Shown: positions 1 through 64,000 of the stretch, one piece after another
How positions within the stretch are numbered: the first letter of the stretch is position 1
Layout: every line of letters begins with the position of its first letter
Program-made: the position numbers and the translations under genes
The notes under the pieces: generated by a model
Databases searched by the model: none
What the model was told of the DNA's origin: nothing
Seen by the model: only the letters and a program-made list of their open reading frames with translations
Source: Bacillota bacterium
Lineage (GTDB): Bacteria > Bacillota > Sulfobacillia > Sulfobacillales > Sulfobacillaceae
NCBI GenBank assembly: GCA_023511625.1
Contig: JAIMBD010000011.1
Location: 1 to 64,000 of the forward strand
Direction: 5' to 3'
DNA length: 64,000 nt

Positions 1-470
1 TCTTGGATCTTCCGCCCCTCGCCTGGCCGCGCCCGACCGAGCTATGGCACAAGTGGCGCCACCGGGTCGCGAATTTTCTTTGGGAGGCCGGGCCGCTCTT
101 TGCGCTGGGTTCGCTGGTGGTGGAAGTCGCGCGCATCACCGGCTTGCTCGACGCGGTCCAGGTAGGCCTTGGCCCGGTGTTCTCCACCCTTTTGCACCTT
201 CCCCCGACCACAGCTCCGGCGTTTTTGCTCGGGTTCATCCGCCGCGACTTTGGGGCCGTGGGACTGTACCGCAGCGCGCTCAGCCCGGCCCAAATCTTGA
301 CCGGTGCCGTGACGTTGACGCTGTTCGTGCCCTGCTTGGCCTCGACTCTGGTCCTCATTCGCGAAGAGGGGGTCGTGCGCGGCGCCGCCATTTGGGCGGG
401 CTCGGTGGCACTAGCTCTGGCCATGGGGGCGGCCGTGGCCCGGGTGGCCGTGGGATGGTCGCCGGCATAA
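1..470 (+). CDS. feoB: FeoB ferrous iron transporter, C-terminal fragment (5' end outside window)
   Basis: This is the C-terminal membrane (Gate/nucleoside-recognition) part of FeoB, the GTPase-linked Fe(II) importer of the inner membrane. The reading frame is open from the window edge and the gene surely starts upstream, so the G-domain is not visible. The visible 155 residues carry the FeoB-typical segment LLGFIRRDFGAVGL (about residues 75-88 of the fragment) and FVPCLAST (about 108-115), the second Gate repeat with its conserved Cys, followed by two hydrophobic segments. Stop TAA is at 468-470. A small Cys-rich ORF follows, as is common after feoB. Family assignment is confident from the two motifs; start and full length cannot be judged. 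Confidence 0.88.
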   Translation, partial: LDLPPLAWPRPTELWHKWRHRVANFLWEAGPLFALGSLVVEVARITGLLDAVQVGLGPVFSTLLHLPPTTAPAFLLGFIRRDFGAVGLYRSALSPAQILTGAVTLTLFVPCLASTLVLIREEGVVRGAAIWAGSVALALAMGAAVARVAVGWSPA

Positions 471-529
471 ACCGGAGTAAGCGGATGGTCAAACGCTCCG
501 GCGAACGGCGGAAAAGGGGGGGGAGCAGC

Positions 530-859
530 ATGGGCGTGGGGCGCCGTTGCGGGGTCTGTGGGTTGCCGCTCGGGGGGATGGAGGGACGCTGCCCCCGCTG
601 CGGCGAGCCGGTGCCGATGGTCCGAGGGTGCGCCGGCTGCCGGGCAACGTCCGGATGCCGTGCGGCATGGAAGTCCTCCCTCGGGCAGCGCCTTGCGGTG
701 CGCCCTGGGAGCAGGTTGGAAAACAGTCGGCACTGCGCACTGGGTCAAGACCGCACGCAGGGGACCGAACCGGACCGTGCCCCGGCTTTGGGCGAAGGCG
801 GCGCGCACCCCCAAGCTCCGGCGATCGGGGACCTTAGGGGCTTGAATCACTGGTCTTAA
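530..859 (+). CDS. small Cys-rich (zinc-ribbon-like) ORF downstream of feoB
   Basis: A 109-codon ORF begins at ATG 530, preceded by a purine-rich GGGGGGGAG stretch that could serve as ribosome binding site. The first 45 residues hold CxxC-type pairs (RCGVCG, RCPRCGE, then GCAGC), the pattern of a zinc ribbon. The remaining 60 residues have no recognisable composition and may not be translated in this frame. It sits 60 nt after feoB, where short Cys-rich proteins often occur, so a Feo-accessory role is conceivable. Its 3' end overlaps the convergent phosphatase gene by 26 nt. I do not recognise a family. The N-terminal zinc-ribbon part is more credible than the tail. Confidence 0.4.
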   Translation: MGVGRRCGVCGLPLGGMEGRCPRCGEPVPMVRGCAGCRATSGCRAAWKSSLGQRLAVRPGSRLENSRHCALGQDRTQGTEPDRAPALGEGGAHPQAPAIGDLRGLNHWS

Positions 860-1658
860 GATCTTTCAGCGCTTCCACCAGCGCCCGATGGAGCGAGGGG
901 TTTGCCGCCACCACCGCCAAGGGGCCGTTCCATCGGAGGGGCGACCCGCGAAGGTCGGTGGCGAGTCCTCCGGCCTCCGCCACCAACAGGGATCCGGCGG
1001 CGACGTCCCACGGCCAAAGTCTGCGCTCGACGAATCCGTCGAGGATGCCGCTGGCGACCCAGGCCAGATCTAAAGCGGCCGACCCCCCGCGGCGCAGGTC
1101 CTGGCCGTGACGAGCCAACACCTGCCAGATGGCCTCCTCGTCCTTCCAGGTGGCGCCGACAGCCAGGAGAGCTTGACTCAGTGCAGGGTTGGTCCCCACG
1201 TGCAGCGCAAGGCCGTCTCGCCATGCCCCCTGGCCTCGGGCCGCCCAATACAGGTGACTGCGGTGGACGTCGTAGACAAAGGCCTCGGCAATGCCCTCGG
1301 CATCTTCCAACGCCAGGGCGATGGCCACATGCGGGTAGCGGTGGGTGGCGTTGAGCGTACCGTCCAGGGGATCCAGCAGCCAGCGCTGGCCTAAGGAGTT
1401 CGGCGGAACCGGACGTCCCTCCTCGCTCCACACCGGAATGTCCGGCGTAAGGCGCCCGAGCGCCGAGAGCAGCATGGTCTCTACGGTGCGGTCCCAACTC
1501 GTCACGGGATCGGACGGACCTTTCCAATCCACCTCTGGACTGGCCGCGGGTTTGGCCTCGGCCTCCTCCCACACCGCGCGCAGCCATTCGCCGGCTTGGC
1601 GCACAGCCTGCGCCACCTTGGGCCCAAGACTTTTCGAATGCCGGTTGGATGCCATCAT
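834..1658 (-). CDS. inositol monophosphatase family protein
   Basis: A Mg2+-dependent phosphatase of the IMPase/FBPase/CysQ superfamily, 274 residues, the usual length. Visible motifs are the metal-binding EE (residues 79-80, in WSEE), DPLDGT (96-101) and the C-terminal WDVAAGSLLVAEAGG block (from about residue 217), which together complete the active site. The start is the first of two consecutive ATG codons at 1658, behind GAGGAGG with a 5-nt spacer. A longer in-frame extension to 1940 lacks any such signal and was rejected. Substrate cannot be told from sequence: inositol phosphate, PAP (CysQ-like) or fructose bisphosphate are all possible. It is transcribed away from trpB, so the pair shares a divergent intergenic region. 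Confidence 0.88.
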   Translation of the reverse strand: MMASNRHSKSLGPKVAQAVRQAGEWLRAVWEEAEAKPAASPEVDWKGPSDPVTSWDRTVETMLLSALGRLTPDIPVWSEEGRPVPPNSLGQRWLLDPLDGTLNATHRYPHVAIALALEDAEGIAEAFVYDVHRSHLYWAARGQGAWRDGLALHVGTNPALSQALLAVGATWKDEEAIWQVLARHGQDLRRGGSAALDLAWVASGILDGFVERRLWPWDVAAGSLLVAEAGGLATDLRGSPLRWNGPLAVVAANPSLHRALVEALKDLKTSDSSP

Positions 1659-1801
1659 CGGCGCCTCCTCGGGGCTTTCCTTGAGCGTACCACAGGGCGG
1701 GACCGAGGGTCGAACGAAGGGGACGGCATGCCCTCCTGTGGGTCTCCCCTCACAACCTTGGTGCCGGTGCAGACCAGATCCTGTGCGGGTCGGTCCCGGG
1801 C

Positions 1802-1810
1802 TGGTATGAT
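1802..1810 (+). promoter_or_regulatory. extended -10 promoter candidate for trpB
   Basis: The string TGGTATGAT is a TGn-extended -10 element (TATGAT) 135 nt upstream of the trpB start. No convincing -35 hexamer lies at the usual distance, which is tolerable for extended -10 promoters. Inference from sequence only. Confidence 0.4.
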
Positions 1811-1944
1811 GGACATCAGAAGCGGGCAGGTCCGGGCCGGGCCCAGGGCGCGTGGGGGACGCCGCCGACTCGCCCAAGGCCGCCGGGGACGCCGGGTTCG
1901 GGCATGCCAATCCACCACCATCGCCTGTCGAGGGAGGCAATTCG

Positions 1945-3321
1945 GTGAACGAACGGTTTCAAGGGACGAAGGTCCTGTTAGAGGAGTCAGAGATTCCGAC
2001 CCATTGGTATAACATTCAGGCCGATATGGCCACCTTGCCGCCGCCTCCGCTGAGTCCTGCCACCGGTCAGCCCGTGACGCCGGACGAGCTGGGGCGCATC
2101 TTTCCCCCTGGACTGTTGGCCCAGGAGATGACCCGCGAGCGCTGGATCGAGATTCCTCCCGAAGTTCGGCAGGTGTATCAGCTGTGGCGCCCGACCCCGC
2201 TCTACCGCGCCCGGCGCTTGGAACAGATCTTGGATACGCCGGCCGAGATCTGGTTCAAGTACGAGGGGGTCAGCCCCGCCGGCAGTCACAAACTCAACAC
2301 CGCCTTGGCCCAAGCCTATTACAACAAAGAGGCCGGCGTGCGGCGGCTCGTCACCGAGACCGGAGCCGGGCAGTGGGGAAGCGCCTTGGCCATCGCCTCC
2401 CAGATGTTTGGCCTGTCCTGCACGGTGTACATGGTCAAGGTGAGTTACCAGCAGAAACCCTACCGCCGCATCCTCATGGAGAGCTACGGCGCCCAAGTCT
2501 TTGCCAGCCCTACCGACACCACTCAGGCCGGACGCACGGTGTTGGCCAAGGATCCCGAGTCCCAGGGAAGTCTCGGGATCGCCATCAGCGAGGCGGTGGA
2601 AGTCGCGGCCACGCGCCAGGATACCAACTACGCCTTGGGCAGCGTGCTCAACCACGTCTTGCTGCACCAGACGGTGATTGGGCTGGAGGCCAAGCGGCAA
2701 ATGGAAAAGGTGGACCGTTATCCGGACGTGGTCATTGCCTCTTGCGGAGGCGGTAGCAACTTCGGCGGTATCGCCTTCCCCTTTGTGGCGGACAAGTTGA
2801 CCCAGGGACGCAAACTCGAGGTGTTGGCGGTAGAACCGGCGGCGTGTCCCACGCTCACCCGTGGCCGTTGGGCCTACGACTACGGCGATACCGTGGGCCT
2901 GACGCCCATGTTGCAGATGTACACCTTGGGGCACGACTTCATGCCGCCTTCCATCCACGCCGGGGGCCTTCGGTATCACGGTGACTCCCCGCTGGTCTCC
3001 CAACTGTACCACGACGGGGTCATCGGTGCTCGGGCCTACCCCCAGCGCGCGGTGTTTGAGGCGGGACTGACCTTTGCGCGGGCGGAGGGGATCCTGCCTG
3101 CACCGGAAAGTGCCCACGCCATCCGGGCGGCCATCGACGTGGCGTTAGAGGCCAAGGCACAGGGCCAGCGCAAGGTGATCCTCTTTAACCTCTCGGGACA
3201 CGGGCACTTTGACCTCGCGGCCTACGCCGAGTTCTTGGAAGGGCGACTGGCAGACGACACCTTGGACGAAGCCGCGCTGGCGCAACACTTGGCGGCCTTG
3301 CCCAACGTCGGCGGCCGGTAG
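1945..3321 (+). CDS. trpB: tryptophan synthase beta chain, TrpB2 type
   Basis: A PLP-dependent beta-chain enzyme joining indole and serine to tryptophan. At 458 residues, and with the block [15 protein letters not shown], it belongs to the longer TrpB2 class rather than TrpB1. The PLP lysine is K116 (SHK), the indole-side catalytic glutamate is E138 (ETGAGQ), and the phosphate clamp GGGSN is at 268-272. The start chosen is GTG 1945 behind GAGGGAGG; an upstream in-frame start at 1852 has no ribosome site. No trpA or other trp gene is nearby. An orphan TrpB2 often works as a stand-alone indole-salvage enzyme, so this role is inferred from context. It is followed by a Crp/Fnr-type regulator 57 nt downstream. 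Confidence 0.92.
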
Positions 3322-3378
3322 GCGGCGCGCCGCCCCACGCGGGCGGGTCCGCGTGCGGTCCGGTAAGGGGAGCGACGC

Positions 3379-4041
3379 ATGCGGCTGGAATCGATTCCTA
3401 TCCTGTCGACGCTGGACGGCGACACCTTGGCGCGGGTGGTAGTCCGGCGGCGCTACCGGGCCGGGGAGTGGGTGTTTCGCCAAGGCGAGCCCACCACCGG
3501 CCTCTGGGTGGTGCTGGAGGGGCGCCTGGCCATGGAGCGGGTGGGCGCCGGCGGCAACGTGGCCACGGTGGGGCTTTGGGTGGCAGGGGACGTGGTGGGC
3601 ATCGCGGGGTTGTGGGACGGCTCGGGCTATCCGGCCTCAGCACGGGTGTTGGACACGCCCACCGAGGTGGGGTGGATCGAGCGCCGTACCGTGCTGGACC
3701 TCCACGCCCGCGTCCCTGCCTTTGGCCTTGCTATCAGTCGCACCCTGGCGGAGCGGCTGCGGTCGGTGCAAGCGCTGGCCGCCCACCGCCAGGGGCGCCC
3801 CTTGGGCCAGCAGTTGGCGGCGATTTTGGTCATGCTACACCGGCGCATGGGGTCCGAGGTCCGCTTGACTCACGAAGACCTGGCCCACATGGTGGGCACC
3901 CATCGGGAAACCGTCAGCCGCGTGGTGGCGGAGTTTGTGCGCCAGGGGTGGGTCGAGACCGGCTACGGCGCCATCCGCGTCCGGAACCTCGGGCAGCTGG
4001 CCGCATACGCCGGACTGGACGACCGGGATCAGGATTCTTGA
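3379..4041 (+). CDS. Crp/Fnr-family transcriptional regulator
   Basis: A 220-residue regulator with the classical layout: an N-terminal cyclic-nucleotide-binding (cNMP) beta-roll (about residues 8-125), a long dimerisation helix, and a C-terminal winged HTH (about 165-210) with the recognition region LTHEDLAHMVGTHRETVSRV, very close to the Crp/Fnr signature. It has no N-terminal cysteine cluster, so it is not an iron-sulfur Fnr. The effector (cAMP, other ligand or none) cannot be assigned. ATG 3379 is preceded by AAGGGGAGCG. It may be co-transcribed with trpB. The 3' end overlaps the convergent small gene at 4029 by 13 nt. Confidence 0.9.
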   Translation: MRLESIPILSTLDGDTLARVVVRRRYRAGEWVFRQGEPTTGLWVVLEGRLAMERVGAGGNVATVGLWVAGDVVGIAGLWDGSGYPASARVLDTPTEVGWIERRTVLDLHARVPAFGLAISRTLAERLRSVQALAAHRQGRPLGQQLAAILVMLHRRMGSEVRLTHEDLAHMVGTHRETVSRVVAEFVRQGWVETGYGAIRVRNLGQLAAYAGLDDRDQDS

Positions 4042-4319
4042 ACCGGGTTGAGGGCGGGAAGGATGCGGTGTACGGGCCAGGACCACGACCCTAGCCGCAA
4101 GGGGTAGCCCAACTCGGTCAGGGCCTCGCGCACGGCAGCCAGATATTGCTGGTAGGCTGGCTGCGAGGACCACAGTTCGAACGACTGCCAGCCGTCTTCC
4201 ATCGGGCCGTCGACGCACAATCGACGCTCGTCGGTCACTGGCAGCGGACCCAGGCGCCGTTGCACAGTGTCGTACTGTTCTTGGGTCAGCCCTCCGTACC
4301 AGGTCAGCAATGCGTACAT
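4029..4319 (-). CDS. small conserved-looking protein of unknown function
   Basis: A 96-residue protein rich in Trp, Tyr and Leu, with no signal peptide or membrane segment. It starts MYALLTWYGGLTQEQYDTV. The alternation of predicted strands and a central helix (YQQYLAAVREALTEL) resembles small ferredoxin-fold monooxygenase-like or stress-response proteins, but no catalytic motif can be named. That it is real is supported by a near-perfect ribosome site (AAGGAGG, 9 nt before ATG 4319) and by a promoter with TATCAT -10 just upstream. It converges on the Crp/Fnr gene with a 13-nt overlap. Confidence 0.65.
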   Translation of the reverse strand: MYALLTWYGGLTQEQYDTVQRRLGPLPVTDERRLCVDGPMEDGWQSFELWSSQPAYQQYLAAVREALTELGYPLRLGSWSWPVHRILPALNPVQES

Positions 4320-4352
4320 GCCGCTAGGCCTCCTTCATGGCGATGCGCGACC

Positions 4353-4380
4353 ATGATACCACACCCGAATCGGAGCGCAA
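4353..4380 (-). promoter_or_regulatory. promoter for the 96-residue gene at 4029-4319
   Basis: On the minus strand, TTGCGC (4375-4380) and TATCAT (4353-4358) are separated by 16 nt, and the -10 carries a TGn extension (TGGTATCAT). It lies 33 nt from the ATG. The opposite side (4381-4673), upstream of the repeat protein, shows no clear promoter or gene. Confidence 0.55.
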
Positions 4381-4673
4381 CCCCGCATGCACCGCACACA
4401 TTGGCCGCGGGCGGGCTGGCCGACGGGCGCCCCGAGTCGACCTCCCCTGTGGACGGGAGGGAAGAGCGTCCGGGATGCGCGCAGGCGCTCGAGGATGGCC
4501 TTCAGCAGACCCTAAGATTCCAGCAATGCCTGGGCAACATTTGCTGGCCACAATGGGCCCGGTGGCCCCGAAGGACCACCTCAGTGCGCAGCCGACAGCG
4601 TATGAGCAGCGAAGACACCACGACCATGCAGCGAAGTCGGCACAGGTATGCAGGTCAAAGGAGGGGTCGTTCG

Positions 4674-5450
4674 GTGGTGTGGCAAGGTGAGCACAGGCGC
4701 TGGCGTACCATTGCGGCCCTCGGCGGGGCTGCGTTGATGGGGGCGATGGGGCTTTTGGGATGGACGTGGGCCCCGACCCACACGGCGCCGACGTCTGCGG
4801 CGGCTTCCCAGGCAGGCGCCCATCGGGGTCCGTGGTTGGCCGGTCCCGCGGTGCAGACGGCGATCGCGCAGTACCTCGGGATTTCGGTGCAGACGCTGCG
4901 GGCGGACCGGCAGCAAGGGGAGTCGCTGGCGGCCATCGTGCAGGGGTTGAACGACCCGAGTCGCACGGTGGCGGGGTTGGAGCAGGCCATCGAGCAGGCG
5001 TGGACGGGGGCGATCCAGCAGGCGGTGGCGGCGGGCAAGCTTACGCCAAGCCGCGCCCAGGCGCTGGAGCAGCATCTGCCGCAGATGGCGGCCCACCTCG
5101 TCCAGGCAACGCCGGGGATGCGGCGGCCGGGCTGGTTCGGTGGGCCGGCGGTGCAGACGGCGATCGTGCAGTACCTCGGGATTTCGGCGCAGACGCTGCG
5201 GGCGGACCGGCAGCAAGGGGAGTCGCTGGCGGCCATCGTGCAGGGGTTGAACGACCCGAGTCGCACGGTGGCGGGGTTGGAGCAGGCCATCGAGCAGGCG
5301 TGGACGGGGGCGATCCAGCAGGCGGTGGCGGCGGGCAAGCTTACGCCAAGCCGCGCCCAGGCGCTGGAGCAGCGTCTGCCGCAGATGGCGGCCCACCTCG
5401 TCCAGGCAACGCCACATCATCGGCACGCACCGACGGCCTCCGCGCCATAA
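4674..5450 (+). CDS. exported or membrane-anchored protein with two near-identical 100-residue repeats
   Basis: The start is GTG 4674 behind AAAGGAGG (9-nt spacing), giving 258 residues. The N-terminus (about residues 8-35) is a basic then hydrophobic signal or anchor segment (RRWRTIAALGG...MGLLGWTW), so the protein is probably exported. Two repeats follow (about residues 58-147 and 158-247), each beginning PAVQTAI.QYLGIS.QTLRAD and ending in an AHLVQATP motif. They are mainly helical, Gln/Ala-rich and without cysteine. The motif YLGISxQTLRADxxxGESLAAI resembles exported Bacillota proteins of unknown function. Repeat DNA differs at only 3 of 266 positions. A strong terminator follows. Function is unknown; I would not assign one. 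Confidence 0.7.
   Translation: MVWQGEHRRWRTIAALGGAALMGAMGLLGWTWAPTHTAPTSAAASQAGAHRGPWLAGPAVQTAIAQYLGISVQTLRADRQQGESLAAIVQGLNDPSRTVAGLEQAIEQAWTGAIQQAVAAGKLTPSRAQALEQHLPQMAAHLVQATPGMRRPGWFGGPAVQTAIVQYLGISAQTLRADRQQGESLAAIVQGLNDPSRTVAGLEQAIEQAWTGAIQQAVAAGKLTPSRAQALEQRLPQMAAHLVQATPHHRHAPTASAP
4848..5113 (+). repeat. direct repeat unit 1 (266 bp)
   Basis: First copy of a tandem in-frame repeat with exact 300-bp period inside the exported protein gene. It matches 5148-5413 at all but three positions (4867, 4888, 5074); a 34-bp unrelated spacer separates the copies. Confidence 0.95.
5148..5413 (+). repeat. direct repeat unit 2 (266 bp)
   Basis: Second copy. All three differences from unit 1 change the amino acid (Ala/Val, Val/Ala, His/Arg) and none is silent. 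This is consistent with a very recent duplication or with gene conversion. Confidence 0.95.
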
Positions 5451-5466
5451 GCAGGTTTGCGGCGAC

Positions 5467-5510
5467 AAAGCCGGCCGCTCTCTCGTTGACGGGAGCGCGG
5501 CCGGCTTTTT
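5467..5510 (+). terminator. strong intrinsic terminator
   Basis: The arm AAAGCCGGCCGC pairs with GCGGCCGGCTTT and ends in a T-tract (TTTTT). It lies 16 nt after the repeat-protein stop. The A-run on the left arm also makes it usable for minus-strand transcripts. Confidence 0.9.
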
Positions 5511-5559
5511 ATCGTGGTCGGTCCAGGCCCCCTCCGCCGAAAGACGGCGGTTAGGCTGC

Positions 5560-6075
5560 ATACTGCGCGCGGGCGACTAAGAACCGGGGCCTCGTCATAG
5601 GGCTGGCGCGTCATCCACATCCAGAAGAGAATCCGCAGCCAGACGTTGGCCCGCGCGCGCAACGCGGCATGATGCCCATGACCCTGCGCCGGGTATTGGC
5701 CGTAGTCGTCCGGAGCCCAGGCACTGCCCGACAGGGAGGTGAAGGCCAATAGATGGACGGCCGCGCGAAAATGCTTATCACATGCTCGACGCCTAGGCAC
5801 GCGTTTGAGTTTCCCGCTTTGGTAATGTACCGGGCTGGTGCCGGCCAAGGCTTGAACGGCCTCTGCCCGTTCCAGCCGGTCCCGATAGGGACCAAAACCC
5901 GGCCTGCAGACGAGCGCTCACGGTCACGGCGACCCCCGGCACACCATCCAGAGGTTCAGCATCCGGGCTCGTCAAAAAAGCTCGGCGAGGTGCTCGCGCA
6001 ACGCCCGCTGCTCCGTCGGCAAGGCTTGCAGTTGGGCCATCAGCGCCCGCACTTCCCCGGTAGGTGTAAGCTGTA
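5560..6075 (-). pseudogene. decayed IS110-family transposase, middle and C-terminal part
   Basis: On the minus strand, three frames together spell an IS110-type transposase. First comes TGEVRALMAQLQALPTEQ (about 6000-6070), then a DGVPGVAVTVSARLQAG block matching the PGVG helix-hairpin-helix-like part (about 5905-5965). The Transposase_20 end follows, with AEAVQALAGTSPVHYQSGK, RRACDK and ARANVWLRILFWMW...RPYDE (about 5590-5870). Frameshifts separate these blocks, so no functional protein is made. The N-terminal DEDD catalytic region is missing on this strand. IS110 ends were not identified. Confidence 0.75.
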
Positions 6076-6080
6076 CGTCG

Positions 6081-6112
6081 TGACATCCTCCCCCGAATAA
6101 ATTCGCGGGCAT
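6081..6112. mobile_element. IS200/IS605-like terminal hairpin remnant
   Basis: The sequence TGACATCCTCCCCC followed by GAATAAATTCGCGGG forms an imperfect hairpin (CCC-C-CGAA / TTCG-C-GGG with a TAAA loop). TGACATCCTCC plus a GC hairpin is the usual right-end signature of IS200/IS605/TnpB elements. No tnpA or tnpB remains. It lies exactly between the two oppositely oriented IS110 fragments. Confidence 0.5.
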
Positions 6113-6142
6113 CCTAAACCCCACCCGAGGAGGACATCATCG

Positions 6143-6420
6143 ATGCTCCTGCAGAGTCTCGACCAGAAGCTAGCGTGCGTGCAAGGGAACGGGGTGGCCG
6201 GGATCGACGTGGCGGAGGGGTGACATTACGTCCAGCGGTTGCGTGCCGATGGGCGGGCCGCCCGTTCCGGGTGGCCAACAACCGGGAGGGGTCTGCCCAG
6301 GTTCTCGCCCAGCGGCCTACTGCGGAGCTCGTCATCGACCTCGAGTCGACGGGCGTCTTCTGGACCAATGGGGACCGCCCAAGGGGCTGCCGGCACGCTA
6401 CACCAGGAAACGCTAAAGAA
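6143..6420 (+). pseudogene. decayed IS110-family transposase, N-terminal part
   Basis: ATG 6143 has an intact ribosome site (AGGAGG). The frame reads through VAGIDVAEG, the first catalytic-Asp motif of IS110 (GIDVAK-like), then hits TGA at 6221. Homology continues as HYVQRLRADGR and, after a frameshift, GRPFRVANNREGSAQVLAQ and ELVIDLESTGVFW. Stop plus frameshift plus loss of the rest mark it as a relic. It faces the opposite way from the C-terminal relic at 5560-6075. No gene was found from 6421 to 6474. Confidence 0.7.
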
Positions 6421-6474
6421 ATGAGCCAGATCTCCACATTGAGATAGGGGGAGATAGGGGGCGTGGCGGGGACG

Positions 6475-6855
6475 TCAGGCGTCTTGCGCCGATTCGGAGC
6501 GGGCGGGCCGGCCGGCGCGCATCTCCGCCAGGCCCACCGCCACCAACATCAGGGCCAGGTGGATGAGTCCGTCGTACGGGCCTCCGCTGATCCGCAGGGC
6601 CAGCCCAAAGCCCGCCCCGATCACGGCGAGAGTCAGGGCAATCCATAGCCGTCGGGCGGCGTGGGCCTCGGCCCGAGCTGCCAGGCGGGCGATGCCGACC
6701 AATACTGCCACGCCGGCGGCGATGTGCACCGCGAGAACGGTCGGCGAAAAGGGAAACCATCCTGTAAGGTCGCCGAGCCCCAGTAACAGGGCCACCACCA
6801 GTCCCGCCCGCATCAAAGCCTTGGCCCATGCCGGGCCCCCGTTTGCCGCTGCCAC
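6475..6855 (-). CDS. small four-helix membrane protein, function unknown
   Basis: A 126-residue protein with four predicted transmembrane helices. The first covers about residues 14-30 (AGLVVALLLGLGDLTGWF), followed by VLAVHIAAGVAVLVGIA, LWIALTLAVIGAGFGLAL and LIHLALMLVAVGLAEM. The fourth is short and followed by a basic tail. The two histidines inside helices (AVHIAAG and LIHLALM) recall small haem-binding or DoxX/DUF-type membrane proteins, but no family can be named. Start is GTG 6855 behind AAAGGAGG at 7-nt spacing; upstream in-frame starts have no ribosome site. It is divergent from the methylcitrate operon, and its leader carries a 20-bp palindrome. Confidence 0.7.
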   Translation of the reverse strand: MAAANGGPAWAKALMRAGLVVALLLGLGDLTGWFPFSPTVLAVHIAAGVAVLVGIARLAARAEAHAARRLWIALTLAVIGAGFGLALRISGGPYDGLIHLALMLVAVGLAEMRAGRPARSESAQDA

Positions 6856-6891
6856 CAAACCCCCTCCTTTGTCTTTTGCCGGCATGGCAGA

Positions 6892-6911
6892 CGCGAGGGG
6901 TTCCCCTCGCG
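6892..6911. repeat. 20-bp inverted repeat in the membrane-protein leader
   Basis: CGCGAGGGG-TT-CCCCTCGCG, a perfect 9-bp-arm palindrome 37 nt upstream of the GTG start of the divergent membrane gene and 121 nt before prpC. It could be an operator or an mRNA hairpin; no T-tract follows. Confidence 0.6.
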
Positions 6912-7031
6912 ACCCCAGAGTCCCTCTTCGGCCTCTACTGTAGCACACCACCGGGGCATCCCCTAGATCGTGTACAATCTTGCCAAAACCCCGCCCCTGG
7001 CACCGGCGGGGCACGAGAGAGGTGAGCCGAG

Positions 7032-8159
7032 GTGGCCCAAGGACCACAACCCGGGGACGATTACCGCCCGGGTCTTGAGGGGGTGGTGGCCGTGGAGACG
7101 GCCATTTCCTTCCTCGACGTGGAACAGGAATCGATCGTGATCCGTGGCTACGACCTGATGGAACTGGCGCGCAGCCGAAGCTACCCGGAGGTGGCGTACC
7201 TCATTCTCTACGGCCGGTTGCCGGGGCCTCGCGAGCGCGAGGATTTCGACCGTCGCCTGGCCCAGCACTACGGGGTGTCGCCGGCCGTCCGGCGGGTGAT
7301 GGAGGCGCTGCCCCCGACCTTGCACGGGATGGACGCTCTGCGCACGGCGCTGTCGGCTATGGCGGCCGACGACGCCGCTCTCGCCGACCTTTCTCCTGAG
7401 GCCAACCTGGAGCGAGCCGTGGCGCTCTTGGGGGCCATTCCCACCGTAGTGGCCAACAGCTTTCGGCTTAAGGCGGGGCTCGGTTGGCGCGAGCCCGATC
7501 CGGCGTTGGGCTATGTGGCCAATTTCCTGCAACTCATTCGCGGACGGGCGGCCGATAGTTTGGAAATCCGCGCCTTCGACCAGCTCCTGACGGCGTACAG
7601 TGAGCACGAAATGCCAAACTCCACGTTTGCTGCCCGGGTCATCGCCTCGACCCTCTCCGACATGTATGGAGCCTTGGTGGGAGCCGTGGCCTCACTTAAA
7701 GGGCCGCTGCACGGGGGGGCTAACGAAGCCGTCATGCGGATGCTCTTGGAAGTGGGCCAACCGGAGCGAATGGAGCCGTACCTCATGGAAAGGCTGGCGC
7801 GCCGAGAGCGCATCATGGGGTTTGGCCATCGGGTCTACATGCATCGCCCTGATCCCCGAGCGCTTTTGATGAAGGAGCTTTTGCGCGAGTTGGTGGCGGC
7901 CAAGGGGCAGGCGGAACTCTACACCCTGTGCGACATCGGGGAGGCAGTCATGCGTCGCGAAAAGGGGCTTTACCCCAACCTCGACTATTACGCGGCGCCG
8001 GTATACTACCTCCTCGACATCCCCATCGAACTGTACACCCCCATCTTTTTTGCCGCCCGCACGGCCGGCTTGGCGGCACACGTGATAGAGCAGCAGGCCC
8101 ACAACCGGCTGTTTCGACCGCGGGTACGCTACCTCGGACCACGGGGGTTACACGCATGA
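7032..8159 (+). CDS. prpC: citrate/2-methylcitrate synthase
   Basis: A citrate synthase-fold enzyme condensing an acyl-CoA with oxaloacetate, 375 residues, the short bacterial type I form. Active-site histidines are H227 (PLHGGAN) and H266 (GFGHRVY), and the EHEMPNSTFAARV block is at 191-203. The catalytic Asp should lie in the C-terminal PNLDYY region. Because it heads an operon with PrpD- and PrpB-like genes, the 2-methylcitrate synthase role (propionyl-CoA plus oxaloacetate) is more likely than the TCA role, although many such enzymes do both. Start is GTG 7032 after GAGAGGTGA. A TACAAT -10-like hexamer lies at 6973-6978 without a good -35. Its stop overlaps the prpD ATG (ATGA). Confidence 0.9.
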   Translation: MAQGPQPGDDYRPGLEGVVAVETAISFLDVEQESIVIRGYDLMELARSRSYPEVAYLILYGRLPGPREREDFDRRLAQHYGVSPAVRRVMEALPPTLHGMDALRTALSAMAADDAALADLSPEANLERAVALLGAIPTVVANSFRLKAGLGWREPDPALGYVANFLQLIRGRAADSLEIRAFDQLLTAYSEHEMPNSTFAARVIASTLSDMYGALVGAVASLKGPLHGGANEAVMRMLLEVGQPERMEPYLMERLARRERIMGFGHRVYMHRPDPRALLMKELLRELVAAKGQAELYTLCDIGEAVMRREKGLYPNLDYYAAPVYYLLDIPIELYTPIFFAARTAGLAAHVIEQQAHNRLFRPRVRYLGPRGLHA

Positions 8160-9574
8160 CGGCGCCAGGAGCCGCTGACGAGCTGCTTTCGGCGTTGGCC
8201 GATTACGTGACCGGAGAGCTGGTGGCCAGCGCCGAGGCGTATGACACGGCCCGCTGGGTGCTGCTCGACACGTTGGGTTGCGGCATCTTGGCCCTGCGCC
8301 ATCCGGAGTGCTTGAAGCTGTTAGGGCCGACGGTGCCTGGGGTGTTGGTCAGCGGGGGTGCCCGCGTACCTGGGACGGCCTTCGTCCTGGATCCGGTGAC
8401 CGCCGCGTTTAATATCGGGGCAGCCAACCGCTGGTTGGACTTCAACGACACCTGGCTGGCGGCGGAATGGGGACATCCCTCGGATAACCTCGCGGCGCTG
8501 TTGGCCGTGGCGGATTGGCTGGCGCAGCGGGACGGGCAACGCCCGACGGTGGGCGATCTGTTGCGGGCCATGATCCAGGCCCACGAGATCCAAGGGGTGT
8601 TGGCACTCAACACCGCTTTCAATCGGGTGGGGCTCGACCACGTCATCTTGGTCCGCATTGCCTCCACGGCCGTGGCGACCCGGCTTTTAGGGGGAGACCA
8701 CGCGGCGGTGATTCAAGCCGTTTCCAACGCCTTTCTCGACAATGGGCCACTCCGGACCTACCGCCACGGGGCCCATACGGGCTGGCGCAAGTCCTGGGCG
8801 GCAGGCGATGCCGCCGCCCGCGCGGTGCAGCTGGCGCTGTGGACGTTGCGCGGAGAACAAGGCTATCCCCATGCGCTGAGCGACCCCGAGTGGGGATTCT
8901 ACCACGTGGTCCTGCGCGACTGCCCCATGCGCTTGGAACGGCCACTCGGCTGCTACGTGATGGAAAACGTGCTGTTCAAAGTCGCCTATCCGGCAGAGTT
9001 CCACGGCCAGACGGCCGTGGAGGCGGCCATCCGGCTGGCTCCGGCCGTGGCCGGCCGCCTTTCCGAGGTGGCTGAGGTTCGCATCCGCACGCAGGAGTCG
9101 GCTCGGCGGATCATCGACAAGCGCGGGCCCCTGCGCAATCCCGCCGACCGCGACCACTGCCTGCAATACATGGTCGCGGTGGCTTTGCTCGACGGGCGCC
9201 TGGATGCCGACAGCTACAGCGACGAGCGTGCCGCCGATCCGCGAATCGATTGGTTGCGCGAGCGCACGGTGGTCGAGGAAGACCCTCGCTACAGTCGCGA
9301 CTACCTGGATCCCGCAAAGCGATCCATTGCCAACGCCGTCCAGGTGCGGTTTTTAGACGGAAGCGCCACCGAGGCGGTCGAGGTGGAGTACCCTCTCGGT
9401 CACCGCCGTCGGCGCCAGGAGGCGCGCCCGCTCTTGCTGGAGAAGCTTCGGCGCAACCTGGCTACCCGGTTTACGGCCGACCGGGTCGAGGCCATCGTCA
9501 AGACGGGCCTCGACTTGGAGCGGTTGACGACCATGCCCGTCCATCGCTTCATGGACCTGTGGACGCTGCCGTAA
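8156..9574 (+). CDS. prpD: MmgE/PrpD family 2-methylcitrate dehydratase
   Basis: A 472-residue MmgE/PrpD protein, which dehydrates 2-methylcitrate to 2-methyl-cis-aconitate without an iron-sulfur cluster. Diagnostic stretches include LDTLGCGILALRHPE (about 41-55), FNIGAANRWLDFNDTWLAAEWGHPSDN (about 83-109, the substrate-site region) and the YPAEFHGQTAVEA block near residue 280. Length fits PrpD. ATG 8156 overlaps the prpC stop by 4 nt, indicating translational coupling, and prpB follows 26 nt downstream. The family also contains iminodisuccinate epimerase and cis-aconitate decarboxylase, but the operon strongly favours the methylcitrate cycle. The cycle clears propionyl-CoA from odd-chain fatty acids or branched amino acids. 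Confidence 0.9.
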   Translation: MTAPGAADELLSALADYVTGELVASAEAYDTARWVLLDTLGCGILALRHPECLKLLGPTVPGVLVSGGARVPGTAFVLDPVTAAFNIGAANRWLDFNDTWLAAEWGHPSDNLAALLAVADWLAQRDGQRPTVGDLLRAMIQAHEIQGVLALNTAFNRVGLDHVILVRIASTAVATRLLGGDHAAVIQAVSNAFLDNGPLRTYRHGAHTGWRKSWAAGDAAARAVQLALWTLRGEQGYPHALSDPEWGFYHVVLRDCPMRLERPLGCYVMENVLFKVAYPAEFHGQTAVEAAIRLAPAVAGRLSEVAEVRIRTQESARRIIDKRGPLRNPADRDHCLQYMVAVALLDGRLDADSYSDERAADPRIDWLRERTVVEEDPRYSRDYLDPAKRSIANAVQVRFLDGSATEAVEVEYPLGHRRRRQEARPLLLEKLRRNLATRFTADRVEAIVKTGLDLERLTTMPVHRFMDLWTLP

Positions 9575-9600
9575 AGGTCGGCAAGGAGGGGAAGGGCAAG

Positions 9601-10524
9601 ATGATGTGGGAGGAGCCGATTCCGACCCAGCCGGAGTTGGCCGCGCGCTTTCGCGCCTTGGTGGAACAGGGGCGGCCGCTGGTCCTGCCCGGAGCCCACG
9701 ATGGGTTGGCTGCCCTCCTCGCGCGGCGGGCAGGGTTTGAAGCCCTCTATCTGTCAGGGGCGGCCTTTACGGCCAGTCTCGGCCTTCCCGACTTGGGATT
9801 GGTGGCCGGGGAGGAGACGGCGCGGCGGGCGCAAGAGATCGTGGCCGCCGCTGGCCTGCCGCTCTTGGTCGACGTCGACACCGGGTTTGGCGGGCCCATC
9901 AACGTCGTGCGCACCGGTCGCCAAATGGTGGCGGCGGGCGTCGCGGCCGTGCAGGTGGAGGACCAGGAGCTTCCAAAAAAGTGCGGGCACTTAAGCGGCA
10001 AGCGGCTGGTCTCGGCGCGGGAGATGGCCCAGAAGATCGAGGCCTTGCGGCGTACCGCGCCGAGCCTGGTGGTGGTGGCCCGCACCGATGCCGCTGCAGT
10101 GGAGGGCATCGAAGGGGCCATTGCGCGGGCCCGGATCTATCGGGCGGCTGGCGCCGAGATCCTGTTTCCTGAGGCGTTGACCAGCGAGGGGGAGTTTCGG
10201 AGGTTTGCCGAGGCCGTCGGCGGCCCGCTATTGGCCAACATGACCGAATTCGGGCGCACCCCCTACCTCACGGCGGCCCGGCTCTTCGAACTCGGCTATC
10301 AGGTGGTGCTGTTTCCGGTCACGGCCCTGCGGGTAGCGGCGCGCGCCATGGAGGAGGCGTATCGCACGCTGCGCGAAGCGGGCACGCAACGCGCGCTGTT
10401 GAGTCGCATGCAAACGCGAAAAGAACTGTACGAGATCATCGGGTACTTTGACTACGAGGCGCTCGACGAGCGGTTGGCCCGTTCGGAGCTGCCGGAGGTG
10501 GGGGAGGGGGCCACGGAGTCCTGA
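9601..10524 (+). CDS. prpB: methylisocitrate lyase
   Basis: An isocitrate lyase/PEP mutase superfamily enzyme, 307 residues, cleaving 2-methylisocitrate to pyruvate and succinate. The catalytic signature KKCGH (126-130) is intact, with the Mg2+-binding DVDTGFGG at 91-98. The short length, lacking the ICL insertion, separates it from true isocitrate lyase. The start is at the ATG ATG pair (9601/9604) behind AAGGAGG. As third gene after prpC and prpD it completes the core methylcitrate cycle; the aconitase step must be encoded elsewhere. No PrpR-type regulator is adjacent. Confidence 0.93.
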   Translation: MMWEEPIPTQPELAARFRALVEQGRPLVLPGAHDGLAALLARRAGFEALYLSGAAFTASLGLPDLGLVAGEETARRAQEIVAAAGLPLLVDVDTGFGGPINVVRTGRQMVAAGVAAVQVEDQELPKKCGHLSGKRLVSAREMAQKIEALRRTAPSLVVVARTDAAAVEGIEGAIARARIYRAAGAEILFPEALTSEGEFRRFAEAVGGPLLANMTEFGRTPYLTAARLFELGYQVVLFPVTALRVAARAMEEAYRTLREAGTQRALLSRMQTRKELYEIIGYFDYEALDERLARSELPEVGEGATES

Positions 10525-10575
10525 AGGCCCCCACCGGATGCGGCGCGATGCCTCGCCGATGAGAAAGGACCGACC

Positions 10576-11208
10576 GTGATGACGCTACACTACCTGATCC
10601 GTCCTGCCCCCAGTCCCGATGCCGATGGCGGCACCCTGCTGTTGTTGCACGGGCGAGGCGCAGACGAGTACGACCTCATGCCTCTGGCGGAAGGCTTGCC
10701 GGAATGGCTGACGGTGGTTACGGTGCGAGCGCCCCGCGCGTTACACCCCGGCTACCAGTGGTACGAGATGGAAGCGCTGGGGGTGCCGGAAGCGAGCAGT
10801 TTCGCGGCCGCCTTAGCGTACGTGGCGGAGGCGTGGCACCGTCTGGCGGAGCATGGGCCGGCGCTCGCGCGCCCCTGGTTTTTAGGCGGCTTCAGTCAGG
10901 GGGCCCTGATGGCGGTAGCTGCGGCCATGGGACAGACGGGAGTCGATCCGGCCGGAGTGGTGGCACTGAGTGGGTACCTCCCCGACACGGTGCCGGCGCG
11001 CCGGGCTCTGACAGGACTGCCGATTTTTTGGGGGCACGGGCTCAATGACCCTGTGCTGCCTTTCGCGTGGGGGGAACAGGCCGCGCGCCGCCTGAAGGAA
11101 CTCGGCGCGGCGGTGGAGTTTCGATCCTATGCCGCGGCACACGCCGTGACTGCCGAGGAGGTGCGCGACCTTCGCGCGTGGCTGGAACGGGTGCGGGCCA
11201 AGCGGTAA
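10576..11208 (+). CDS. alpha/beta-hydrolase, phospholipase/carboxylesterase family
   Basis: A 210-residue cytoplasmic esterase of the phospholipase/carboxylesterase (YpfH/acyl-protein thioesterase-like) family. The oxyanion-hole region is LLHGRGADEYDL (from about residue 24). The triad is S107 in GFSQGA, D158 in HGLNDPVLP and H189 in AAAHAV. Physiological substrate is unknown; short-chain esters are typical. Start is GTG 10576, or the adjacent ATG 10579, after GAAAGGA. It stands 51 nt after prpB and could be read through from it, and it converges on sat across a hairpin. Confidence 0.85.
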   Translation: MMTLHYLIRPAPSPDADGGTLLLLHGRGADEYDLMPLAEGLPEWLTVVTVRAPRALHPGYQWYEMEALGVPEASSFAAALAYVAEAWHRLAEHGPALARPWFLGGFSQGALMAVAAAMGQTGVDPAGVVALSGYLPDTVPARRALTGLPIFWGHGLNDPVLPFAWGEQAARRLKELGAAVEFRSYAAAHAVTAEEVRDLRAWLERVRAKR

Positions 11209-11257
11209 CTCCGCCCCGGCCTGGCTGGGGGCGAGGGTGCACCCGGCCGGGCCGCGT

Positions 11258-11277
11258 GGGAGGCGGTTACGCCTCCC
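11258..11277. repeat. hairpin between convergent esterase and sat genes
   Basis: GGGAGGCG-GTTA-CGCCTCCC, perfect 8-bp stem. The sat stop codon (11267-11269 on the minus strand) sits in the loop. Possibly a bidirectional termination or mRNA-end structure; no T-tract is present. Confidence 0.6.
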
Positions 11278-12427
11278 CCTCGGTTTGGCGGCGGTAGTAC
11301 CGGCGCAGAATCTCGGCCACTTCCGGGCGGATCAAGGTGGGGGGCAGGTCGCCTCCTTGGGCCAACGTGGCCCGGACTCGCGTCCCCGAGAGCACCTCGC
11401 GGTCTTCTGAGGAATGGGGACAGGTGCGCTCGGAGGCCATGCCTTGACAGCGGTGACAGTAAAAGGCGGCCGGGGCAGGAATGACCTCAATCCCCAATTC
11501 TGCGGGCGAAAAGCGGGCCAAGGCCTGATGGGCCGCGTCCGGCGGGTAGAAGTGGCCTACTCCCGCGTGGTCGCGGCCTACGATGAAATGGGTAAAGCCG
11601 TAGTTGCGCCGGGTGACGGCGTGGAACACCGCCTCGCGCGGCCCTGCGTAGCGCATCGCTACGGGATAACCGCTCAACAGCACGCGCTCTCGGGGGTAAT
11701 AGCCAGCCAGCAGGGTGCGGTACGTCTCCCAGCGCACGGCGACCGGCACGTCGTCGGCTTTGGTGGCTCCGATCAAGGGATGGAGGCACAGTCCGTCGAC
11801 CCACTCCAGCACCGTCTTATGCAGGTATTCGTGCGCGCGGTGCAACGGGTTCCGGGTCTGGAAAGCCGCGACCTTGCGCCACCCGAGCTCGAGAAGGCAG
11901 GCGCGCAGGGCGGCGGGGGTGAGAACCGGTTCTACGGGGTAGGCCGGGGGCTCGAGCAGCGTGACGGTGCCGGCCACCCGAATGGGGCTGTCCTCTAATA
12001 CCCGGGCCACGCCGGGGTGCCGGCGGTCTTGGGTCCCGTAGACGGCTTTGGCCTCCTCCTCGGGATCGAGCCAATAGAGGTCTTCGACGTGCAGCGCCGC
12101 CACCAGCTGCCCGCGAAACGTCAGCCCGGCCAGGGGCGAGCGGATCAGGCGCTGGGTATCTCCGCGCACGGGGAGCGTGATGGGGAGCGGGAAGACGCGG
12201 CCGTCGGAAAGACGCCAGCTCTCGAGCACTGCGCGCACCTCGGTGCGGCTCATGAACCCTTCGAGCGGCGCCATCACCCCTGTGGCCAGAGCTACGGTGT
12301 CCCAATAGCGGATAGCGTCCAACGGGATGGCAGGCGCTTGGCGCAGGCGAGCCTTGAGGGGCTCCGCAAACAGGTCCCCGATCCGGCGCTCGCCGAGGGC
12401 GTAACCCCTTACTGGTGTAGCCCGCAT
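11267..12427 (-). CDS. sat: sulfate adenylyltransferase (ATP sulfurylase)
   Basis: Activates sulfate with ATP to adenosine 5'-phosphosulfate (APS). The protein has 386 residues, the monofunctional bacterial/archaeal Sat form without an APS-kinase domain. Signature motifs are QTRNPLHRAHE (190-200, nucleotide binding HxxH) and GRDHAGVG (284-291). Cysteines C324, C327 and C336 in the YCHRCQGM...CPH insertion match the zinc site seen in thermophile-type Sat. Start is ATG 12427 after AGGTGA. It overlaps the 3' end of cysH by 19 nt, so the pair is translationally coupled and forms an APS route for sulfate assimilation. No APS kinase or sulfite reductase is in the window. Confidence 0.95.
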   Translation of the reverse strand: MRATPVRGYALGERRIGDLFAEPLKARLRQAPAIPLDAIRYWDTVALATGVMAPLEGFMSRTEVRAVLESWRLSDGRVFPLPITLPVRGDTQRLIRSPLAGLTFRGQLVAALHVEDLYWLDPEEEAKAVYGTQDRRHPGVARVLEDSPIRVAGTVTLLEPPAYPVEPVLTPAALRACLLELGWRKVAAFQTRNPLHRAHEYLHKTVLEWVDGLCLHPLIGATKADDVPVAVRWETYRTLLAGYYPRERVLLSGYPVAMRYAGPREAVFHAVTRRNYGFTHFIVGRDHAGVGHFYPPDAAHQALARFSPAELGIEVIPAPAAFYCHRCQGMASERTCPHSSEDREVLSGTRVRATLAQGGDLPPTLIRPEVAEILRRYYRRQTEGEA

Positions 12428-13104
12428 TCGGTCTTCACCTGCCCTCGCCAACGCCCTGCCCGCGGGTCTTCGCCGGTTGCCACGGCAGTGGTGCAAGGCA
12501 GACAGCCGATGCTGGGATACCCAGAGTGGTGGAGGGGGTTGTGCGGCACGGCGTGCTGTTGTAGGTAGGCCAAGACGGCTTCCCAGCTCCAGTCTACCAG
12601 CGGATTGACCTTCCACAGGCCGAAGCGGCTATCCCATTCCAGTACCCGGGCCTTGCGCCGGGCGGGAGTCTGGGCCCGGCGGATGCCGGTCATCCAGGCC
12701 GCTTTGCCGCGGAGATGGCGCTGGAGGGGCTCGACCTTTCGCAACCGGCAGCACGTATCGGGATCGCGTTCCCACAGCGAAGGGCCAAAATTCCGCGCCT
12801 GGTCGACCAGGGTCAGCTCTGGGGCCACGCGGGTGGCTGGCCATTGGTAATGGCGCTCAACTTGGCGAATCAGGTCGTAGGTTTCGGGGAACAAAAGGCC
12901 GGTGTCGAGGTAAAACAGGTTGGGCCGGGGCCGATGCGGCGCCGCTAAGTCGATCAGCACCATGTCCTCGGCGCCGAAGCTGGAGGCCAGCGCCAAGTGG
13001 GAGCCGAAGGCGGCGATGGCCCAGGCCACCACCGCGTCGGCCGGCCACCCCTCCAGCCCTTCCGGCTGCGCATCCAAGTGGGGCGGAATCTCGGGCCAAG
13101 ACAC
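12409..13104 (-). CDS. cysH: phosphoadenylyl/adenylyl-sulfate reductase
   Basis: Reduces activated sulfate to sulfite using thioredoxin. The 231-residue protein carries the catalytic C-terminal KTECGLH motif (224-230). It also keeps both cysteine pairs of the [4Fe-4S] type: CC at 118-119 within CCRLRK, and CxxC at 201/204 in GCLPC. Presence of these pairs is the known marker of APS-reducing enzymes, so APS rather than PAPS is the likely substrate. That agrees with the direct coupling to sat and the absence of APS kinase. The start is GTG 13104, behind GGGAGGGATGA. It begins 4 nt after the stop of the dacF-like gene. Confidence 0.93.
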   Translation of the reverse strand: MSWPEIPPHLDAQPEGLEGWPADAVVAWAIAAFGSHLALASSFGAEDMVLIDLAAPHRPRPNLFYLDTGLLFPETYDLIRQVERHYQWPATRVAPELTLVDQARNFGPSLWERDPDTCCRLRKVEPLQRHLRGKAAWMTGIRRAQTPARRKARVLEWDSRFGLWKVNPLVDWSWEAVLAYLQQHAVPHNPLHHSGYPSIGCLPCTTAVATGEDPRAGRWRGQVKTECGLHQ

Positions 13105-13108
13105 GCGT

Positions 13109-14122
13109 TCATCCCTCCCTTGGGGCTTTGGGCGTCACCTCCTTACCGTATGCCGACCCCGCACCGGGGGTGCCGGCTTGAAGCTGGGCAAACCCCCAGT
13201 TCAGTAAGGCCTCGGCATCCCGATAGACGGGAGGAAAGCCGTGCCGCCCGCGCATCAACACCCCGAGGAGGGTGACGCGGTGGCCGCCGACTGTGCGGGT
13301 GGCGGCGAAGACGACATCGAACCCTGCGGCGTTGGTCCATCCCGTCTTCAGCCCGATGACGCTGGGGTCGCGAAACAACAAGCCGTTGAGGTTATACACG
13401 CGAGGATTGTCGGGCAGGGAGGCGACCTTGGTGGCCACGATGGTCCGGAACAGAGGGGATTGCATGTCCTGCTCGGCGATGACCGCAAGGTCCCAGGCTG
13501 TCCCGCGCGAGTTGGGCGAAAGCCCGTCCGGGTCCGCGAAGTGGGTTCCAGTCAGCCCCCATTGCTGAGCCGTGGCGTTCATGGCCCGCACGAAGGCGGC
13601 GGTGCTGCCGGCATCGGCCTCGGCCAGCGCTACCGCCGCGTCGTTGGCCGACGCCATGAGCAGCCCGTACAAAAGCTGGCGGACGGTAAAGGTCAGGCCA
13701 GGCCGCATGTCTATCGCTGACCCGCCGGTTCCCGCTGCTTTAGGGGAGATGGTGACCGTCTGGGCGGGGTCAAGATGGTGCAGGACGAGATAGGCCGTCA
13801 TCAACTTGGTGGTCGAGGCCAAAGGATACGGATGGTGGGGAGCCTTTGCCCACAACAGGCGATGGTCGTTGAGGTCCCACAGGACCCCGGACGCCTCTTG
13901 CACGGCGAACGGGGGATTAGGCAAGGGGGTGGACGGCGGCCGGACCCAAAGCGGGCGCAAGGCGGCTTCATGCACCGGCCGGGAGGCGGCGGCGTTTCCC
14001 GGATGAAGCTCCCCTAAAACCCACAGCGCGGCTACGGCCAGCACGATCATCAGCGCCCAGCGTCGGGCCCGGATGCGCCGTCGGACAGGCGTCGGGCGAG
14101 GAACGGCGCGCATGCGGTACAA
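13109..14122 (-). CDS. D-alanyl-D-alanine carboxypeptidase (S11 family, DacF-like)
   Basis: A low-molecular-weight penicillin-binding protein trimming the terminal D-Ala of peptidoglycan stem peptides. The three serine-PBP motifs are intact: SxxK at S103-K106 (ASTTKL), SxN at 158-160 and KTG at 259-261. A basic N-terminus then one hydrophobic stretch (about 22-38) acts as signal or anchor, so it functions outside the membrane. There is no long C-terminal amphipathic-helix domain as in DacA. The longest reading begins at TTG 14122, 7 nt after TAGGGGGA; ATG 14113 is the alternative. It is the first gene of a dacF-cysH-sat run with almost no spacing, an odd pairing of wall and sulfur metabolism. 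Confidence 0.9.
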   Translation of the reverse strand: MYRMRAVPRPTPVRRRIRARRWALMIVLAVAALWVLGELHPGNAAASRPVHEAALRPLWVRPPSTPLPNPPFAVQEASGVLWDLNDHRLLWAKAPHHPYPLASTTKLMTAYLVLHHLDPAQTVTISPKAAGTGGSAIDMRPGLTFTVRQLLYGLLMASANDAAVALAEADAGSTAAFVRAMNATAQQWGLTGTHFADPDGLSPNSRGTAWDLAVIAEQDMQSPLFRTIVATKVASLPDNPRVYNLNGLLFRDPSVIGLKTGWTNAAGFDVVFAATRTVGGHRVTLLGVLMRGRHGFPPVYRDAEALLNWGFAQLQAGTPGAGSAYGKEVTPKAPREG

Positions 14123-14211
14123 TCCGTTGTCCCCCTACCGTGCGGGGCAAAATCGCCCCCATTCGACAATCGCTCTTCCCGCATCATACCAGATGGCGGA
14201 CAAAATGGGAG

Positions 14212-14655
14212 CTAATCGGCGCGGCCGGCATCGGGGACCGAAGCGGTGTCCAGGTAGCGCCGCCACCAACTCGGGTTGGCTTCGATGAAGGCGTTCAGGG
14301 CGTTGAGCCGGGCCAAGGTGGCCGGGCCCACAAAATGTTCCATGCCTTCCACATCGCGCCACACCGCCGCCTCGTCGGTCACGCCGAGGTTGCGCAGAAA
14401 CCGCTCCACGATGCGGTGGCGCTGGACCAAGAGGCCGCCTTGCTCTAGGCCCTTGGCCGTCAGAGTCAGCCCTCGATACCGCTCCACTTCCAGAAGTCCA
14501 TCTTGGTTCAGGCGGCGGATCATCTTGCTCACCGAGGGCAAGCTGATCTGCAGCGCCTCCGCGATGTCGCGCACGCGGGCGTATCCCTTTTCCTGGACCA
14601 GGCGGCAGATGACCTCGAGGTAGTCCTCTTGACTCGGTGTGGCCACGGCAATCAC
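14212..14655 (-). CDS. mntR: manganese-dependent transcriptional regulator (DtxR/MntR family)
   Basis: A 147-residue DtxR-family repressor very similar in layout to Bacillus MntR. It has an N-terminal winged HTH (TPSQEDYLEVICRLV, RVRDIAEALQISLPSVSKMIRRL, about residues 6-65). A dimerisation/metal domain follows, with the Mn-ligand region RHRIVERFLRNLGV and DVEGMEHFV (about 78-112), and no SH3 domain. Expected role: Mn(II)-dependent repression of Mn uptake or activation of efflux. Start is GTG 14655, or GTG 14646, after AGGACGG. A palindrome just upstream is a candidate operator. The neighbouring divergent-side CDF exporter gene suggests metal homeostasis. Confidence 0.88.
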   Translation of the reverse strand: MIAVATPSQEDYLEVICRLVQEKGYARVRDIAEALQISLPSVSKMIRRLNQDGLLEVERYRGLTLTAKGLEQGGLLVQRHRIVERFLRNLGVTDEAAVWRDVEGMEHFVGPATLARLNALNAFIEANPSWWRRYLDTASVPDAGRAD

Positions 14656-14679
14656 CCGTCCTCACCATATGACCAGGCC

Positions 14680-14695
14680 GGTCAACTTTTTGACC
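14680..14695. promoter_or_regulatory. palindromic operator candidate upstream of mntR
   Basis: GGTCAA-CTTT-TTGACC, a perfect 6-bp-arm inverted repeat 25 nt upstream of the mntR start, between mntR and the 3' end of the CDF gene. Its size fits a dimeric repressor site; autoregulation by MntR is a guess. Confidence 0.4.
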
Positions 14696-14763
14696 CCGAA
14701 CCTCACGGCCGGCGACGGATTTTGCCCGGCGCCGGCGCCGCGCTCGGCTCGCATCGCCCGGCG

Positions 14764-15678
14764 TCAGCGCAACGCCTCATGGGGATCTTGACAAGACTCT
14801 TCGGGGTGGGCGCCGGCCTCCAATTGTAGGGTGACGTGTTCGATGTGAAAACGGCGGCTCAGCATCGACGCCAAGCGGTCGAGGAGGGGCTGGCCTGCAC
14901 TGAGGGGGATGTCGTTCAAGCGGATGTGCGCCGACAGAGCGTTGTGGTCCGGAGCCAATGCCCAAATGTGCAGGTGATGGACTTCTAACACGGCGTCGTC
15001 TTCGAGAAGGGCTTGGCGGACAGCCTCCCACTCCACTCCGGCTGGGGTGCCTTCCATCAAAATGTGCACGCTTTCGCGGGCGATGGCGATGCCCATCCAT
15101 CCCACCCAGGCCGCGATGGCGGCGCCGGTCACCGCGTCCCAGCCAGGCCACCTGGTCCAGGCCAACAGTCCCGCCGCCAGTAGCACCGCCAGCGACGCCA
15201 TGCCGTCGCCGAGCGCATGCCAAAACACGGAGCGGCGGTTGAGGTCGCCGCTGGCGTGGGGCACTGTGAGGAGCGCCGTCGCCAGGTTGGCCCCAAGGCC
15301 AACCATGGCCAGTCCTCCGACAGGGCCGGCCGCTACCGGATGGGGGTGCCAAAGTTCTGCCACCGATTCGCCGCCGAGTCCTGCCGCCATGGCCAAAAGG
15401 ATGAGGGCGTTGACCAAGGCCGCGAGCGTTCCGCTGCGGCCAAAGCCGTAGGTGTGGCGCGCAGTGGGGGGCGCCGATTCGAGGCGGGCGGCCCAGAAAG
15501 CCAACGCCAGTCCCCCGATGTCTCCCCCAAGGTGAGCGGCATTGGCCAGCACGGCCAGGCTACCGGTGCCAAGGCCGCCGGCGATTTCCACGCCCAGGAC
15601 CGCGAGGTTGAGGAGCGCCGCGAAGCCCAGCCGCGAGGCGGAGGGACCTCGACCTTCCAAGGTGTGGTGGGGGGCCAT
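14764..15678 (-). CDS. cation diffusion facilitator (CDF) metal exporter
   Basis: A 304-residue CDF/CzcD-type antiporter exporting divalent metals (Zn, Co, Mn or Fe) in exchange for protons. Six membrane helices are visible. Helix II holds HLGGD and helix V holds HALGD, the paired HxxxD metal-site motifs of zinc-type CDFs. The C-terminal cytoplasmic domain has EVHHLHIWALAPDHNALSAH, the typical ferredoxin-like metal-sensing part. There is no His-rich inter-helix loop, only a His-containing short N-terminus. ATG 15678 has GGAAAGGAGG 6 nt upstream. It lies just upstream of mntR on the same strand, so manganese is a plausible substrate, but the HxxxD set is more usual for zinc. Confidence 0.9.
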   Translation of the reverse strand: MAPHHTLEGRGPSASRLGFAALLNLAVLGVEIAGGLGTGSLAVLANAAHLGGDIGGLALAFWAARLESAPPTARHTYGFGRSGTLAALVNALILLAMAAGLGGESVAELWHPHPVAAGPVGGLAMVGLGANLATALLTVPHASGDLNRRSVFWHALGDGMASLAVLLAAGLLAWTRWPGWDAVTGAAIAAWVGWMGIAIARESVHILMEGTPAGVEWEAVRQALLEDDAVLEVHHLHIWALAPDHNALSAHIRLNDIPLSAGQPLLDRLASMLSRRFHIEHVTLQLEAGAHPEESCQDPHEALR

Positions 15679-15718
15679 GGAGCGCCTCCTTTCCCGGCGG
15701 CGACGGGGTTGCGACCTC

Positions 15719-15747
15719 ATTATATCCCCCAACCTGAGTGGCGGCAC
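15719..15747 (-). promoter_or_regulatory. promoter for the CDF exporter
   Basis: Minus-strand TATAAT (15719-15724) is a perfect -10 located 41 nt before the ATG. The -35 position (GTGCCG, 17-nt spacer) is poor, so activation or an unusual sigma contact may be needed. Confidence 0.45.
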
Positions 15748-15757
15748 TGCAGGGTGG

Positions 15758-15786
15758 TTCGCTGGGGGACAGGGGCATGGTATAAT
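15758..15786 (+). promoter_or_regulatory. promoter for the sulfoquinovose synthase gene
   Basis: TTCGCT (15758-15763), 17-nt spacer, then TATAAT (15781-15786) with a TGG extension directly before it. It leaves a leader of about 140 nt before GTG 15935 and diverges from the CDF promoter. Confidence 0.6.
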
Positions 15787-15892
15787 TACCGGTGCCAATG
15801 GAAGGGGTAGGGAAGGCACGGCGCGGGAACCGGTACGGGCGGGTGCCGGGCAGTCTCCAGTCCGGTGGGGGGACAAGGCCCGGAGCCTCTAA

Positions 15893-17613
<1,721 letters not shown>

Positions 17614-17726
17614 CCTGGGCACTTCCTTTCGTCTCGTCTCGGAACATCGGCCACCGTCGGGCGGCCGGACCGGTCCCGCCCGTATGGTACCATATTGGTA
17701 ACCAGGCCATGGAGGGGACGCCAGCG

Positions 17727-18353
17727 GTGGGGTGGGCGCTTGCGGTTGCGGTGTTGGCGGCAGGATGGTTCGGCCTTAGGGCGTGGGGCCAAATCCGCCC
17801 GGCACCGATGCCGGCCCGGTGGGAGCGGCTGTTTCTCAACAATCCCGTGCGGCGCCGGTGGTTTGGCCCCCGTCAGCTGCTAGCGGCCTTCGGACCGTTG
17901 ACGGGCTTGTCGGTGGCCGAAATCGGGGTCGGGACCGGGGTCATCCTCGAAGCCCTGGCGCAGGCGGTAGGGCCTTCTGGCAAGGTGTGGGGAGTGGACG
18001 TGCAGCCGGCGGCGGTAGCCGAGACAGGGCGCCGGCTGACCGCCCGGGGGCTTTCGGCGTCCCTCGCGGTAGCAGACGCCACCCAATTGCCCTGGGCGGA
18101 TCGGTCGATGGACCGGGTGGCGATGGTGGCCGTCTTCGGCGAGATCCCGCCTGCGCAAAGGGCCCAGGCTTTGGCCGAGGTGCGCCGGGTGCTGGCACCT
18201 TCTGGCCGCCTGGGCATCACCGAGTTTTGGCCCGACCCCCATTATCAGCCGCCGAGTCGCCTCCTGCCCCAGCTCCGGAGCCTAGGATGGCGGATCTTGG
18301 CGGTCCGGCAAAGCCCGCTCATTTACACGGTGGTGGCGGAGCCGATGGATTGA
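17727..18353 (+). CDS. membrane-anchored SAM-dependent methyltransferase
   Basis: A class I (Rossmann) methyltransferase, 208 residues. It has an N-terminal transmembrane segment ([20 protein letters not shown]), then motif [17 protein letters not shown], the acidic [17 protein letters not shown] and [20 protein letters not shown]. This is the pattern of UbiE-like or small-molecule methyltransferases. Substrate is unknown; the anchor suggests a lipid or quinone. I prefer GTG 17727 (GGAGGGG 8 nt upstream) over ATG 17709, which lacks a ribosome site. The gene diverges from the peroxiredoxin, so the roughly 110-nt gap should hold both promoters; TATGGTACCATATTGG near 17685 is a possible core element. 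Confidence 0.82.
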
Positions 18354-18474
18354 CAGGGGCCGAGGGCGCAGGTACCATCTGTACCGAAGTACAATCGTGT
18401 TGACAACGGGTTAAGACGGGCGTTTGTGGGGTCGGGTGTGAGCGCTCGGTCGCCAGAAACGGAGGAACGGGGCA

Positions 18475-18930
18475 GTGTGGCAGTGGTTGCTTCCGGACCT
18501 GAACGAGGCCTTTATGTTGTCCAGCGCAGCGGCCGTCGCTGCGGGCTGGTACTGCATTCGGCACCGGCTGGTGGCCGTGCATCGGCGGTTGATGCTCACC
18601 GGGTCGGTGTTGGGGGCGCTGTTCTTCGTCAGCTATGTGGTAAAAACGCTGACCATCGGGGATACCAGTTTTGGCGGCCCGGCCCATTGGCTACCGTGGT
18701 ATCTGGGATTTTTGCAGGTCCATGTGCTGTTGGCGACGGCGGCGGGCGTTTTGGGGGTGCTCACCTTGCGGTGGGCGCTTAGGGCCAACTTCGGTCGGCA
18801 CCGGCGGGTAGCGCCGTGGACGGCGACCATGTGGTTCGTGGCGGCCGGCACCGGATTGGTGGTGTTTTTGCTCCTGTATGTGGTCTTTCCCCCGGGGAGT
18901 ACCGGATCCGTGGCCCACGCCCTCTTTTAA
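18475..18930 (+). CDS. DUF420 family membrane protein
   Basis: A 151-residue inner-membrane protein with four hydrophobic helices and the conserved DUF420 layout: NEAFMLSSAAAVAAGWYCIR.HRLVAVHRRLML, FFVSYVVKT, YLGFLQVHVLLATAAGVLGVLTLRWAL and FGRHRRVAPWTATMWF. Conserved histidines within or near helices (VHRR, VHVLL, RHRR) are a family hallmark, and DUF420 (YozB/CtaM-like) proteins are linked to cytochrome oxidase assembly in Bacillota. Location 1.7 kb upstream of the cta operon fits this. Start is GTG 18475 after GGAGGA. The leader 18354-18474 holds TTGACA (18399) with no good -10 and a lone TACAAT near 18390. Confidence 0.85.
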   Translation: MWQWLLPDLNEAFMLSSAAAVAAGWYCIRHRLVAVHRRLMLTGSVLGALFFVSYVVKTLTIGDTSFGGPAHWLPWYLGFLQVHVLLATAAGVLGVLTLRWALRANFGRHRRVAPWTATMWFVAAGTGLVVFLLLYVVFPPGSTGSVAHALF

Positions 18931-19017
18931 GCAGGCTCTCTACTAAGGAGGCTCTGGTCCAGGGGACAAAGGGTACGGCGTGGGGCGGGCAGGCCTCAGG
19001 AGAAAGGAGGCGCCCTG

Positions 19018-20394
19018 GTGAAACGAGAGGCGGCGCGGGGCTCCAAGGCGGCGCCGGTTCCGTGGGGGACGATCGGGGTGTACCTGGTCGGGGTGTTCAT
19101 CGGCGCGCTGGACAACAACGTGGTGGGGCCGGTTTTCCCTCTGTTGATGCGGGGGTTCGGGGTATCCTTGGCGTGGGTGGGGTGGACGGTGTCCGCCTAC
19201 ACGGTGGCCTATGTCGCCAGCACCGTATTGGCCGGGGCGATGGGCGACCGCTGGGGGCACCAGCGCCTGTTTCGCTGGGGCGTAACGGCCTTCGGCGCCG
19301 CCTCGCTGCTCGCGGCCCTCTCGCGAGTCTACTGGCTCTTCATCGTCGCCCGTCTGATCCAGGGGGCAGGGGCCGGTGCGGTCTATCCCAACGCCCAAGC
19401 CGAGGCGTTGCGCCACTTCCCCCGCGAAAAACAGGGGACGGCCCTGGGGCTGTTCGGGGCTGTCTTCGGGCTTGCGGCCATCCTGGGGCCGGTCGTGGGC
19501 GGCGCCTTGGGCCAGTACCTCGGGTGGCCGGCGGTGTTTTGGGTCAATGTGCCGGTTGTGCTGGTGACGTTGGCTCTGGCTCGGCGCCTGCCGCCGGCCC
19601 GGGTGGAGATCCGCCCCTTGCCGGACCTAGCCGGCGGTCTGGCGTTCTCCGGCCTCATCGCCGGGGCGCTTCTCGCGTTCATGGACAGCGGAGCCGCGCG
19701 CTGGGCGTGGCTTGGGGCGGCCGTGGTCTTGGCGGCCGGGTTTGTCTGGCGACAGCGGCGGGCCCTGGAGCCCTTTTTGGAAACTGCACCCTTGGCCAAC
19801 GGCGCCGGGGTGGCGCTGATGGTGGGTGCGGCCTTGATTGGGTTTGACATGGCATCGGCGGTGTTCGTGCCGACCTTGGGGCAGCGCGAACTCGGGTTTA
19901 CCGTGCTGCAATCGGGCCTGTCGCTGTTGCCGGCGGCCTTAAGCGGCGCCGTCCTGTCCGGCGTAGGCGGCGTCTTGGTCGACCGCCTGGGGCCGCGGCC
20001 GGTCTTGGTGGTGGGGCTGTTGGCGGCGGCGGTGGGCGGGGTCTTGCTTGCGGCTCCACATCTTGACACCGGTCGCTTTCTTTTGGCCATGGCCGTGATG
20101 GGAATGGGTACGGCGTTCACGATGGGCGCCCCCCTCAACCGCATCGGGGTGGCCCTCTTTCGCGAGGACCAGGCCGGGCAGGCGTTGGCCCTGATGGCAC
20201 TGTTTCGCTCGGTGGGCTTGGCGGCAGGTCCCGTCCTTCTTACCCTAGCGGCGGCCGGGCGCGGATTCTCCGGCATGTTTGGGGCCGTGGCGGCGGCTTC
20301 GGCGGTGGGAGCGGTGCTGTTCGCAGCGGTACCGATGGGAGGTGGCGACCGCTCCCAGGGCCGCCGAGGGGAAGGCCCGGCGGCGCTTGGTTGA
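19018..20394 (+). CDS. MFS drug/solute transporter (DHA2-like)
   Basis: A 458-residue major facilitator with about 14 hydrophobic segments. Motif A-like GAMGDRWGHQRLFRWG lies between helices 2 and 3 (about residues 76-91), with ARLIQGAGAGAVYPNAQ and the motif C-type stretch LGPVVGGALGQYLGWPAVFWVN. The motif set LDNNVVGPVFPLL in helix 1 and RLIQGxGAG are typical of proton-driven multidrug exporters of the DHA2 group. Substrate cannot be inferred. GTG 19018 follows AAAGGAGG at 7 nt. It ends directly against the ctaC promoter, whose -35 overlaps its stop codon. Confidence 0.88.
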   Translation: MKREAARGSKAAPVPWGTIGVYLVGVFIGALDNNVVGPVFPLLMRGFGVSLAWVGWTVSAYTVAYVASTVLAGAMGDRWGHQRLFRWGVTAFGAASLLAALSRVYWLFIVARLIQGAGAGAVYPNAQAEALRHFPREKQGTALGLFGAVFGLAAILGPVVGGALGQYLGWPAVFWVNVPVVLVTLALARRLPPARVEIRPLPDLAGGLAFSGLIAGALLAFMDSGAARWAWLGAAVVLAAGFVWRQRRALEPFLETAPLANGAGVALMVGAALIGFDMASAVFVPTLGQRELGFTVLQSGLSLLPAALSGAVLSGVGGVLVDRLGPRPVLVVGLLAAAVGGVLLAAPHLDTGRFLLAMAVMGMGTAFTMGAPLNRIGVALFREDQAGQALALMALFRSVGLAAGPVLLTLAAAGRGFSGMFGAVAAASAVGAVLFAAVPMGGGDRSQGRRGEGPAALG

Positions 20395-20420
20395 CAGGGC
20401 GCTGTCGCCAACGATAGAAT
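20391..20420 (+). promoter_or_regulatory. sigma-A-like promoter of the cytochrome oxidase operon
   Basis: A perfect TTGACA (20391-20396) and TAGAAT (20415-20420) are spaced by 18 nt. The -35 overlaps the MFS stop codon. A leader of about 185 nt precedes ctaC. Confidence 0.75.
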
Positions 20421-20611
20421 TCAACTGCTGTTTTCTGATATTCTACTGAGGTTTCAGAACCGACGCGCGGGAAGGGGATGGGGGTCGAAAGACGCTGGAC
20501 CCCGGAAGGCCGCGCTCGCGCCGCGGCATCTGGCACAGGCAGCGGCCAAGCCGGTGCGAGGGTCGCCGCGCGGCGGAGCGTCCGCAAATCGGAATTGGGG
20601 GCGAAATTCGG

Positions 20612-21655
20612 GTGGCATCGCATCGCGCGCGAAGGATTCGGCGCATCGCACCGTGGGCGGCGGTGATGGCCGCGGCCCTAAGCGGTTGCGGGTTGGTCAG
20701 CGCTCCGCAATCGATGTTGAACCCCGCCGGGCCGGTGGCCCGAGACCAGCTGAACCTCATCTACTCCAGCATGTGGGTGATGGTGCTGGTGTTCGTGGTC
20801 GTGGCGGGAGCGCTCTTGGTGATTCTCCTGCGGTTTCGGTGGAAAGGGCAAAAAGAGTTGCCTCCGCAATGGGAGGGCAGCACCCGCCTCGAGCTGTTGT
20901 GGACCATCGTCCCCTTCATCTTGTTAGCCCTGTTGGCTGTGGGCACCGTCCGCGACTCCTTTGTCCTGGCGGCGCCGTCGGGGAAGAACGTGCTACGCGT
21001 CAACGTGGTTGGCCACCAGTACTGGTGGGCCTTTTCCTATCCCGGCACCAACATCGTGACCGCCAACGAACTGCACATCCCGGTGGGCCAAAAAGTGGAG
21101 CTGGTACTGACCTCGGCCGACGTCATCCACGCCTTCTGGGTGCCGCGCCTGGGCGGCAAGACGGCACTGGTGCCGGGGCGGACCAACATCATGTGGATTG
21201 AGGCCAGCCAACCGGGGCTGTACCGAGGCCAGTGCGCCGAGTTCTGCGGGACGGGACACGCAGACATGCGCCTTTTGGTGGACGCCCAGACTCCGGCCAA
21301 GTTTGCCCAGTGGGAGCAGGAGATGGAGCACCCTGTGGTGCAGCCAACTACGGCCCTGGCCAAAGAGGGCGAGCAGCTGTTCGCCACCGAAAGCTGCAGT
21401 AGCTGCCACACCATCGGCGGCACGCGCTACGCCGGGGTGGTGGGGCCCAATCTGACCAACTTGGCCCAGCGCCCCATGATCGCCGGCAACCTTTTGCCCA
21501 ATACGCCCCAGAATTTGGCCGCCTGGTTGAAAGATCCGCAGGCAGTCAAGCCCGGGGCCTTGATGCCCAACCTGCACCTGTCGCCGGACAAGATCAAGGC
21601 CTTGGTCGCCTTCCTGGAGAGCTTGAAGACACCGGCTCCGACCGGTTCCGTGTAG
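20612..21655 (+). CDS. ctaC: cytochrome c oxidase subunit II with fused cytochrome c (caa3 type)
   Basis: Subunit II of the haem-copper oxidase, 347 residues. A lipoprotein signal (LSGC, lipid Cys 26) is followed by two membrane helices (about 53-73 and 95-112). The cupredoxin domain carries the complete CuA site: H173, C208, E210, C212, H216 and M219. A C-terminal cytochrome c domain has CSSCH (262-266) and a later MPNLHLS Met ligand. Domain order matches Bacillus caa3 CtaC, which takes electrons from cytochrome c and delivers them to subunit I. Start is GTG 20612; its ribosome site is weak. It heads ctaC-D-E-F-B. Confidence 0.95.
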   Translation: MASHRARRIRRIAPWAAVMAAALSGCGLVSAPQSMLNPAGPVARDQLNLIYSSMWVMVLVFVVVAGALLVILLRFRWKGQKELPPQWEGSTRLELLWTIVPFILLALLAVGTVRDSFVLAAPSGKNVLRVNVVGHQYWWAFSYPGTNIVTANELHIPVGQKVELVLTSADVIHAFWVPRLGGKTALVPGRTNIMWIEASQPGLYRGQCAEFCGTGHADMRLLVDAQTPAKFAQWEQEMEHPVVQPTTALAKEGEQLFATESCSSCHTIGGTRYAGVVGPNLTNLAQRPMIAGNLLPNTPQNLAAWLKDPQAVKPGALMPNLHLSPDKIKALVAFLESLKTPAPTGSV

Positions 21656-21683
21656 GGTTCAGACGACTAAAGGAGGCAGTCTG

Positions 21684-23579
21684 ATGGCAACGCATTCGGA
21701 GCGGGTCTGGCACGGCGGGCACGCGCCATCCGCAGTGGCCGAAGAGCCGCGCGGCTTGTGGAGCTGGCTCACGACGGTCGACCACAAGCGCATCGGCCAG
21801 ATGTACATGGGGGCGGGGTTGTTCTTCTTCCTCCTGGCCGGCATCGAGGCCTTCCTCATCCGGCTGCAACTGGCTCGACCGGACAACCACGTCGTCAGCG
21901 CCGCGCTATTCAACCAGCTCTTCACCATGCACGGCGTGACCATGGTGTTTCTGGCCGGCATGCCGCTTTTGATCGGGTTCATCAACCTGGTGGTGCCGAT
22001 TCAGATCGGGGCGCGGGACGTGGCCTTCCCGCGATTGAACGCGCTGAGCCTGTGGCTGTTCATCGGCGGGGGGCTGATGCTCTACACCTCCTGGTTTTTC
22101 GGGGGGGCACCAGACGCCGGGTGGTTCAACTACGTGCCCATCTCGGGGATCCAGTACAGTCCGGGACCGGGGGTCGACTTCTACGACATCGGGTTGCAGA
22201 TCTCCGGCATCGGCACCCTGATGACCGGCATCAATTTCCTTACCACCATCATCAACCTGCGGGCTCCGGGGATGAGCTGGTTGCGGCTGCCGATGTTTGT
22301 GTGGGCGACCTTTGTGACTTCGTTGCTGATCGTGTTCGCCTTCCCGCCGTTGACCGTCGACCTGTTCCTGCAGACTTTCGACCGCCTCTTCGGCGCGCAC
22401 TTCTTCTCGGTGGCCGCCGGCGGCAGCCCGCTGTTGTGGGCCAACTTGTTCTGGGTGTTTGGGCATCCGGAGGTCTACATCCTGATCATGCCGGCCTTCG
22501 GCATCATTTCCGAAGTGGTGCCGGTGATGTCCCGCCGGCCGCTATTCGGCTACACCACCATGGTGTTGTCGGTCATGGCCATCGGGTTCCTCTCCTTTAT
22601 GGTCTGGGTGCACCACATGTTCGACCTCGGGTACGGCCCTTGGGTCAACTCCATCTTCGCCTTAAGTTCGATGCTGATCGCCGTGCCTACTGGGGTAAAG
22701 ATCTTCAACTGGCTGACCACCATGTGGGGCGGTCAGGTGCGGATGAACACCGCCATGCACTGGGTCATGGGATTCCTCATCACCTTCGTCATCGGGGGGA
22801 TGAGCGGAGTGATGCTGGCGCTGGCCCCTGCCGACCTGCAGTTCAACAACTCCTATTTCGTGGTGGCGCACTTCCACTACGTCCTCATCGGAGGCACCCT
22901 GTTTGCCATATTCGCCGGCATGTACTATTGGTTTCCCAAGTACACCGGGCGCTTTCTCAACGAGACGTTGGGCAAATGGCAGTTCTGGCTGGTATTCATT
23001 GGGTTCAACGTCACCTTCTTCCCCATGCATTTTTTGGGGCTGATGGGGATGCCGCGCCGCATCTACACCTACGCGCCGCATCTTGGGTTGACGTTCTGGA
23101 ACAGCGTCTCTACCGACGGCGTGTTCATTCTCTCGGCGGGCATGGTGATCGGCGCCATCAACGTGCTGTGGTCGTACGGGCACGGCCAGCTCGCGTCGGC
23201 GGACCCGTGGGACGGCCGCACGCTCGAGTGGGCGATTCCTTCGCCGCCGCCGGCGTATAACTTTGCCTACATCCCACAGGTCCGGGGACTCGACGCCTGG
23301 TGGGTGGAGAAGCGCTACGGCAACGGCCGGATGTTGCCGGCCCCCGAGGCGCATCACGGTCCGCCCGGCACCATTCACATGCCGACGTCGACGCCGATGC
23401 CGCTCTTTCTCGCGCTGTCCATCGTGATTGCCGGTTATGGCCTCATCTTGCACTCGCTGATTTTGGCCATCATCGGATTTGCCTTCGTGGCCATCGGCAT
23501 CCACCGGTCGATGTTCACCGTCGACCCCGGTATGTACGTGCGGCCCCACGAGGTCGAGGAGGTGCGCGCAGATGGCTGA
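21684..23579 (+). CDS. ctaD: cytochrome c oxidase subunit I
   Basis: The catalytic subunit (631 residues) that reduces oxygen to water and pumps protons. Haem and CuB ligands are in TMHGVTM (low-spin haem), WVFGHPEVYI (CuB His plus the cross-linked Tyr), VWVHHMF (two CuB His) and VAHFHYVL (high-spin and low-spin haem His). The GHPEVY glutamate marks the A1 subfamily D-channel. A C-terminal extension of about 100 residues with two further hydrophobic segments is typical of Bacillus-type CtaD. ATG 21684 follows AAAGGAGG. Its stop overlaps ctaE by 8 nt. Confidence 0.96.
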   Translation: MATHSERVWHGGHAPSAVAEEPRGLWSWLTTVDHKRIGQMYMGAGLFFFLLAGIEAFLIRLQLARPDNHVVSAALFNQLFTMHGVTMVFLAGMPLLIGFINLVVPIQIGARDVAFPRLNALSLWLFIGGGLMLYTSWFFGGAPDAGWFNYVPISGIQYSPGPGVDFYDIGLQISGIGTLMTGINFLTTIINLRAPGMSWLRLPMFVWATFVTSLLIVFAFPPLTVDLFLQTFDRLFGAHFFSVAAGGSPLLWANLFWVFGHPEVYILIMPAFGIISEVVPVMSRRPLFGYTTMVLSVMAIGFLSFMVWVHHMFDLGYGPWVNSIFALSSMLIAVPTGVKIFNWLTTMWGGQVRMNTAMHWVMGFLITFVIGGMSGVMLALAPADLQFNNSYFVVAHFHYVLIGGTLFAIFAGMYYWFPKYTGRFLNETLGKWQFWLVFIGFNVTFFPMHFLGLMGMPRRIYTYAPHLGLTFWNSVSTDGVFILSAGMVIGAINVLWSYGHGQLASADPWDGRTLEWAIPSPPPAYNFAYIPQVRGLDAWWVEKRYGNGRMLPAPEAHHGPPGTIHMPTSTPMPLFLALSIVIAGYGLILHSLILAIIGFAFVAIGIHRSMFTVDPGMYVRPHEVEEVRADG

Positions 23580-24186
23580 GATGAATCCGCACCTCACGAC
23601 CCATCCGGTGGAAACGGAGATGCCGGCAGCGCCCGACAATTCGGTGTTGGGGGTGTGGATCTGGCTGTCGGCCGAAAGCCTCTTCTTTGCCTCCTTAATC
23701 GCGACCTTTTTACTCCTGCACAACCAGACCAACGGGGGTCCGGGTCTGGGTAGGCTGATCGACCTGCAGTTGACCTTTATCGCGACGGTGACCCTTTTGA
23801 GCAGTAGTCTCACCATGGCGTTGGGGTATGCGCAGGTGCTCAAAGGGAACCTCGGCGGTTTTCGGTTCTGGCTGGTGGTCACGGCGCTGTTGGGGCTGGG
23901 ATTTGCCGGCATGCAGGCGTTCGAGTTCCATCACCTTTACACGCAAGGGTTTTCGTTGTCGTCGTCTCCGGCAGGGTCGGCGTTCTTTACGCTGACCGGC
24001 TTTCACGGGCTGCACGTACTGTTTGGCGCCTTCTGGCTGATTTCCCTGTTGGCCTTCTCGTTTAAGAAGGAATTTGTCGAGGAGGCTGCGGTCAAGGTCA
24101 AGGTGCTGGGTTTGTACTGGCACTTCGTCGACGTGGTGTGGGTCATCATCTTCACCGTGGTGTACTTGATGGGAAAGGTGGCATAA
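23572..24186 (+). CDS. ctaE: cytochrome c oxidase subunit III
   Basis: A 204-residue integral membrane subunit with five helices, the short CtaE form of Bacillota. Recognisable pieces are WIWLSAESLFFASLIATF at the first helix (conserved Glu), QAFEFHHL, FFTLTGFHGLHVLFGAFW (conserved FHG-H motif) and YWHFVDVVWVIIFTVVYL at the C-terminus. It stabilises the oxidase and supports proton uptake. ATG 23572 lies inside the ctaD end, preceded by GAGGAGG, giving an 8-nt overlap and translational coupling. Confidence 0.95.
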   Translation: MAEMNPHLTTHPVETEMPAAPDNSVLGVWIWLSAESLFFASLIATFLLLHNQTNGGPGLGRLIDLQLTFIATVTLLSSSLTMALGYAQVLKGNLGGFRFWLVVTALLGLGFAGMQAFEFHHLYTQGFSLSSSPAGSAFFTLTGFHGLHVLFGAFWLISLLAFSFKKEFVEEAAVKVKVLGLYWHFVDVVWVIIFTVVYLMGKVA

Positions 24187-24189
24187 GGC

Positions 24190-24807
24190 ATGGCCTCGGG
24201 CGTCGAACACAAGGCCCCCCGCGAGGGGGGCCACACCGGGATGTACGTGGCGGTAGGGGTGGGGTCGTTAGTCCTGACCGCTATCGCCTTTTACGTGGTG
24301 TTCACCCAGGCCGCCTTTCGCCATGTGGTCATTCCGGTGATTCTGGTCCTGGCCGCCATCCAGGTCTTTCTGCAGACCTGGTTGTTTATGCACCTGAACA
24401 CCGGGCGGCGCAGTTATCAAACGTTCTTCGCGTATGGGGTCTTTCTGGCGCTGGTGGTGGTCTTGGGTTCGGTGCAGGTCATGACCAGCTACAAGCCCCC
24501 GATGCCGGTACAAAAGCCGCTCACGCACGCGCAGCTTTTGGCCTTGGGGCAGCAGATTGTGAGCCAACAATGCGTGGCCTGCCATACCGTCAACGGGCAG
24601 GGCGCCACCATCGGGCCCAACTTGAACCTGGTGATGGAGGGCAAGGTCAACGTGGTCCCCGGCGGCCAGCCGACCAATCCGGCGTGGCTGGCCCGGTGGA
24701 TCAGCGACCCGGCGGCGGTGTGGAGCGGCGCCAAGATGCCGGACCTGAACCTGTCCTCGCAACAGGTGCAAGGAGTGGTGGATTACCTGACCAGCTCCGT
24801 GAAGTAG
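24190..24807 (+). CDS. ctaF: cytochrome c oxidase subunit IV fused to a cytochrome c domain
   Basis: The first about 105 residues are a CtaF/COX4-prokaryotic subunit: three membrane helices (about 18-40, 46-68 and 79-100) with IQVFLQTWLFMHLN. Unlike standard CtaF (about 110 residues) the protein continues for 100 residues into an extracytoplasmic mono-haem cytochrome c. That domain has CVACH (128-132), IGPNLNLVMEG and the Met ligand in AKMPDLNLS (M183). The domain resembles the one on CtaC, suggesting duplication. It would give the oxidase two tethered cytochromes. ATG 24190 starts 3 nt after ctaE; AAGGTGG serves as ribosome site. Confidence 0.9.
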   Translation: MASGVEHKAPREGGHTGMYVAVGVGSLVLTAIAFYVVFTQAAFRHVVIPVILVLAAIQVFLQTWLFMHLNTGRRSYQTFFAYGVFLALVVVLGSVQVMTSYKPPMPVQKPLTHAQLLALGQQIVSQQCVACHTVNGQGATIGPNLNLVMEGKVNVVPGGQPTNPAWLARWISDPAAVWSGAKMPDLNLSSQQVQGVVDYLTSSVK

Positions 24808-24850
24808 GGGCGCGGAGGGATGGCCAGGCCGTGGTAGGGAGGTGAGGATC

Positions 24851-25792
24851 GTGGCATCGGCCAAAGGAGAGCCGGCGGCGACGGCGGCCGTGGGCCTGAA
24901 GGCGGCGGCGCTGGCCGGGCAGCGTACCCGCATCGCGGACTATGTGGCGCTGACCAAGCCGCGGATCATGGCCTTGTTGTTGATTACGGCGTTCTGTGGC
25001 ATGGTGGTCGCGGCGCACGGCTGGCCGGCGTGGGGGCTGGCCGTCCAGACCCTGGGTGGACTCGCGCTGTCGGTCGGTGGCGCCCACGCCGTCAACATGT
25101 GGTTCGACGCCGACATCGACGGGCTCATGGACCGCACCCGGGCCCGGCCCATTCCCGCGGGGCGGATGGCGCCCGAAAAGGCGCTGTGGATGGGCGTCGG
25201 CCTTGGGATCATCTCCTTTATTTGGCTTTGGACGCGAGTCAATCCTTGGGCCGCGGGGCTGGCTTTTTGCGGCTATTTGTACTACGTGCTGGTCTATACC
25301 ATGTGGTTGAAGCGCACCACCCCTCAGAACATCGTTATCGGCGGGGGGGCAGGGGCCTTCCCGCCGCTGGTGGGATGGGCGGCCGTCACGGGCCACTTGG
25401 GATGGGCCGCGTGGGTGCTGTTCGGTATCGTGTTCCTATGGACTCCGCCGCATTTCTGGGCGCTGGCGCTGTATCGGCGGCGCGAGTACGCGCGGGCGGC
25501 CGTGCCGATGCTGCCGGTAACCCACGGACCGCGCGCCACCAAGGGCCAGATGATCGGCTACGCGGCAGCGTTGCTGCCGGTCTCATGGCTTCTGGCCCGC
25601 GTCGCGCCGGTGGGGTGGCTTTACTTGGTCGTGGCGGCAACGGCGGGGTTGGCGCTGCTCGGCGCCTGCATGAGGCTCTGGTTTGAGCCGGATGACCGCG
25701 ACCAGTGGGCGCGCCGCACGTTCTTTCTCTCGCTCTGGTATCTTACGGCCGTCTTCGGGGCCATGGTGGCCGACGTCGTCCTAAGAGCCTAG
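24851..25792 (+). CDS. ctaB: protoheme IX farnesyltransferase (haem O synthase)
   Basis: A UbiA-superfamily prenyltransferase making haem O from protohaem and farnesyl diphosphate for the oxidase. It has 313 residues and about nine helices. The prenyl-diphosphate-binding motif is NMWFDADIDGLMDRT (N82, D86, D90, D94), with the family block WTPPHFWALALYRRREYARAAVPMLPVT later. GTG 24851 is preferred because GGGAGGTGA lies 5 nt upstream; an in-frame GTG at 24842 would overlap that site. Last gene of the operon, followed by a terminator. Haem A synthase (CtaA) is not in the window. Confidence 0.95.
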   Translation: MASAKGEPAATAAVGLKAAALAGQRTRIADYVALTKPRIMALLLITAFCGMVVAAHGWPAWGLAVQTLGGLALSVGGAHAVNMWFDADIDGLMDRTRARPIPAGRMAPEKALWMGVGLGIISFIWLWTRVNPWAAGLAFCGYLYYVLVYTMWLKRTTPQNIVIGGGAGAFPPLVGWAAVTGHLGWAAWVLFGIVFLWTPPHFWALALYRRREYARAAVPMLPVTHGPRATKGQMIGYAAALLPVSWLLARVAPVGWLYLVVAATAGLALLGACMRLWFEPDDRDQWARRTFFLSLWYLTAVFGAMVADVVLRA

Positions 25793-25808
25793 CCGTCCCA
25801 AGGCAGGC

Positions 25809-25851
25809 GGGGCGGGGCAGGGCTTTTTGGGCTTTGCCCCGCCCCCGTTTT
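25809..25851 (+). terminator. intrinsic terminator after ctaB
   Basis: GGGGCGGGGCA pairs perfectly with TGCCCCGCCCC (11 bp, 15-nt loop) and is followed by CGTTTT. It ends the cta operon. Confidence 0.8.
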
Positions 25852-25924
25852 GCGGGTAGAAGGCGCCTCCCCCGCACATCCTAGGCCCAGGAGCCCTTGG
25901 TCCAGGGGGAGGTCGAGGATCGGG

Positions 25925-26365
25925 ATGCGGGTGCAGTGGCGCGGGTTAGCAGCAGTGATGGTGGCGGTGGGAGTGGCGGCGTGCTTGTTGGGCGGCTATT
26001 TCGTGTTTCGCCACGAGCAGACGCCGGCCGCGACGGCGCTCGTGATTCGGGTCGGGGGTACGCCGGGAGTCCGCTTTTCCGGAAAGTATCAGACCGTCAA
26101 CGGCCGGGGCAACTCCCAGGATCGGGCGATTTCTGGGGTAACCCCGGCCACGTACGTGGCCGGCCCCGGCACGGTGGTGGTGTCGGTCTCGGTGCGCAAG
26201 CTGCAGGCGGCAGGGAGACTTGTGGTTTCGGTGGTCCAAGGGGAACGGGTGCTGGCGGAGGAGACGGCAAGCCAGCCTTTTTCGGGGGTCACGGCGGCGG
26301 TCCGCTTGACGGGGGCGCGCCCGCCGCACCTTCGGTCGACCGACCGATACTCCGAGGCTCCGTAA
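25925..26365 (+). CDS. secreted or anchored small beta-rich protein, function unknown
   Basis: A 146-residue protein with an N-terminal membrane segment (about residues 7-24, GLAAVMVAVGVAACLLGGYFVF). The AAC could be a weak lipobox, but AACLLG is not ideal. The remainder (about 38-130) alternates hydrophobic and polar residues like a beta-sandwich: VIRVGGTPGVRFSGKYQT, TYVAGPGTVVVSVSVRKL, GRLVVSVVQGERVLAEETA. This loosely recalls MmpS-like or transport-accessory domains, but no family is claimed. ATG 25925 follows GAGGATCGGG. It lies alone between the cta terminator and the cupin promoter. Confidence 0.65.
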   Translation: MRVQWRGLAAVMVAVGVAACLLGGYFVFRHEQTPAATALVIRVGGTPGVRFSGKYQTVNGRGNSQDRAISGVTPATYVAGPGTVVVSVSVRKLQAAGRLVVSVVQGERVLAEETASQPFSGVTAAVRLTGARPPHLRSTDRYSEAP

Positions 26366-26395
26366 TTGCGTGCCTTCCCAGGCGGTGGCTATAAT
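26366..26395 (+). promoter_or_regulatory. promoter of the cupin gene
   Basis: TTGCGT (26366-26371), 18-nt spacer, perfect TATAAT (26390-26395). It lies 52 nt before the chosen GTG start, immediately after the preceding stop codon. Confidence 0.7.
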
Positions 26396-26447
26396 GGGGC
26401 CAAAAGGGCGGGGCCGCCGGGCCACCGTCCGGGAGGGGGCGGGGCCC

Positions 26448-26780
26448 GTGAAACGCGTGGAGAAACCGTGGGGCTATGAACTCTGGTGGGCCGTGACCGA
26501 CCGGTATGCGGGGAAGTGGATCCACGTCCGAGAAGGGGAGTCCTTGAGCCTTCAATATCACCGGGTCAAGCACGAGAGCATGTTGGTGCTTTCGGGCGTC
26601 GCGGAGGTGCAGATCGAAGACCGCGTCGAGCGGCTCGAAGCCGGCCAGGCGGTGGAGATTCCCCCGCGCACGCGGCACCGCTTGACGGCCGTGACCGACG
26701 TGGACGTGATTGAAGTTTCCACCCCCGAGTTGGACGACGTCGTGCGCTTGGAAGACCGCTACGGGCGGGTCGGCTCTTGA
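26448..26780 (+). CDS. cupin, mannose-6-phosphate isomerase type II-like
   Basis: A 110-residue single-domain cupin resembling the C-terminal domain of GMP/mannose-6-phosphate isomerase. It has [10 protein letters not shown] at the N-terminus and [33 protein letters not shown] holding cupin motif 1 (QYH..KHE). [14 protein letters not shown] is motif 2, with the third His. These His/Glu residues would bind a divalent metal. It may isomerise mannose-6-phosphate or bind another sugar. GTG 26448 fits the domain start and the GAGGGGGCGGGG purine run. The 3' end overlaps the convergent mrp gene by 22 nt. Mannose genes lie at 32-34 kb and 40-42 kb. Confidence 0.82.
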
Positions 26781-27859
26781 GCGCCGGCCTGCCAGACCCG
26801 GGCGCGCAACTGGGCGGCCACGGCCAAGAAGGCCTCGGCCGTCTCGGACTCGGGCGCCGTGGCAGTAAGCGGGCGACCTTCATCGCCGCCTTGGCGCAGG
26901 GCCGGTTCGAGCGGGATCTGGCCGAGCAGCGGCACGCCCAAGGCGGTGGCCAGGGCCTGGCCACCCCCTTCGCCGAAGACGGCGAGGCGCTCACCGTGGG
27001 GACAGACCACCCAGGACATGTTCTCGATCACCCCCAAGACCTCCTGGCCGGTGCGGCGGGCCACTTCGGCCGCACGCCGGGCGACTTGGGTCGCAACCGT
27101 TTGGGGGGTGGTGACCAAAACCAAGCGGGCTCGCCGGACCCGTTGGGCGATGTCTAAGGCCACGTCTCCGGTGCCCGGAGGCAGGTCGAGCAACAGAAAG
27201 TCGAGGGGCGGCCAGGCTACGTCCTGGAAAAACTGTTGCATCGCCTTTCCCAACATCGGCCCGCGCCAAATGATGGCTTGCTGCTCGGGGACAAACATGC
27301 CCATCGACACCAGGTGCACGCCGTACGCTTGCCAGGGGAGGATGCGCTGGTCCGGACCCACCTGGGCCTTGCTGTCTACGCCGAACAGGCGCCCTTGGCT
27401 AAATCCGTAGATGTCCAGGTCCATGACCCCCACCCGGCTGCCCAGCCGGTGGAGGGCCACGGCGAGGTTGGCAGTGACGGTGCTTTTGCCGACGCCGCCC
27501 TTGCCAGAGGCGACCGCTATGATGGCTGTGGGAGAAGATTCAGCCAGGAGGGGAGCCACCGTGTCCCGAGGCTCTTGGTGGACGGTGCGGGCAAAAAGCT
27601 GGCGGCGTTCGGCTTCCGTCATGGTCTCGAGTTCCACCGCCACCGACTCCACGCCGGGCAGCGCCGCCACGGCCGCCTGCACGTCGTCGGAGATGCGCTG
27701 GTGTAGGGGACAGCCGGCCACCGTTAGGGCCACGGCCACCGTCACCTGCCCCCCGGTCACCGAGACGCGCCGAACCATGTTGAGGTCTACGATGCTGCGC
27801 CCGAGTTCAGGGTCCCGCACCTTGCGCAGGGCTTCCCGAATTGTGGACTCTGTGATCAT
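26759..27859 (-). CDS. Mrp/ApbC-family iron-sulfur carrier ATPase
   Basis: A 366-residue P-loop protein of the Mrp/NBP35 (SalA) group, proposed to carry iron-sulfur clusters. An N-terminal MIP18/DUF59 domain (about 1-85) precedes the deviant Walker A GKGGVGKS (119-126), [14 protein letters not shown] and [11 protein letters not shown]. Oddity: the usual CPHC metal-binding pair after ENMS is CPHG here (C286, G289), so the cluster-bridging CxxC is incomplete. ATG 27859 follows AAAGGTGG. The MIP18-domain gene is 79 nt upstream on the same strand, so the two likely form a cluster-assembly operon. Confidence 0.9.
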
Positions 27860-27938
27860 CCCGTCCCACCTTTCGCTGCCTGTCTTCCCCATCCGGGCCT
27901 CTTGCCGCGCGCTCGGGTGCCGGACCGCCGCGCCGCGC

Positions 27939-28238
27939 CTACAACCAGCCCAGAAGGCGCCGGCCTTCGTCGGTCATCCGCTCCGGCGTCCACGGCGGAT
28001 CCCATACGATGCGCACCTCGGCCTTTTCTACGCCGGGCAACGTCTCAATGGCCATCTCTGCAGTGCGGGCGATGGTGTCATACAGCGGGCAACCGGGGGC
28101 TGTCAACGTCATCTCCACGCGCACCCGCCCGTCCTCGATGTCGATGCCGTACACGAGGCCGAGGTCTACCACGTTGACCCCGATTTCCGGATCGGTGACC
28201 TCTCGCAAGACGTTTTCCACCGCTTCTCGGGTCACCAT
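27939..28238 (-). CDS. MIP18/DUF59 family iron-sulfur assembly protein (SufT/PaaD-like)
   Basis: A 99-residue single MIP18 (DUF59) domain: [50 protein letters not shown], with the conserved [12 protein letters not shown] signature and the TAPGCP cysteine. Such proteins help mature iron-sulfur proteins. The C-terminal [14 protein letters not shown] is the family's typical end. ATG 28238 has AAAGGGGG upstream. It is the first gene of a two-gene unit with mrp, whose N-terminal domain is homologous to it. A huge minus-strand frame extending to 30236 is a GC-rich shadow and was not used. Confidence 0.9.
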
Positions 28239-28470
28239 CAAAGTTGTGCCCCCTTTCTTCGCGAAACCCCGCAGCCTTGCCCGCTCGCCAGCCCCACGAG
28301 GTGAACGGGCAAGACCGACCTGCGGCCGGTCTCTCTCAGTATACCGCGTTTCGAGGCCGCTTGCGCGCCCGAGCCCTCGCGGCCATGGTGGTGCCGGCGG
28401 ATTAAAGGCCGGGTTGGCGGGGTAGCCTAGCCATGAATACCCGGAACGCGGGGGAGGAGACGACGCGGCG

Positions 28471-28830
28471 GTGGCACTCGTGCGGTTGATGTGGTGGAGC
28501 TGGCGGTGGCAGCGGGCGCGGCACGTTGCGATGCGGCAAAAGGCCCGGCGGCGCACGTTGGCGCTGCTCCTCGGGGCGGCCGGCCTGTTGGGGGAAGCCC
28601 CGGAGGACGTGGCCCGGGTGCATGCGCTCTGGCTTGGCGCCGGGCTTGCTGCTCGCAGCGCCTTGCGTTCCCGGAGTCCTCGTCCGGGCCCAGAGGGAGT
28701 CCGCGCCCTCCGCTGGCTTAAGGTGCTGGGAGAAGGGCAGGCCGTGCCGGTGGCCACGGCCCTTTTGGCCTGGCGGGCGATTGCGCAAGGGGCCGTGCCC
28801 TCGCGCCGGGCTCGTCCGAAGCAGGCGTGA
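28471..28830 (+). CDS. 119-residue basic protein, function unknown
   Basis: A very basic Arg/Ala/Leu-rich protein with no signal peptide: MALVRLMWWSWRWQRARHVAMRQKARRRTLALLLG at the N-terminus, then predicted helices (PEDVARVHALWLGAGLAARSAL, VRALRWLKVLGE, AVPVATALLAWRAIAQGAVP). I do not recognise a family. It is taken as real because GTG 28471 has a GAGGAGA ribosome site and its stop overlaps the start of the PQQ-cytochrome gene (GTGA), which argues for coupled translation. It would be the first gene of that electron-transfer operon. The composition is also what random GC-rich DNA gives, hence moderate confidence. Confidence 0.5.
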   Translation: MALVRLMWWSWRWQRARHVAMRQKARRRTLALLLGAAGLLGEAPEDVARVHALWLGAGLAARSALRSRSPRPGPEGVRALRWLKVLGEGQAVPVATALLAWRAIAQGAVPSRRARPKQA

Positions 28831-30527
28831 GGGCTTTGAGGGGGCGGACCGCCCGCTTGGGGGGATGGGGACTGGCGGCGGCGGTCGGCGCTTTGGCGTT
28901 TTGGGCCGGGCGGTGGGGGCCGCCGGTTCCCTCCAACCCCCGATGGGGACCGGCCCGCTTCGTGGCCTACGCCGCGACGGCTCGGCACGAGGCGGTGTTT
29001 CCGGCAGCTGGGCAGGCGCCGGTTTCGTGGACGTTCGATGCGCCGGGGGCCTTGCAGCAAGCGTCGGTGGCCCACGGTGTCCTCTATGTCGGCGGAGACG
29101 GGGGAACGACGGCCTCGGACCAGGTCTATGCGCTCGATGCCCGCACCGGTCAGCTGCTCTGGCATCGGCCGCTCGGCAACCTGGTGATGACCACGCCGGT
29201 GGTGGCAGAGGGGATGGTATTCGTCGGCACCGGTAATCAAGCCTTCAGTCCAGCCGAGGCGCGCCGGGAGGCGCATCTTCGGACGACAGGCGTGGTACGA
29301 GGCACCGGGCCCAGCGCCTGGGTGGCGCTGGACGCCAACACCGGCGCCGTGGTCTGGACGCATCCCACGCGCGGGGAGGACATGCCCTCGCCGGTGTACC
29401 ACGATGGCGTTCTGTACGGCGTCAATGGCAGCGGGGACGTCATCGCCTTGTGGGCGGCCACCGGGACGGTGCTGTGGCGCTTGCGGATTCCCTCCTACGT
29501 CAGCATGTCGTCTCCCGCCCTCGCCGGGCACCTCCTGGTGTTTGCCGGAGCCCATCCTTATCGGCTGTACGCCGTCGACCTCGACACCCGGCGGCTCGCG
29601 TGGAGTCGCCGGCTTCCGGGAACCTTTGCCGGAGCCGACGACTGCTCGGTGGCTGTGGGCGGCGGCCGCGTCTTCCTCGAGGCCACCGCCGGCACTGCGC
29701 GCCACCCGGTCTCCACGGTTTTTGCCTTTAATCTGGCAGGGCGTCGGTTGTGGCGGCGGGCACTCGGCACGGGGACCTTGGTGCGCGATATCGAAGTCGG
29801 GGCACCGACGGTGGTTGGAGGACGGGTCTTCCTGGGCAGCCCCATCACGCGGCACATCTACGCCCTGAATGCCGCCACGGGACAGGTCGAGTGGACGTTT
29901 GCGGCGGCGGGACCGGTTTCGGCCTCGCCGGCGGTGGTGGGCCATCGGCTGTACGTGGGCGACGGCACTGGCTTGCTTTACGCCCTCGACGCCGACAACG
30001 GCCGGCTTGAGGACACGCTCGACGTGGGCCAGCGGATGGCCGCCGACTACCCCTTGGTGGTGGGCCGTACCCTGTACCAGCCCACGGAAGGGGGGCAGAT
30101 GTGGTCGATCGCCCTGACGGCTTCCGGAGGCTTTGTCCATCCGGCCCTCTCGCTGCCGGTGCCGAAAGGCCCCTTGGGGGCCGAAGTAGTCGCGGGGGCC
30201 CGAGTCTTTGCCGATTCCACGTGGTCTCCCCAACACCTATCCTGCGCGAGCTGCCACCAAGCCGGGGGGCTGGCCCGGGGATTTCGCGACGGCCGGCTGG
30301 TGCCTGCTCTGGTGGGGGCAGCGGCCCGCTACCCGGAAAAGACCCCCCAAGGCCTGCGCACGCTCGACGATCAGATCCGGGACTGCCTTTCGGCCATGGG
30401 GGTCCATGGAGTCCGAGACGACGACCCCCGCATGAAGGCCTTGAACTTTTATTTGCACTGGTTGGCCAGCGGGTTTCCGGAGCGGCCGGGCACTGTGCGC
30501 GCGGCCACCAGCAACGGGGGATGTTGA
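28827..30527 (+). CDS. PQQ-type beta-propeller protein fused to a cytochrome c domain
   Basis: A 566-residue exported or anchored protein. A signal/anchor helix (about 10-30) is followed by an eight-blade PQQ-dehydrogenase-like beta-propeller (about 60-440) with repeated YALDARTGQLLWHRPLG-type blades (also VALDANTGAVVWTHP, YALNAATGQVEWTF and YALDADNGRLEDTL). A C-terminal mono-haem domain follows: CASCH (473-477), RYPEKTP, TLDDQIRDCLSAM and DPRMKALNFYLHWLASG. That tail resembles one TsdA/SoxA-type haem domain. It is probably a periplasmic-side dehydrogenase or electron carrier; whether PQQ is bound is unknown, since the Trp-ring and Ca-site residues were not confirmed. GTG 28827 overlaps the previous stop; a small cytochrome gene follows. 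Confidence 0.85.
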   Translation: MRALRGRTARLGGWGLAAAVGALAFWAGRWGPPVPSNPRWGPARFVAYAATARHEAVFPAAGQAPVSWTFDAPGALQQASVAHGVLYVGGDGGTTASDQVYALDARTGQLLWHRPLGNLVMTTPVVAEGMVFVGTGNQAFSPAEARREAHLRTTGVVRGTGPSAWVALDANTGAVVWTHPTRGEDMPSPVYHDGVLYGVNGSGDVIALWAATGTVLWRLRIPSYVSMSSPALAGHLLVFAGAHPYRLYAVDLDTRRLAWSRRLPGTFAGADDCSVAVGGGRVFLEATAGTARHPVSTVFAFNLAGRRLWRRALGTGTLVRDIEVGAPTVVGGRVFLGSPITRHIYALNAATGQVEWTFAAAGPVSASPAVVGHRLYVGDGTGLLYALDADNGRLEDTLDVGQRMAADYPLVVGRTLYQPTEGGQMWSIALTASGGFVHPALSLPVPKGPLGAEVVAGARVFADSTWSPQHLSCASCHQAGGLARGFRDGRLVPALVGAAARYPEKTPQGLRTLDDQIRDCLSAMGVHGVRDDDPRMKALNFYLHWLASGFPERPGTVRAATSNGGC

Positions 30528-30529
30528 GC

Positions 30530-30877
30530 ATGCGGCGCGTGTGGTGGCTTGCCCTGGTGGCGGGGATGGGGTGGGCAGCAGGGCGGGCTTGGCCCGAGAG
30601 CCCTGCCTTGCCCCCAGCAGTGGCCCGCGGGGCTGCCCTGTATCAGCGGGACTGTGCCGCCTGCCACGGAGTGGCCGGCAGCGGAGCGCCGGGAGCCCCG
30701 GCCCTGGACGGGCCGCGCCTGGCTCGCGACTATCCCTCGCGCCAGGCCTTGGCCCGGTTTATTGCCGAGAACATGCCGGCCAGCGCCCCAGGCACGCTCT
30801 CTCCGACCATGGCCGAGGACCTGGCTCGATACCTGCGCCGGCTCAACCCGGCCCAGGGGGCGCCCTCCCAACTCTAG
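30530..30877 (+). CDS. small exported cytochrome c
   Basis: A 115-residue protein: signal peptide (MRRVWWLALVAGMGWAAGRAWP, about 1-22), then a mono-haem class I cytochrome c domain with RGAALYQRDCAACHGVAGSG (CAACH), and the Met ligand probably in ENMPASAPGTLS. The final YLRRLNP helix closes the fold. ATG 30530 starts 2 nt after the PQQ-cytochrome stop, with GGGGGA upstream. It is the natural electron acceptor for that protein and may feed the caa3 oxidase; this is inference from operon order. Confidence 0.85.
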   Translation: MRRVWWLALVAGMGWAAGRAWPESPALPPAVARGAALYQRDCAACHGVAGSGAPGAPALDGPRLARDYPSRQALARFIAENMPASAPGTLSPTMAEDLARYLRRLNPAQGAPSQL

Positions 30878-30906
30878 CCCTGGGCCCGGGGACGCCATCC
30901 TTCGCG

Positions 30907-30935
30907 TTGAAGTCCGATCGCGAAGATTGTACAAT
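30907..30935 (+). promoter_or_regulatory. promoter of the GNAT gene at 30963
   Basis: TTGAAG (30907-30912), 17-nt spacer, TACAAT (30930-30935). It leaves a leader of about 20 nt before TTG 30963. Confidence 0.75.
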
Positions 30936-30962
30936 GGGGCCATGGTGTAAAAGGGAGGGCCG

Positions 30963-31838
30963 TTGTTGTTGCGCTACGCCCGTGCCTCTTCTGAGGATCA
31001 GCCGCGGATCCTGCAATTCCTTAATCAATTTCCCGGCGACTACCTGGTGCACCGGCTGCCGAGCTACCTCGAGCTGCAGCCGGGCGGCGTCTATTTGGCC
31101 TGGGACGGGGACGAACTTGTGGGCATGGCCGTGATCCACCTGCCGCGTCCCCACGAGGCGTACCTCGGCGGCATGCGCGTGGCGCCAGCCCGGCAGGGAC
31201 AAGGCATCGGCACCGAATTCACCCGGTTTCAGTTGGCGGAAGCCGAACGGTTGGGCGCGTGGGTGGTTCGCGCCTTGGTGCAGGAGGGGAACGCCGTCTC
31301 TCCCCACATCCTCCAAGACAAGCTGGGGTTCCGACCGAGCATCCATTGGCACGTGGGACGGTATCCCGGCATCCAGCGCCTGGCGGAATTTACGCCGGAG
31401 GCCGGTCCCGCCTGGGCGGTCGATTGGGATCGGTTGAACCGGTTTTGGGAACGGCGGCGCACTGATCTTTGGGCAGGGCGGGACTTGTGGATGCCCTATT
31501 CGTGGACGGCCCAGGATATTCGCCACCACTTGGAATTTGGGGGGGTCGCCATCGCGCCACAGGACGCCGACCAGGAAGTGCAGGCTTTGGCCCTGTTCCA
31601 GATCAAAAACCACGAGCACTTGAGCCTGCACTATTTCTACGGCGAGCGCCCGCACCTGGACCGCTTGGTAGGGTATTTGGGCAGCGAGGCCCGGGCGTGG
31701 GGCGTGACCGAGCTCCGTTACGGGCTTCCGGAGCCCTCGAGCCGGCTCTTGGCCCAGTACTTCTCCGAGCCGCCGCAGGACGAGTGGCGTGGCGCGCTCT
31801 TTGAACGCGAGCTATCCCTGGCCAAGGTGCACCGCTGA
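30963..31838 (+). CDS. GNAT-family N-acetyltransferase
   Basis: A 291-residue acetyltransferase. The GNAT core is in the first half: VYLAWDGDELVGMAVIHL (beta3/4), YLGGMRVAPARQGQGIGTEFTRFQLAEAERLGA with the acetyl-CoA loop RQGQGIG (about residues 79-85), and VQEGNAVSPHILQDKLGFRP. The second half (about 150-290) is a further domain of unknown role, perhaps a second degenerate GNAT repeat (YGERPHLDRLVGYLGSEARAWGVTELRYGLPE). Substrate is unknown. TTG 30963 has AAGGGAGGG upstream and a good promoter, so the rare start codon is credible. Followed at 11 nt by the mannosyltransferase gene. Confidence 0.82.
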   Translation: MLLRYARASSEDQPRILQFLNQFPGDYLVHRLPSYLELQPGGVYLAWDGDELVGMAVIHLPRPHEAYLGGMRVAPARQGQGIGTEFTRFQLAEAERLGAWVVRALVQEGNAVSPHILQDKLGFRPSIHWHVGRYPGIQRLAEFTPEAGPAWAVDWDRLNRFWERRRTDLWAGRDLWMPYSWTAQDIRHHLEFGGVAIAPQDADQEVQALALFQIKNHEHLSLHYFYGERPHLDRLVGYLGSEARAWGVTELRYGLPEPSSRLLAQYFSEPPQDEWRGALFERELSLAKVHR

Positions 31839-31848
31839 ACGGCCGCCG

Positions 31849-33015
31849 ATGAGGGCCGTGCAGGCGGCGGTCAGGCGATGGTGGTCGCGCTGGGGTCCCG
31901 GGCGGTCGGCGGCGCGCCGCATCGTAACCGCATGGGCCTTGAGCCGCTTGGGGCTGGTGTTGGCAGGGTGGGTGGCGTTAGGCCGCTTGCCTTGGCAATA
32001 TTACTCGCCGGCCTATAACCTCTCCCGTTGGCCATGGATCTTGATGTGGGTGCGTTGGGACGCGCTCTGGTATATCGCCATTGCCCAACACGGATACTGG
32101 CTTAGGGCCTTAGCCTTCTTCCCCTTCTATCCCTTGACCATTGCCGCCCTCCACTGGGCGACCGGATTAAGCTACCCTTGGGCAGCCGTGGCCATCGCCA
32201 ACGCCTTTCTGTTGGCGGCGCTGTTTGCACTGTACGGCTTGGTGCGGGAAACCGTTTCTCGGACCTGCGCCGAACGAGCGGTGTGGAGCTTGCTCGCATA
32301 CCCGACGGCATTTTTCGCCTCTGCCGCCTACACCGAGGGGCCGTTTTTGGGGCTGAGCCTTTTTTGCTTTTGGACGGCGCGCCGTGGCCAGTTGTGGTGG
32401 GCAGCGGTCTGGGCGGCCTTGGCGGCAATGACCCGCAACGAAGGCATTTTTACGGCCATCGCTTGGGCCTACGCCTATTGGCGGCGCCACGGTTGGCGCT
32501 ACCATCCAGAGGTTTGGTCCGGGCTCATCATCCCGGCAGGACTTTTGGCGTTCATGGGGTACCAGTGGACGGTGTTCCACGACCCTTTGGCCTTTATCGC
32601 CGCGCAGTCCTATTGGGGCCGCCACATTACCTGGCCTTGGGTGGGGCTCTGGCTGGCAATAAAAGGAATCGCTGCCGGCAATCCATTGCAACCGGGGACG
32701 GTTCTCAGTATGATGGATGTGGCTTCGGGCTTGGGCTCGATGGCCCTATGGGGGTATGCTTGGCGCCAACGCTTTCCTGGGGAGTGGCTCAGCTATTGGG
32801 GTATCCTGCTGGTGATCGACCTCGCGGCTCCTCAGGTCCACGGTGCCAGCCCGCTGCTCAGCTTGTCGCGGCTGGTCGTCATCCTGTTTCCGGCCTACGC
32901 GGCGCTCGGGCAACTGAGTCGGCGCGCCATTTGGCGGCGAGGGCTGGCGTGGACCTTGCCGGCGTTGCAGGCGACGCTGGTGGCGGTCTATGCGACTTGG
33001 CACTGGGTGGCGTAA
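31849..33015 (+). CDS. integral membrane mannosyltransferase, PIG-V-like (GT-C fold)
   Basis: A 388-residue polytopic protein with about 9-10 membrane helices. The PIG-V/GT-C pattern is clear: WILMWVRWDALWYIAIAQHGYW with the catalytic-type W.RWDA.WY.I motif in the first extracytoplasmic loop (about 60-82), then FFPFYPLTI, SAAYTEGPFLGLSLFCFW and AMTRNEGIFTAIAWAYAYW. Such enzymes use polyprenyl-phosphate-mannose as donor outside the membrane. The next gene encodes the synthase of exactly that donor, so the two plus GtrA form a mannosylation unit. ATG 31849 has a weak ribosome site and may rely on coupling to the GNAT gene 11 nt upstream. Confidence 0.85.
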   Translation: MRAVQAAVRRWWSRWGPGRSAARRIVTAWALSRLGLVLAGWVALGRLPWQYYSPAYNLSRWPWILMWVRWDALWYIAIAQHGYWLRALAFFPFYPLTIAALHWATGLSYPWAAVAIANAFLLAALFALYGLVRETVSRTCAERAVWSLLAYPTAFFASAAYTEGPFLGLSLFCFWTARRGQLWWAAVWAALAAMTRNEGIFTAIAWAYAYWRRHGWRYHPEVWSGLIIPAGLLAFMGYQWTVFHDPLAFIAAQSYWGRHITWPWVGLWLAIKGIAAGNPLQPGTVLSMMDVASGLGSMALWGYAWRQRFPGEWLSYWGILLVIDLAAPQVHGASPLLSLSRLVVILFPAYAALGQLSRRAIWRRGLAWTLPALQATLVAVYATWHWVA

Positions 33016-33041
33016 GGCGCAAGATAGGAGGCGCGGCGAAG

Positions 33042-33794
33042 ATGGAGGCGCTGGTGATCCTGCCGACGTACAACGAGGTGGGGAACCTCGGCCCGCTGTT
33101 GGAGGCCATCCTCGAGCAAGGGGAACGGTTCGACGTGCTGGTCATCGACGACGGTTCGCCCGATGGGACCGGCTTGTTGGCGGAGCACTATAAAGCCTTG
33201 AATCCGGGCCGCATCGAGGTGATCCATCGGCAAGGCAAGCTCGGGTTGGCGACGGCTTACCTTGCCGGTTTTCGTTACGGGCTGGCCAAGGGCTATCGGT
33301 ACCTGTTCGAGATGGACGCCGACTTCTCCCACCCGCCCCAGGATCTGCCGGTGCTGTTGGCCGCGCTGAAGGAGACCGGCGCCGACGTGGTCATCGGCTC
33401 GCGTTACGTCGCGGGCGGGGGCATCCGTCGGTGGTCGTGGACGCGACGGTGGCTGTCGCGCGGCGGTTCGTGGCTGGCGGGAACGCTGTTGCACCTGCCT
33501 ATCCGGGATCTTACCGGCGGTTTTAAGTGCTTTCGGCGCGAAGTGCTGGAGGCCATGGATTTGGACCAGATCCGGGCCACGGGGTACGGGTTCCAGATCG
33601 AGATGACCTATCGCGCCGTGGAGCTGGGCTTTCGGGTGGTGGAAGTTCCCATCTGGTTCGAGGAGCGCCGCGAAGGGACCAGCAAGATGTCGGCCGGCAT
33701 CGTGGCCGAGGCCTTGTGGTTGGTGGCGCGGTTGCGGTGGGAGGAGGGCGCGCGGCTCAAGCGCGAGCCCAAGGGCGAACGTGTCCGTTCCTGA
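33042..33794 (+). CDS. polyprenol-phosphate mannosyltransferase (DPM1-like, GT2)
   Basis: Transfers mannose from GDP-mannose to a polyprenyl phosphate on the cytoplasmic face. It has 250 residues with the GT2 A-fold: VILPTYNEVGNL, DDGSPDGT (36-43) and the metal-binding DAD in EMDADFSHPP (92-94). GSRYVAGGGIRRWSWTRRWLSRGG and DLTGGFKCFRREVLE follow, all diagnostic for DPM1 rather than generic GT2 enzymes. There is no C-terminal membrane segment; GtrA next door can supply membrane association. ATG 33042 follows TAGGAGG. It overlaps gtrA by 14 nt. Confidence 0.92.
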   Translation: MEALVILPTYNEVGNLGPLLEAILEQGERFDVLVIDDGSPDGTGLLAEHYKALNPGRIEVIHRQGKLGLATAYLAGFRYGLAKGYRYLFEMDADFSHPPQDLPVLLAALKETGADVVIGSRYVAGGGIRRWSWTRRWLSRGGSWLAGTLLHLPIRDLTGGFKCFRREVLEAMDLDQIRATGYGFQIEMTYRAVELGFRVVEVPIWFEERREGTSKMSAGIVAEALWLVARLRWEEGARLKREPKGERVRS

Positions 33795-34218
33795 ATGGCT
33801 CTCGCGCCTTGTGCGCTTTGGGTTGGTGGGCCTCAGTGGCGTGGCGGTGAATTTTGCGGTCTTTCGTGCGGTTTTGGCGCTCGCCCCAACCTGGCCGACC
33901 GTGGCCAATGCGGTGGCCGTCGAGGTCTCCATCCTCACCAATTACTTGGCCAATGCCCGCTTTACCTTTGGGCGGGGCTACGACTGGGGTTCGCTCGGGC
34001 GGTACAACCTGGCGGCGCTGGGGGGATTTTTGGCCCAAGTGGCCGTGTTCTGGGTGCTGGTACGGCAGGGCTGGCCTAAGGACGGAGCCGATTTGGCGGC
34101 GATTCCCTGCGGGACGCTGTTGACCTTTGCGGCCTCTTGGGGCTGGGTGTTTCGGCCGAAGCAGGGGAGGGAGACGGGCGGTGGAGGCTCCCTGGGAGGC
34201 GCTGGAAGTCGCGGCTGA
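33781..34218 (+). CDS. GtrA-like polyprenyl-phosphate-sugar flippase
   Basis: A 145-residue protein with four membrane helices in the GtrA/DPMS pattern: RLVRFGLVGLSGVAVNFAVFRAVL, VANAVAVEVSILTNYLANARFTFGRG (conserved N-x-x-W/A-T-F motif), YNLAALGGFLAQVAVFWVL and IPCGTLLTFAASWGWVF. It probably flips the mannosyl lipid made by the preceding enzyme or anchors it. The C-terminal GRETGGGGSLGGAGSRG tail is low complexity and overlaps the thrE-like gene by 38 nt. The start GTG 33781 lies inside the DPM1 gene. Confidence 0.85.
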   Translation: MSVPEWLSRLVRFGLVGLSGVAVNFAVFRAVLALAPTWPTVANAVAVEVSILTNYLANARFTFGRGYDWGSLGRYNLAALGGFLAQVAVFWVLVRQGWPKDGADLAAIPCGTLLTFAASWGWVFRPKQGRETGGGGSLGGAGSRG

Positions 34219-34942
34219 AGCCGGTGCCCTCCTGATTCAATGCGGGGCCGAGGTGGAGCGGGCCGAGGAGACGGCGGTGCGGGTGGCGCGGGCTTACGGG
34301 TGGACGGCGGCGGAGGCGGTGGCCATGCCCACCGCGCTTTTCGTCTCGGCCCCGGGCGCTCCGGGGGCAGTCCGGCGCATTCGCCGCCGGGGGGTAAACC
34401 TCGCGGCCATGGCCGCCATCAACCAGCTATCTCGGGACCTCGAGATGGCGGTACCGGATTTGGCCAGCTTTCGCCAGGAGCTGCGGGCGGCTGCAGCGGC
34501 GCGGGCGGCTCCGCCATGGGTGACGGTGCTGGTCGCGGCGTGGATCACGGGCTGGATGAGCCAGCTTTTGGGCGGCAGCGGCGGGGACTTCCTTCCCGCG
34601 GCGGCGTCCGGGATGTTGGCTCAGGTCGCCTACGCGGAGGCGGCCCGGCGCGGCTTGTCGGCAGCCCTGGCCAACCTCTTGGCGGCCTCTTTGGCCACTG
34701 TGCCCCCGTTGGTGGCCGCGTCTGGCGGCGGGGGCGGCCACCCGGCCACCGAACTGGTGGCGGGGATCACGGTGCTGGTGCCAGGATTGGCGTTGACCAC
34801 GGCGGTGCGCGACGCCATCGCCGGTGACCTTTTGGCTGCAGCGGGGCGCTTTCTGGAGGCGGTGTTGGTGGTGGCTGCCGTGGCGGCGGGGGTCAGCCTG
34901 GTGCTGGCTATCGGAGGGCATCTGGGGGGTCGATGGCCGTGA
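34181..34942 (+). CDS. threonine/serine exporter, ThrE N-terminal domain (DUF1212)
   Basis: A 253-residue protein equal to the first half of ThrE. A soluble start (EVAAEAGALLIQCGAEVERAEETAVRVARAYG, about 6-37) carries the GAEVxRVEET-like signature, then FVSAPG and a cluster of hydrophobic helices (about 110-250). In many Bacillota ThrE is split into this (YjjP-type) and a small YjjB-type subunit, exactly as here: the second half follows with a 10-nt overlap. The likely role is export of threonine/serine or small dicarboxylates. I chose GTG 34181 (GAGGGAGACGGGCG upstream) over a longer frame at 34127. Confidence 0.85.
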   Translation: MEAPWEALEVAAEAGALLIQCGAEVERAEETAVRVARAYGWTAAEAVAMPTALFVSAPGAPGAVRRIRRRGVNLAAMAAINQLSRDLEMAVPDLASFRQELRAAAAARAAPPWVTVLVAAWITGWMSQLLGGSGGDFLPAAASGMLAQVAYAEAARRGLSAALANLLAASLATVPPLVAASGGGGGHPATELVAGITVLVPGLALTTAVRDAIAGDLLAAAGRFLEAVLVVAAVAAGVSLVLAIGGHLGGRWP

Positions 34943-35370
34943 CGGCCGCAGTGGGAGGTGCGTTCCTCGCGGCGTGGGGCTTTGCCGTGTTGTACCAAGT
35001 GCCGTGGGTCAACACCTGGGTGGCTGGCTTGGTAGGGGCGATGGCCTGGTGGGTGGCGGCCACTCTAGGCGGGGATGGCGGACAGGGACTCGGCAGCGAT
35101 TTCGTCGGGGCCTTGACGGTGGGGGTGTTGGCCGAGCTGGCAGCGCGCTGGCGGCGCACTCCGGCCACCCTCTTCATGGTGCCCGGCATCATCGCCTTCG
35201 TCCCGGGTCTCAAGGCGTATCAAGCGATGTTGGCCATCTTGCGGGGAGCCTACCTCAAGGGGCTGCAGATGGGCATGGACGCCATGCTGGCGGCGGCCGC
35301 GCTGGGACTCGGACTGGCCGTAGCCACGGCCGTGGTGCGCCCGCTCCTTCGCAGCGGACGGCCGCGCTAG
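34933..35370 (+). CDS. threonine/serine exporter, ThrE C-terminal domain (DUF3815/YjjB-type)
   Basis: A 145-residue membrane protein with four to five helices: AVGGAFLAAWGFAVLYQVP, WVAGLVGAMAWWVAATL, FVGALTVGVLAELAARW, then TPATLFMVPGIIAFVPGLKAYQAML. That last segment is the signature of the family (PGIIPLVPG-like). It pairs with the upstream subunit to make a complete exporter. The start ATG 34933 overlaps that gene's end, indicating coupled translation. Its stop overlaps the convergent DUF2103 gene by 4 nt. Confidence 0.87.
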   Translation: MAVTAAVGGAFLAAWGFAVLYQVPWVNTWVAGLVGAMAWWVAATLGGDGGQGLGSDFVGALTVGVLAELAARWRRTPATLFMVPGIIAFVPGLKAYQAMLAILRGAYLKGLQMGMDAMLAAAALGLGLAVATAVVRPLLRSGRPR

Positions 35371-35666
35371 CGCTCGGAACGGGCCGGCAGCCAGTGAGCT
35401 GCCTCCATTTGGCGCAACACCTCGTCGGGCGCCCGGCTGACCACGAAAATCTCCTGCGCTGCCCCGCTGGATCGGCCGATGAGCTTCAATCCGGATGCGG
35501 TCCGATACTGGTACGAAAAGCCGATCTTGCCGCCCCACTTGGGCCGGATCACGCCGGGGATGATGGCATCCACGGCTTCTAACGACGCCAAAAACGCCAG
35601 CCCCTCCTCCAGTTCCTTCAGCACGTGGTGCTGGCGCTTGACTTTGGCTTGTCGATACTTCGCCAT
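35367..35666 (-). CDS. DUF2103 family predicted metal-binding protein
   Basis: A 99-residue basic protein: KYRQAKVKRQHHVLKELEEGLAFLASLEAVDAIIPGVIRPKW, then FSYQYRTASGLKLIGRSSGAAQEIFVVSR. The KVKRQHHVL start, IIPGxI and the GLKLxxRSxGAxQEIFV end match DUF2103, described only as a predicted metal-binding family. No enzymatic role can be given. ATG 35666 is taken as start because the promoter -10 lies too close to an upstream ATG (35681) and GGGGG precedes it. Confidence 0.8.
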   Translation of the reverse strand: MAKYRQAKVKRQHHVLKELEEGLAFLASLEAVDAIIPGVIRPKWGGKIGFSYQYRTASGLKLIGRSSGAAQEIFVVSRAPDEVLRQMEAAHWLPARSER

Positions 35667-35683
35667 CGTGGCCCCCGCCATTT

Positions 35684-35713
35684 ATTGTATGACGTCGAGG
35701 GCCAGGGCGTAAA
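35684..35713 (-). promoter_or_regulatory. promoter of the DUF2103 gene
   Basis: Minus strand: TTTACG (35708-35713), 18-nt spacer, TACAAT (35684-35689). It lies just inside the intergenic gap after minC, on the same strand. Confidence 0.55.
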
Positions 35714-35728
35714 GGTTGGGGCCGAGGC

Positions 35729-36385
35729 CTATCGGCCAAAGGCGCGGGCGGATTTGGTCCGGGTCTGGGTCCACTCGGCGAAGCGATGGAGGTCGGCCCA
35801 CGGCCGTACCACGATGCGGCCCTCCTCCACCCGGGCAAATTCCGGGCGGCCTCCCCCCTGGTCGTTGATGGCCCACACCTCGCCGACGCGAATTTGTATC
35901 GGCGAAAGGTCAAGGGCGTAGATGGCCCGCCCGGCATCCTTGGGCTGCCCGGCAAAGGCCTTGCCCAGGAGGCGGCCAAAGACGTAGATGTCCCCCCCTG
36001 CCACCAGGTCGGCGCCGGGGTTGACGTCGCCCACCACCATCAGGTCGCCGGAGTGGCTGATGCGCTGCCCCGAGCGTACCGTGCGCCGCACCACCAAGGG
36101 CGCGGGATTGCGGCTGCGGCCATTGAAAGGAATGGGCACCCGTCGGTCGGCGTCGAGGCGCACGCCCCCCAACGTCAGTTTGGGATACCGTTGGAACACC
36201 TCGGCAATGGCCTGTAACAAGGCCGGAGTCAGCGCGAGCCCCTGCACGGCCACTTCCAAGCGCGCCTCCCCCAAAAAACGGGCCCGTGCTTCCAACGTCG
36301 CCACTAAGTCGGCCAAAAGCTCGGCCTCGCTGCGGTATCCATCTGCTACCAGCGTCAGTCCCCCGCGGTCGCCCTTGAGCTCCAC
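35729..36385 (-). CDS. minC: septum site-determining protein MinC
   Basis: A 218-residue FtsZ inhibitor that blocks division at cell poles when recruited by MinD. The N-terminal domain (about 1-100, ELKGDRGGLTLVADGYRSEAELLADLVATLEARARFL) is followed by a linker (RNPAPLVVRRTVRSGQRISHSGDLMVVGDVNPGADLVAGGDIYVFGRLLGKAFAG). That is the MinC beta-helix signature with its GDVxxGAxVxAGGDIxVxGxLxGxAHAG pattern; here the final part is LLGKAFAG. C-terminal YALDLSPIQIRVGEVWA also fits. GTG 36385 has AGGGGGGCGAAGG upstream. No minD is in the window. The divergent neighbour is a MerR/coiled-coil protein. Confidence 0.88.
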   Translation of the reverse strand: MELKGDRGGLTLVADGYRSEAELLADLVATLEARARFLGEARLEVAVQGLALTPALLQAIAEVFQRYPKLTLGGVRLDADRRVPIPFNGRSRNPAPLVVRRTVRSGQRISHSGDLMVVGDVNPGADLVAGGDIYVFGRLLGKAFAGQPKDAGRAIYALDLSPIQIRVGEVWAINDQGGGRPEFARVEEGRIVVRPWADLHRFAEWTQTRTKSARAFGR

Positions 36386-36593
36386 TGCCTTCGCCCCCCT
36401 GTCACATCCTGCCGCCCGGTCCTGCGCGCTTGCCGCGATGTCGCCTAATTCCACATCGAAGGCCGCTTTTCCTGCCGACCCCTGCGGCTTTCGACGGCAT
36501 CCCGGGTCGGACGATTTCCGTTGCCGCGCGGTTGCGGTCTTGCTAACGTGGAAGATGATGGAAAATCCGGCTCGAGCCGAGGAGGGAAACGGG

Positions 36594-37193
36594 TTGTTGA
36601 CGTTGCGCGATATCGCGGAGCAGTTGGGGTTGCCAGAGAGCACCGTGCGCTACTACCGGGATCGGTTTTCGGCGTTTGTCCCCACCGTGGGCCGCGGGCG
36701 GCAACGCCGGTACCGCGAAGAGGCGGTGGAGGTGTTGCGCACGGTGGCGGAAGGATTTCGCAGCCAGAAAAGTGCCGAAGAGGTGGAGGAGGTCTTGGCT
36801 CAACAGTTTCCGCGCTACCTCGAGTCCCGCGACGAGGGCGACGAAGGGGCCGAGAGCCTGCCCGCCTCATGGCTAATGACGTTGTTGGCGTTGCAGGGCC
36901 AGGCGTTGCAACAGGTCGGCGATGCGCTGGAGCGGTTGGCGGAGCAGGCGGTGGCGCAGCGGGCGGAGGCGGAAGCGGTCGAATCGGTGCGGGCCGAAGT
37001 CGAGGACTTGCGGCGGCGGTTGGCAGAGACGGTGGAGGCCCGGCTGGCCCGGCTAGAAGAGCGCGACCGCGTGGTGGTGGCGCAGATGCGCGCCTATCTC
37101 GACCAAACGCCCAAGGGCGGACGGTTGCCGTGGTGGCAGCGGTGGGGATGGCGAACGGGGGTAGGGAAGGCGGCGCGTTCTGGGCAAGGATAA
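36594..37193 (+). CDS. MerR-type HTH protein with coiled coil and basic C-terminus
   Basis: A 199-residue protein: MerR winged HTH at the N-terminus (LTLRDIAEQLGLPESTVRYYRDRFSAFVPTVGRGRQRRYREEAVEVL, about 2-48). A long Glu/Arg/Ala-rich coiled coil follows (about 95-165, LERLAEQAVAQRAEAEAVES...RRRLAETVEARLARLEERDR), then a basic, Trp-containing tail (LPWWQRWGWRTGVGKAARSGQG). There is no effector-binding domain, so it is unlike metal- or drug-sensing MerR proteins. The layout recalls RacA and similar HTH-coil proteins involved in chromosome organisation, and it diverges from minC. Start TTG 36594 has GAGGAGG 8 nt upstream; ATG 36555 is the alternative. Followed by a terminator. Confidence 0.75.
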   Translation: MLTLRDIAEQLGLPESTVRYYRDRFSAFVPTVGRGRQRRYREEAVEVLRTVAEGFRSQKSAEEVEEVLAQQFPRYLESRDEGDEGAESLPASWLMTLLALQGQALQQVGDALERLAEQAVAQRAEAEAVESVRAEVEDLRRRLAETVEARLARLEERDRVVVAQMRAYLDQTPKGGRLPWWQRWGWRTGVGKAARSGQG

Positions 37194-37214
37194 CCGGTGT
37201 CGAGCCGGTAGCGC

Positions 37215-37250
37215 AAGGCGAGGGAGCCGAACGCTCCTCGCCTTTTCTTT
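37215..37250 (+). terminator. intrinsic terminator after the MerR/coiled-coil gene
   Basis: AAGGCGAGGGAGC pairs with GCTCCTCGCCTT (one bulge), followed by TTCTTT. It lies 21 nt after the stop. Two TAAGAT boxes (37267 and 37277) beyond it may be -10 elements for the aldo-keto reductase gene, with no clear -35. Confidence 0.75.
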
Positions 37251-37346
37251 GCAGTCGCGAACCCGGTAAGATTCGGTAAGATGGGATCGCGTGGCGCCCG
37301 GCCTTCGCGGGCGTTCCCACAGGGCGAACGATGAGGGGGGACGCAT

Positions 37347-38336
37347 ATGGAATATGCGCGCCTGGGTCGCAGCGGCCTTCGGGTCTCTCGGATCGGGCTC
37401 GGCACCAACGCCTTTGGCGCCCGTGCCGATGCCCGCGCGGCGCGATTGGTGCTGGAGCAGGCCATCGCCTCCGGCGTGACCTTGATCGACACCGCCAACA
37501 TTTACGCCCGCACCCAATCCGAGGCCATCATCGGGGAGGTGCTGGCAGCCAGCGGCCTGCGGCATCAGGTGATCTTGGCCACGAAAGCGGGCCTCGGGCG
37601 TGGCGAAGGGCTTGTGGATCGCGGCGGCTCCCGCTGGCATTTGCTGCGTGAGTTGGAAGGGAGCCTGCGGCGCCTGCGCACCGACTATATCGACCTGTAC
37701 CAGATTCACACCTACGACCCCAACACGCCGCTGGAGGAGACGTTGGCGACGCTCGACGCCGCCGTGCGCGCCGGCAAGGTGCGATATATCGGCTGTTCGA
37801 ACTACGCCGCCTGGGAATTGGCCCGGGCCCTGGAGGTCAGTCGCGCCCATCACTGGGAGCCCTACATCTCTGTCCAGCCGGGTTATTCGCTGGTGGACCG
37901 CGGCGTGGAGCGGGAATTGGTTCCCCTGTGTCTGGATCAAGGCATCGGGATCCTGGCCTACTACCCGCTGGCGGGTGGCATCCTGACCGGCAAGTACCGC
38001 CCCGGGGAACCACCGCCGCCCGATTCGCGGGCGGCCACCGAACCCACCTTTGCCCGACGATTGGATCGCGACCGCCTTCAGACGGCTCGCGCCGTGGCCG
38101 AGGAGGCCCAGGCGTTGGGGGTGACACCGGCGCAACTGGCTCTGGCCTGGCTGCTCCACCGGCCCGGAGTGACCAGTGCCATCGTGGGGGCCACCAGGCC
38201 CGAGCAGCTTCGGGAGAACTTGGGCGCCTTGGAGGTGCCGTGGACCGAGACGGTGGCTCAGCGCCTGGATGCCCTCTCGGAACGGTTCGTGTGGGCGCCA
38301 CCTTTTGCAGAATACCGTATCGACCGTGAAGCCTAA
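37347..38336 (+). CDS. aldo/keto reductase
   Basis: A 329-residue NADPH-dependent TIM-barrel oxidoreductase. The catalytic tetrad is visible: D in DTANIY, Y in the same motif, K in ATKAGLG and H in YQIHTYD. The C-terminal IVGATRPEQLRENLGAL is the cofactor-phosphate loop of the AKR11/YajO-like group. Closest in pattern to general stress aldo-keto reductases acting on aldehydes; substrate is unknown. ATG 37347 follows GAGGGGGGA. It stands alone between a terminator and the convergent nuclease gene, whose stop lies only 6 nt away. Confidence 0.92.
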   Translation: MEYARLGRSGLRVSRIGLGTNAFGARADARAARLVLEQAIASGVTLIDTANIYARTQSEAIIGEVLAASGLRHQVILATKAGLGRGEGLVDRGGSRWHLLRELEGSLRRLRTDYIDLYQIHTYDPNTPLEETLATLDAAVRAGKVRYIGCSNYAAWELARALEVSRAHHWEPYISVQPGYSLVDRGVERELVPLCLDQGIGILAYYPLAGGILTGKYRPGEPPPPDSRAATEPTFARRLDRDRLQTARAVAEEAQALGVTPAQLALAWLLHRPGVTSAIVGATRPEQLRENLGALEVPWTETVAQRLDALSERFVWAPPFAEYRIDREA

Positions 38337-38342
38337 GCCCCT

Positions 38343-39056
38343 TCAAGGGGGTTCGATGACCACCACCCAGCCGCCGTGCTCAAGCCGCCGCTCGCGCACC
38401 CGGCCGCCGGCGGCCAGCCAGGCCTGGGCTTCGGCCGGAGCGAGCGCTTCGGCACGGGGGCCGAGGTAGCGAGTCGACCGCGGCGCTGCGGGCACCGGAG
38501 GCGGTGTCGGCAGGGGCGCAAAGTGTGGCAGCCCGCCGGCCCAATCCCCCAAGCCGTCGAGGTGCCAGGGCAGCGGGAGGTCGGCGGCCTTGAGCCAGTG
38601 CCGAAGGCGGGCAAGACGCTGGGGTCCCCCGCATGCCACCACCCAAAGGCCGGCCAGCCCGAGGTGGGGCCGTTGGTAGGCCGCGAGCTTCTCCTCCCAC
38701 TGGCGGCGCGATTCCTTGCCGGCATCGACCTCGAGCCCGATGGGGCGGCCACCGCCCGGAGGGATGATCTCCGCGTCAGGGCGGGGCCAACGTTGCGGGT
38801 CGGGGACCGTCCACTGCCCGCGCTGGGGGCCCAGGCGCAGGTAGACCTCGGCCACCAAGAGGCGGTGGGTGCGCCGCGCCCCGCGACCGAAGCGGCGCGG
38901 ATCCCACACCGCTTCCCGAAACACCACCGCGGCCTTCGAGACCTCGGCCAGGTCCAGGGTGTCGCCGTAGTACCGGGCGATCTGATCGAAGGAGAGGACG
39001 CCTACGGCGGTCAGGGCTTCGGCCCAGGGCCAAGGAGGCAGGGCAGCCGCCATCAT
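38343..39056 (-). CDS. PD-(D/E)XK-like, replication-relaxation-type protein paired with a VirD4-like ATPase
   Basis: A 237-residue protein. The N-terminus looks like a winged HTH (FDQIARYYGDTLDLAEVSKAAVVF, about 23-46). The centre holds PDAEIIPPGGGRPIGLEVDAGKESRRQWEEKLAAYQRPH, where D94, E109, D111, E115 and K123 make a restriction-endonuclease-like D-x(n)-ExD...K arrangement, as in replication-relaxation (RRF) proteins. The second part (about 185-237) is Pro/Ala-rich. Its ATG overlaps the ATPase stop in an ATGA motif, so the pair is coupled. RRF-like proteins usually accompany conjugation ATPases on mobile elements, yet no relaxase or secretion genes occur here. Nuclease activity is inferred, not shown. 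Confidence 0.6.
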   Translation of the reverse strand: MMAAALPPWPWAEALTAVGVLSFDQIARYYGDTLDLAEVSKAAVVFREAVWDPRRFGRGARRTHRLLVAEVYLRLGPQRGQWTVPDPQRWPRPDAEIIPPGGGRPIGLEVDAGKESRRQWEEKLAAYQRPHLGLAGLWVVACGGPQRLARLRHWLKAADLPLPWHLDGLGDWAGGLPHFAPLPTPPPVPAAPRSTRYLGPRAEALAPAEAQAWLAAGGRVRERRLEHGGWVVVIEPP

Positions 39057-40522
39057 GGGGTCGACTCTGCGCCAAGCCGGTGGTGGGGAAGGCGCACCAC
39101 CCGCGGCGGCTCAAGCCGCCCCTGCCGCGTGCACTGTACCACGGCCAGACCGCGGGGCAGGTAGCGGGGGGAAACCGGCAGGCGATGCGGGGCGGCCTGC
39201 GCCTCAAGCCACTGACAATCGTGCGGGGACAAGCCAGACAGTGCCACCCGCTGGCGGGCATTGGCGCCCAGTGCGGCCTGAAGGGGAGCCGAAAGCTGCC
39301 CCATGTCTTGATGGGCCAGGATCAGGCCCACGCCGTAGCCGCGGGCCAAGGCCAGAAACTCGTTGAGATCTGGACTGACGTACTGGTGGAACTCGTCGAG
39401 GTAGAGGAAGTAAGGCCGGCTGGCCATAGGTCGCCGATAGGTGGCCAACATCAGCCCGTGCCACCACAGCACGCCGAGGGCCCGGGCCGAGGCACCCAGA
39501 CGGGCGGGCGACAGCGGGGCCAAGACCGTCCACCCTTCCTTGAGCACCGTGTCCCAGTCAAAGTCGCTGGGCGGGGCTAAGACCCGACTAAGATGCGGGT
39601 TGGCCAGCAGCAGCTCCAGCCGGTGCAACAGGCCCGATTGGGTCTGGGCTTGGGCGTCCGCCCGCCATTGACCCCACTGTTCGCGGAAGTATTCGCGGGT
39701 GGCCGGATCGGCCTTTGCCAGACATTCGCGGCGCCACTCTGGGCGGCGGAGGAAGCGGACCAGCCCTAAAAGGTCTGCCGCGTCGCCCAAGGCCGCTTTC
39801 AAGGCGCGCACGGCGTATAACAACAGCACGCGGCTGGTGGCGGCGTAATACGGGTGGCCCGGCTCTTGGAGCTGGAGGAGGGCCCAGTCCAGCCCCTCGG
39901 CGGCCGCCTCGGCCGGCCCTGTCAAGGGATTCCAATGGGGACAAGCCTCCGCTTCGGGATCCAGCCACAGGAAAGGACGCCCGTGCCGGCGCGCCGCCGA
40001 CCGCGCCGCACCGGCGAGGTCGCCTTTGGGTTCGATGAGGGTCAACCCCAGCCCTGCGGCCAGGTCTTGGTCGATCAGCGGGAGCAAGACCCCCGAGGAC
40101 TTACCGGATCCGGTCGGGCCGATCACATGGCAGTGGAGCAACCGGTCCTCGGCGCTTACCGTCACCGGGATTCCCCACAGCGGGTCGGTTCCGAAGGCTA
40201 AGGTTCCCGGTCGGGCGGCGACGCGGCGCTGGAGCCACCAACGGGCCACGGCCGCCGCCACGGCGGCCGCCGCGAGCGTCCAGCGCGGCCAAGCGAGTGG
40301 CCAAAGCCAAAGCCCGACGGCCCAGCGCCACATCGGGCGGGGGACGATGAGCGCGCCCAAAGCCGTCAGGCCTACCGCGAGGCCCCACCGCCAGACCTCG
40401 GGGACGGCTTTGGGCAAGGTGTTGGTCCAGGCTAACAACCCAAGCCATCCCGACATCGCGGCCCACGCCGCGATGAGGGCCGGGCGACTTAGGCGGATGA
40501 TCCACCGGCTGATCGTCCCCAT
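39053..40522 (-). CDS. VirD4/TraG-like (HerA-FtsK superfamily) membrane ATPase
   Basis: A 489-residue protein with four N-terminal hydrophobic helices (about 14-95). A P-loop motor domain follows: Walker A GPTGSGKSS (135-143), LIEPKGDLAG, WLDPEAEACPHWNPL, Walker B FLYLDEFH (D376, E377), and the sensor region AHQDMGQLSAPLQAALGANARQRVAL with TraM-recognition character. This is the architecture of type IV coupling proteins that pump DNA across membranes. The gene is isolated from any relaxase, VirB or integrase gene. ATG 40522 has GGAGGA upstream. It is translationally coupled to the nuclease-like gene, suggesting a two-protein DNA-processing or translocation system. Confidence 0.82.
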   Translation of the reverse strand: MGTISRWIIRLSRPALIAAWAAMSGWLGLLAWTNTLPKAVPEVWRWGLAVGLTALGALIVPRPMWRWAVGLWLWPLAWPRWTLAAAAVAAAVARWWLQRRVAARPGTLAFGTDPLWGIPVTVSAEDRLLHCHVIGPTGSGKSSGVLLPLIDQDLAAGLGLTLIEPKGDLAGAARSAARRHGRPFLWLDPEAEACPHWNPLTGPAEAAAEGLDWALLQLQEPGHPYYAATSRVLLLYAVRALKAALGDAADLLGLVRFLRRPEWRRECLAKADPATREYFREQWGQWRADAQAQTQSGLLHRLELLLANPHLSRVLAPPSDFDWDTVLKEGWTVLAPLSPARLGASARALGVLWWHGLMLATYRRPMASRPYFLYLDEFHQYVSPDLNEFLALARGYGVGLILAHQDMGQLSAPLQAALGANARQRVALSGLSPHDCQWLEAQAAPHRLPVSPRYLPRGLAVVQCTRQGRLEPPRVVRLPHHRLGAESTP

Positions 40523-40626
40523 GGGTTCCTCCGTGCTGGGCGCCGTCTCCTTCGGACTGCCTTCTCGGGGAGAGTTCGGGGCGGATCGGCGGGATCCTGC
40601 ATTGGGGGCCTATGAAGTGCGCCCCC

Positions 40627-42003
40627 TTATGACCAGCGGATGGCACCCACCTCCGGGAACCGCCGAAGCTCGCGGTCCAAGATGGCGACGATCGCGTCGA
40701 GTTCTGGGGCCGTTTGGGCTTCGGCCCGGGCGACCAGGGCCGGCTGGGTGTTCGATGCCCGCACGAGGCCCCATCCAGCCGGAAACTGCACCCGGACGCC
40801 GTCCACATCGATCACCGGTAAGCCCAACTGGTCCCGGAAACGCCGGGTGAGTTGGGCGACCACTTCAAATTTGCGGTCGTCCGGGCAGTCGATGCGCACC
40901 TCGGGTGTGGCCGGCAGGTCGGGCACGTCGGCCAGGAGGGAAGACAAGGGGCGACCCTGGCGGGACATGAGGCGCAGCAGGCGGCCGGCGGCGTAAAAGG
41001 CGTCGTCGAAGCCGAAGTACTCGTCGGCGAAGAACATATGGCCCGACATCTCGCCGGTGAAGGGGGCGTTGAGCTCTCGCATCTTGGCCTTGATGAGCGA
41101 GTGCCCGGTTTTGTAAAACAAGGGGCGCCCGCCCAGGCGCGCGATCTCGTCGTACAGCGTCTGGCTGCACTTGACTTCCACGATTCCCCAAGCGCCCGGG
41201 TAGCGGGGCAGGATCTCGCGCCAGTACAACACCATCAAGCGATCGCCCCAAAGGATGCGGCCGGTGTCGTCGACCACCCCGATGCGGTCGCCGTCGCCGT
41301 CGAAGGCAAGACCGAGGTCGGCCCGGGACCGCGTCACTGCCGCGACCAGGTCGCGCAGGTTTTCGGCCACGACCGGGTCGGGATGATGGTGGGGAAAGGT
41401 AGGGTCGACAGTGCAGTAGAGGTAGTCGGCAGACACGCCGAAGGCCTCCATCACCTGCCGCACAAAGCGGCTTGGAGTCCCGTTGCCGCAGTCGACCACC
41501 ACCCGCGGGCGAAACGCCTCCAGTTGGATCTTCTCGCGCAGCATCGCCAGGTAGCTCGGCACGGGGTCCTCGTGCCGCACGACGCCGCTGCCTCTGGCAA
41601 ACCTGCCGGCTTGCCACAGGCGGGCCACGGCTTGAATCTCCTCCCCATACAGGGTAGAAGGGCCGTGGGCCAACTTGAACCCGTTGTACTCCGCCGGGTT
41701 GTGGCTCGCGGTGACCATCACGCCGCCCTGAAAGCGGTAATGGTGGTAGGCGTAGTAGAAGATCGGCGTCGTCACCTCGCCGATATCGAGCACGTCCACC
41801 CCCGAGTGGGTCAAGCCGTCGATCAAGGCGTCGCGCAAGGCCGGTGAGGAGCTGCGGGAATCCCACCCTACAATGGCCTCGCGCACGTTCTTCTCCCCGA
41901 GGTACGTGGCGAACGCCTGTCCCAATCGGCGCACGTCCTCGCTGTCGAAATCCTTTCCCACCACTCCGCGGATGTCGTACTCGCGAAAGATGTTGAGATT
42001 CAT
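40627..42003 (-). CDS. manB: phosphomannomutase/phosphoglucomutase
   Basis: A four-domain alpha-D-phosphohexomutase, 458 residues. Active-site serine loop TASHNPAEYNG (about 98-108), metal loop FDGDGDR (about 233-239), sugar-specificity loop GEMSGHMFF (about 315-323) and the C-terminal phosphate loop RASNTQPALVAR are all intact. GEMSGH is typical of dual PMM/PGM enzymes such as AlgC. It could supply mannose-1-phosphate for GDP-mannose (mannosyltransferases at 31.8-34 kb) or glucose-1-phosphate for UDP-glucose (SQD1). ATG 42003 follows AGGGAATCTC. It is upstream of the ATPase gene on the same strand but 105 nt apart. Confidence 0.93.
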   Translation of the reverse strand: MNLNIFREYDIRGVVGKDFDSEDVRRLGQAFATYLGEKNVREAIVGWDSRSSSPALRDALIDGLTHSGVDVLDIGEVTTPIFYYAYHHYRFQGGVMVTASHNPAEYNGFKLAHGPSTLYGEEIQAVARLWQAGRFARGSGVVRHEDPVPSYLAMLREKIQLEAFRPRVVVDCGNGTPSRFVRQVMEAFGVSADYLYCTVDPTFPHHHPDPVVAENLRDLVAAVTRSRADLGLAFDGDGDRIGVVDDTGRILWGDRLMVLYWREILPRYPGAWGIVEVKCSQTLYDEIARLGGRPLFYKTGHSLIKAKMRELNAPFTGEMSGHMFFADEYFGFDDAFYAAGRLLRLMSRQGRPLSSLLADVPDLPATPEVRIDCPDDRKFEVVAQLTRRFRDQLGLPVIDVDGVRVQFPAGWGLVRASNTQPALVARAEAQTAPELDAIVAILDRELRRFPEVGAIRWS

Positions 42004-42117
42004 GAGATTCCCTGCGGCACATGCCTCCGCCCGAAGGGCTTGGGGAGGAGCGCCGCCCCCCTCCTTGTTTGGTTAGTCTCAGTGGTGGATGCAGCGGTTG
42101 CGGTCCGGGCAGGACCG

Positions 42118-42144
42118 GGGGAATGGCCACTGGATCCATTCCCC
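42118..42144. repeat. 9-bp stem hairpin upstream of the phosphohexomutase gene
   Basis: GGGGAATGG and CCATTCCCC flank a 9-nt loop, about 115 nt upstream of ATG 42003 on the minus strand. No T-tract follows, so a leader structure or operator is more likely than a terminator. Confidence 0.5.
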
Positions 42145-42688
42145 GTGCCAGGCATCAAAGCGAATCAGCCAACATCCCCACGAAGCGGTTCGCCGCCTTG
42201 GAGTCTAACCCCTGTCGCTGCAGGAGCCATTCATGAAGCCCCTCCTCCCCCTCGCAAGACGGCGGGCCGAGGGGGGCGCAGGCGCGAAAATCGCAGCGGG
42301 AAGCACCGAGCAGCTGACGGCGTCGGCCAGCGAGGCGGGCCCGGGCCGACGGACAGGGGACAAGGTGCTGCAAGACTGAGCCGACACGCGGGGTCGGGTC
42401 TGGCCGTGCGGGAGCCGCGCCTTCGGCCGCGACATGGCCCCGGGCCGTACGGCGGGAGAAAGCCCAAAGCCGGTGATCGACGGAAGTGTGCAAGGATGGC
42501 GGCTGCATGGCTCGGTACCCCTTCCCTTGGTCGTCGTCACTCTTTCCCCGGGAGAACTGCCGGCTCCATGCTCTCCCCTCGGCCGAAAGCCGTTGGCACC
42601 GTCGTCCGTTCTGCGCGGGAACGCCTTCAGTGTATCACGCCCCATCTGCCCCTGCGGCCGCCTTCCCCGGATCCGCCCGGGCCGCCCA

Positions 42689-42717
42689 TCGACAGGGCCG
42701 TCCCAAGGCGGTAGAAT
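42689..42717 (+). promoter_or_regulatory. promoter of the GNAT-MFS pair
   Basis: TCGACA (42689-42694), 17-nt spacer, TAGAAT (42712-42717), ending 79 nt before GTG 42796. Confidence 0.65.
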
Positions 42718-42795
42718 GGGCTCAGATGTCGGCGCTTCTAGGGTTCCGGCACGGCGTGGGACCCCGGAAGATGCGAGAAGGGGAACGGGACGCCC

Positions 42796-43245
42796 GTGGA
42801 AGTGAGGCCGTATCGCCCACAGACGGATTTCCGCGCAGTGCTGAACGCTCAGTGCGACCTTTACCGCATCAATTTTCCCCGCTTTGTCTGCACCCCCGGT
42901 TTTTTGGCCGACCAAGCCCAACGCCTGCGCCAGGCCCAGCGCCGCCCTTATGAGAACGGCCTGTTTGTCCTGGAGGATGCGGGCGAAGTGGTCGGCTTCG
43001 TGTGGGTGGCCGTGCGCATGGACCTGCAAGGACCGTACGGCTCGGTCGACCAGATCTACCTCAAGCCCGAATACCGTCGGCGCCGGCTGGGGAGTCTCTT
43101 GTTGGATGCGGCCCACCGGTACCTGAAAGAGCAGGGGCTGGACCTCTCCCGCCTGTACGTGACGGCGGAGAACCGCGACGCGGTGCGGCTGTACGAGCGC
43201 ATGGGGTATCGGGTGACGCGGCTGGAGATGGAACGCCCGCTGTAG
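42796..43245 (+). CDS. GNAT-family acetyltransferase (RimI-like)
   Basis: A 149-residue single-domain GNAT enzyme. Key parts: GLFVLEDAGEVVGFVWVAVR (beta strands 3-4), VDQIYLKPEYRRRRLGSLLLDAAHRYLKEQGLDLSRLYV with the acetyl-CoA loop RRRRLGS (about residues 95-101), then ENRDAVRLYERMGYRVTRLEM, the standard C-terminal GNAT end. Closest in shape to RimI-type protein or small-molecule acetyltransferases; substrate is unknown. GTG 42796 follows GAAGGGGAACGGG. An MFS transporter gene follows 17 nt later, probably co-transcribed. Confidence 0.88.
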   Translation: MEVRPYRPQTDFRAVLNAQCDLYRINFPRFVCTPGFLADQAQRLRQAQRRPYENGLFVLEDAGEVVGFVWVAVRMDLQGPYGSVDQIYLKPEYRRRRLGSLLLDAAHRYLKEQGLDLSRLYVTAENRDAVRLYERMGYRVTRLEMERPL

Positions 43246-43262
43246 GCCGAGGAGGCGGCGAC

Positions 43263-44471
43263 ATGGCCGAGTGGTCGGTTCCCGAAGCCGCTCGCCGGGG
43301 CGGCGGGGGGTTGCCGTGGATCGCGGGGTTGACCCTGTTTGTGCTAGGCTCGGACCTGAATCTGGTCGCCCCCTTTCTTTCCGCCATCGCCACCACGTTT
43401 CACTTGCCCCGACCGGGCCGAGCCGGCTGGTTGGTCACCGTCTTCGCCTTAAGTTACACCGTCACCTCACCCGTTTGGGGCTATATCCAAGACCGCATGC
43501 GCGCGCGCCGGGCCGTCCTGGGGGTCGGACTGGGCGCGTTTTTAGTGTCCGAGGCGGTCTCGGCGGCAGCGCCTACCTACGGCACCCTGATGGCGGCGCG
43601 CGCGCTCGGAGGCATGGCGGCAGCGGCGGTCACTCCGGCCGCCTACGCCTGGATTGCGGACTGGGTGCCCTGGCAGCGTCGGAGTCGTGCCATGGCCGTC
43701 GCCTCGATGGGGTTTTCGGTGGCAACGGTGGCCGGCGTCCCGTTAGGGTTGTGGGGCTCCCAATGGTGGTCATGGCGCGGCGTGTTGTGGGCCTTGACGG
43801 CGCTGGGGGCGATGGTGGGAGCAGCCTGGGTGCCGTACCTCCGGATTGGGCCGGTAGCGGCGCGCCCCCCGTCGGGCCCAAGCTCCCCCAAGGCGGCCGG
43901 CCTGCCGGTCCTTGCTGCCAGCTTTTTCGCCTTTGGCACCGTCGGCTTGGTGTACACCTATCTCGCGTGGACCTTTCAACATCGCTTTCAGTGGCCGGTC
44001 GGCCGGCTGGCACTGTTGCTCGGCCTGTACGGGATGCTGGGCGTGGGCGGCAACGCCTTGATGGGATGGCTCGGCGACCGGTGGGGGAAACGCGCGGCGG
44101 CCCGAAGGGCCATGGTGGCAGAAGGGCTGAGCCTTTTGGGCATGGCGGTGGCGGCTTCCGGCCGCTTGGGCGGTGCCTTAGCCGCGGCCGTGTTGGGGTT
44201 TGGATTGACGCAGGCCTATCTTCCCAACCTCAAGGCGATGGCATCGGCAGTGAGCCCCGGCCGACGGGGCCAGAGCGTGGCGTGGAACAACGCCGCCATG
44301 TACGCCGGGCTGATGGTGGGGTCGGGAGTCGCTACGGTCGTGGTGCCCCGCTGGGGGTTGGCCTGGGCGGCTGGGATGGGGGTCTTGGCCCTGACGGCCG
44401 GCTGGACGGTGCTGGGAAGACCTTACCGAGGACGACACGAGGCCGGGGGATCCCCCGGCCTGCGTCGTTAG
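43263..44471 (+). CDS. MFS transporter
   Basis: A 402-residue 12-helix major facilitator. Helix 1 is LTLFVLGSDLNLVAPFLSAI. Motif A-like GYIQDRMRARRAVLG lies between helices 2 and 3, ALGGMAAAAVTPAAYAWIADW in helix 4, and WLGDRWGKRAAARRAM is the repeat motif in the second half. The pattern resembles DHA1-type exporters; substrate is unknown. ATG 43263 follows GAGGAGG at 8 nt. The last 11 codons contain a 22-bp perfect palindrome, placed between this gene and the convergent htrA-like gene (22 nt apart). Confidence 0.88.
   Translation: MAEWSVPEAARRGGGGLPWIAGLTLFVLGSDLNLVAPFLSAIATTFHLPRPGRAGWLVTVFALSYTVTSPVWGYIQDRMRARRAVLGVGLGAFLVSEAVSAAAPTYGTLMAARALGGMAAAAVTPAAYAWIADWVPWQRRSRAMAVASMGFSVATVAGVPLGLWGSQWWSWRGVLWALTALGAMVGAAWVPYLRIGPVAARPPSGPSSPKAAGLPVLAASFFAFGTVGLVYTYLAWTFQHRFQWPVGRLALLLGLYGMLGVGGNALMGWLGDRWGKRAAARRAMVAEGLSLLGMAVAASGRLGGALAAAVLGFGLTQAYLPNLKAMASAVSPGRRGQSVAWNNAAMYAGLMVGSGVATVVVPRWGLAWAAGMGVLALTAGWTVLGRPYRGRHEAGGSPGLRR
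44440..44461. repeat. 22-bp perfect palindrome at the end of the MFS gene
   Basis: AGGCCGGGGGATCCCCCGGCCT, self-complementary, flanked by further partial pairing (ACGAC/GTCGT). It lies within the coding 3' end, between convergent genes; a bidirectional termination or mRNA-end structure is possible although no T-run follows. Confidence 0.7.
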
Positions 44472-44493
44472 GCCCAACGGTCCTGCCCCGACC

Positions 44494-45711
44494 TCAGTTG
44501 AAGTAGGAGCTCGCGTTGGAGGGCATGGTGATGGGGCCGTTGGGCTCCTGACCCAAGGTGACGGCCACGGTTTCGGTCTGGCCGTTGCGGTTGATGGTGA
44601 GCGTCACCCGCTGGCCCACCTGGTCGTGGGAGATGTCCGCCTGCAAGGCGCTTGCAGTCGTCACCGGCGTGCCGTTGATGGCGGTGATCACATCGCCTGC
44701 CTGAAGGCCGGCCTGGTCTGCCGGGCTGCCCGGCTCCACTGCCACCACCAACACCCCGCTTTGGGTGCCGAGCCCGTATTCACGGGCCAAAAGGGCGTTG
44801 TCGTCGGTGATGAACACGCCGAGCCAAGGCCGGATGACGTGCCCGTACTTCATGAGCTGGGGAAGAATCTCCTCCACCGTCGAGGTAGGGATGGCGAAGC
44901 CGATCCCTTGGGCGTTGGTCTCGACGGCAGTGTTGATGCCGATGACCTGTCCGGCCAAGTTCAGCAGCGGGCCGCCGCTGTTGCCCGGGTTGATGGCCGC
45001 TGACGTCTGCAAAAGGTTGCGATAGTTGCGGTTCCCAATGGTCAGGGGCCGCCCCTTGGCGCTGATCACCCCTTCGGTGACCGTATCGCTGAGGTTGTAC
45101 GGATTGCCGATGGCGATGACCCAAGCCCCTACCGGCGTGGCGTTGGAGTTGCCCAGTTCCAGGTACGGCACCGGTTTCGGGGGGTTGATCTTTAGTACGG
45201 CCAAGTCGGTGGCGTAGTCACTGCCCACCTTTTGGGCTGGAAACAGGTGGGAGTATCCTGGCACCTGCACCATGATCTGGGTGGCGCCGTGGATCACGTG
45301 GTCGTTGGTCAAGATGTAGCCCTGGCTATTGAAGAAGAAACCGGAACCGATATCGGTCTGCACCTGTTGCGAGGGCGGCAGCTCCCCTCCGAACAGCGAC
45401 CCGAAGAAGGGGTTGTTGAAGAAGGGCGAGTTGAACGCACCTCCCTGGGCCGGTACCGAAGCCTCGATCTTCACGACCGCCGGGCTGACCGCCTTGACCA
45501 CGTTGGCGATGGTGTCGGGACCCAACGGCGGATTGGCGGGCGTGGTCTGGCTGACGGTGGCATATTGCCCCGATGGCACGCTGGGTCCCACCGCCACCGG
45601 AGGCGGCGTGGGGTTGAGGCGGAAATAGGTGTAGACTCCGCCGCTGACCGCGCCGGCTCCCACCGCGAAGCCCACCACGGCCGCGGCTAGCGTCCGACTC
45701 CAAGCGGGCAA
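44494..45711 (-). CDS. membrane-anchored HtrA/DegP-like serine protease with PDZ domain
   Basis: A 405-residue S1C protease. One N-terminal membrane anchor (about 6-30) is followed by a Pro-rich linker and a FNSPFFNNPFFGSLFGG segment. The trypsin-like domain has the triad H138 (NDHVIHG), D169 (ATDLAVLK) and S245 (GNSGGP). A single C-terminal PDZ domain (about 295-395, VLVVAVEPGSPADQAGLQAGDVITAINGTPV) completes it. This is the Bacillus HtrA/YyxA layout, acting on misfolded proteins outside the membrane. TTG 45711 has GAAGGGAGG 8 nt upstream; GTG 45840 would add 43 residues but has no ribosome site. Converges on the MFS gene. Confidence 0.92.
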   Translation of the reverse strand: MPAWSRTLAAAVVGFAVGAGAVSGGVYTYFRLNPTPPPVAVGPSVPSGQYATVSQTTPANPPLGPDTIANVVKAVSPAVVKIEASVPAQGGAFNSPFFNNPFFGSLFGGELPPSQQVQTDIGSGFFFNSQGYILTNDHVIHGATQIMVQVPGYSHLFPAQKVGSDYATDLAVLKINPPKPVPYLELGNSNATPVGAWVIAIGNPYNLSDTVTEGVISAKGRPLTIGNRNYRNLLQTSAAINPGNSGGPLLNLAGQVIGINTAVETNAQGIGFAIPTSTVEEILPQLMKYGHVIRPWLGVFITDDNALLAREYGLGTQSGVLVVAVEPGSPADQAGLQAGDVITAINGTPVTTASALQADISHDQVGQRVTLTINRNGQTETVAVTLGQEPNGPITMPSNASSYFN

Positions 45712-45901
45712 TTCGATGACCTCCCTTCGCGCTCGCGCTGTCCTCGGTGCGGGAAGTGCCCTGTCTGTGCGCTCGCGCTGGCTGGATTTCCCGTCGGGCG
45801 CGGCGCATCCTCGCGGCACCGAGAAAATCCTTGAGGACACCGTGAGTGTACCCTAGACTTGTTACGATGGCGTTAAGGCCGCGGCGAGGGAGGGTGTCGG
45901 G

Positions 45902-46246
45902 GTGCGGGTGTGGGTGATCGACGACGAAGAGGCGGTCTTGGCCATGTTGGGGGCGGCCATCGAGTACTGCGGCCACGCCGCGGCCGCCTTTCGCGAGCCT
46001 GCTGCAGCCGAGGCCGCCCTTACGGCGGGCGAGGCCCCTCCGGACGTCGTCATCGTCGACTGGACCTTGGGGGGGCGGCCCGCTTTGCCCTGGATTCAGA
46101 CCTGGCGCGCGCGCCTCGCGGAGGCCCGTTGGGTGGTGGTATCCGGCGACCCCGCTGTGCGGGCCGCGTTGCCGGAGGGCGTGGAATGGCTGGGGAAGCC
46201 GTTTCACTTGGCCGACTTGGCGGCGCTCTTGGAAGCGGAGGCGTGA
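45902..46246 (+). CDS. single-domain response regulator (receiver only)
   Basis: A 114-residue CheY-like receiver without an output domain. Acidic pocket D7/D8 (WVIDDEE), phospho-acceptor D53 (IVDWTL), S81 (VVVSGD) and K99 (LGKPF) are all in place, so it should be phosphorylatable. The partner kinase is not adjacent; candidates are elsewhere. The start is GTG 45902 just after GAGGGTGTCGGG, and it is divergent from the HtrA-like gene. A TauE-type permease gene begins 42 nt downstream on the same strand. Without an output domain it probably acts by protein-protein contact or as a phosphate sink. Confidence 0.85.
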   Translation: MRVWVIDDEEAVLAMLGAAIEYCGHAAAAFREPAAAEAALTAGEAPPDVVIVDWTLGGRPALPWIQTWRARLAEARWVVVSGDPAVRAALPEGVEWLGKPFHLADLAALLEAEA

Positions 46247-46288
46247 TCGGGGCTAAAGGATTGGCTCCGGCAGAAGGGGGCGGTAGGG

Positions 46289-47050
46289 TTGGGCGTGCTG
46301 GAGTATTACGGGCTGGTTTTTCTCGCCGCCCTGGCCGCGGGTGGGGTCAACGCCTTGGCGGGGGGCGGCACCCTGATCTCCTTCCCGGCGCTTACGGCGC
46401 TCGGGGTGCCGCCGGTCGTGGCCAACATGACCAACACGGTGGCTCTGTGCCCCGGCTACTTCGGCGGTGCCTTCGCCCAACGGCGCGATTTGATGGGACA
46501 AGAACGGCGGGTGGCAGTGCTGGTGGCGATGGGGCTGGTCGGGGGAGCCCTGGGGGCCCTGGCGCTCAATGCCGTGCCGGAGAGCCTTTTTCGGCGCCTG
46601 GTCCCATGGTTGATCGCCTTGGCCGCGGCCCTTTTGGCGGCGCAGCCCCGCGTGCGGAGGTGGTTGGCCCGCCCCCAGCGCGAAGGGCGGGCCGCCCGCG
46701 GTCGGGGGCTGGGCTTGGTGGCGGTAGGACTGGCCAGCGCGTACGGCGGGTTTTTCGGGGCGGGCCTGGGCGTGGTGTTGCTCGGGCTTCTGGGGCTGAT
46801 TGAGGACCAGCCCTTGGGCCGACTCAACGCCATAAAGCAGGCCGTCTCCCTGGCGGCCAACGTGGCGGCGGCGGCGTATTTTGCCGCTTCCGGGCGGGTG
46901 GTCTGGCCGGTGGCGGCCGTCATGGCCTCAGGCGCCTGGATCGGGGGGGCCCTCGGCGGCACCTTGGCGGGCCGGCTGGCGTCGGACCGCCTGCGCCAGG
47001 TGGTGGTGGCCTTGGGCGCCTTGGTGGCGGCCTTCTATTGGGCTTCGTAG
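46289..47050 (+). CDS. TauE/SafE-family permease (TSUP)
   Basis: A 253-residue membrane protein with about eight helices in two repeats. The first is FLAALAAGGVNALAGGGTLISFPALTALGVPPVVANMTNTVAL, the TSUP signature GxxGGGG...FP.L...G.PP..A..TN. The second is LGLVAVGLASAYGGFFGAGLGVVLLGLLGL with LNAIKQAVSLAANVAAAAYF. TSUP proteins export or import sulfite, sulfonates or other small organic anions; with sulfate-assimilation and sulfolipid genes in the window a sulfur compound is attractive but unproven. Start TTG 46289 follows AGAAGGGGGCGG; GTG 46295 is the alternative. Confidence 0.88.
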   Translation: MGVLEYYGLVFLAALAAGGVNALAGGGTLISFPALTALGVPPVVANMTNTVALCPGYFGGAFAQRRDLMGQERRVAVLVAMGLVGGALGALALNAVPESLFRRLVPWLIALAAALLAAQPRVRRWLARPQREGRAARGRGLGLVAVGLASAYGGFFGAGLGVVLLGLLGLIEDQPLGRLNAIKQAVSLAANVAAAAYFAASGRVVWPVAAVMASGAWIGGALGGTLAGRLASDRLRQVVVALGALVAAFYWAS

Positions 47051-47065
47051 CTGCGAGGAAGCCGG

Positions 47066-47094
47066 TTGCGCCCGGGTGGCCCTTGTGGCACAAT
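47066..47094 (+). promoter_or_regulatory. promoter candidate for glpX-rho
   Basis: TTGCGC (47066-47071), 17-nt spacer, CACAAT (47089-47094), directly after the TauE stop. It would give glpX an untranslated leader of about 510 nt (47100-47612). That leader has no convincing ORF; no riboswitch class was recognised in it. Confidence 0.45.
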
Positions 47095-47612
47095 AAGATC
47101 GCCGATGCGTATCCAATCTTTGCGTTCTCCCGCCCCGTTATCGCCGATCTGAGCACATCGTGGGTTCTCGCCGCGCGGGCGTGGGATGTCAAGCTCCCGA
47201 AGTTCCCTTCGGGCGCTTCGCCGGATCTAGACCGCGGCCGTTTTGTTGCCCACGGGGAGAACGCGGAACCGAGAAAGGCTCGAGCGGCGAGGTGCCGGGG
47301 GTCGGGCGCGTTTGGGCCCGGGGGCGGTGGCGGTCTTGGAGCCGAGCGAATCGCTGGGCGCAATCAGCCTCCCTGTCCTTGGGCGGACGCCTTCCCCTAC
47401 CACCATAGGTCGTGCGAGGAGTGGGCAGAATCCATCCAGGAGTGGACACGAGGGCCGTGCGGCCTTGCGCGGGCAACGGTCTTGGCACGCGGCCTTGCTG
47501 TGCCGGGTTCCTTGCACGCCGACGCTGGCCTGCCCGCCCTAAAGGCCCCGCGCACCAAAAAGACCGATGGCACGCATCACCCGTTGAAGCCAATTCTCTC
47601 AAGGAGGAGCTC

Positions 47613-48581
47613 ATGGAGCGCGAACTGGCGCTAGAATTCGTCCGCGTCACCGAGGCAGCGGCGATGGCGGCCGGACGCCTGTTGGGGCGCGGGGACAAAA
47701 GTGCGGCCGACCAGGCAGCGGTCGACGCCATGCGGGCGATGTTGGACACCGTGGACATCCGCGGCACGGTGGTGATCGGGGAGGGCGAGATGGATGAGGC
47801 CCCAATGTTGTACATCGGGGAAACGGTAGGTTCCGGTCACGGCGAGCCGGTCGACATCGCCGTAGACCCCTTGGAGGGCACCAATCTGGTAGCCAAAGGG
47901 CTGCCCGGGGCGTTGGCCGTGATGGCCGTGGCGCCGCCGGGTTGTCTGTTGCATGCCCCCGACATGTACATGGAAAAGATTGTCAGTGGGCCGGCGGGGC
48001 GTGGCCGCCTCGATCTCACCCGACCCATTGGAGAAAATTTGGAGGCTTTGGCCGAAGCTTTGGGCAAACCCGTGGCCGAATTGACCGTGGTGGTGTTAGA
48101 GCGCGAGCGCCACGCTCAACTCATCGCCGATATCCGTCGCGCGGGAGCCCGCGTGCGGCTCATCTCCGACGGCGACGTGGCCCCGGCGGTGGCCACCGGT
48201 CAACCTGCCTCCGGCATCGACTTGGTGGTGGGCACCGGTGGAGCGCCGGAGGGGGTCATCGCTGCGGCCGGCGTCAAGTGTCTGGGGGGCGAGATGCAGG
48301 CGCGACTGGCCCCTCAAGATGACGAGGACCGGCGGAGGATGGCAGCCATGGGCATCCACGACCCCGACCGCGTGCTGGGCCTTGAGGATTTGGTGCGGGG
48401 TGACGACGTGCTGTACGTGGCTACGGCCATTACCGATTGCTACGGCCTCCCGGGGGTCCGCTACGGGTCGCATGGCGTGGTGACCCACACCGTGGTGATG
48501 CGCTCGTTGACCGGAACCATTCGTTACATCGTGGCCGAACATCGCGAGGCGCGCGGTCGCCGGGCGCGACGGGAGGGATAA
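47613..48581 (+). CDS. glpX: class II fructose-1,6-bisphosphatase
   Basis: Hydrolyses fructose-1,6-bisphosphate to fructose-6-phosphate in gluconeogenesis. The 322 residues and motifs match Glp[18 protein letters not shown] (about 24-41), [17 protein letters not shown] with catalytic acidic residues (about 56-72), [12 protein letters not shown] (about 88-99, the metal site), [10 protein letters not shown] and [29 protein letters not shown] 47613 has AAGGAGG with a 6-nt spacer. It ends 1 nt before rho, a pairing (glpX-rho) also known in other Bacillota and Actinobacteria. A long leader precedes it. Confidence 0.95.
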
Positions 48582-48582
48582 C

Positions 48583-50553
48583 ATGCAAGACGAGGAACGG
48601 CAGGAGACGGTAGGGACCGAACCGCCGGAAGCGGTTTTGACCGAGACCCCGCGGCGCCGAGGGCGGCGCCGGACCCCATCCGGAACCGACGGCGCGCCGG
48701 CGCCTGTGGCCTCAGCGACAGACGCGGCACCGAGCGAAGGCGCGCGACGCGGACGGCGACGCCGGACGGCAGAATCGGAAGCCGGCGAGACGGCAGAGGC
48801 GGGAGAGGTCCGGCGCGGGCGGCGCGGCCGTCGGCCGCGAGCAGCGGCGGTCGTTGAGACGGCGGCCGAGGTGTCGGAGTCAGGCGCCGGGGAACCCGAG
48901 ACGTCGGAGGGCGCAGCCGAAGCCGGCGCCGCCGTGCCGACTGAGCGGGCGGCAGAGGGCTCAGAGGCAGCAGTCGCGTCGCCGCCACCGGCTCTGGATG
49001 CCTCCGCAGCACCAGCGGCCGTGGCGTCTCCCGGGGAAGCGGTTCCGGCCCCCGAGGTCCCCGAGCCGGTGGCTGCCCTCGGGACGACCGGTGAGACCGC
49101 CGAGGCGGGCGGGCCGGCGGTCCGGGAAGAGCGCGGGCCAGGGCGCGAGCCGCCGCGCCCGTGGACCAACGGGGAGCGGCGATCGCCGGACGGGCGTCCG
49201 GGACGAGAGGGCAAGCCTTACCCGAGCCGGCGCGAGGAGCGCCTGGGCGGGCGGGAAGGGCGCGAGCAGCACAACGGGCGTTCGCGCGAGCCCCAGTGGT
49301 CTATGGCGCAGCTAGAGGCCATGACCCTCCTCGACCTCTACAAGCTCGCGCGGTCGCTCAACATCGAGAACTACCGCGCCTTGCGGAAGAGCGAACTCAT
49401 TTGGGAGATCCTGCGCGTCCGCACCCACAAAGACGGGCTGATCTTTGCCCAAGGGCTCCTCGACATCGTTGGCGACTACGGCTTTTTGCGGCCGGCGGAC
49501 TTTCAGCGCAGTCGGGAGGACGTCTATGTGTCGGCGTCGCAGATTCGCCGCTTCGACCTGCGCCCGGGAGATTATGTGTCGGGCCAGGCGCGCCCGCCCA
49601 AAGACGGAGAGCGGTATTTCGCGCTGCTAAGGGTTGAAGCGGTCAACGCCATGCCTCCCGAGAAGGCCGCCGAGCGCCCGGACTTCGATGGGCTGACGCC
49701 GATTTTTCCCAACACCCGCTTTCGGCTTGAGACCACGCGCGATGAGTTGGCCACCCGGCTGGTGGACATCGTGGCCCCCATCGGCAAAGGGCAACGGGCC
49801 CTCATCGTCGCCCCGCCCAAGGCAGGCAAGACGGTCCTGCTCAAGAAGCTCGCCAACGCCATCGCTCAAAACGATCCCGACACCCACCTGATGGTGCTGT
49901 TGATCGACGAGCGGCCGGAAGAGGTCACCGACATGCAGCGGTCGGTACGCGCCGAAGTGGCCAGCTCCACCTTTGACGAGCCGCCGGAGGACCACATCCG
50001 AGTGGCGGAGATGGTGCTCGAGCGGGCCAAGCGGCTTGTGGAGATGGGGCGCGACGTCGTCATCTTCTTGGACTCCATCACTCGGTTGGCGCGCGCCTAC
50101 AATCTGACCCTGCCCGCATCGGGCCGCACGCTTTCGGGTGGGATGGACCCAGCCGCCCTGCACAAACCCAAACGCTTTTTCGGGGCTGCGCGCAAGGTGG
50201 AAGACGGCGGCAGCCTCACCATCATCGCCACGGCCTTGATCGATACTGGATCGCGTATGGACGACGTCATTTACGAGGAGTTCAAGGGCACCGGCAACAT
50301 GGAGCTCCATCTCGACCGCAAGTTGGCCGAGCGCCGTACCTTCCCGGCCGTGGACATCAAGCGATCCGGCACGCGGCGCGAAGAGCTTTTGATGACCCCC
50401 GAGGAGCTGGAAGTGGTTTGGATGGTGCGCCGCGCCATTGCCAACCTGGGAAACCAGGAGGCCACCGAGCTGTTGTTGCAAAACCTCAAACGCACGCGAT
50501 CCAATGCCGAGTTTTTCAAGCTGTTCTTGGCGAACCAGGGGGGCGCCAATTGA
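48583..50553 (+). CDS. rho: transcription termination factor Rho with long disordered N-terminal extension
   Basis: A hexameric RNA helicase ending transcription. At 656 residues it is about 230 longer than E. coli Rho. Residues 1-238 are low complexity, rich in Glu, Ala, Arg, Pro and Gly (several RRGRR/RRRR patches), so probably disordered and RNA-binding. Then come Rho_N ([18 protein letters not shown]), the cold-shock-like RNA domain ([22 protein letters not shown]) and the ATPase: Walker A APPKAGKT (410-417), [24 protein letters not shown] and [14 protein letters not shown] 48583 follows GACGGGAGGG at the glpX end. The response-regulator ATG overlaps its stop. Confidence 0.96.
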
Positions 50554-51296
50554 TGGCGGACCACGAGGAAGGGATGCCGGCGCGCATCTTGGTGGTCGAC
50601 GACGACAAGCACATTCGTGAGTTGTGCCGCATCTATCTCGAAGCCTCGGGGTTTCGGGTGTTGGAGGCCGCCGATGGACAGGCGGCGTTGGCTCAGGTGG
50701 CGGCGGAGCGCCCAGACCTTCTGGTGCTGGACGTGATGTTGCCCAAGCTCGACGGCTGGCAGGTGTTAAACGAGGTCCGCAAGGACAGCATCTGGTTGCC
50801 GGTGGTGATGCTGACAGCCGTGGGCGACGAAGAGGATCGCGTGCTGGGGCTGGATCTGGGTGCGGACGACTACTTGACGAAACCGTTTTCGCCCAAGGAG
50901 TTGGTCGCGCGGGTGCGCGCGGTGTTGCGGCGGGCGGCCTTCGCCGCCGGCGGCGAGGGCCAGGAGGTGTTGCGGTTCGGTGAATTGGTGATCGATCCCG
51001 GGTCGCGCAAGGTCTTTTGCGGCAGCGAGCGGCTCAACTTGACGCCGCGCGAATTCGAGTTGCTCTGGTTTTTGGCCAGCCATCCGCAACAGGTCTTTAG
51101 CCGCGACCAGTTGTTGGACAAGGTCTGGGGGTTCGACTTTGAAGGGGACGCCCGCACGGTCGACGTGCACATCACCCGCATCCGCCACAAGCTGGCAGAG
51201 AATCACGGGCCGCATTACTACTTGGAGACGGTGTGGGGTCAAGGTTATCGCTTCAATCCCGGGCTCCATGCCAACAACCATGCGCGCCTGGATTAG
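50553..51296 (+). CDS. OmpR/PhoB-family response regulator
   Basis: A 247-residue two-component regulator. Receiver domain: D16-D18 acidic pocket (VVDDDKH), phospho-acceptor D60 (LVLDVMLPKLDGW), T88 (MLTA) and K110 (LTKPFSP). The C-terminal winged HTH (about 145-240) has LNLTPREFELLWFLASHPQQVFSRDQLLDKVWG and ARTVDVHITRIRHKL, the OmpR/PhoB signature. ATG 50553 overlaps the rho stop; ATG 50574 after GAGGAAGGG is an alternative. The sensor kinase gene follows with overlap, so the pair is a functional unit. Target genes cannot be told; the next gene is a lipoprotein. Confidence 0.93.
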   Translation: MADHEEGMPARILVVDDDKHIRELCRIYLEASGFRVLEAADGQAALAQVAAERPDLLVLDVMLPKLDGWQVLNEVRKDSIWLPVVMLTAVGDEEDRVLGLDLGADDYLTKPFSPKELVARVRAVLRRAAFAAGGEGQEVLRFGELVIDPGSRKVFCGSERLNLTPREFELLWFLASHPQQVFSRDQLLDKVWGFDFEGDARTVDVHITRIRHKLAENHGPHYYLETVWGQGYRFNPGLHANNHARLD

Positions 51297-52824
51297 CCGC
51301 CAGTTCAAACGGCTGACGGTCCGCTTGGTGGTCAGCCACGTGGCCGTGGCCTTGGTAGTGTTGGTGGTGGCGGTGCTTATTTCCGGGTGGAGTTTTCGCG
51401 ATTACCTCATCCGCAGCCAGACCCGCGCGCTCCACGTGCGCGGAGAGCAGATCGCGCGGGTCATGACGGGCTACTTTCTGGGTACGCTCTCCAAGCCGGC
51501 GGCGGCGTATCTCATCAACACCCTGCAGGGGACATTGGACGACCGGCTGTACGTCATCGATCAGACCGGCACCCTCTTGATCCAGGCCGGGCGCAGCGAG
51601 CTGCCGGTGGTTCCGGTGCCGCCGGCGGTGCTGCGCGAGGTGCTGACGGTAGGCCAGCCGTGGAGCGGGGTGCTGACGGGCTCGCACGCCACCATCGTCG
51701 CTGCGGCCGTGCCGGTGGTGATCGGCGGCAACATCATGGGCGGCATCTTGTTGGAGCAACCGTTGGGGGGCATTACCCGGACTGCCACCTCGCTGGTGAG
51801 CCTGCTCTTCTGGGGGGAGTTGGTGGCGGTCTTGTTTGCCGGGTTGCTGGCTTACTCCCTCAGCCGACGGCTCTCCCGCCCGCTCGAGGAACTGCGGCGG
51901 TCGGTGGAGGGGATGGAGGCCGAGCGCCCGGCCATCGCCGTGCGCATCGAGGGGCCGGCCGAGGTCGAGGAATTGGCGCAGGAATTCCATCGTATGGGCG
52001 CGCGCATCGCGGACCAGATGATTCGCCTCGAAGAAGAGAAGCGTGCCCGGGACGCGCTGCTCGCGCACGTGGCCCACGACCTTCGGACGCCCTTGACCTC
52101 CATCCGGGGGTTTTTGGAGGCGGTGCGGGACGGGGTAATGACCGGCCCGGCCATGGACCGCGCCATCGCCATCGCCTGGGAGGAGACCTTGCGCCTGCAA
52201 CGGCTGGTCAACCGCCTGCTGCAGGCCACGCGCATCCAGAGCGGGATGGCCGAGAAGGAACGCCTGTCCTTAAACCAGTGGATCGGGGACACCCTGCAGC
52301 GCATCGAGCCGCTCACGCGCGAGAAGGGCGTCGCGGTCGCATGGCAGCCCCAGGGCGACGTCGAGCTTTGGGGCGTGCGCGACCACCTGATTGAGGCCCT
52401 GGTCAACGTCCTGGATAACGCCATCAAATGGAGTCCCGAAGGAGAGCGCATTGAACTGGCCACCTACCGGCAAGACCACCCGCCGGCCGTGGTGGTCCAA
52501 GTCCGCGACCACGGCCCCGGCATTGCACCCGAAGTGCTGCCGCACGTGCTGGAGCGGTTCGTGACGGGCGATCAGGCGCGCAGCGATTCGAGTGGACTCG
52601 GCCTTTCCATCGTGGCCGACGTGATGAAAGAGCACCAGGGGCAGGTGGAGGTCCACAACCACCCGGGTGGGGGAACCGAGGTGCGCTTGACGCTGCCGCT
52701 GCCGGCAGAGTCGACCGGTCGTGACGGCCAAGGCTCACCGTTTCCAGTTAAGCCCAAAGCGCGTTATAATAGCCCCACGCGGAACGCAGACCAGGCCGCG
52801 CGAGAGGATGGGAACCGGATTTAA
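51268..52824 (+). CDS. sensor histidine kinase
   Basis: A 518-residue membrane kinase: helix 1 (about 20-40), extracytoplasmic sensor (about 41-172, RLYVIDQTGTLLIQAGRSE), helix 2 (about 174-197), HAMP (SRRLSRPLEELRRSVEGME), DHp with H270 in HVAHDLRTPLTS, and ATPase domain boxes N (VNVLDNAIKWSPEG), G1 (DHGPGI), F (FVTGDQ) and G2 (SSGLGLSIV). The kinase core ends near residue 488. A 30-residue tail (PVKPKARYNSPTRNADQA...) runs over a perfect TATAAT box of the next gene, so the true function of that tail is doubtful. The start is ATG 51268 or 51280; both overlap the regulator gene. Confidence 0.93.
   Translation: MPTTMRAWISRQFKRLTVRLVVSHVAVALVVLVVAVLISGWSFRDYLIRSQTRALHVRGEQIARVMTGYFLGTLSKPAAAYLINTLQGTLDDRLYVIDQTGTLLIQAGRSELPVVPVPPAVLREVLTVGQPWSGVLTGSHATIVAAAVPVVIGGNIMGGILLEQPLGGITRTATSLVSLLFWGELVAVLFAGLLAYSLSRRLSRPLEELRRSVEGMEAERPAIAVRIEGPAEVEELAQEFHRMGARIADQMIRLEEEKRARDALLAHVAHDLRTPLTSIRGFLEAVRDGVMTGPAMDRAIAIAWEETLRLQRLVNRLLQATRIQSGMAEKERLSLNQWIGDTLQRIEPLTREKGVAVAWQPQGDVELWGVRDHLIEALVNVLDNAIKWSPEGERIELATYRQDHPPAVVVQVRDHGPGIAPEVLPHVLERFVTGDQARSDSSGLGLSIVADVMKEHQGQVEVHNHPGGGTEVRLTLPLPAESTGRDGQGSPFPVKPKARYNSPTRNADQAAREDGNRI
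52742..52770 (+). promoter_or_regulatory. promoter of the lipoprotein gene
   Basis: Perfect TATAAT (52765-52770) with TTCCAG at 17-nt spacing, inside the 3' end of the kinase gene and 86 nt before ATG 52856. Confidence 0.55.
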
Positions 52825-52855
52825 GACACCCAGGGGGCTGGCGAGAGGAGACGTG

Positions 52856-53374
52856 ATGCGATTGCGCGCAATCCGCGTGGGGTGGTGGTTGGCTTGGGCT
52901 GCAATAGGAATCGGAGCGGCTGCTTGCGGCAGCGGCGCGGCGCCCGCCCCCAGCCATAGCGGAGCGGCGGCGCCGCGGGCGGCGGTTCACCCCTCGGCGC
53001 GCCCCTCCGGAATGCCGGTGTTGGTGCGGGCAGGCACCGCCACGGTGGCGGGCAAGTCCACCGAGGTGTTGACCACAGCCGCCGGCATGACGCTGTACTA
53101 CTTTACGCCCGATTCCCCCACCAAAGTGGCTTGCACCGGGCACTGCACCCAAATCTGGCCGCCGCTTTTGGCGAAGTCGGGAACTTTGGCGCTGGCGCCA
53201 GGTCTGAGCGGCCACCTGTCTACGGTGTCGACGGCCCTAGGACCGCAGGTGGAGTACAACGGCCATCCGCTCTACACCTACATCCGCGACACCAAACCGG
53301 GTCAGGCCAACGGCGAGGGCGTGCTCGGCAAATGGTTTGTGGCCACGCCGGGGATGAAGCCCCTCGGCCGCTAG
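52856..53374 (+). CDS. lipoprotein with COG4315-type secreted repeats
   Basis: A 172-residue lipoprotein: signal with lipobox AAAC (lipid Cys 24), an Ala/Pro/Ser linker, then two copies of the COG4315/Lipoprotein_15 motif. The first is [36 protein letters not shown], the second [34 protein letters not shown]. The G-x-T-LY-F-D...C.G.C...WPP pattern is diagnostic of this family. Function is unknown; related proteins sit in cell envelopes and near redox genes. The two Cys of CTGHC may form a disulfide. ATG 52856 follows GAGAGGAGA. It has its own promoter, so it may or may not be a target of the two-component system next to it. Confidence 0.85.
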
Positions 53375-53389
53375 CGAGTCGGGGGTTGG

Positions 53390-53419
53390 TTGCTGGTCGG
53401 CCTGGTCTTCTGTTAGAAT
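53390..53419 (+). promoter_or_regulatory. promoter of rpmE-prfA
   Basis: TTGCTG (53390-53395), 18-nt spacer, TAGAAT (53414-53419), about 130 nt upstream of the rpmE ATG. Confidence 0.65.
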
Positions 53420-53446
53420 AGACGCCGGTTGCTTGCGGCCAAACCC

Positions 53447-53472
53447 GCGAGGGGATCTGGGGATCCCCTCGC
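53447..53472 (+). promoter_or_regulatory. stem-loop in the rpmE leader
   Basis: GCGAGGGGATC-TGGG-GATCCCCTCGC, perfect 11-bp stem with a tetraloop, 80 nt upstream of rpmE. No T-run follows. Could be an L31 autoregulatory leader element or a transcript-end hairpin; rpmE leaders with structured RNAs are known in several phyla. Confidence 0.5.
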
Positions 53473-53552
53473 AGGTGTCTTCCCGTCGGTCCGTCAGCGC
53501 AGACGAAGGCCGAGGGGAGGGAATCTGCCGCGGAAGGGGGGCAGATCAGGGC

Positions 53553-53753
53553 ATGAAAGAAGGGATCCATCCGCCGTATTACCGCACCACCGTCACGTGC
53601 TCCTGCGGAGCGGTCTACCATGTGGGGTCGACCAAGACCAACCTGCGGGTGGAGGTCTGCGGCAAGTGCCACCCGATGTACACCGGCCAGCAGCGGATCG
53701 TCGACACGGGGGGACGGGTGGAGCGCTTCAAGCGCCGTTACGGATTGGATTAG
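53553..53753 (+). CDS. rpmE: 50S ribosomal protein L31, zinc-binding type
   Basis: A 66-residue ribosomal protein of the large subunit. The zinc-ribbon cysteines are C16 and C18 (CSCG) and C36 and C39 (CGKC), so this is the C+ (zinc) paralogue used when zinc is sufficient, rather than Yti[27 protein letters not shown] is the standard C-terminus. ATG 53553 follows GGAAGGGGGG and CAGGG. A 105-nt leader with an 11-bp stem-loop lies upstream. prfA follows 42 nt downstream, as in Bacillus. Confidence 0.96.
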
Positions 53754-53795
53754 GCGGGTTTTGGGCCGCGGACGGGCGAGGTGGGGGAGTTCGGC

Positions 53796-54884
53796 ATGGA
53801 CGAGCGCGTAGCGGAGCGGCTTCGGGCGGCCGAGGCTCACTACCGGGAGCTCGAGGCCGAGTTGGCCCGGCCGGAGGTGGCCGCTGCCCCAGATAAGGCC
53901 CGGCGTTTGGGGCAAGAGCTGGCGCAGTTCGAGCCCTTGGTGCAGGCGTTCCGGGCCTATCTGGAGGCCGAGGCGGAGATGGAGACGCTCAAGGAGCTCG
54001 GGCGCGAAGCCGACGAGCAGACGCGTAGCTGGGTGGACAGCGAACTCGAGGCCTTGCGCGGGCGCCTGGAGCACCTGGAACGCGAGGCCCAGGTCTTGCT
54101 TCTGCCTCGCGACCCCAACGACGCCAAGAACGTGATGATGGAGATCCGCGCCGGCGCCGGCGGCGAGGAGGCGGCGTTGTTTGCGGCCGACCTGTTCCGC
54201 ATGTACGTACGCTACGCCGAGCGCCAGGGGTGGCGCACCGAGGTGCTGTCGGCCAACTACACCGACATCGGCGGCATCAAGGAGATCATTTTCATGGTGG
54301 AAGGGCGCGGCGCCTTCAGCCGCCTCAAGTACGAGCGCGGCGTGCACCGCGTGCAAAGGGTTCCGGTGACCGAAGCCAGCGGGCGCATTCACACCTCCAC
54401 GGTGACGGTCGCGGTGCTGCCCGAAGCCGAGGAGGTCGAGGTGGCCATCGACCCCGATGACTTGCGCATCGAGACCATGCGCGCCGGTGGAGCCGGCGGG
54501 CAGCACGTCAACAAGACGGAGTCGGCGGTGCGCATCACCCACCTGCCCACCGGCATCGTGGTCTCCTGCCAGGACGAAAAGTCGCAGCATAAAAACCGCG
54601 AAAAGGCGATGCGGGTCTTGCGGGCGCGGTTAAAGGCCCACTACGAGAGCGAGGCCGCCGAGCGGGTGGCGAGCGAACGCCGCTCGCAGGTGGGCACCGG
54701 AGAGCGATCCGAGCGGATCCGCACATACAATTTTCCGCAAGGCCGGGTCACCGATCACCGGGTGGGCTTCACCATGCACCGGCTCAGTGAGGTGCTGGAC
54801 GGCGACCTGGACGAACTGATCCAGGTCTTGGCAGCCAAGGAGCAAGAGGAGCGGCTCAGCCAGCTGGCATCGGGTTGGGAGTAG
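53796..54884 (+). CDS. prfA: peptide chain release factor 1
   Basis: Class I release factor reading UAA and UAG, 362 residues. The N-terminal helical domain is followed by [20 protein letters not shown] and the anticodon-like tripeptide region ([19 protein letters not shown] contains the PxT-type recognition motif PVT). Then come the universal GGQ in [17 protein letters not shown] and [22 protein letters not shown] 53796 has GGGGGAG upstream; GTG 53781 is a weaker option. The next gene encodes the methylase that modifies this GGQ glutamine, in the order conserved across Bacillota. Confidence 0.97.
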
Positions 54885-54897
54885 GCGAGGCGAAAGA

Positions 54898-55749
54898 GTG
54901 AGCATGGCCGACGCCCACGACGTTTGGGGGAGGGCGCTGCGGTGGGGCACGGACCGGCTGCGGGAGGCCGGGGTAGAGCGCCCGGAGCAGGAGGCTCACC
55001 GCTTGTTGCGCGAGGCCTTGGGGATGGACGCGGCCGCGTTCTACGCCCACCCGCCCAAGCCCTCCAAAAGTGCCTGGGCGCGCTTCCGCCGGTGGGTCAA
55101 GGCGCGGGCCTCGGGCGTTCCGTACTTCTATTTGGTAGGCCATCGCGAGTTTTTGGGATTGGATCTCTCGGTGACGCCGGCGGTGCTGATTCCGCGTCCG
55201 GAGACCGAGCAGCTGGTGGAACTGGCTCTGGCGCGCATTCCGGCCAAGGCCGGCACGGTGGTGGACGTGGGCACCGGCAGCGGAGCCATCGCTTTGGCCC
55301 TCAGGCGCTACGGGCCGGGGGCGTGGCAGGTGGTGGGGACCGAAGTGAGCCCCGCCGCCTTGGCGGTGGCGCGCGAAAACGGACAGCGCCTAGGCCTTAG
55401 GGTGGACTGGCGGCAGGGCGACCTCTTGGCGGGATTGGCGCCTCCGGGGCTGGGCGTGGTGGCCAACCTCCCGTACGTCGACGTCGAGGACCGAGCGCGG
55501 TACCCCCAACTGGCGTTTGAGCCGGCAGAGGCCCTGTTCGCCGCCGAAGGGGGGCTGGCGGTCATCCTGCGCCTGATACCGGAAGCCTGGCGCTGGCTGC
55601 AGCCGGGGGGGTGGATCGGGCTCGAGGTAGATCCCGCCCAGGCCCCGGCGGTGTCGCGAGCCCTCAAGGCCCAAGGGTTTCAGCAGATTCAGACGGCACG
55701 GGACCTTGCCGGCAGCGTCCGGGTGGTGCACGCCGTGCGCGGGGAGTGA
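54898..55749 (+). CDS. prmC: release factor glutamine methyltransferase
   Basis: N5-methylates the GGQ glutamine of release factors with SAM. It has 283 residues: an N-terminal helical substrate domain (AGVERPEQEAHRLLREAL, about 22-39), then RASGVPYFYLVGHREFLGLDLSVTPAVLIPRPETEQLVE, with motif I VDVGTGSGAIAL and the catalytic site NLPYV (in VVANLPYVD). The last is a variant of the usual NPPY, with Leu for the first Pro. GTG 54898 (GAGG 7 nt upstream) or ATG 54904 can start it. It is 13 nt from prfA and followed by a rhodanese gene. Confidence 0.95.
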   Translation: MSMADAHDVWGRALRWGTDRLREAGVERPEQEAHRLLREALGMDAAAFYAHPPKPSKSAWARFRRWVKARASGVPYFYLVGHREFLGLDLSVTPAVLIPRPETEQLVELALARIPAKAGTVVDVGTGSGAIALALRRYGPGAWQVVGTEVSPAALAVARENGQRLGLRVDWRQGDLLAGLAPPGLGVVANLPYVDVEDRARYPQLAFEPAEALFAAEGGLAVILRLIPEAWRWLQPGGWIGLEVDPAQAPAVSRALKAQGFQQIQTARDLAGSVRVVHAVRGE

Positions 55750-55765
55750 AGAGAGGGGGAAGACG

Positions 55766-56068
55766 GTGGCCGAGCCCATCACGGTGGAAGAGCTGGACCG
55801 ACTGTTGCGGGACAAGGTGCCGGTGACGGTGGTCGACGTCCGACTCGATGCCACCGGGGCCATACCGGGGGCCGAGCACGTTCCCGTCACCGACCTTGAG
55901 GAGCGGGAGTGGCCCTGGGACCGCGAGCGGCTTTTGGTGGTGTACTGCCAACACGGGCGCGGGGCCAGTGCCTACGCCGCCGAGGTCTTGGAGCAGCAGG
56001 GGTTTCGGGCCGTGCGCACGTTGGTGGGGGGGCTGGACGCTTGGCGGCAGGCCCACGGCGCGGGATAA
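55766..56068 (+). CDS. rhodanese-like sulfurtransferase domain protein
   Basis: A 100-residue single rhodanese domain: ITVEELDRLLRDKVPVTVVDVRLDATGAIPGAEHVPVTDLE at the N-terminus, catalytic Cys in VVYCQHGRGASAYAAEVLEQQGF, and VGGLDAWRQAHG at the end. The active-site loop CQHGRGAS has the six-residue CxxGxR shape of a working sulfurtransferase (PspE/GlpE-like). It moves sulfane sulfur between thiols. GTG 55766 follows GAGAGGGGGA. Surrounded by translation genes and a permease; no specific partner is evident. Confidence 0.9.
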   Translation: MAEPITVEELDRLLRDKVPVTVVDVRLDATGAIPGAEHVPVTDLEEREWPWDRERLLVVYCQHGRGASAYAAEVLEQQGFRAVRTLVGGLDAWRQAHGAG

Positions 56069-56095
56069 CGGGGTGGCGCCGCGGGGGGAGGCGAG

Positions 56096-57334
56096 ATGAG
56101 CTTCTCCGAGGGATTGGCAGTGGCCACCTTCGTCGTGGTCTACGTGTTTTTGGTGGGAGACTGGTTTCACCGGGCGTGGGCGGCCTTGTTGGGCGCAGCG
56201 ACCTTGGTCGCCACCGGCGTCATTCCTTGGCATCGGGTGGCCGAGGCCGTGGATTGGAATACGCTGGGGCTGTTGGGCGCCATGATGATTCTGGTGGGGG
56301 TGGTGGCGGAGACCGGCCTGTTTGACCTCATTGGAGCGGCCGTGGCCCGCTGGGCGGGGTCCAGTCCGCGCCGCCTGGCTTTGGCGTTCGCGGTGGCCGC
56401 GGCGGTGGTGTCGATGGCCCTCGACAACGTCACCACGCTGTTGCTGCTCGGCCCCGCCGTCCTGCGCAGCGCGGAGGCAGTGGGGGCAGATCCGGTGGAC
56501 TTGATGATGGGCACGGCCTTGGCCTCGAATCTCGGAGGCCTGGCCACGCTGATCGGCGACCCCCCCAACATCCTCATCGGGACGGCGGCAGGCCTCGACT
56601 TTCTCGCCTTCTTGCGCTACCTCGGACCCTTGGCGGCGGTGCTCGTCGTCGTCTTAGCCGGATGGCTCTGTTTGCGCTTTCCCGCGGGCCGGGGGGCGCC
56701 CGCCGCGCATCCCCTGCCTCGCGTTCGCCACCCGCTGGTGCTGGCCGTTCTGGCTCTTACGCTGGCCGGATTTCTGCTGCAAGGGGTAACGGGGTGGTCG
56801 GCGTCCGCGGTGGCGCTGGGAGGGGCCGCCCTGGCGGTGGCGGTTTTGCGGCCGCCCCTGCGCCGCGTGGTGCGGGCGGTGGACTGGGGCACGCTTGCGT
56901 TTTTTTTCGGGGTCTTCGTCATGGTGGGAGGGCTTGAGACCAGCGGAGCCGTGGCCCGGATGGCGCAGTGGCTTGCGGCCACGTCTAGTCCGGCGTCGGT
57001 ATGGCTGGCGGTCCTGGTCGGCAGTGCCCTGGTGTCGGCGCTCCTCGACAACGTCCCTTTGGTGGCGGCACTCATTCCGGTGGTGGCAGACCTTTCTCAC
57101 CAGCATGTCGGCTATGGGATCGGGTTGTGGATGGCCTTGGCTGCCGGCGCCGCCATCGGCGGCAACGCCACGGTGATCGGGGCGTCGGCCAACGTGGTAG
57201 CTCAGGGGTTGGTGGAAGAGGCGGGGTACCGTATGGACTTTGTGCGCTTTGCCGCATTCGGCGCACCGGTGGCGGCCATGACGGCGGCAGTAGCCGCGGC
57301 CTACCTCTACGCCGTGCACTTTCGCGCACTCTGA
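56096..57334 (+). CDS. ArsB/CitM-superfamily ion permease
   Basis: A 412-residue membrane protein with about 11-12 helices in two inverted repeats. Each carries the ion-transporter hairpin: MALDNVTTLLLLGPAVL with ASNLGGLATLIGDPPNILIG in the first half, and ALLDNVPLVAALIPVV with AAIGGNATVIGASANVVAQG in the second. The GDPPN motif is a signature of the ArsB/P-protein/NhaD superfamily. Substrate could be arsenite, Na+/H+, citrate or sulfate; nothing in the context decides. ATG 56096 follows GGGGGAGGCGAG. Between the rhodanese and Sua5 genes on the same strand. Confidence 0.88.
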   Translation: MSFSEGLAVATFVVVYVFLVGDWFHRAWAALLGAATLVATGVIPWHRVAEAVDWNTLGLLGAMMILVGVVAETGLFDLIGAAVARWAGSSPRRLALAFAVAAAVVSMALDNVTTLLLLGPAVLRSAEAVGADPVDLMMGTALASNLGGLATLIGDPPNILIGTAAGLDFLAFLRYLGPLAAVLVVVLAGWLCLRFPAGRGAPAAHPLPRVRHPLVLAVLALTLAGFLLQGVTGWSASAVALGGAALAVAVLRPPLRRVVRAVDWGTLAFFFGVFVMVGGLETSGAVARMAQWLAATSSPASVWLAVLVGSALVSALLDNVPLVAALIPVVADLSHQHVGYGIGLWMALAAGAAIGGNATVIGASANVVAQGLVEEAGYRMDFVRFAAFGAPVAAMTAAVAAAYLYAVHFRAL

Positions 57335-57390
57335 AGCTGGCGGCGAGGCGGGGTCGTGCCGGCGTCGGCGCCGGCAAAAAGGAGGGCGAC

Positions 57391-58827
57391 ATGCAAACGC
57401 GGGTGGTGCAGGGCGAGGCGGGCGTAAAGGAGGCGGCGGAGTGGATCCGCGCCGGTTGGCCGGTGGCCTTTCCTACCGAAACGGTGTACGGGCTCGGCGC
57501 CGATGCCTTTTCAGCGGAGGCTGCAAGCCGCATCTTTCTGGCCAAGGGGCGGCCGGCCGACAACCCGCTGATTGTGCACGTCCTCGATGTGGACGCGGTT
57601 TTGGCAGTGGCCGAACCTCCGCTTCCGCCCTTGGCCAAGCCGTTGGCGGACCGCTTTTGGCCAGGACCCTTGACGCTGGTCTTGCCGGCCCGCGACGCCG
57701 TGCCGGCGGTGGTGCGGGCCGGCCTGGCGACCGTCGCCGTCCGGTGCCCCAGCCACCCGGTGGCCCGCGCCCTGATCGCGGCCGCCGGGCCCTTGGCGGC
57801 GCCGTCCGCCAATCGGGCCGGCCGGCCTTCTCCTACCCGAGCCGAGGACGTGCTGGAAGACCTCGGGGGGCGTATCCCGCTGATCCTCGACGGGGGCCCT
57901 ACCTGGAACGGCGTCGAGTCGACGGTGATTGACATCAGTCAGGATCCCCCCTTGTTGCTCCGACCTGGTGCCTTGCCGCGAGCGGCGATCGAAGCCGTGA
58001 CGGGACCGTTGGGGGAGCCTGACGCCGGCAGTCTTCGCCGGTCGCCGGGCACCCGTCATCGGCACTACGCGCCGGTCGCGCCGGTCACGTGGTTGGAGGA
58101 GGATGACCCGGAGAAGGTGTGGGCTTGGTGGCGGGAGCACGCCGCCGCCGACTGGGCGTTGTTGGCTCCGGCGCCGGTAGTGGCGCGGGTGGGCGTCCCA
58201 TGGGCGGCGTCGCTGGGGGAGGGGCCCGTGGAGGCGGCCCAGCGGTTGTTTGCAGGTCTGCGCGACCTCGACCGGTTCCATCCGGCCCGCATCGTCGTGG
58301 CCTGGCGGTCGCAGGAGGGGGTCGGTGAAGCCGTTCGCAACCGACTGGCCAAGGCGGCCACGCCCGAATCCCCGGAGGCGACCGAGGCCCCGTTTCTCCT
58401 GTTTGTCTGTACGGGCAACACCTGTCGGTCGCCGTTGGCGGCGGCGCTTTGGAACCGCCTGAACACCGGCATCCCAGCCGAGTCGGCCGGCGTCGGCGCC
58501 GTCTTGGGCGCGCCGGCGGCGCCTGAGGCGGTGGCGGCGGCCAAGCGCCACGGGGCCGAACTGGAGACCCACCGGAGCCGGCCCTTGCAAGCAGTCGTAG
58601 GAACGCCGCTGTGGGTGGTGGTCATGACGCGCGACCAAGCGCGGGCTGTGGTCCGGCAGCGACCGGAATGGGCCGGGCGAATCCGCCTGTTGCGGGAGCT
58701 GGCGGGGGAGGAGGGCGAGGTCGAAGACCCCCTCGGACGGGGACAAGCCGCCTATGATATACTAGCCTCGCAACTTGAGCGGTGGCTGGTGGCGATTCGC
58801 CACGCCGTGGCGCCAGAGGATGCGTAA
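57391..58827 (+). CDS. Sua5/YwlC threonylcarbamoyl-AMP synthase fused to a low-molecular-weight protein-tyrosine phosphatase
   Basis: A 478-residue two-enzyme fusion. Residues 1-205 are the YrdC domain (GWPVAFPTETVYGLGADA, IFLAKGRPADNPLIVHV, PGPLTLVLPA and APSANRAGRPSPTRAEDV). Residues about 225-320 are the Sua5 C-terminal domain (GTRHRHYAPVAPV). Together they make threonylcarbamoyl-AMP for tRNA t6A. From about 333 an arginine/tyrosine phosphatase domain starts: FVCTGNTCRSPLA with C340, R346 and S347 as the CX5RS loop, and the general acid D446 in EDPLG. In Bacillus these are separate genes, ywlC and ywlE, of the same cluster. ATG 57391 follows AAAAGGAGG; no stop or frameshift separates the halves. 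Confidence 0.93.
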   Translation: MQTRVVQGEAGVKEAAEWIRAGWPVAFPTETVYGLGADAFSAEAASRIFLAKGRPADNPLIVHVLDVDAVLAVAEPPLPPLAKPLADRFWPGPLTLVLPARDAVPAVVRAGLATVAVRCPSHPVARALIAAAGPLAAPSANRAGRPSPTRAEDVLEDLGGRIPLILDGGPTWNGVESTVIDISQDPPLLLRPGALPRAAIEAVTGPLGEPDAGSLRRSPGTRHRHYAPVAPVTWLEEDDPEKVWAWWREHAAADWALLAPAPVVARVGVPWAASLGEGPVEAAQRLFAGLRDLDRFHPARIVVAWRSQEGVGEAVRNRLAKAATPESPEATEAPFLLFVCTGNTCRSPLAAALWNRLNTGIPAESAGVGAVLGAPAAPEAVAAAKRHGAELETHRSRPLQAVVGTPLWVVVMTRDQARAVVRQRPEWAGRIRLLRELAGEEGEVEDPLGRGQAAYDILASQLERWLVAIRHAVAPEDA

Positions 58828-58863
58828 GGGGCCGGAGGCGACAAGATGGGAGAGGGGACTGCG

Positions 58864-59310
58864 ATGCGCATTGCCGTGGGAGCCGACCACGCCGGGTGGC
58901 CGCTCAAAGAGCCGCTGGCCAACTTTTTGATCGAAATGGGCTGGGACGTGGAAGATTTCGGGACCTTCGGCCCGGAATCGGTCGATTATCCCGATTACGC
59001 CGAACGTGTGGGACGGGCCGTGGCCTCCGGCCAAGTGGACCGCGGGCTACTCATCTGCGGCAGCGGCGTGGGCATGTGCATCGCGGCCAACAAGGTGCCG
59101 GGGGTGCGAGCGGCCCTGGCCCACGATGTGGTCACGGCCCGCTTGTCGCGGCAGCATAACGACGCCAACGTGTTGACCATGGGGGCGCGTTTTTTGGCCG
59201 CGCCGTTGGCGCAGGAGATTCTCAAGGTCTGGCTGGACACGCCCTTTGAGGGTGGGCGCCACCAGCGGCGCGTGGAGAAGATCCAGGCCCTGGAACAAGC
59301 CGGGCTATAG
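58864..59310 (+). CDS. rpiB: ribose-5-phosphate isomerase B
   Basis: A 148-residue RpiB/LacAB-family isomerase interconverting ribose-5-phosphate and ribulose-5-phosphate. Features: MRIAVGADHAGWPLKEPL (substrate Asp and His), DFGTFGPESVDYPDYAERVG, the catalytic Cys region LLICGSGVGMCIAANKVPGVRAAL and RQHNDANVLTMGAR. All hallmarks are present. ATG 58864 follows GAGAGGGGA at 5 nt; ATG 58846 is in frame but has no ribosome site. It follows the Sua5 fusion by 36 nt, in the same place as ywlF in Bacillus, and precedes the atp operon promoter. Confidence 0.95.
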   Translation: MRIAVGADHAGWPLKEPLANFLIEMGWDVEDFGTFGPESVDYPDYAERVGRAVASGQVDRGLLICGSGVGMCIAANKVPGVRAALAHDVVTARLSRQHNDANVLTMGARFLAAPLAQEILKVWLDTPFEGGRHQRRVEKIQALEQAGL

Positions 59311-59335
59311 CCGGCCGGTCGCCGGGATTCGCCTA

Positions 59336-59364
59336 TTGAGGGGGGCTCCGGCCTTCGCTATAAT
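59336..59364 (+). promoter_or_regulatory. promoter of the ATP synthase operon
   Basis: TTGAGG (59336-59341), 17-nt spacer, perfect TATAAT (59359-59364). Expected transcription start is near 59371, giving a leader of about 125 nt before atpZ. Confidence 0.8.
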
Positions 59365-59370
59365 GCTATG

Positions 59371-59392
59371 GAAAACGCCATGAGGCGTTTTC
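59371..59392 (+). promoter_or_regulatory. 5'-terminal stem-loop of the atp mRNA
   Basis: GAAAACGCC-ATGA-GGCGTTTTC, perfect 9-bp stem. It begins at the predicted transcription start, so the mRNA would open with a hairpin, a known RNA-stabilising arrangement. Confidence 0.6.
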
Positions 59393-59424
59393 GCGAACAC
59401 GCATCGAGGTTGTCTTACCAGTGG

Positions 59425-59467
59425 CCCACCGCCTCCCTGGAAGCAGGGAACGTCGATGGGGTTTTTT
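59425..59467 (+). promoter_or_regulatory. attenuator-like hairpin with T6 tract in the atp leader
   Basis: Inner stem TCCCTG/CAGGGA (GAAG loop) plus outer CCCA/TGGG around an internal loop, followed by G and TTTTTT (59462-59467). It resembles a weak intrinsic terminator 27 nt upstream of the first coding region and could attenuate operon transcription. Confidence 0.45.
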
Positions 59468-59493
59468 GTGTGAACGACGGAGGCAGAATAGCC

Positions 59494-59688
59494 GTGAAAA
59501 AATCCCGCGCCGGCTGGCGGGTGGCGACGGTGGGCACCGAGATGTTGGTGGGATTGGCCGGCGGGTTTTTTCTGGGACGCTACCTCGATCATCGCTTGGG
59601 GACACAGCCGTGGCTGATGGTAACAGGAGTCCTGCTGGGATTCGTGGCGGGGCTGTGGATGGCCTACCGCGCGGCCCAAGGGCCGTGA
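59494..59688 (+). CDS. atpZ: AtpZ-type membrane protein of the ATP synthase operon
   Basis: A 64-residue protein with two membrane helices (MLVGLAGGFFLGRYLDHRLG and WLMVTGVLLGFVAGLWMAYRA), the AtpZ/AtpI-family hairpin with conserved G.FLGxxLD. Related proteins are thought to aid c-ring assembly or act as Mg/Ca carriers. GTG 59494 follows GGAGG with a 10-nt spacer; the longer frame from 59368 would translate the leader hairpins and was rejected. Its stop overlaps the next GTG (GTGA). Confidence 0.8.
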   Translation: MKKSRAGWRVATVGTEMLVGLAGGFFLGRYLDHRLGTQPWLMVTGVLLGFVAGLWMAYRAAQGP

Positions 59689-60061
59689 CGCGCTGGCAAC
59701 GCGCGGCGCGCGTGGCCCGTACCGTGGCGTGGTCTGCAGTCGCAGTCGGCGCCGGCGCCGTGTGGATCGGCGGGCGCATGCCGTGGGGCTGGTCGTGGTT
59801 GGTGGGGAGCCTGATGGGAGCGCTCAACTTCCAGCTTTTGGCCTCAGGATTGCGCAGGGCCTTGGGCTTGAAGCCAGGCGCGGCGCAAGGTGCGTTCTTC
59901 GCCTCGAGCTTGGTGCGGTTGGGCATGATGGGCGCCTTGTTGTACTGGGTGTCAGGCCGAGGTCCGAGCTTGTCGGCGGGGTGGGTGCTGGCCGGCGTGT
60001 TTCTGCCCCAAGTGGTGTTCCTGGTCAGTTACTACCGAACCAGAGAGGAGGATTCGATGCG

Positions 60062-60065
<4 letters not shown>
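59685..60065 (+). CDS. atpI: ATP synthase subunit I (AtpI-like)
   Basis: A 126-residue protein with four helices (ARVARTVAWSAVAVGAGAVW, WLVGSLMGALNFQLLASGL, GAFFASSLVRLGMMGALLYWV and WVLAGVFLPQVVFLVSYY). The GxxxGAxNF pattern is typical of AtpI, with ALNFQLL matching the conserved segment. The protein assists assembly of the c-ring and is not part of the finished enzyme. GTG 59685 overlaps the atpZ stop; its own stop overlaps the atpB start by 4 nt. Fully embedded in the operon, so function by context is firm. Confidence 0.82.
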
Positions 60066-60992
<927 letters not shown>

Positions 60993-61032
60993 ACCCGGGC
61001 GTGGGCGTGCAGGGAAAGGGGAAGGTGAAGCG

Positions 61033-61521
61033 GTGATCTCGTTATCGTGGCCCCAGCTCCTGATCGAGCTGATCTCGGTGCTCTTGCTCTTCGCCTTTCT
61101 CCGGGCCAAGGCGTTTCCGCCTATCGTCAAGGCGATGCGCGATCGCCAAGAGCGGATTCGCTCCGACTTGGAGACGGCCGAAGCCCGGCGCAAGGAGGCG
61201 GAGGCGATGAAGGCGGCCTTGGAGGCGGAGGTCCGCTCGGTGCGCGAACGCGCCGACCAGGTGCTGGCCCGGGCGAAGAAGGATGCGGAGGACCAGGCGC
61301 GAGCGATTCTGGAGGAAGCGCAACGGGAATCCAAACGCATTTTGGCCGAGGCCGAGGTGGAGATCCGGCGCCAGCGGGAGGAGGTGCTGTCCTCGCTGCG
61401 AGCGCAGATCGTGGAGATCTCGCTCAGCGTGGCCGAGAAAATCCTGCGCGAGCGGCTGGATAGCCAGGCGGACCGTCGTCTGGTGGACGAGTTCGTGGAG
61501 CGGATCGAGGTGCCGCAATGA
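61033..61521 (+). CDS. atpF: ATP synthase F0 subunit b
   Basis: The peripheral-stalk subunit, 162 residues: one N-terminal membrane helix (LLIELISVLLLFAFLRAKAF, about 8-27), then a long Arg/Glu/Ala coiled coil (MRDRQERIRSDLETAEARRKEAEAMKAALE...) ending in VEISLSVAEKILRERL, the delta-binding end. Standard length. GTG 61033 follows GGTGAAGCG. Its stop overlaps the atpH ATG by 4 nt. It holds alpha3-beta3 still against rotor torque. Confidence 0.95.
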   Translation: MISLSWPQLLIELISVLLLFAFLRAKAFPPIVKAMRDRQERIRSDLETAEARRKEAEAMKAALEAEVRSVRERADQVLARAKKDAEDQARAILEEAQRESKRILAEAEVEIRRQREEVLSSLRAQIVEISLSVAEKILRERLDSQADRRLVDEFVERIEVPQ

Positions 61522-62066
61522 AGGACGAGGCGGTAGCTCGGCGATACGCCGCGGCCCTCTTGGAGGTCGTCGGTTCTGAAGCCGAGGCCGTGGACGCCGC
61601 GCTGTCCCGGTTGGCCCGGGACCTCTCGGCCACCGAGGCGTCGCGGATTTGGCTGCACCCTGCGCTTGGGGCCGAGGCCAAACGCGGGCTCGTCCGGGCC
61701 TTGGCCACGGAGGAAGATCCCCCGGTGGTGACGCGGTTTCTGGATGTGGTCATCGCCCACCGCCGCGAGGCCGAGGTGGCGACTATCGCCGAAAGTTTCC
61801 ATCAGGCGGTCCTGGAGCGGGCGGGGCTGACCGAAGCGGTGATCGCGTCGGGCCGTCCCTTGGCGCCGGAGGAGCAGGCGCGGGCGACGGAGGCCTTAAG
61901 CCGCTTCCTCGGGCGGCGCCTTTGGCCGCGCTTTGAGGTCGACCCGAGTCTCATTGGCGGCGTGCGCGTCACCTTCGGCGACCGCATGATCGACTGGAGC
62001 GTCCAAGGCGCTCTGGACCGGTTGCGGGCGAACTTGCTAGCTGCGCGGGAAGAGGTGAAGGCATGA
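61518..62066 (+). CDS. atpH: ATP synthase F1 subunit delta
   Basis: The 182-residue OSCP-type subunit linking the stalk to F1. N-terminal domain [20 protein letters not shown] (conserved ARRYAxAL), then [25 protein letters not shown], and the C-terminal [35 protein letters not shown], which is the best conserved element of the family (GG..v..gd.v.D.Svr..L..l). ATG 61518 overlaps atpF; the stop overlaps atpA. Confidence 0.95.
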
Positions 62067-63571
62067 AGTTAAAACCGGAAGAGATTACCTCCATCATCAA
62101 ACAGCAGATCGAGCGGTACGGGCGCGAGCTGGAAGTGGCGGAGGTCGGCACCGTGCTGCAGGTCGGGGACGGCATCGCCCGCATCTACGGCCTGACCGAC
62201 TGCATGGCGGGGGAACTCTTGGCGTTTTCCAACGGCGTGATGGGCATGGCCCTGAACCTCGAGGAGGACAACGTCGGGTGCGTCATCTTGGGTGACGACA
62301 GCGGCATCAAAGAGGGCGACCAGGTGCGCCGGACGGGGCGCGTGGTGGAGGTGCCGGCCGGCGAAGCCCTCATCGGCCGCGTCGTCAACGCCTTGGGCCA
62401 ACCCATTGACGGCCGCGGACCTATCGAAACCGATGTCCGTCGGCCAGTCGAGTACCCGGCACCGGCCATCATCGACCGGCAGCCGGTCAACACGCCCCTG
62501 CAGACCGGGATCAAGGCCATCGATGCGATGATTCCCATCGGGCGCGGCCAGCGCGAGCTCATCATCGGCGACCGCCAAACCGGGAAGACGGCCGTCGCCA
62601 TCGACACCATCATCAACCAGAAGGACCAGGACGTCATCTGCATTTACGTCGGCATCGGGCAGAAGGAGTCGACCATCGCCGCCATCGTCCACACCCTGCG
62701 CGAGCGCGGAGCCATGGACTACACCATCGTGGTGTCGGCGTCTGCCTCAGAACCCGCCCCGCTTCAGTACCTGGCCCCATATGCCGGCTGTGCCATGGGC
62801 GAGGAGTTCCGCGACCGCGGGCGGGACGTGCTGGTGGTGTATGACGACCTTTCCAAACACGCCGTGGCCTATCGTGCCATGTCGCTCTTGCTTCGGCGGC
62901 CACCTGGCCGCGAGGCGTATCCCGGCGACGTCTTCTACCTGCACTCGCGCCTTTTGGAGCGCGCGGCTCGGCTCAACGACGCCAAGGGCGGCGGGAGCCT
63001 GACGGCTCTGCCCATCATCGAGACCTTAGCCGGCGACGTGTCGGCCTACATTCCCACCAACGTGATCTCCATTACCGACGGCCAGATCTACCTCGAGAGC
63101 GATCTCTTCTTCTCGGGCCAACGGCCGGCGGTCAACGTGGGACTGTCGGTGTCGCGGGTGGGCTCGGCGGCGCAAATCAAAGCCATGAAACAAGTGGCCG
63201 GCGGGATGCGCCTGGACTTGGCCCAGTACCGGGAGCTGCAGGCGTTTGCCCAATTCGGCTCCGACTTGGACCGGGCGACCCAAGCCCGTCTGGCGCGGGG
63301 CCGACGCACCGTGGAAGTACTCAAGCAGCCGCAGTATCAGCCCATGCCGGTGGAGGAGCAGGTGGTGGCCATCTTTGCCGTCACCCGCGGCTTTTGGGAC
63401 GACATCGAGCCCGAGCGGGTGGGCGAGGCCGAACGGGGACTTTTGCGGACGCTGCGCGAACAACATCCCGAGATCCTGGAGACGATTCGCCGCGAAAAAG
63501 CGCTTTCGGATGAGACCGTGGAACGGCTCGGCGCGGCCATCGAGGCGTACAAGAAGGCGATGGTGCTCTAA
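62063..63571 (+). CDS. atpA: ATP synthase F1 subunit alpha
   Basis: The 502-residue non-catalytic nucleotide-binding subunit. Walker A is [11 protein letters not shown] (about 169-179). The N-terminal [18 protein letters not shown], the [26 protein letters not shown] block and the signature [22 protein letters not shown]...[11 protein letters not shown] are present, as is the arginine-finger region [22 protein letters not shown] 62063 overlaps atpH by 4 nt. No anomalies seen. Confidence 0.97.
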
Positions 63572-63573
63572 CC

Positions 63574-64000
63574 ATGGCCGGAGGGTTGCAGGAACTGAGG
63601 CGGCGGATCCGCAGTGCCCAGAACACCCAGCAGATCACCCGGGCCATGAAGATGGTGGCGGGGGCGAAGTTGCGCCGGGCCGAGGAGCGGGCCCGCCAGT
63701 CCCGCGAGTTCCTTCAGGAGATCCGGGCAGTGGCAGCTCGGGCGGCGGCTCTCGGCAGCGGCGAAAGTCGGCTGTTGGAGGAGCGTCCCCTCGGCCGGTT
63801 AGGCCTGCTCGTCATCACCTCCGACCGCGGGTTGGCCGGGCCGTACAACGCCAACGTCTTGCGCCAAGCAGTGGCCCAGGCGACGGCATCTGCGGCCGAG
63901 GTGGCAGTGCTGGTGGTGGGGCGAAAAGGGCGGGAGTTCTTTCGCCACCGGCGGTATACCATCCTCGAAGAATTCGTGGGCCTGGGCGACGACCCCTCGT
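63574..64000 (+). CDS. atpG: ATP synthase F1 subunit gamma, N-terminal part (runs off the window)
   Basis: The central rotor shaft subunit. The first 142 residues are visible: LQELRRRIRSAQNTQQITRAMKMVAGAKLRRAEE (N-terminal helix, with the highly conserved RIxSxxNTxxITxAMxMVAxxKLR signature), then LGLLVITSDRGLAGPYNANVLRQA. The frame is open to base 64000 and continues outside. ATG 63574 is 2 nt after the atpA stop. atpD and atpC presumably follow beyond the window. Confidence 0.96.
   Translation, partial: MAGGLQELRRRIRSAQNTQQITRAMKMVAGAKLRRAEERARQSREFLQEIRAVAARAAALGSGESRLLEERPLGRLGLLVITSDRGLAGPYNANVLRQAVAQATASAAEVAVLVVGRKGREFFRHRRYTILEEFVGLGDDPS

Follow-up and report, generated by a model that had tools for sequence, protein, structure and literature searches.

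Does subunit IV of a caa3-type oxidase take part in electron transfer? The question is raised by a gene at positions 24190-24807 of the window (the whole 64,000-nucleotide stretch of Bacillota DNA analyzed here), in which a CtaF-type protein runs on into a cytochrome c domain. To our knowledge, subunit IV of prokaryotic oxidases has no catalytic part, and a conserved haem there would give it an electron-transfer role. We consider it probable that the protein is a caa3 oxidase subunit IV to which an extracytoplasmic haem c domain has been added, covalently tethered and with some role as an electron relay.

The gene is the fourth in a row, ctaC-ctaD-ctaE-ctaF-ctaB, all on the + strand, as is the promoter match given below. 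The first gene, ctaC (subunit II, 20612-21655), matches Pfam COX2_TM, COX2 and Cytochrom_C, and exceeds the cut-off of NCBIfam CoxB. Its product has a lipoprotein-like start, a CuA domain and, as the sequence-only reading had stated, a C-terminal cytochrome c (Cytochrom_C at residues 250-339, with GALMP and with CSSCH as the single CxxCH of the protein). The CuA ligands are intact (HAFWVP and CAEFCGTGHADM, providing the H and CxExCxxxHxxM pattern), and the same is true of all 20 CtaC proteins inspected. The ctaD gene (subunit I of the haem-copper oxidase, 21684-23579) encodes 631 aa with a Pfam COX1 match of 531 bits, an NCBIfam CtaD_CoxA match over the cut-off and the motif GHPEVY. The ctaE gene (subunit III, 23572-24186) starts with the ATG at 23572 and overlaps the end of ctaD; its COX3 match of 71.5 bits was obtained on the longer ORF 23479-24186. 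The row closes with ctaB (24842-25792), which is over the NCBIfam cut-off for heme o synthase. With its CuA site, subunit II cytochrome and subunit I motifs, the operon is predicted to encode a caa3-type (A-family) oxidase. A sigma-70-like promoter match 5' of ctaC (20391-20420) agrees at 11 of 12 positions, and is weak because about one such match is expected per region by chance. Upstream of the operon lies a gene for a DUF420 protein (18475-18930); a DUF420-like ancestor has been suggested for haem A synthase in an excerpt of PMC8239418.

The fusion ORF starts with ATG, has exact bounds and encodes 205 aa. Pfam COX4_pro matches residues 22-91 (24253-24462; 44.8 bits against a cut-off of 28.9), a part with three hydrophobic peaks and with helices at about residues 20-38, 43-61 and 79-97. 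A tether of residues 98-117 (24481-24540, from the domain bounds and helix ends) leads to the second cytochrome c domain of the operon, matched by Cytochrom_C at residues 118-202 (24541-24795; 47.5 bits against a cut-off of 21.3). The haem ligands are those of a class-I cytochrome c (CxxCH and a distal Met), with CVACH at residues 128-132 (24571-24585) and Met183 in GAKMP (24736-24738). The three helices, the cytochrome and both of its ligand motifs had been recognized from the letters alone, and only the domain length of 100 residues needs correction, to about 85 in Pfam. The NCBIfam subunit IV equivalogs all score below their cut-offs on the fusion protein (CoxD_Bacillus 41.9/117.85, QoxD 43.7/85.6 and CyoD 43.5/81.45 bits), and the subunit IV ('CtaF') assignment is that of Pfam alone. 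An AlphaFold model (mean pLDDT 52.9) was too poor to serve for a fold search.

A three-helix topology with the C-terminus outside is known from subunit IV of the bo3 oxidase (CyoD). In the fusion, KAPREGG precedes helix 1 and GRR lies between helices 2 and 3, a pattern of positive loop charges that is consistent with an N-in, C-out topology. By analogy, we infer that the C-terminal domain, placed after three helices, lies outside the membrane, where haem c is attached and where it could reach the donor side. Helix 3 and CxxCH are separated by 26-33 residues in eight members of the window's order, by 58 in genome G076 and by 70 in G090 (a value of 63 for G117 counts from helix 2, as the script missed the third helix, and is kept outside the 26-70 range). 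The tethers of G076 and G090 are Pro/Ser-rich and variable, and tether length and variability thus speak more for a mobile domain than for a rigid one that would act as a wire.

To assess how widespread this architecture is, we searched the 154 genomes of the class with a profile of six fusions and, separately, with COX4_pro. The latter gave 121 matches in 81 genomes, 25 of them in frames of at least 175 aa; cytochrome c is present in the same frame in eight of these and absent from the other 17, all of which were opened. Three fusions (G007, G029 and G030) were missed by the Pfam model and were found with the window protein and the profile. Ultimately, an intact fusion was found in 11 genomes of the class: G000, G001, G007, G029 and G030 in the window's family, G117, G118, G122 and G123 in a sister family, and G076 and G090 in two other families. 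The fusion is 85% identical in a second genome of the genus and about 40-63% identical in others. A scan of contigs returned only two relatives, which correspond to G001 and G123; a near relative is the metagenome-assembled 'Bacillota bacterium HOT.CON.99'. The phylum sample (398 genomes) contained 13 genomes with any match at 1e-9 and no additional fusion, and in the plasmid collection none of the 89 matching records covers 80% of the query.

All nine caa3 operons with a complete ctaF found in the window's order (42 genomes) are fused. A tenth, in G119, runs off its contig directly after helix 3; loss of the domain was considered for this genome and rejected, because the contig stops inside the gene. 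In all eight further cta operons inspected in the class, subunit IV is plain (91-117 aa), and one of these operons (G087) has a CtaC that lacks the cytochrome as well. Stand-alone subunit IVs of the window's family were rejected as un-fused orthologues in all nine stretches opened (L042-L049 and L052), where they belong to a different operon with genes closest to a second, quinol-oxidase-like operon of the source genome. The fusion is lineage-typical: it is common to all caa3 operons with a complete ctaF found in the window's order, and occurs in two outlying families. The sequence-only reading would have set the architecture aside as merely lineage-typical if close relatives and standard caa3 oxidases all had it; the close relatives with this oxidase do all share it, whereas standard caa3 oxidases do not.

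One may ask whether the gene is an artefact of annotation, such as a read-through of two genes, or a neutral fusion with a functionless domain. We regard this as very improbable and largely refuted, because a stop-free single frame occurs in 11 genomes, the ligands are conserved and the domain is under purifying selection. Both cysteines, the histidine and the methionine are invariant in an alignment of six fusion proteins, and CxxCH and MP are kept in all 11 intact fusions. Purifying selection was measured in three genome pairs, two further pairs being saturated in dS. The dN/dS values for the subunit IV cytochrome, the CtaC cytochrome and CtaD were 0.144, 0.115 and 0.059 for G000 versus G001, 0.057, 0.031 and 0.025 for G122 versus G123, and 0.347, 0.211 and 0.170 for G118 versus G117. 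The subunit IV cytochrome domain, with values close to those of its CtaC counterpart, is maintained, slightly less tightly than the core. Decayed solitary copies in G033 (L040, about 9363-9931) and G031 (L041, about 8781-9175) would speak for such a reading, but no other part of the oxidase operon accompanies them: the 19 kb stretches around them gave no match to ctaC (beyond the shared cytochrome part), ctaD or ctaE. The fusion is neither chance nor an assembly error.

The sequence-only reading had proposed a tree of the two cytochrome domains as a test for duplication. In our main tree (48 cytochrome c domains), the 11 subunit IV domains and one free cytochrome of G076 form a single clade (98/94), and the CtaC domains of the order and of G076 form their own clade (99/95); a first tree of 38 rows has the same split with weaker support (92/89). 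Recent copying of the neighboring CtaC cytochrome is thus not supported as the source, and the subunit IV domains are about 33-42% identical to the CtaC domain of the window. The subunit IV domain arose once, on the 98/94 support. The tree neither establishes nor rejects a nearest common source shared with the CtaC domains (AU p 0.497); CtaC-like domains, NorC-like domains or second domains from dihaem proteins are candidates for the wider source.

The CtaD tree joins 11 of the 12 carriers of the fusion, counting G119, at 89/77 and leaves G090 outside; among the 48 cytochrome domains, the one from the CtaC of G090 falls with that of G103, which has a plain subunit IV. The fusion would therefore either be older and have been lost elsewhere, or have been acquired by G090 through transfer. 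The COX4 part alone does not reject a grouping of all fused genes in one clade (AU p 0.095). The free cytochrome of G076 (L080:1168-2487 on contig C81, a 439-aa ORF with its true start probably further in) ends in one helix, a long tether rich in Pro, Ser and Ala, and the cytochrome. It is sister to the subunit IV domain of the same genome (95/99 in the 38-row tree, 100/99 in the 48-domain tree). Its nesting among the subunit IV domains makes copying from ctaF more likely than the reverse, and such a near copy as a separate membrane-anchored cytochrome suggests that the module can serve as a carrier on its own.

The genome that the window comes from (2.59 Mb in 40 contigs) has five COX1 genes and two COX4_pro genes. 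The second COX4_pro is a normal subunit IV of 118 aa in the neighboring operon (contig positions 66.5-70.5 kb), which we read as encoding a quinol-oxidase-like enzyme because its subunit II lacks the CuA cysteines. Three further CtaD genes (L093:5884-7821 on contig C3, L094:5258-7138 on C38 and L095:5526-7682 on C14) are 67-73% identical to the window's CtaD, largely keep the motifs inspected and group with the CtaD of G000 and G001. No genes for subunits II, III or IV were found near them, and these orphan catalytic subunits may share the other subunits of the caa3 operon. Directly after one of them, L094:7636-10259 (contig C38) holds genes that resemble a cytochrome bd oxidase, as judged by eye. 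For haem c maturation, ResB was looked for in this genome and not found; there are PF01578 matches, one of them within a 705-aa frame, which point to a Ccm-type or CcsA-type system, and a re-scan of the partial translation of one match gave no Pfam family. The genome has only eight Cytochrom_C matches and possesses QcrABC, with a Rieske protein, a b6-type cytochrome b and a QcrC of 241 aa (three helices and a cytochrome c). At 28827-30877 the window also encodes a PQQ-type beta-propeller protein that bears a CxxCH domain and, after it (about 30518-30877), a small cytochrome c; this pair, close to the oxidase, may be an electron donor module.

Of the 42 genomes of the order, 12 gave a strong cytochrome b match (E <= 1e-45): each of the 10 that have the caa3 operon, counting G119, and two (G006 and G124) of the 32 that lack it. 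Some of these 32 genomes are incomplete (59-71%). The co-occurrence is significant by genome (Fisher 4.5e-8) and by genus (6/6 versus 1/9, p 0.0014), both values being uncorrected for ancestry. Strong cytochrome b is also absent from G031 and G033, the two genomes with a decayed fusion, one of which is only 71% complete. Because cytochrome b tracks the operon and is not strongly matched in the decayed-fusion genomes, we propose that the domain relays electrons between the bc complex and the oxidase. This co-occurrence is not specific to the subunit IV domain, since any caa3 oxidase is expected alongside a bc complex.

In the proposed relay, the flexibly linked subunit IV domain would replace free cytochrome c: it would take electrons from the bc complex, either from QcrC or from small anchored cytochromes, and its haem would pass them to the CtaC cytochrome and then to CuA. 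In structures of A-type oxidases, subunit IV adjoins subunits I and III and is distant from subunit II and CuA. Transfer to CuA would thus need a long reach, which counts against the relay. We put forward tentatively the idea of a relay of two haems across two subunits: subunit IV would be a permanently attached cytochrome c, docking with the bc complex and supplying the haem of subunit II, and no diffusible carrier would be needed; the G076 copy would then show the carrier moving between bound and free forms.

A rival is a parallel route, in which the subunit IV haem serves a different donor and feeds CuA alongside the CtaC cytochrome. Such donors could be the genome's small lipoprotein-like cytochromes or the propeller-cytochrome pair at 28827-30877. 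We think this second entry point unlikely: it gains from the several other c-type cytochromes in the genome, the flexible tether and the propeller-cytochrome genes adjoining the oxidase, but we know of no partner gene that follows the fusion more closely than the bc complex, the only partner compared across genomes. Within a relay role, we rank transfer in series (subunit IV haem to subunit II haem to CuA) somewhat above a separate entry point. A domain that chiefly anchors the oxidase to the bc complex in a supercomplex, its haem having little role in turnover, would suit the co-occurrence of the two and the location on a subunit that has no catalytic center. A pure tether would need neither the haem ligands kept in all 11 intact fusions nor a low dN/dS, so we judge this docking role quite improbable.

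A conserved haem on subunit IV would offer a natural test of how oxidases capture complex III electrons in Gram-positive cells, which lack a periplasm. Cytochromes that are free, lipid-anchored, fused to subunit II and now fused to subunit IV become comparable. The fusion is one more case of recurrent cytochrome tethering, rather than a new principle or a new kind of system.

The closest known system is the caa3 oxidase of Bacillus subtilis (CtaCDEF) and Thermus thermophilus (2YEV), which shares the ctaCDEF order and a CuA subunit II with a C-terminal cytochrome c. The domain on the Thermus subunit II is also the best PDB match of the cytochrome on the fusion's subunit IV, although standard caa3 subunit IVs have no haem domain and that of the window does. 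QcrC of the Bacillota bc complex, which the source genome also has, similarly carries a cytochrome c after three helices, but it belongs to a different complex and has no COX4_pro match. The helices of QcrC resemble subunit IV of the b6f complex. In the cNOR operon of Aminobacter, a COX4-family gene adjoins a gene for an anchored cytochrome c, but these are two separate genes (presumably NorF and NorC) of a nitric oxide reductase.

The Desulfovibrio vulgaris oxidase with a dihaem subunit II is one that we take to be the cc(o/b)o3 enzyme. That standard caa3 oxidases carry only the CtaC cytochrome, as the sequence-only reading has it, is broadly right, with the exception of some (Shewanella, Desulfovibrio) whose subunit II bears two haem c groups according to excerpts of PMC3899249. 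Like the window's system, these oxidases (D. vulgaris, Shewanella oneidensis CoxB) are described there as A-type enzymes with two built-in haem c. Their haems lie in tandem on subunit II and are mutually alike (61% in Shewanella; PMC3899249, same excerpts), whereas the window's system distributes its haems over two subunits, with a single haem c on subunit II. The literature retrieved, part of it in excerpt, describes no COX4-cytochrome c fusion in these bacteria. The nearest case is in the accessible part of PMC8756737, where Table A3 lists two ORFs with COX IV and a 'C1' cytochrome (PKB63614.1 and PIQ26724.1); by description, the only basis of comparison, they have the same pair of domain names in one ORF as the fusion, and in that part they are listed only within a survey of cytochromes around Chloroflexi nitrite reductases. 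Among the oxidase subunit fusions already described are COX1-COX4 and COX2-cytochrome c (PMC4013037, in excerpt). Against these systems, caa3 enzymes with two haems c were already known, and what sets the window's caa3 oxidase apart is the predicted haem c on subunit IV.

Follow-up and report, generated by a model that had tools for sequence, protein, structure and literature searches.

A coupling-protein and MOBC-type relaxase-like gene pair of Sulfobacillales and its probable part in chromosomally encoded DNA transfer

The ATPase and the relaxase-like protein

Two genes on the minus strand lie side by side within the window, the whole 64-kb stretch of DNA analysed (1–64000). An ORF check places the gene for a 489-residue ATPase at 39053–40522 and that for a smaller protein of 237 residues at 38343–39056; the two reading frames overlap by 4 nt via ATGA, as the earlier note on this DNA had stated. 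The ATPase is single-copy in the window's own genome, and a search of the whole window found no tRNA or tmRNA gene. Also on the minus strand, and given here as context only, are a phosphomannomutase-like (PMM) gene (40627–42003), found next to the pair or close by in most of the order's genomes, and a MinC-like gene (35729–36385), a neighbour of the pair in most Sulfobacillales and likewise in a further family of the class.

An AlphaFold2 (AF2) model of the ATPase (mean pLDDT 91) contains a P-loop core preceded by N-terminal helices at residues 3–32, 42–59, 63–77 and 79–103; this membrane region (residues about 3–103) is encoded at 40214–40516. The Walker A motif, GPTGSGKS (residues 135–142; 40097–40120), has G135, P136, T137, G138, G140 and K141 invariant in an alignment of 33 homologues, and in the Walker B motif (39392–39412), which ends in D376 and E377, the residues D376, E377 and F378 are invariant in the same alignment. 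The helices at 204–315 in the model suggest an all-alpha domain. Two Pfam families, T4SS-DNA_transf (3.7e-7) and TrwB_AAD_bind (4.6e-5), are matched above their cut-offs. A Foldseek search of the PDB with the model, made as a check for a coupling-protein fold, returned the conjugative coupling protein TrwB as top match (6.3e-13), followed by Cag-beta (2.1e-12), with HerA-NurA and HerA lower; in a PDB search by sequence, DotL was the only match. The membrane ATPase with four N-terminal helices and Walker motifs proposed from the sequence is therefore borne out by Pfam, AF2 and the alignment. With its Walker A/B P-loop, its match to the TrwB/TraG family and its TrwB-like fold with a membrane domain, the protein is a compact VirD4-type coupling protein.

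The only Pfam match of the small protein is to Replic_Relax (PF13814; 5.8e-5), at 23.7 bits just under the cut-off of 25.3, which is passed by the orthologues from related families at L099 (47 bits) and L106 (41 bits). Comparison of a profile of the small protein with PF13814 proteins of mobile elements gave an E-value of 4e-6, and a further profile comparison gave 3e-9. Across 30 homologues, H64, D94, E109, D111, G113, E115, W120, K123, Y127 and R147 are invariant. These residues take in the whole D-ExD-E-K array to which the earlier note had drawn attention (D94, E109, D111, E115 and K123), and a signature of the form H..PD..ExDxGTE..K..Y is shared by the orthologues in further families of the class and by PF13814 proteins from other phyla, including one that adjoins ArdA and a serine recombinase.

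The AF2 model of the small protein (mean pLDDT 91) begins with helices at 11–18, 23–30 and 36–39 and strands at 44–46 and 49–51, a helix-helix-helix-strand-strand unit which, from the order of its elements, we read as a putative winged helix (residues about 11–51; 38904–39026). The core, in which H64, D94, E109, D111, E115 and K123 are invariant (38688–38867), comprises a helix at 62–79, strands at 81–83, 95–98 and 106–111, a helix at 117–126 and a strand at 136–141. Checked for a nuclease fold, the model is thus PD-(D/E)XK-like, its core matching the helix, three-strand, helix, strand order of those nucleases, with ExD in the place where (D/E)xK is usual. Foldseek matches are weak, the best being DdmD (E-value 0.019), with Can2, BamHI and OkrAI also returned; several of these we take to be PD-(D/E)XK proteins. 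A PDB search by sequence gave unrelated chance matches only.

In CONJscan, PF13814 stands for MobC (PMC5357655), and a review (PMC12857230) describes MOBC relaxases as related to PD-(D/E)XK enzymes and pAD1 TraX as having a restriction-endonuclease fold with an N-terminal winged helix. The small protein, too, combines a winged-helix-like region with a core of restriction-endonuclease type and an array of metal ligands. No intact mobC reading frame was visible in the CloDF13 reference record; PF13814 proteins of Actinomycetota and Chloroflexi loci served as the yardstick in place of CloDF13 MobC. On account of the shared signature, the profile comparison and the literature on the MOBC fold, the protein is best called a MOBC-type relaxase homologue, with nicking activity predicted from its sequence. 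The earlier statement that no relaxase lies nearby consequently fails, the partner protein being the relaxase homologue itself. No plasmid match was obtained for the small protein or for the PF13814 protein of L117, and neither the repeats near the pair nor the upstream alignments that we examined contain a convincing oriT. In one genome (G017; L056:9254–9862) the relaxase-like gene aligns only from about residue 53 onward, and seems either to have lost the N-terminal winged helix or to carry a frameshift.

Conservation of the pair across Sulfobacillales

When the same pair was sought in other genomes and its neighbours recorded, the two genes were adjacent and on the same strand in all 30 homologous pairs examined, 14 of them with the 4-nt overlap, so the pairing is not due to chance. 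The order ThrE-ThrE-MinC-[small protein-ATPase]-PMM-GNAT-DegP is kept across Sulfobacillales, in a further family of the class MinC is still the neighbour of the pair, and the conserved neighbourhood contains no integrase. Both genes are under purifying selection, with dN/dS values between close species of 0.06–0.10 for the ATPase and 0.08–0.35 for the small protein. Related named records, from Sulfobacillus thermotolerans, S. benefaciens, S. harzensis and metagenome-assembled genomes, mark the group, and by extension probably the window, as acidophiles of Sulfobacillales type.

The ATPase is present in 35 of 42 genomes of the order. True absence was considered for three of the negative genomes and rejected: G006 has the gene truncated at the end of a contig, and G007 and G012 yield only a distant best match for the neighbouring PMM, so that the region of the pair is apparently unassembled in these two. 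The remaining four are 59–71% complete.

Outside this setting, a relative within the class (L069; G057:C53:1–14500) encodes an ATPase 45% identical in a different neighbourhood. Four Actinomycetota loci (L117:9155–15926, L122:11–6051, L115:9248–18246 and L118 from 8033 onward) have the arrangement VirD4-Replic_Relax-(ArdA)-HTH-M78-serine recombinase, the families having been named on L117 only, and probably represent a family of integrative mobilisable elements.

A second locus with T4SS and Tad-like genes, and shared upstream motifs

A second syntenic locus encodes, in order, a T4SS_pilin protein, TrbL_4 (VirB6-like), a PrgI-like protein (VirB3-like), an N-terminal piece of VirB4, the VirB4 ATPase, a SAF-domain protein, an unknown protein, a TadA-like T2SSE protein and two T2SSF-like proteins; the PrgI, SAF and T2SSF matches lie below the Pfam cut-offs, which the pilin of L137 and the TrbL of L130 pass. 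Upstream lies a conserved block that we take to be nuoKLMN. In the window's own genome the locus occupies about G000:C26:28974–36662 (L130:4475–12163), with the N-terminal part of VirB4 as a separate gene. Of 19 genomes of the order that were mapped, 18 have pilin, TrbL and VirB4 side by side, mostly with the PrgI-like and Tad-like genes; in the remaining one, G035, VirB4 is present and the map gives no clear arrangement. This hybrid T4SS/Tad locus appears to be conserved throughout Sulfobacillales, which hold a chromosomal, vertically inherited set of VirB2-, VirB4- and VirB6-type genes, and those further families of the class in which the pair is found have versions of the locus as well. Among its genes we recognised none of VirB8-like or cell-wall hydrolase type.

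The core VirB4 was found in 40 of 42 genomes of the order by searches with NF045971 and a profile of our own. These replaced PF03135, which gave no match in 46 genomes and was judged insensitive, a VirB4-like gene of S. thermotolerans being published. Most genomes of the order contain the core VirB4 alone, and some Sulfobacillales have further copies. In the window's own genome a second, divergent VirB4 (L148; G000:C37:133500–145725), whose N-terminal part is again encoded by a gene of its own, likely belongs to an ordinary ICE or plasmid-derived T4SS; the ICE-like copy falls outside the core VirB4 group.

The pair and the second locus are unlinked and lie far apart in complete chromosomes, for instance at 2.67 and 1.74 Mb in that of G023. 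The orphan status described in the earlier note holds only for the immediate surroundings: these chromosomes have conserved VirB-type channel genes at another site, and with the core VirB4/T4SS locus accompanying it the pair is no orphan. The earlier note's mark of a simple ICE remnant, a constant place beside relaxase/T4SS genes, has to be put differently, the small protein being the relaxase homologue itself and the T4SS conserved but unlinked. Among 154 genomes of the class, 59 contain the ATPase, 56 of them together with VirB4 at E ≤ 1e-20 and three with a divergent VirB4; 13 have VirB4 only and 82 have neither. These counts are descriptive, as they include some mobile-element copies and the genomes are related and not independent.

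The regions upstream of the two loci share motifs. In one genus a 14-bp block upstream of the ATPase is conserved amid diverged DNA and occurs once per genome, and G023, G017, G029, G020, G009 and G031 each have a single copy of TGTCGAATWTTGTC, in every case immediately before the ATPase. Our first idea, that TGTCGAATWTTGTC is a bind site, was set aside, since tandem Spo0A boxes combined with a sigma-H -10 element are the better reading; it may alternatively be a relaxase operator or bind site. The block upstream of the ATPase has the form TGTCGAA, N3, TGTCGAA, i.e. tandem 0A boxes (core as in PMC3485338), and overlaps a promoter of sigma-H type (consensus as in PMC4754846 and PMC8510167). Tandem 0A boxes with at most two mismatches were found upstream of 8 of 31 ATPase genes, 11 of 26 pilin genes and none of 694 controls; the pattern comes mainly from the ATPase side, and the pilin side is a near-independent test in which some upstream regions had already been viewed. 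A sigma-H-like pattern precedes 21 of 31 ATPase genes versus 10 of 694 controls, an enrichment that is partly post hoc, the pattern having been loosened after the ATPase regions were viewed. In some genera both motifs are faint or absent. One of the genomes with weak motifs is the window's own, which has a candidate sigma-H-type promoter (AGGA-N16-CGAA; 40575–40598, minus strand) upstream of the ATPase. Spo0A itself was found in 32 of the 34 genomes of the order searched, including this one.

Evolutionary distances of the ATPase and VirB4 are correlated across 21 genomes (r = 0.86; partial r 0.75, Mantel p 0.001), versus 0.61 for the adjacent PMM and 0.65 for MinC. In matched subsets of 9–11 genomes, the unrelated control NuoN gave a partial r of 0.37 versus 0.50 for VirB4, and NuoM 0.12 versus 0.46; these controls weaken the specificity of the correlation, which is not clearly specific.

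Function, alternatives and related systems

Conjugation machines usually belong to mobile elements. A fixed pair together with an equally fixed channel locus suggests instead that these bacteria own a DNA-transfer machine. We consider it more probable than not that the pair supplies the coupling protein and the MOBC-type relaxase of a conjugation-type machine which Sulfobacillales inherit vertically (a 'domesticated' one); nicking, an oriT, assembly from two loci, transfer and its direction are the parts of this reading that we infer. It draws on gene content, homology, synteny, selection, co-occurrence and the shared upstream motifs, and supports the earlier suggestion of a DNA-translocation device. 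In such a machine, the winged-helix/PD-(D/E)XK protein would use its winged helix to attach to a chromosomal site and would nick one strand, which the ATPase, as a membrane hexamer, would receive and feed into a channel built by the second core locus from the VirB2-like pilin, the VirB3-like protein, VirB4 and VirB6/TrbL. Pilin and a Tad-type pilus could provide contact between cells, genes of the machine would be transcribed in step with the Spo0A/sigma-H transition-state programme, and transfer of DNA between kin would be a function of the host. Export seems the more likely direction, given that both a coupling protein and a relaxase-like protein are present.

A wider proposal, which we offer tentatively as something short of probable, is that the core genome of the whole order includes a conjugation machine that is complete, from coupling protein and relaxase to pilin, VirB3/4/6 and Tad pilus, and regulated by the host, used for programmed exchange of chromosomal DNA at the Spo0A/sigma-H transition and convergent with archaeal Ced/Ups in similar hot, acidic habitats.

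The alternative that survives best, though we think it unlikely, is a device for DNA import or repair, in which both loci would act in the recipient to pull in and process incoming DNA, as in archaeal Ced, and the nuclease would trim the imported strand. Ced and Ted are VirB2/VirB4/VirB6 machines, of which Ced imports DNA (PMC9905601); like the genes described here, theirs are chromosomal and fixed in a lineage of thermophiles, and in Sulfolobales there is a further link to a distinct type IV pilus (Ups). Sigma-H promoters drive the competence operons of Listeria (PMC4754846), and sigma-H-like sites precede the ATPase. However, Ced and Ted lack a recognisable relaxase homologue (PMC9905601), whereas in Sulfobacillales, which are bacteria, a MOBC-type nuclease and a TrwB-like VirD4 coupling protein are retained in the core genome and Tad-like genes stand in the same locus; Ced and Ted respond to UV induction, in contrast to the Spo0A/sigma-H-like sites found here.

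Considerably less probable is that the pair is a fixed mobilisation module serving resident plasmids, IMEs or ICEs with a matching oriT. A VirD4-type coupling protein encoded with a PF13814/MOBC-type protein is indeed a known kind of module, found in CloDF13 as MobB-MobC (PMC7431656) and in the streptococcal IME_Class_8 (PMC5357655), and for these as for the present pair the T4SS must come from elsewhere. Actinomycetota relatives beside ArdA and a serine recombinase, and the additional VirB4 copies of some Sulfobacillales, point the same way. Unlike those modules, the Sulfobacillales pair lies off mobile elements, without integrase or replicon, and is fixed and syntenic, and a second fixed locus holds the T4SS. 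The core VirB4 is, moreover, the only one in most of the order's genomes, and order-wide fixation under strong constraint is hard to square with service to parasites.

We give an equally low probability to a defence pair, in which ATPase and nuclease would together destroy invading plasmids or phages as HerA-nuclease systems do, an option the earlier note had raised and for which positive support has not emerged. A membrane ATPase does adjoin a PD-(D/E)XK-like protein, the P-loop region of the ATPase matches mad8 in padloc (4.7e-14, the best such match), and the small protein has its weak structural similarity to DdmD (E-value 0.019). Defence genes, however, are typically patchy in distribution, and this pair is near-universal, syntenic and vertically inherited; its ATPase is closer to TrwB than to HerA, it co-occurs with T4SS channel genes, and its conserved neighbourhood contains neither other defence genes nor HerA- or MADS-type partners.

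Many T4SSs export proteins, and the T4SS/Tad locus might likewise be a system for protein secretion or adhesion that exports proteins recruited by the pair, the nuclease fold being no longer catalytic. We regard this as very improbable: the metal-ligand array is invariant in 30 homologues, and the residues of the MOBC-type signature are invariant in other families too. Most T4SSs of Patescibacteria do lack a relaxase and are thought to be co-opted (PMC12102498). Their conserved, chromosomal systems resemble that of Sulfobacillales in being of monoderm type with VirB4 and VirB2-like pilins, but relaxases are rare among them (109 in 103 genomes; PMC12102498), whereas here the MOBC-type pair is core. 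Finally, although homologous pairs occur in putative IMEs of other phyla, the earlier suggestion that the pair is the leftover of an integrative or mobilisable element is contradicted by order-wide synteny, intact active sites, strong purifying selection (dN/dS 0.06–0.35) and the lack of an integrase in the conserved neighbourhood, and can hardly be correct.

For the DNA-transfer machine that we favour, the nearest precedents are archaeal Ced/Ted, with no recognised relaxase (PMC9905601), and the Patescibacteria T4SS, with its rare ones (PMC12102498). What is new is that a whole order has the pair fixed in its core genome, that a T4SS/Tad locus, likewise core but unlinked, goes with it, and that the two apparently share control of Spo0A/sigma-H type. 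If this reading is true, a bacterial order used in bioleaching has a conjugation machine that retains relaxase and coupling protein under apparent sporulation or transition control, which could account for gene exchange among acidophiles and would make it genetically testable whether cells, besides plasmids, own conjugation.

Two mobile systems bear comparison. The Thermus TdtA-NurA transjugation system of ICETh1 also encodes a DNA-donation ATPase with a nuclease and moves chromosomal markers (PMC5365140); unlike the present pair, it resides on an excising ICE, uses the competence system of the recipient and has no T4SS locus. The conjugative plasmids and integrated plasmid of S. thermotolerans (pL15, pY0017, Kr1) resemble the core locus in combining VirB4-like with TadA/B/C-like genes, but they are mobile and carry a relaxase (MOBP named) and a TraG-like protein (PMC6803676). 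The second VirB4 of G023, which scores far below the core VirB4, is probably this plasmid copy.
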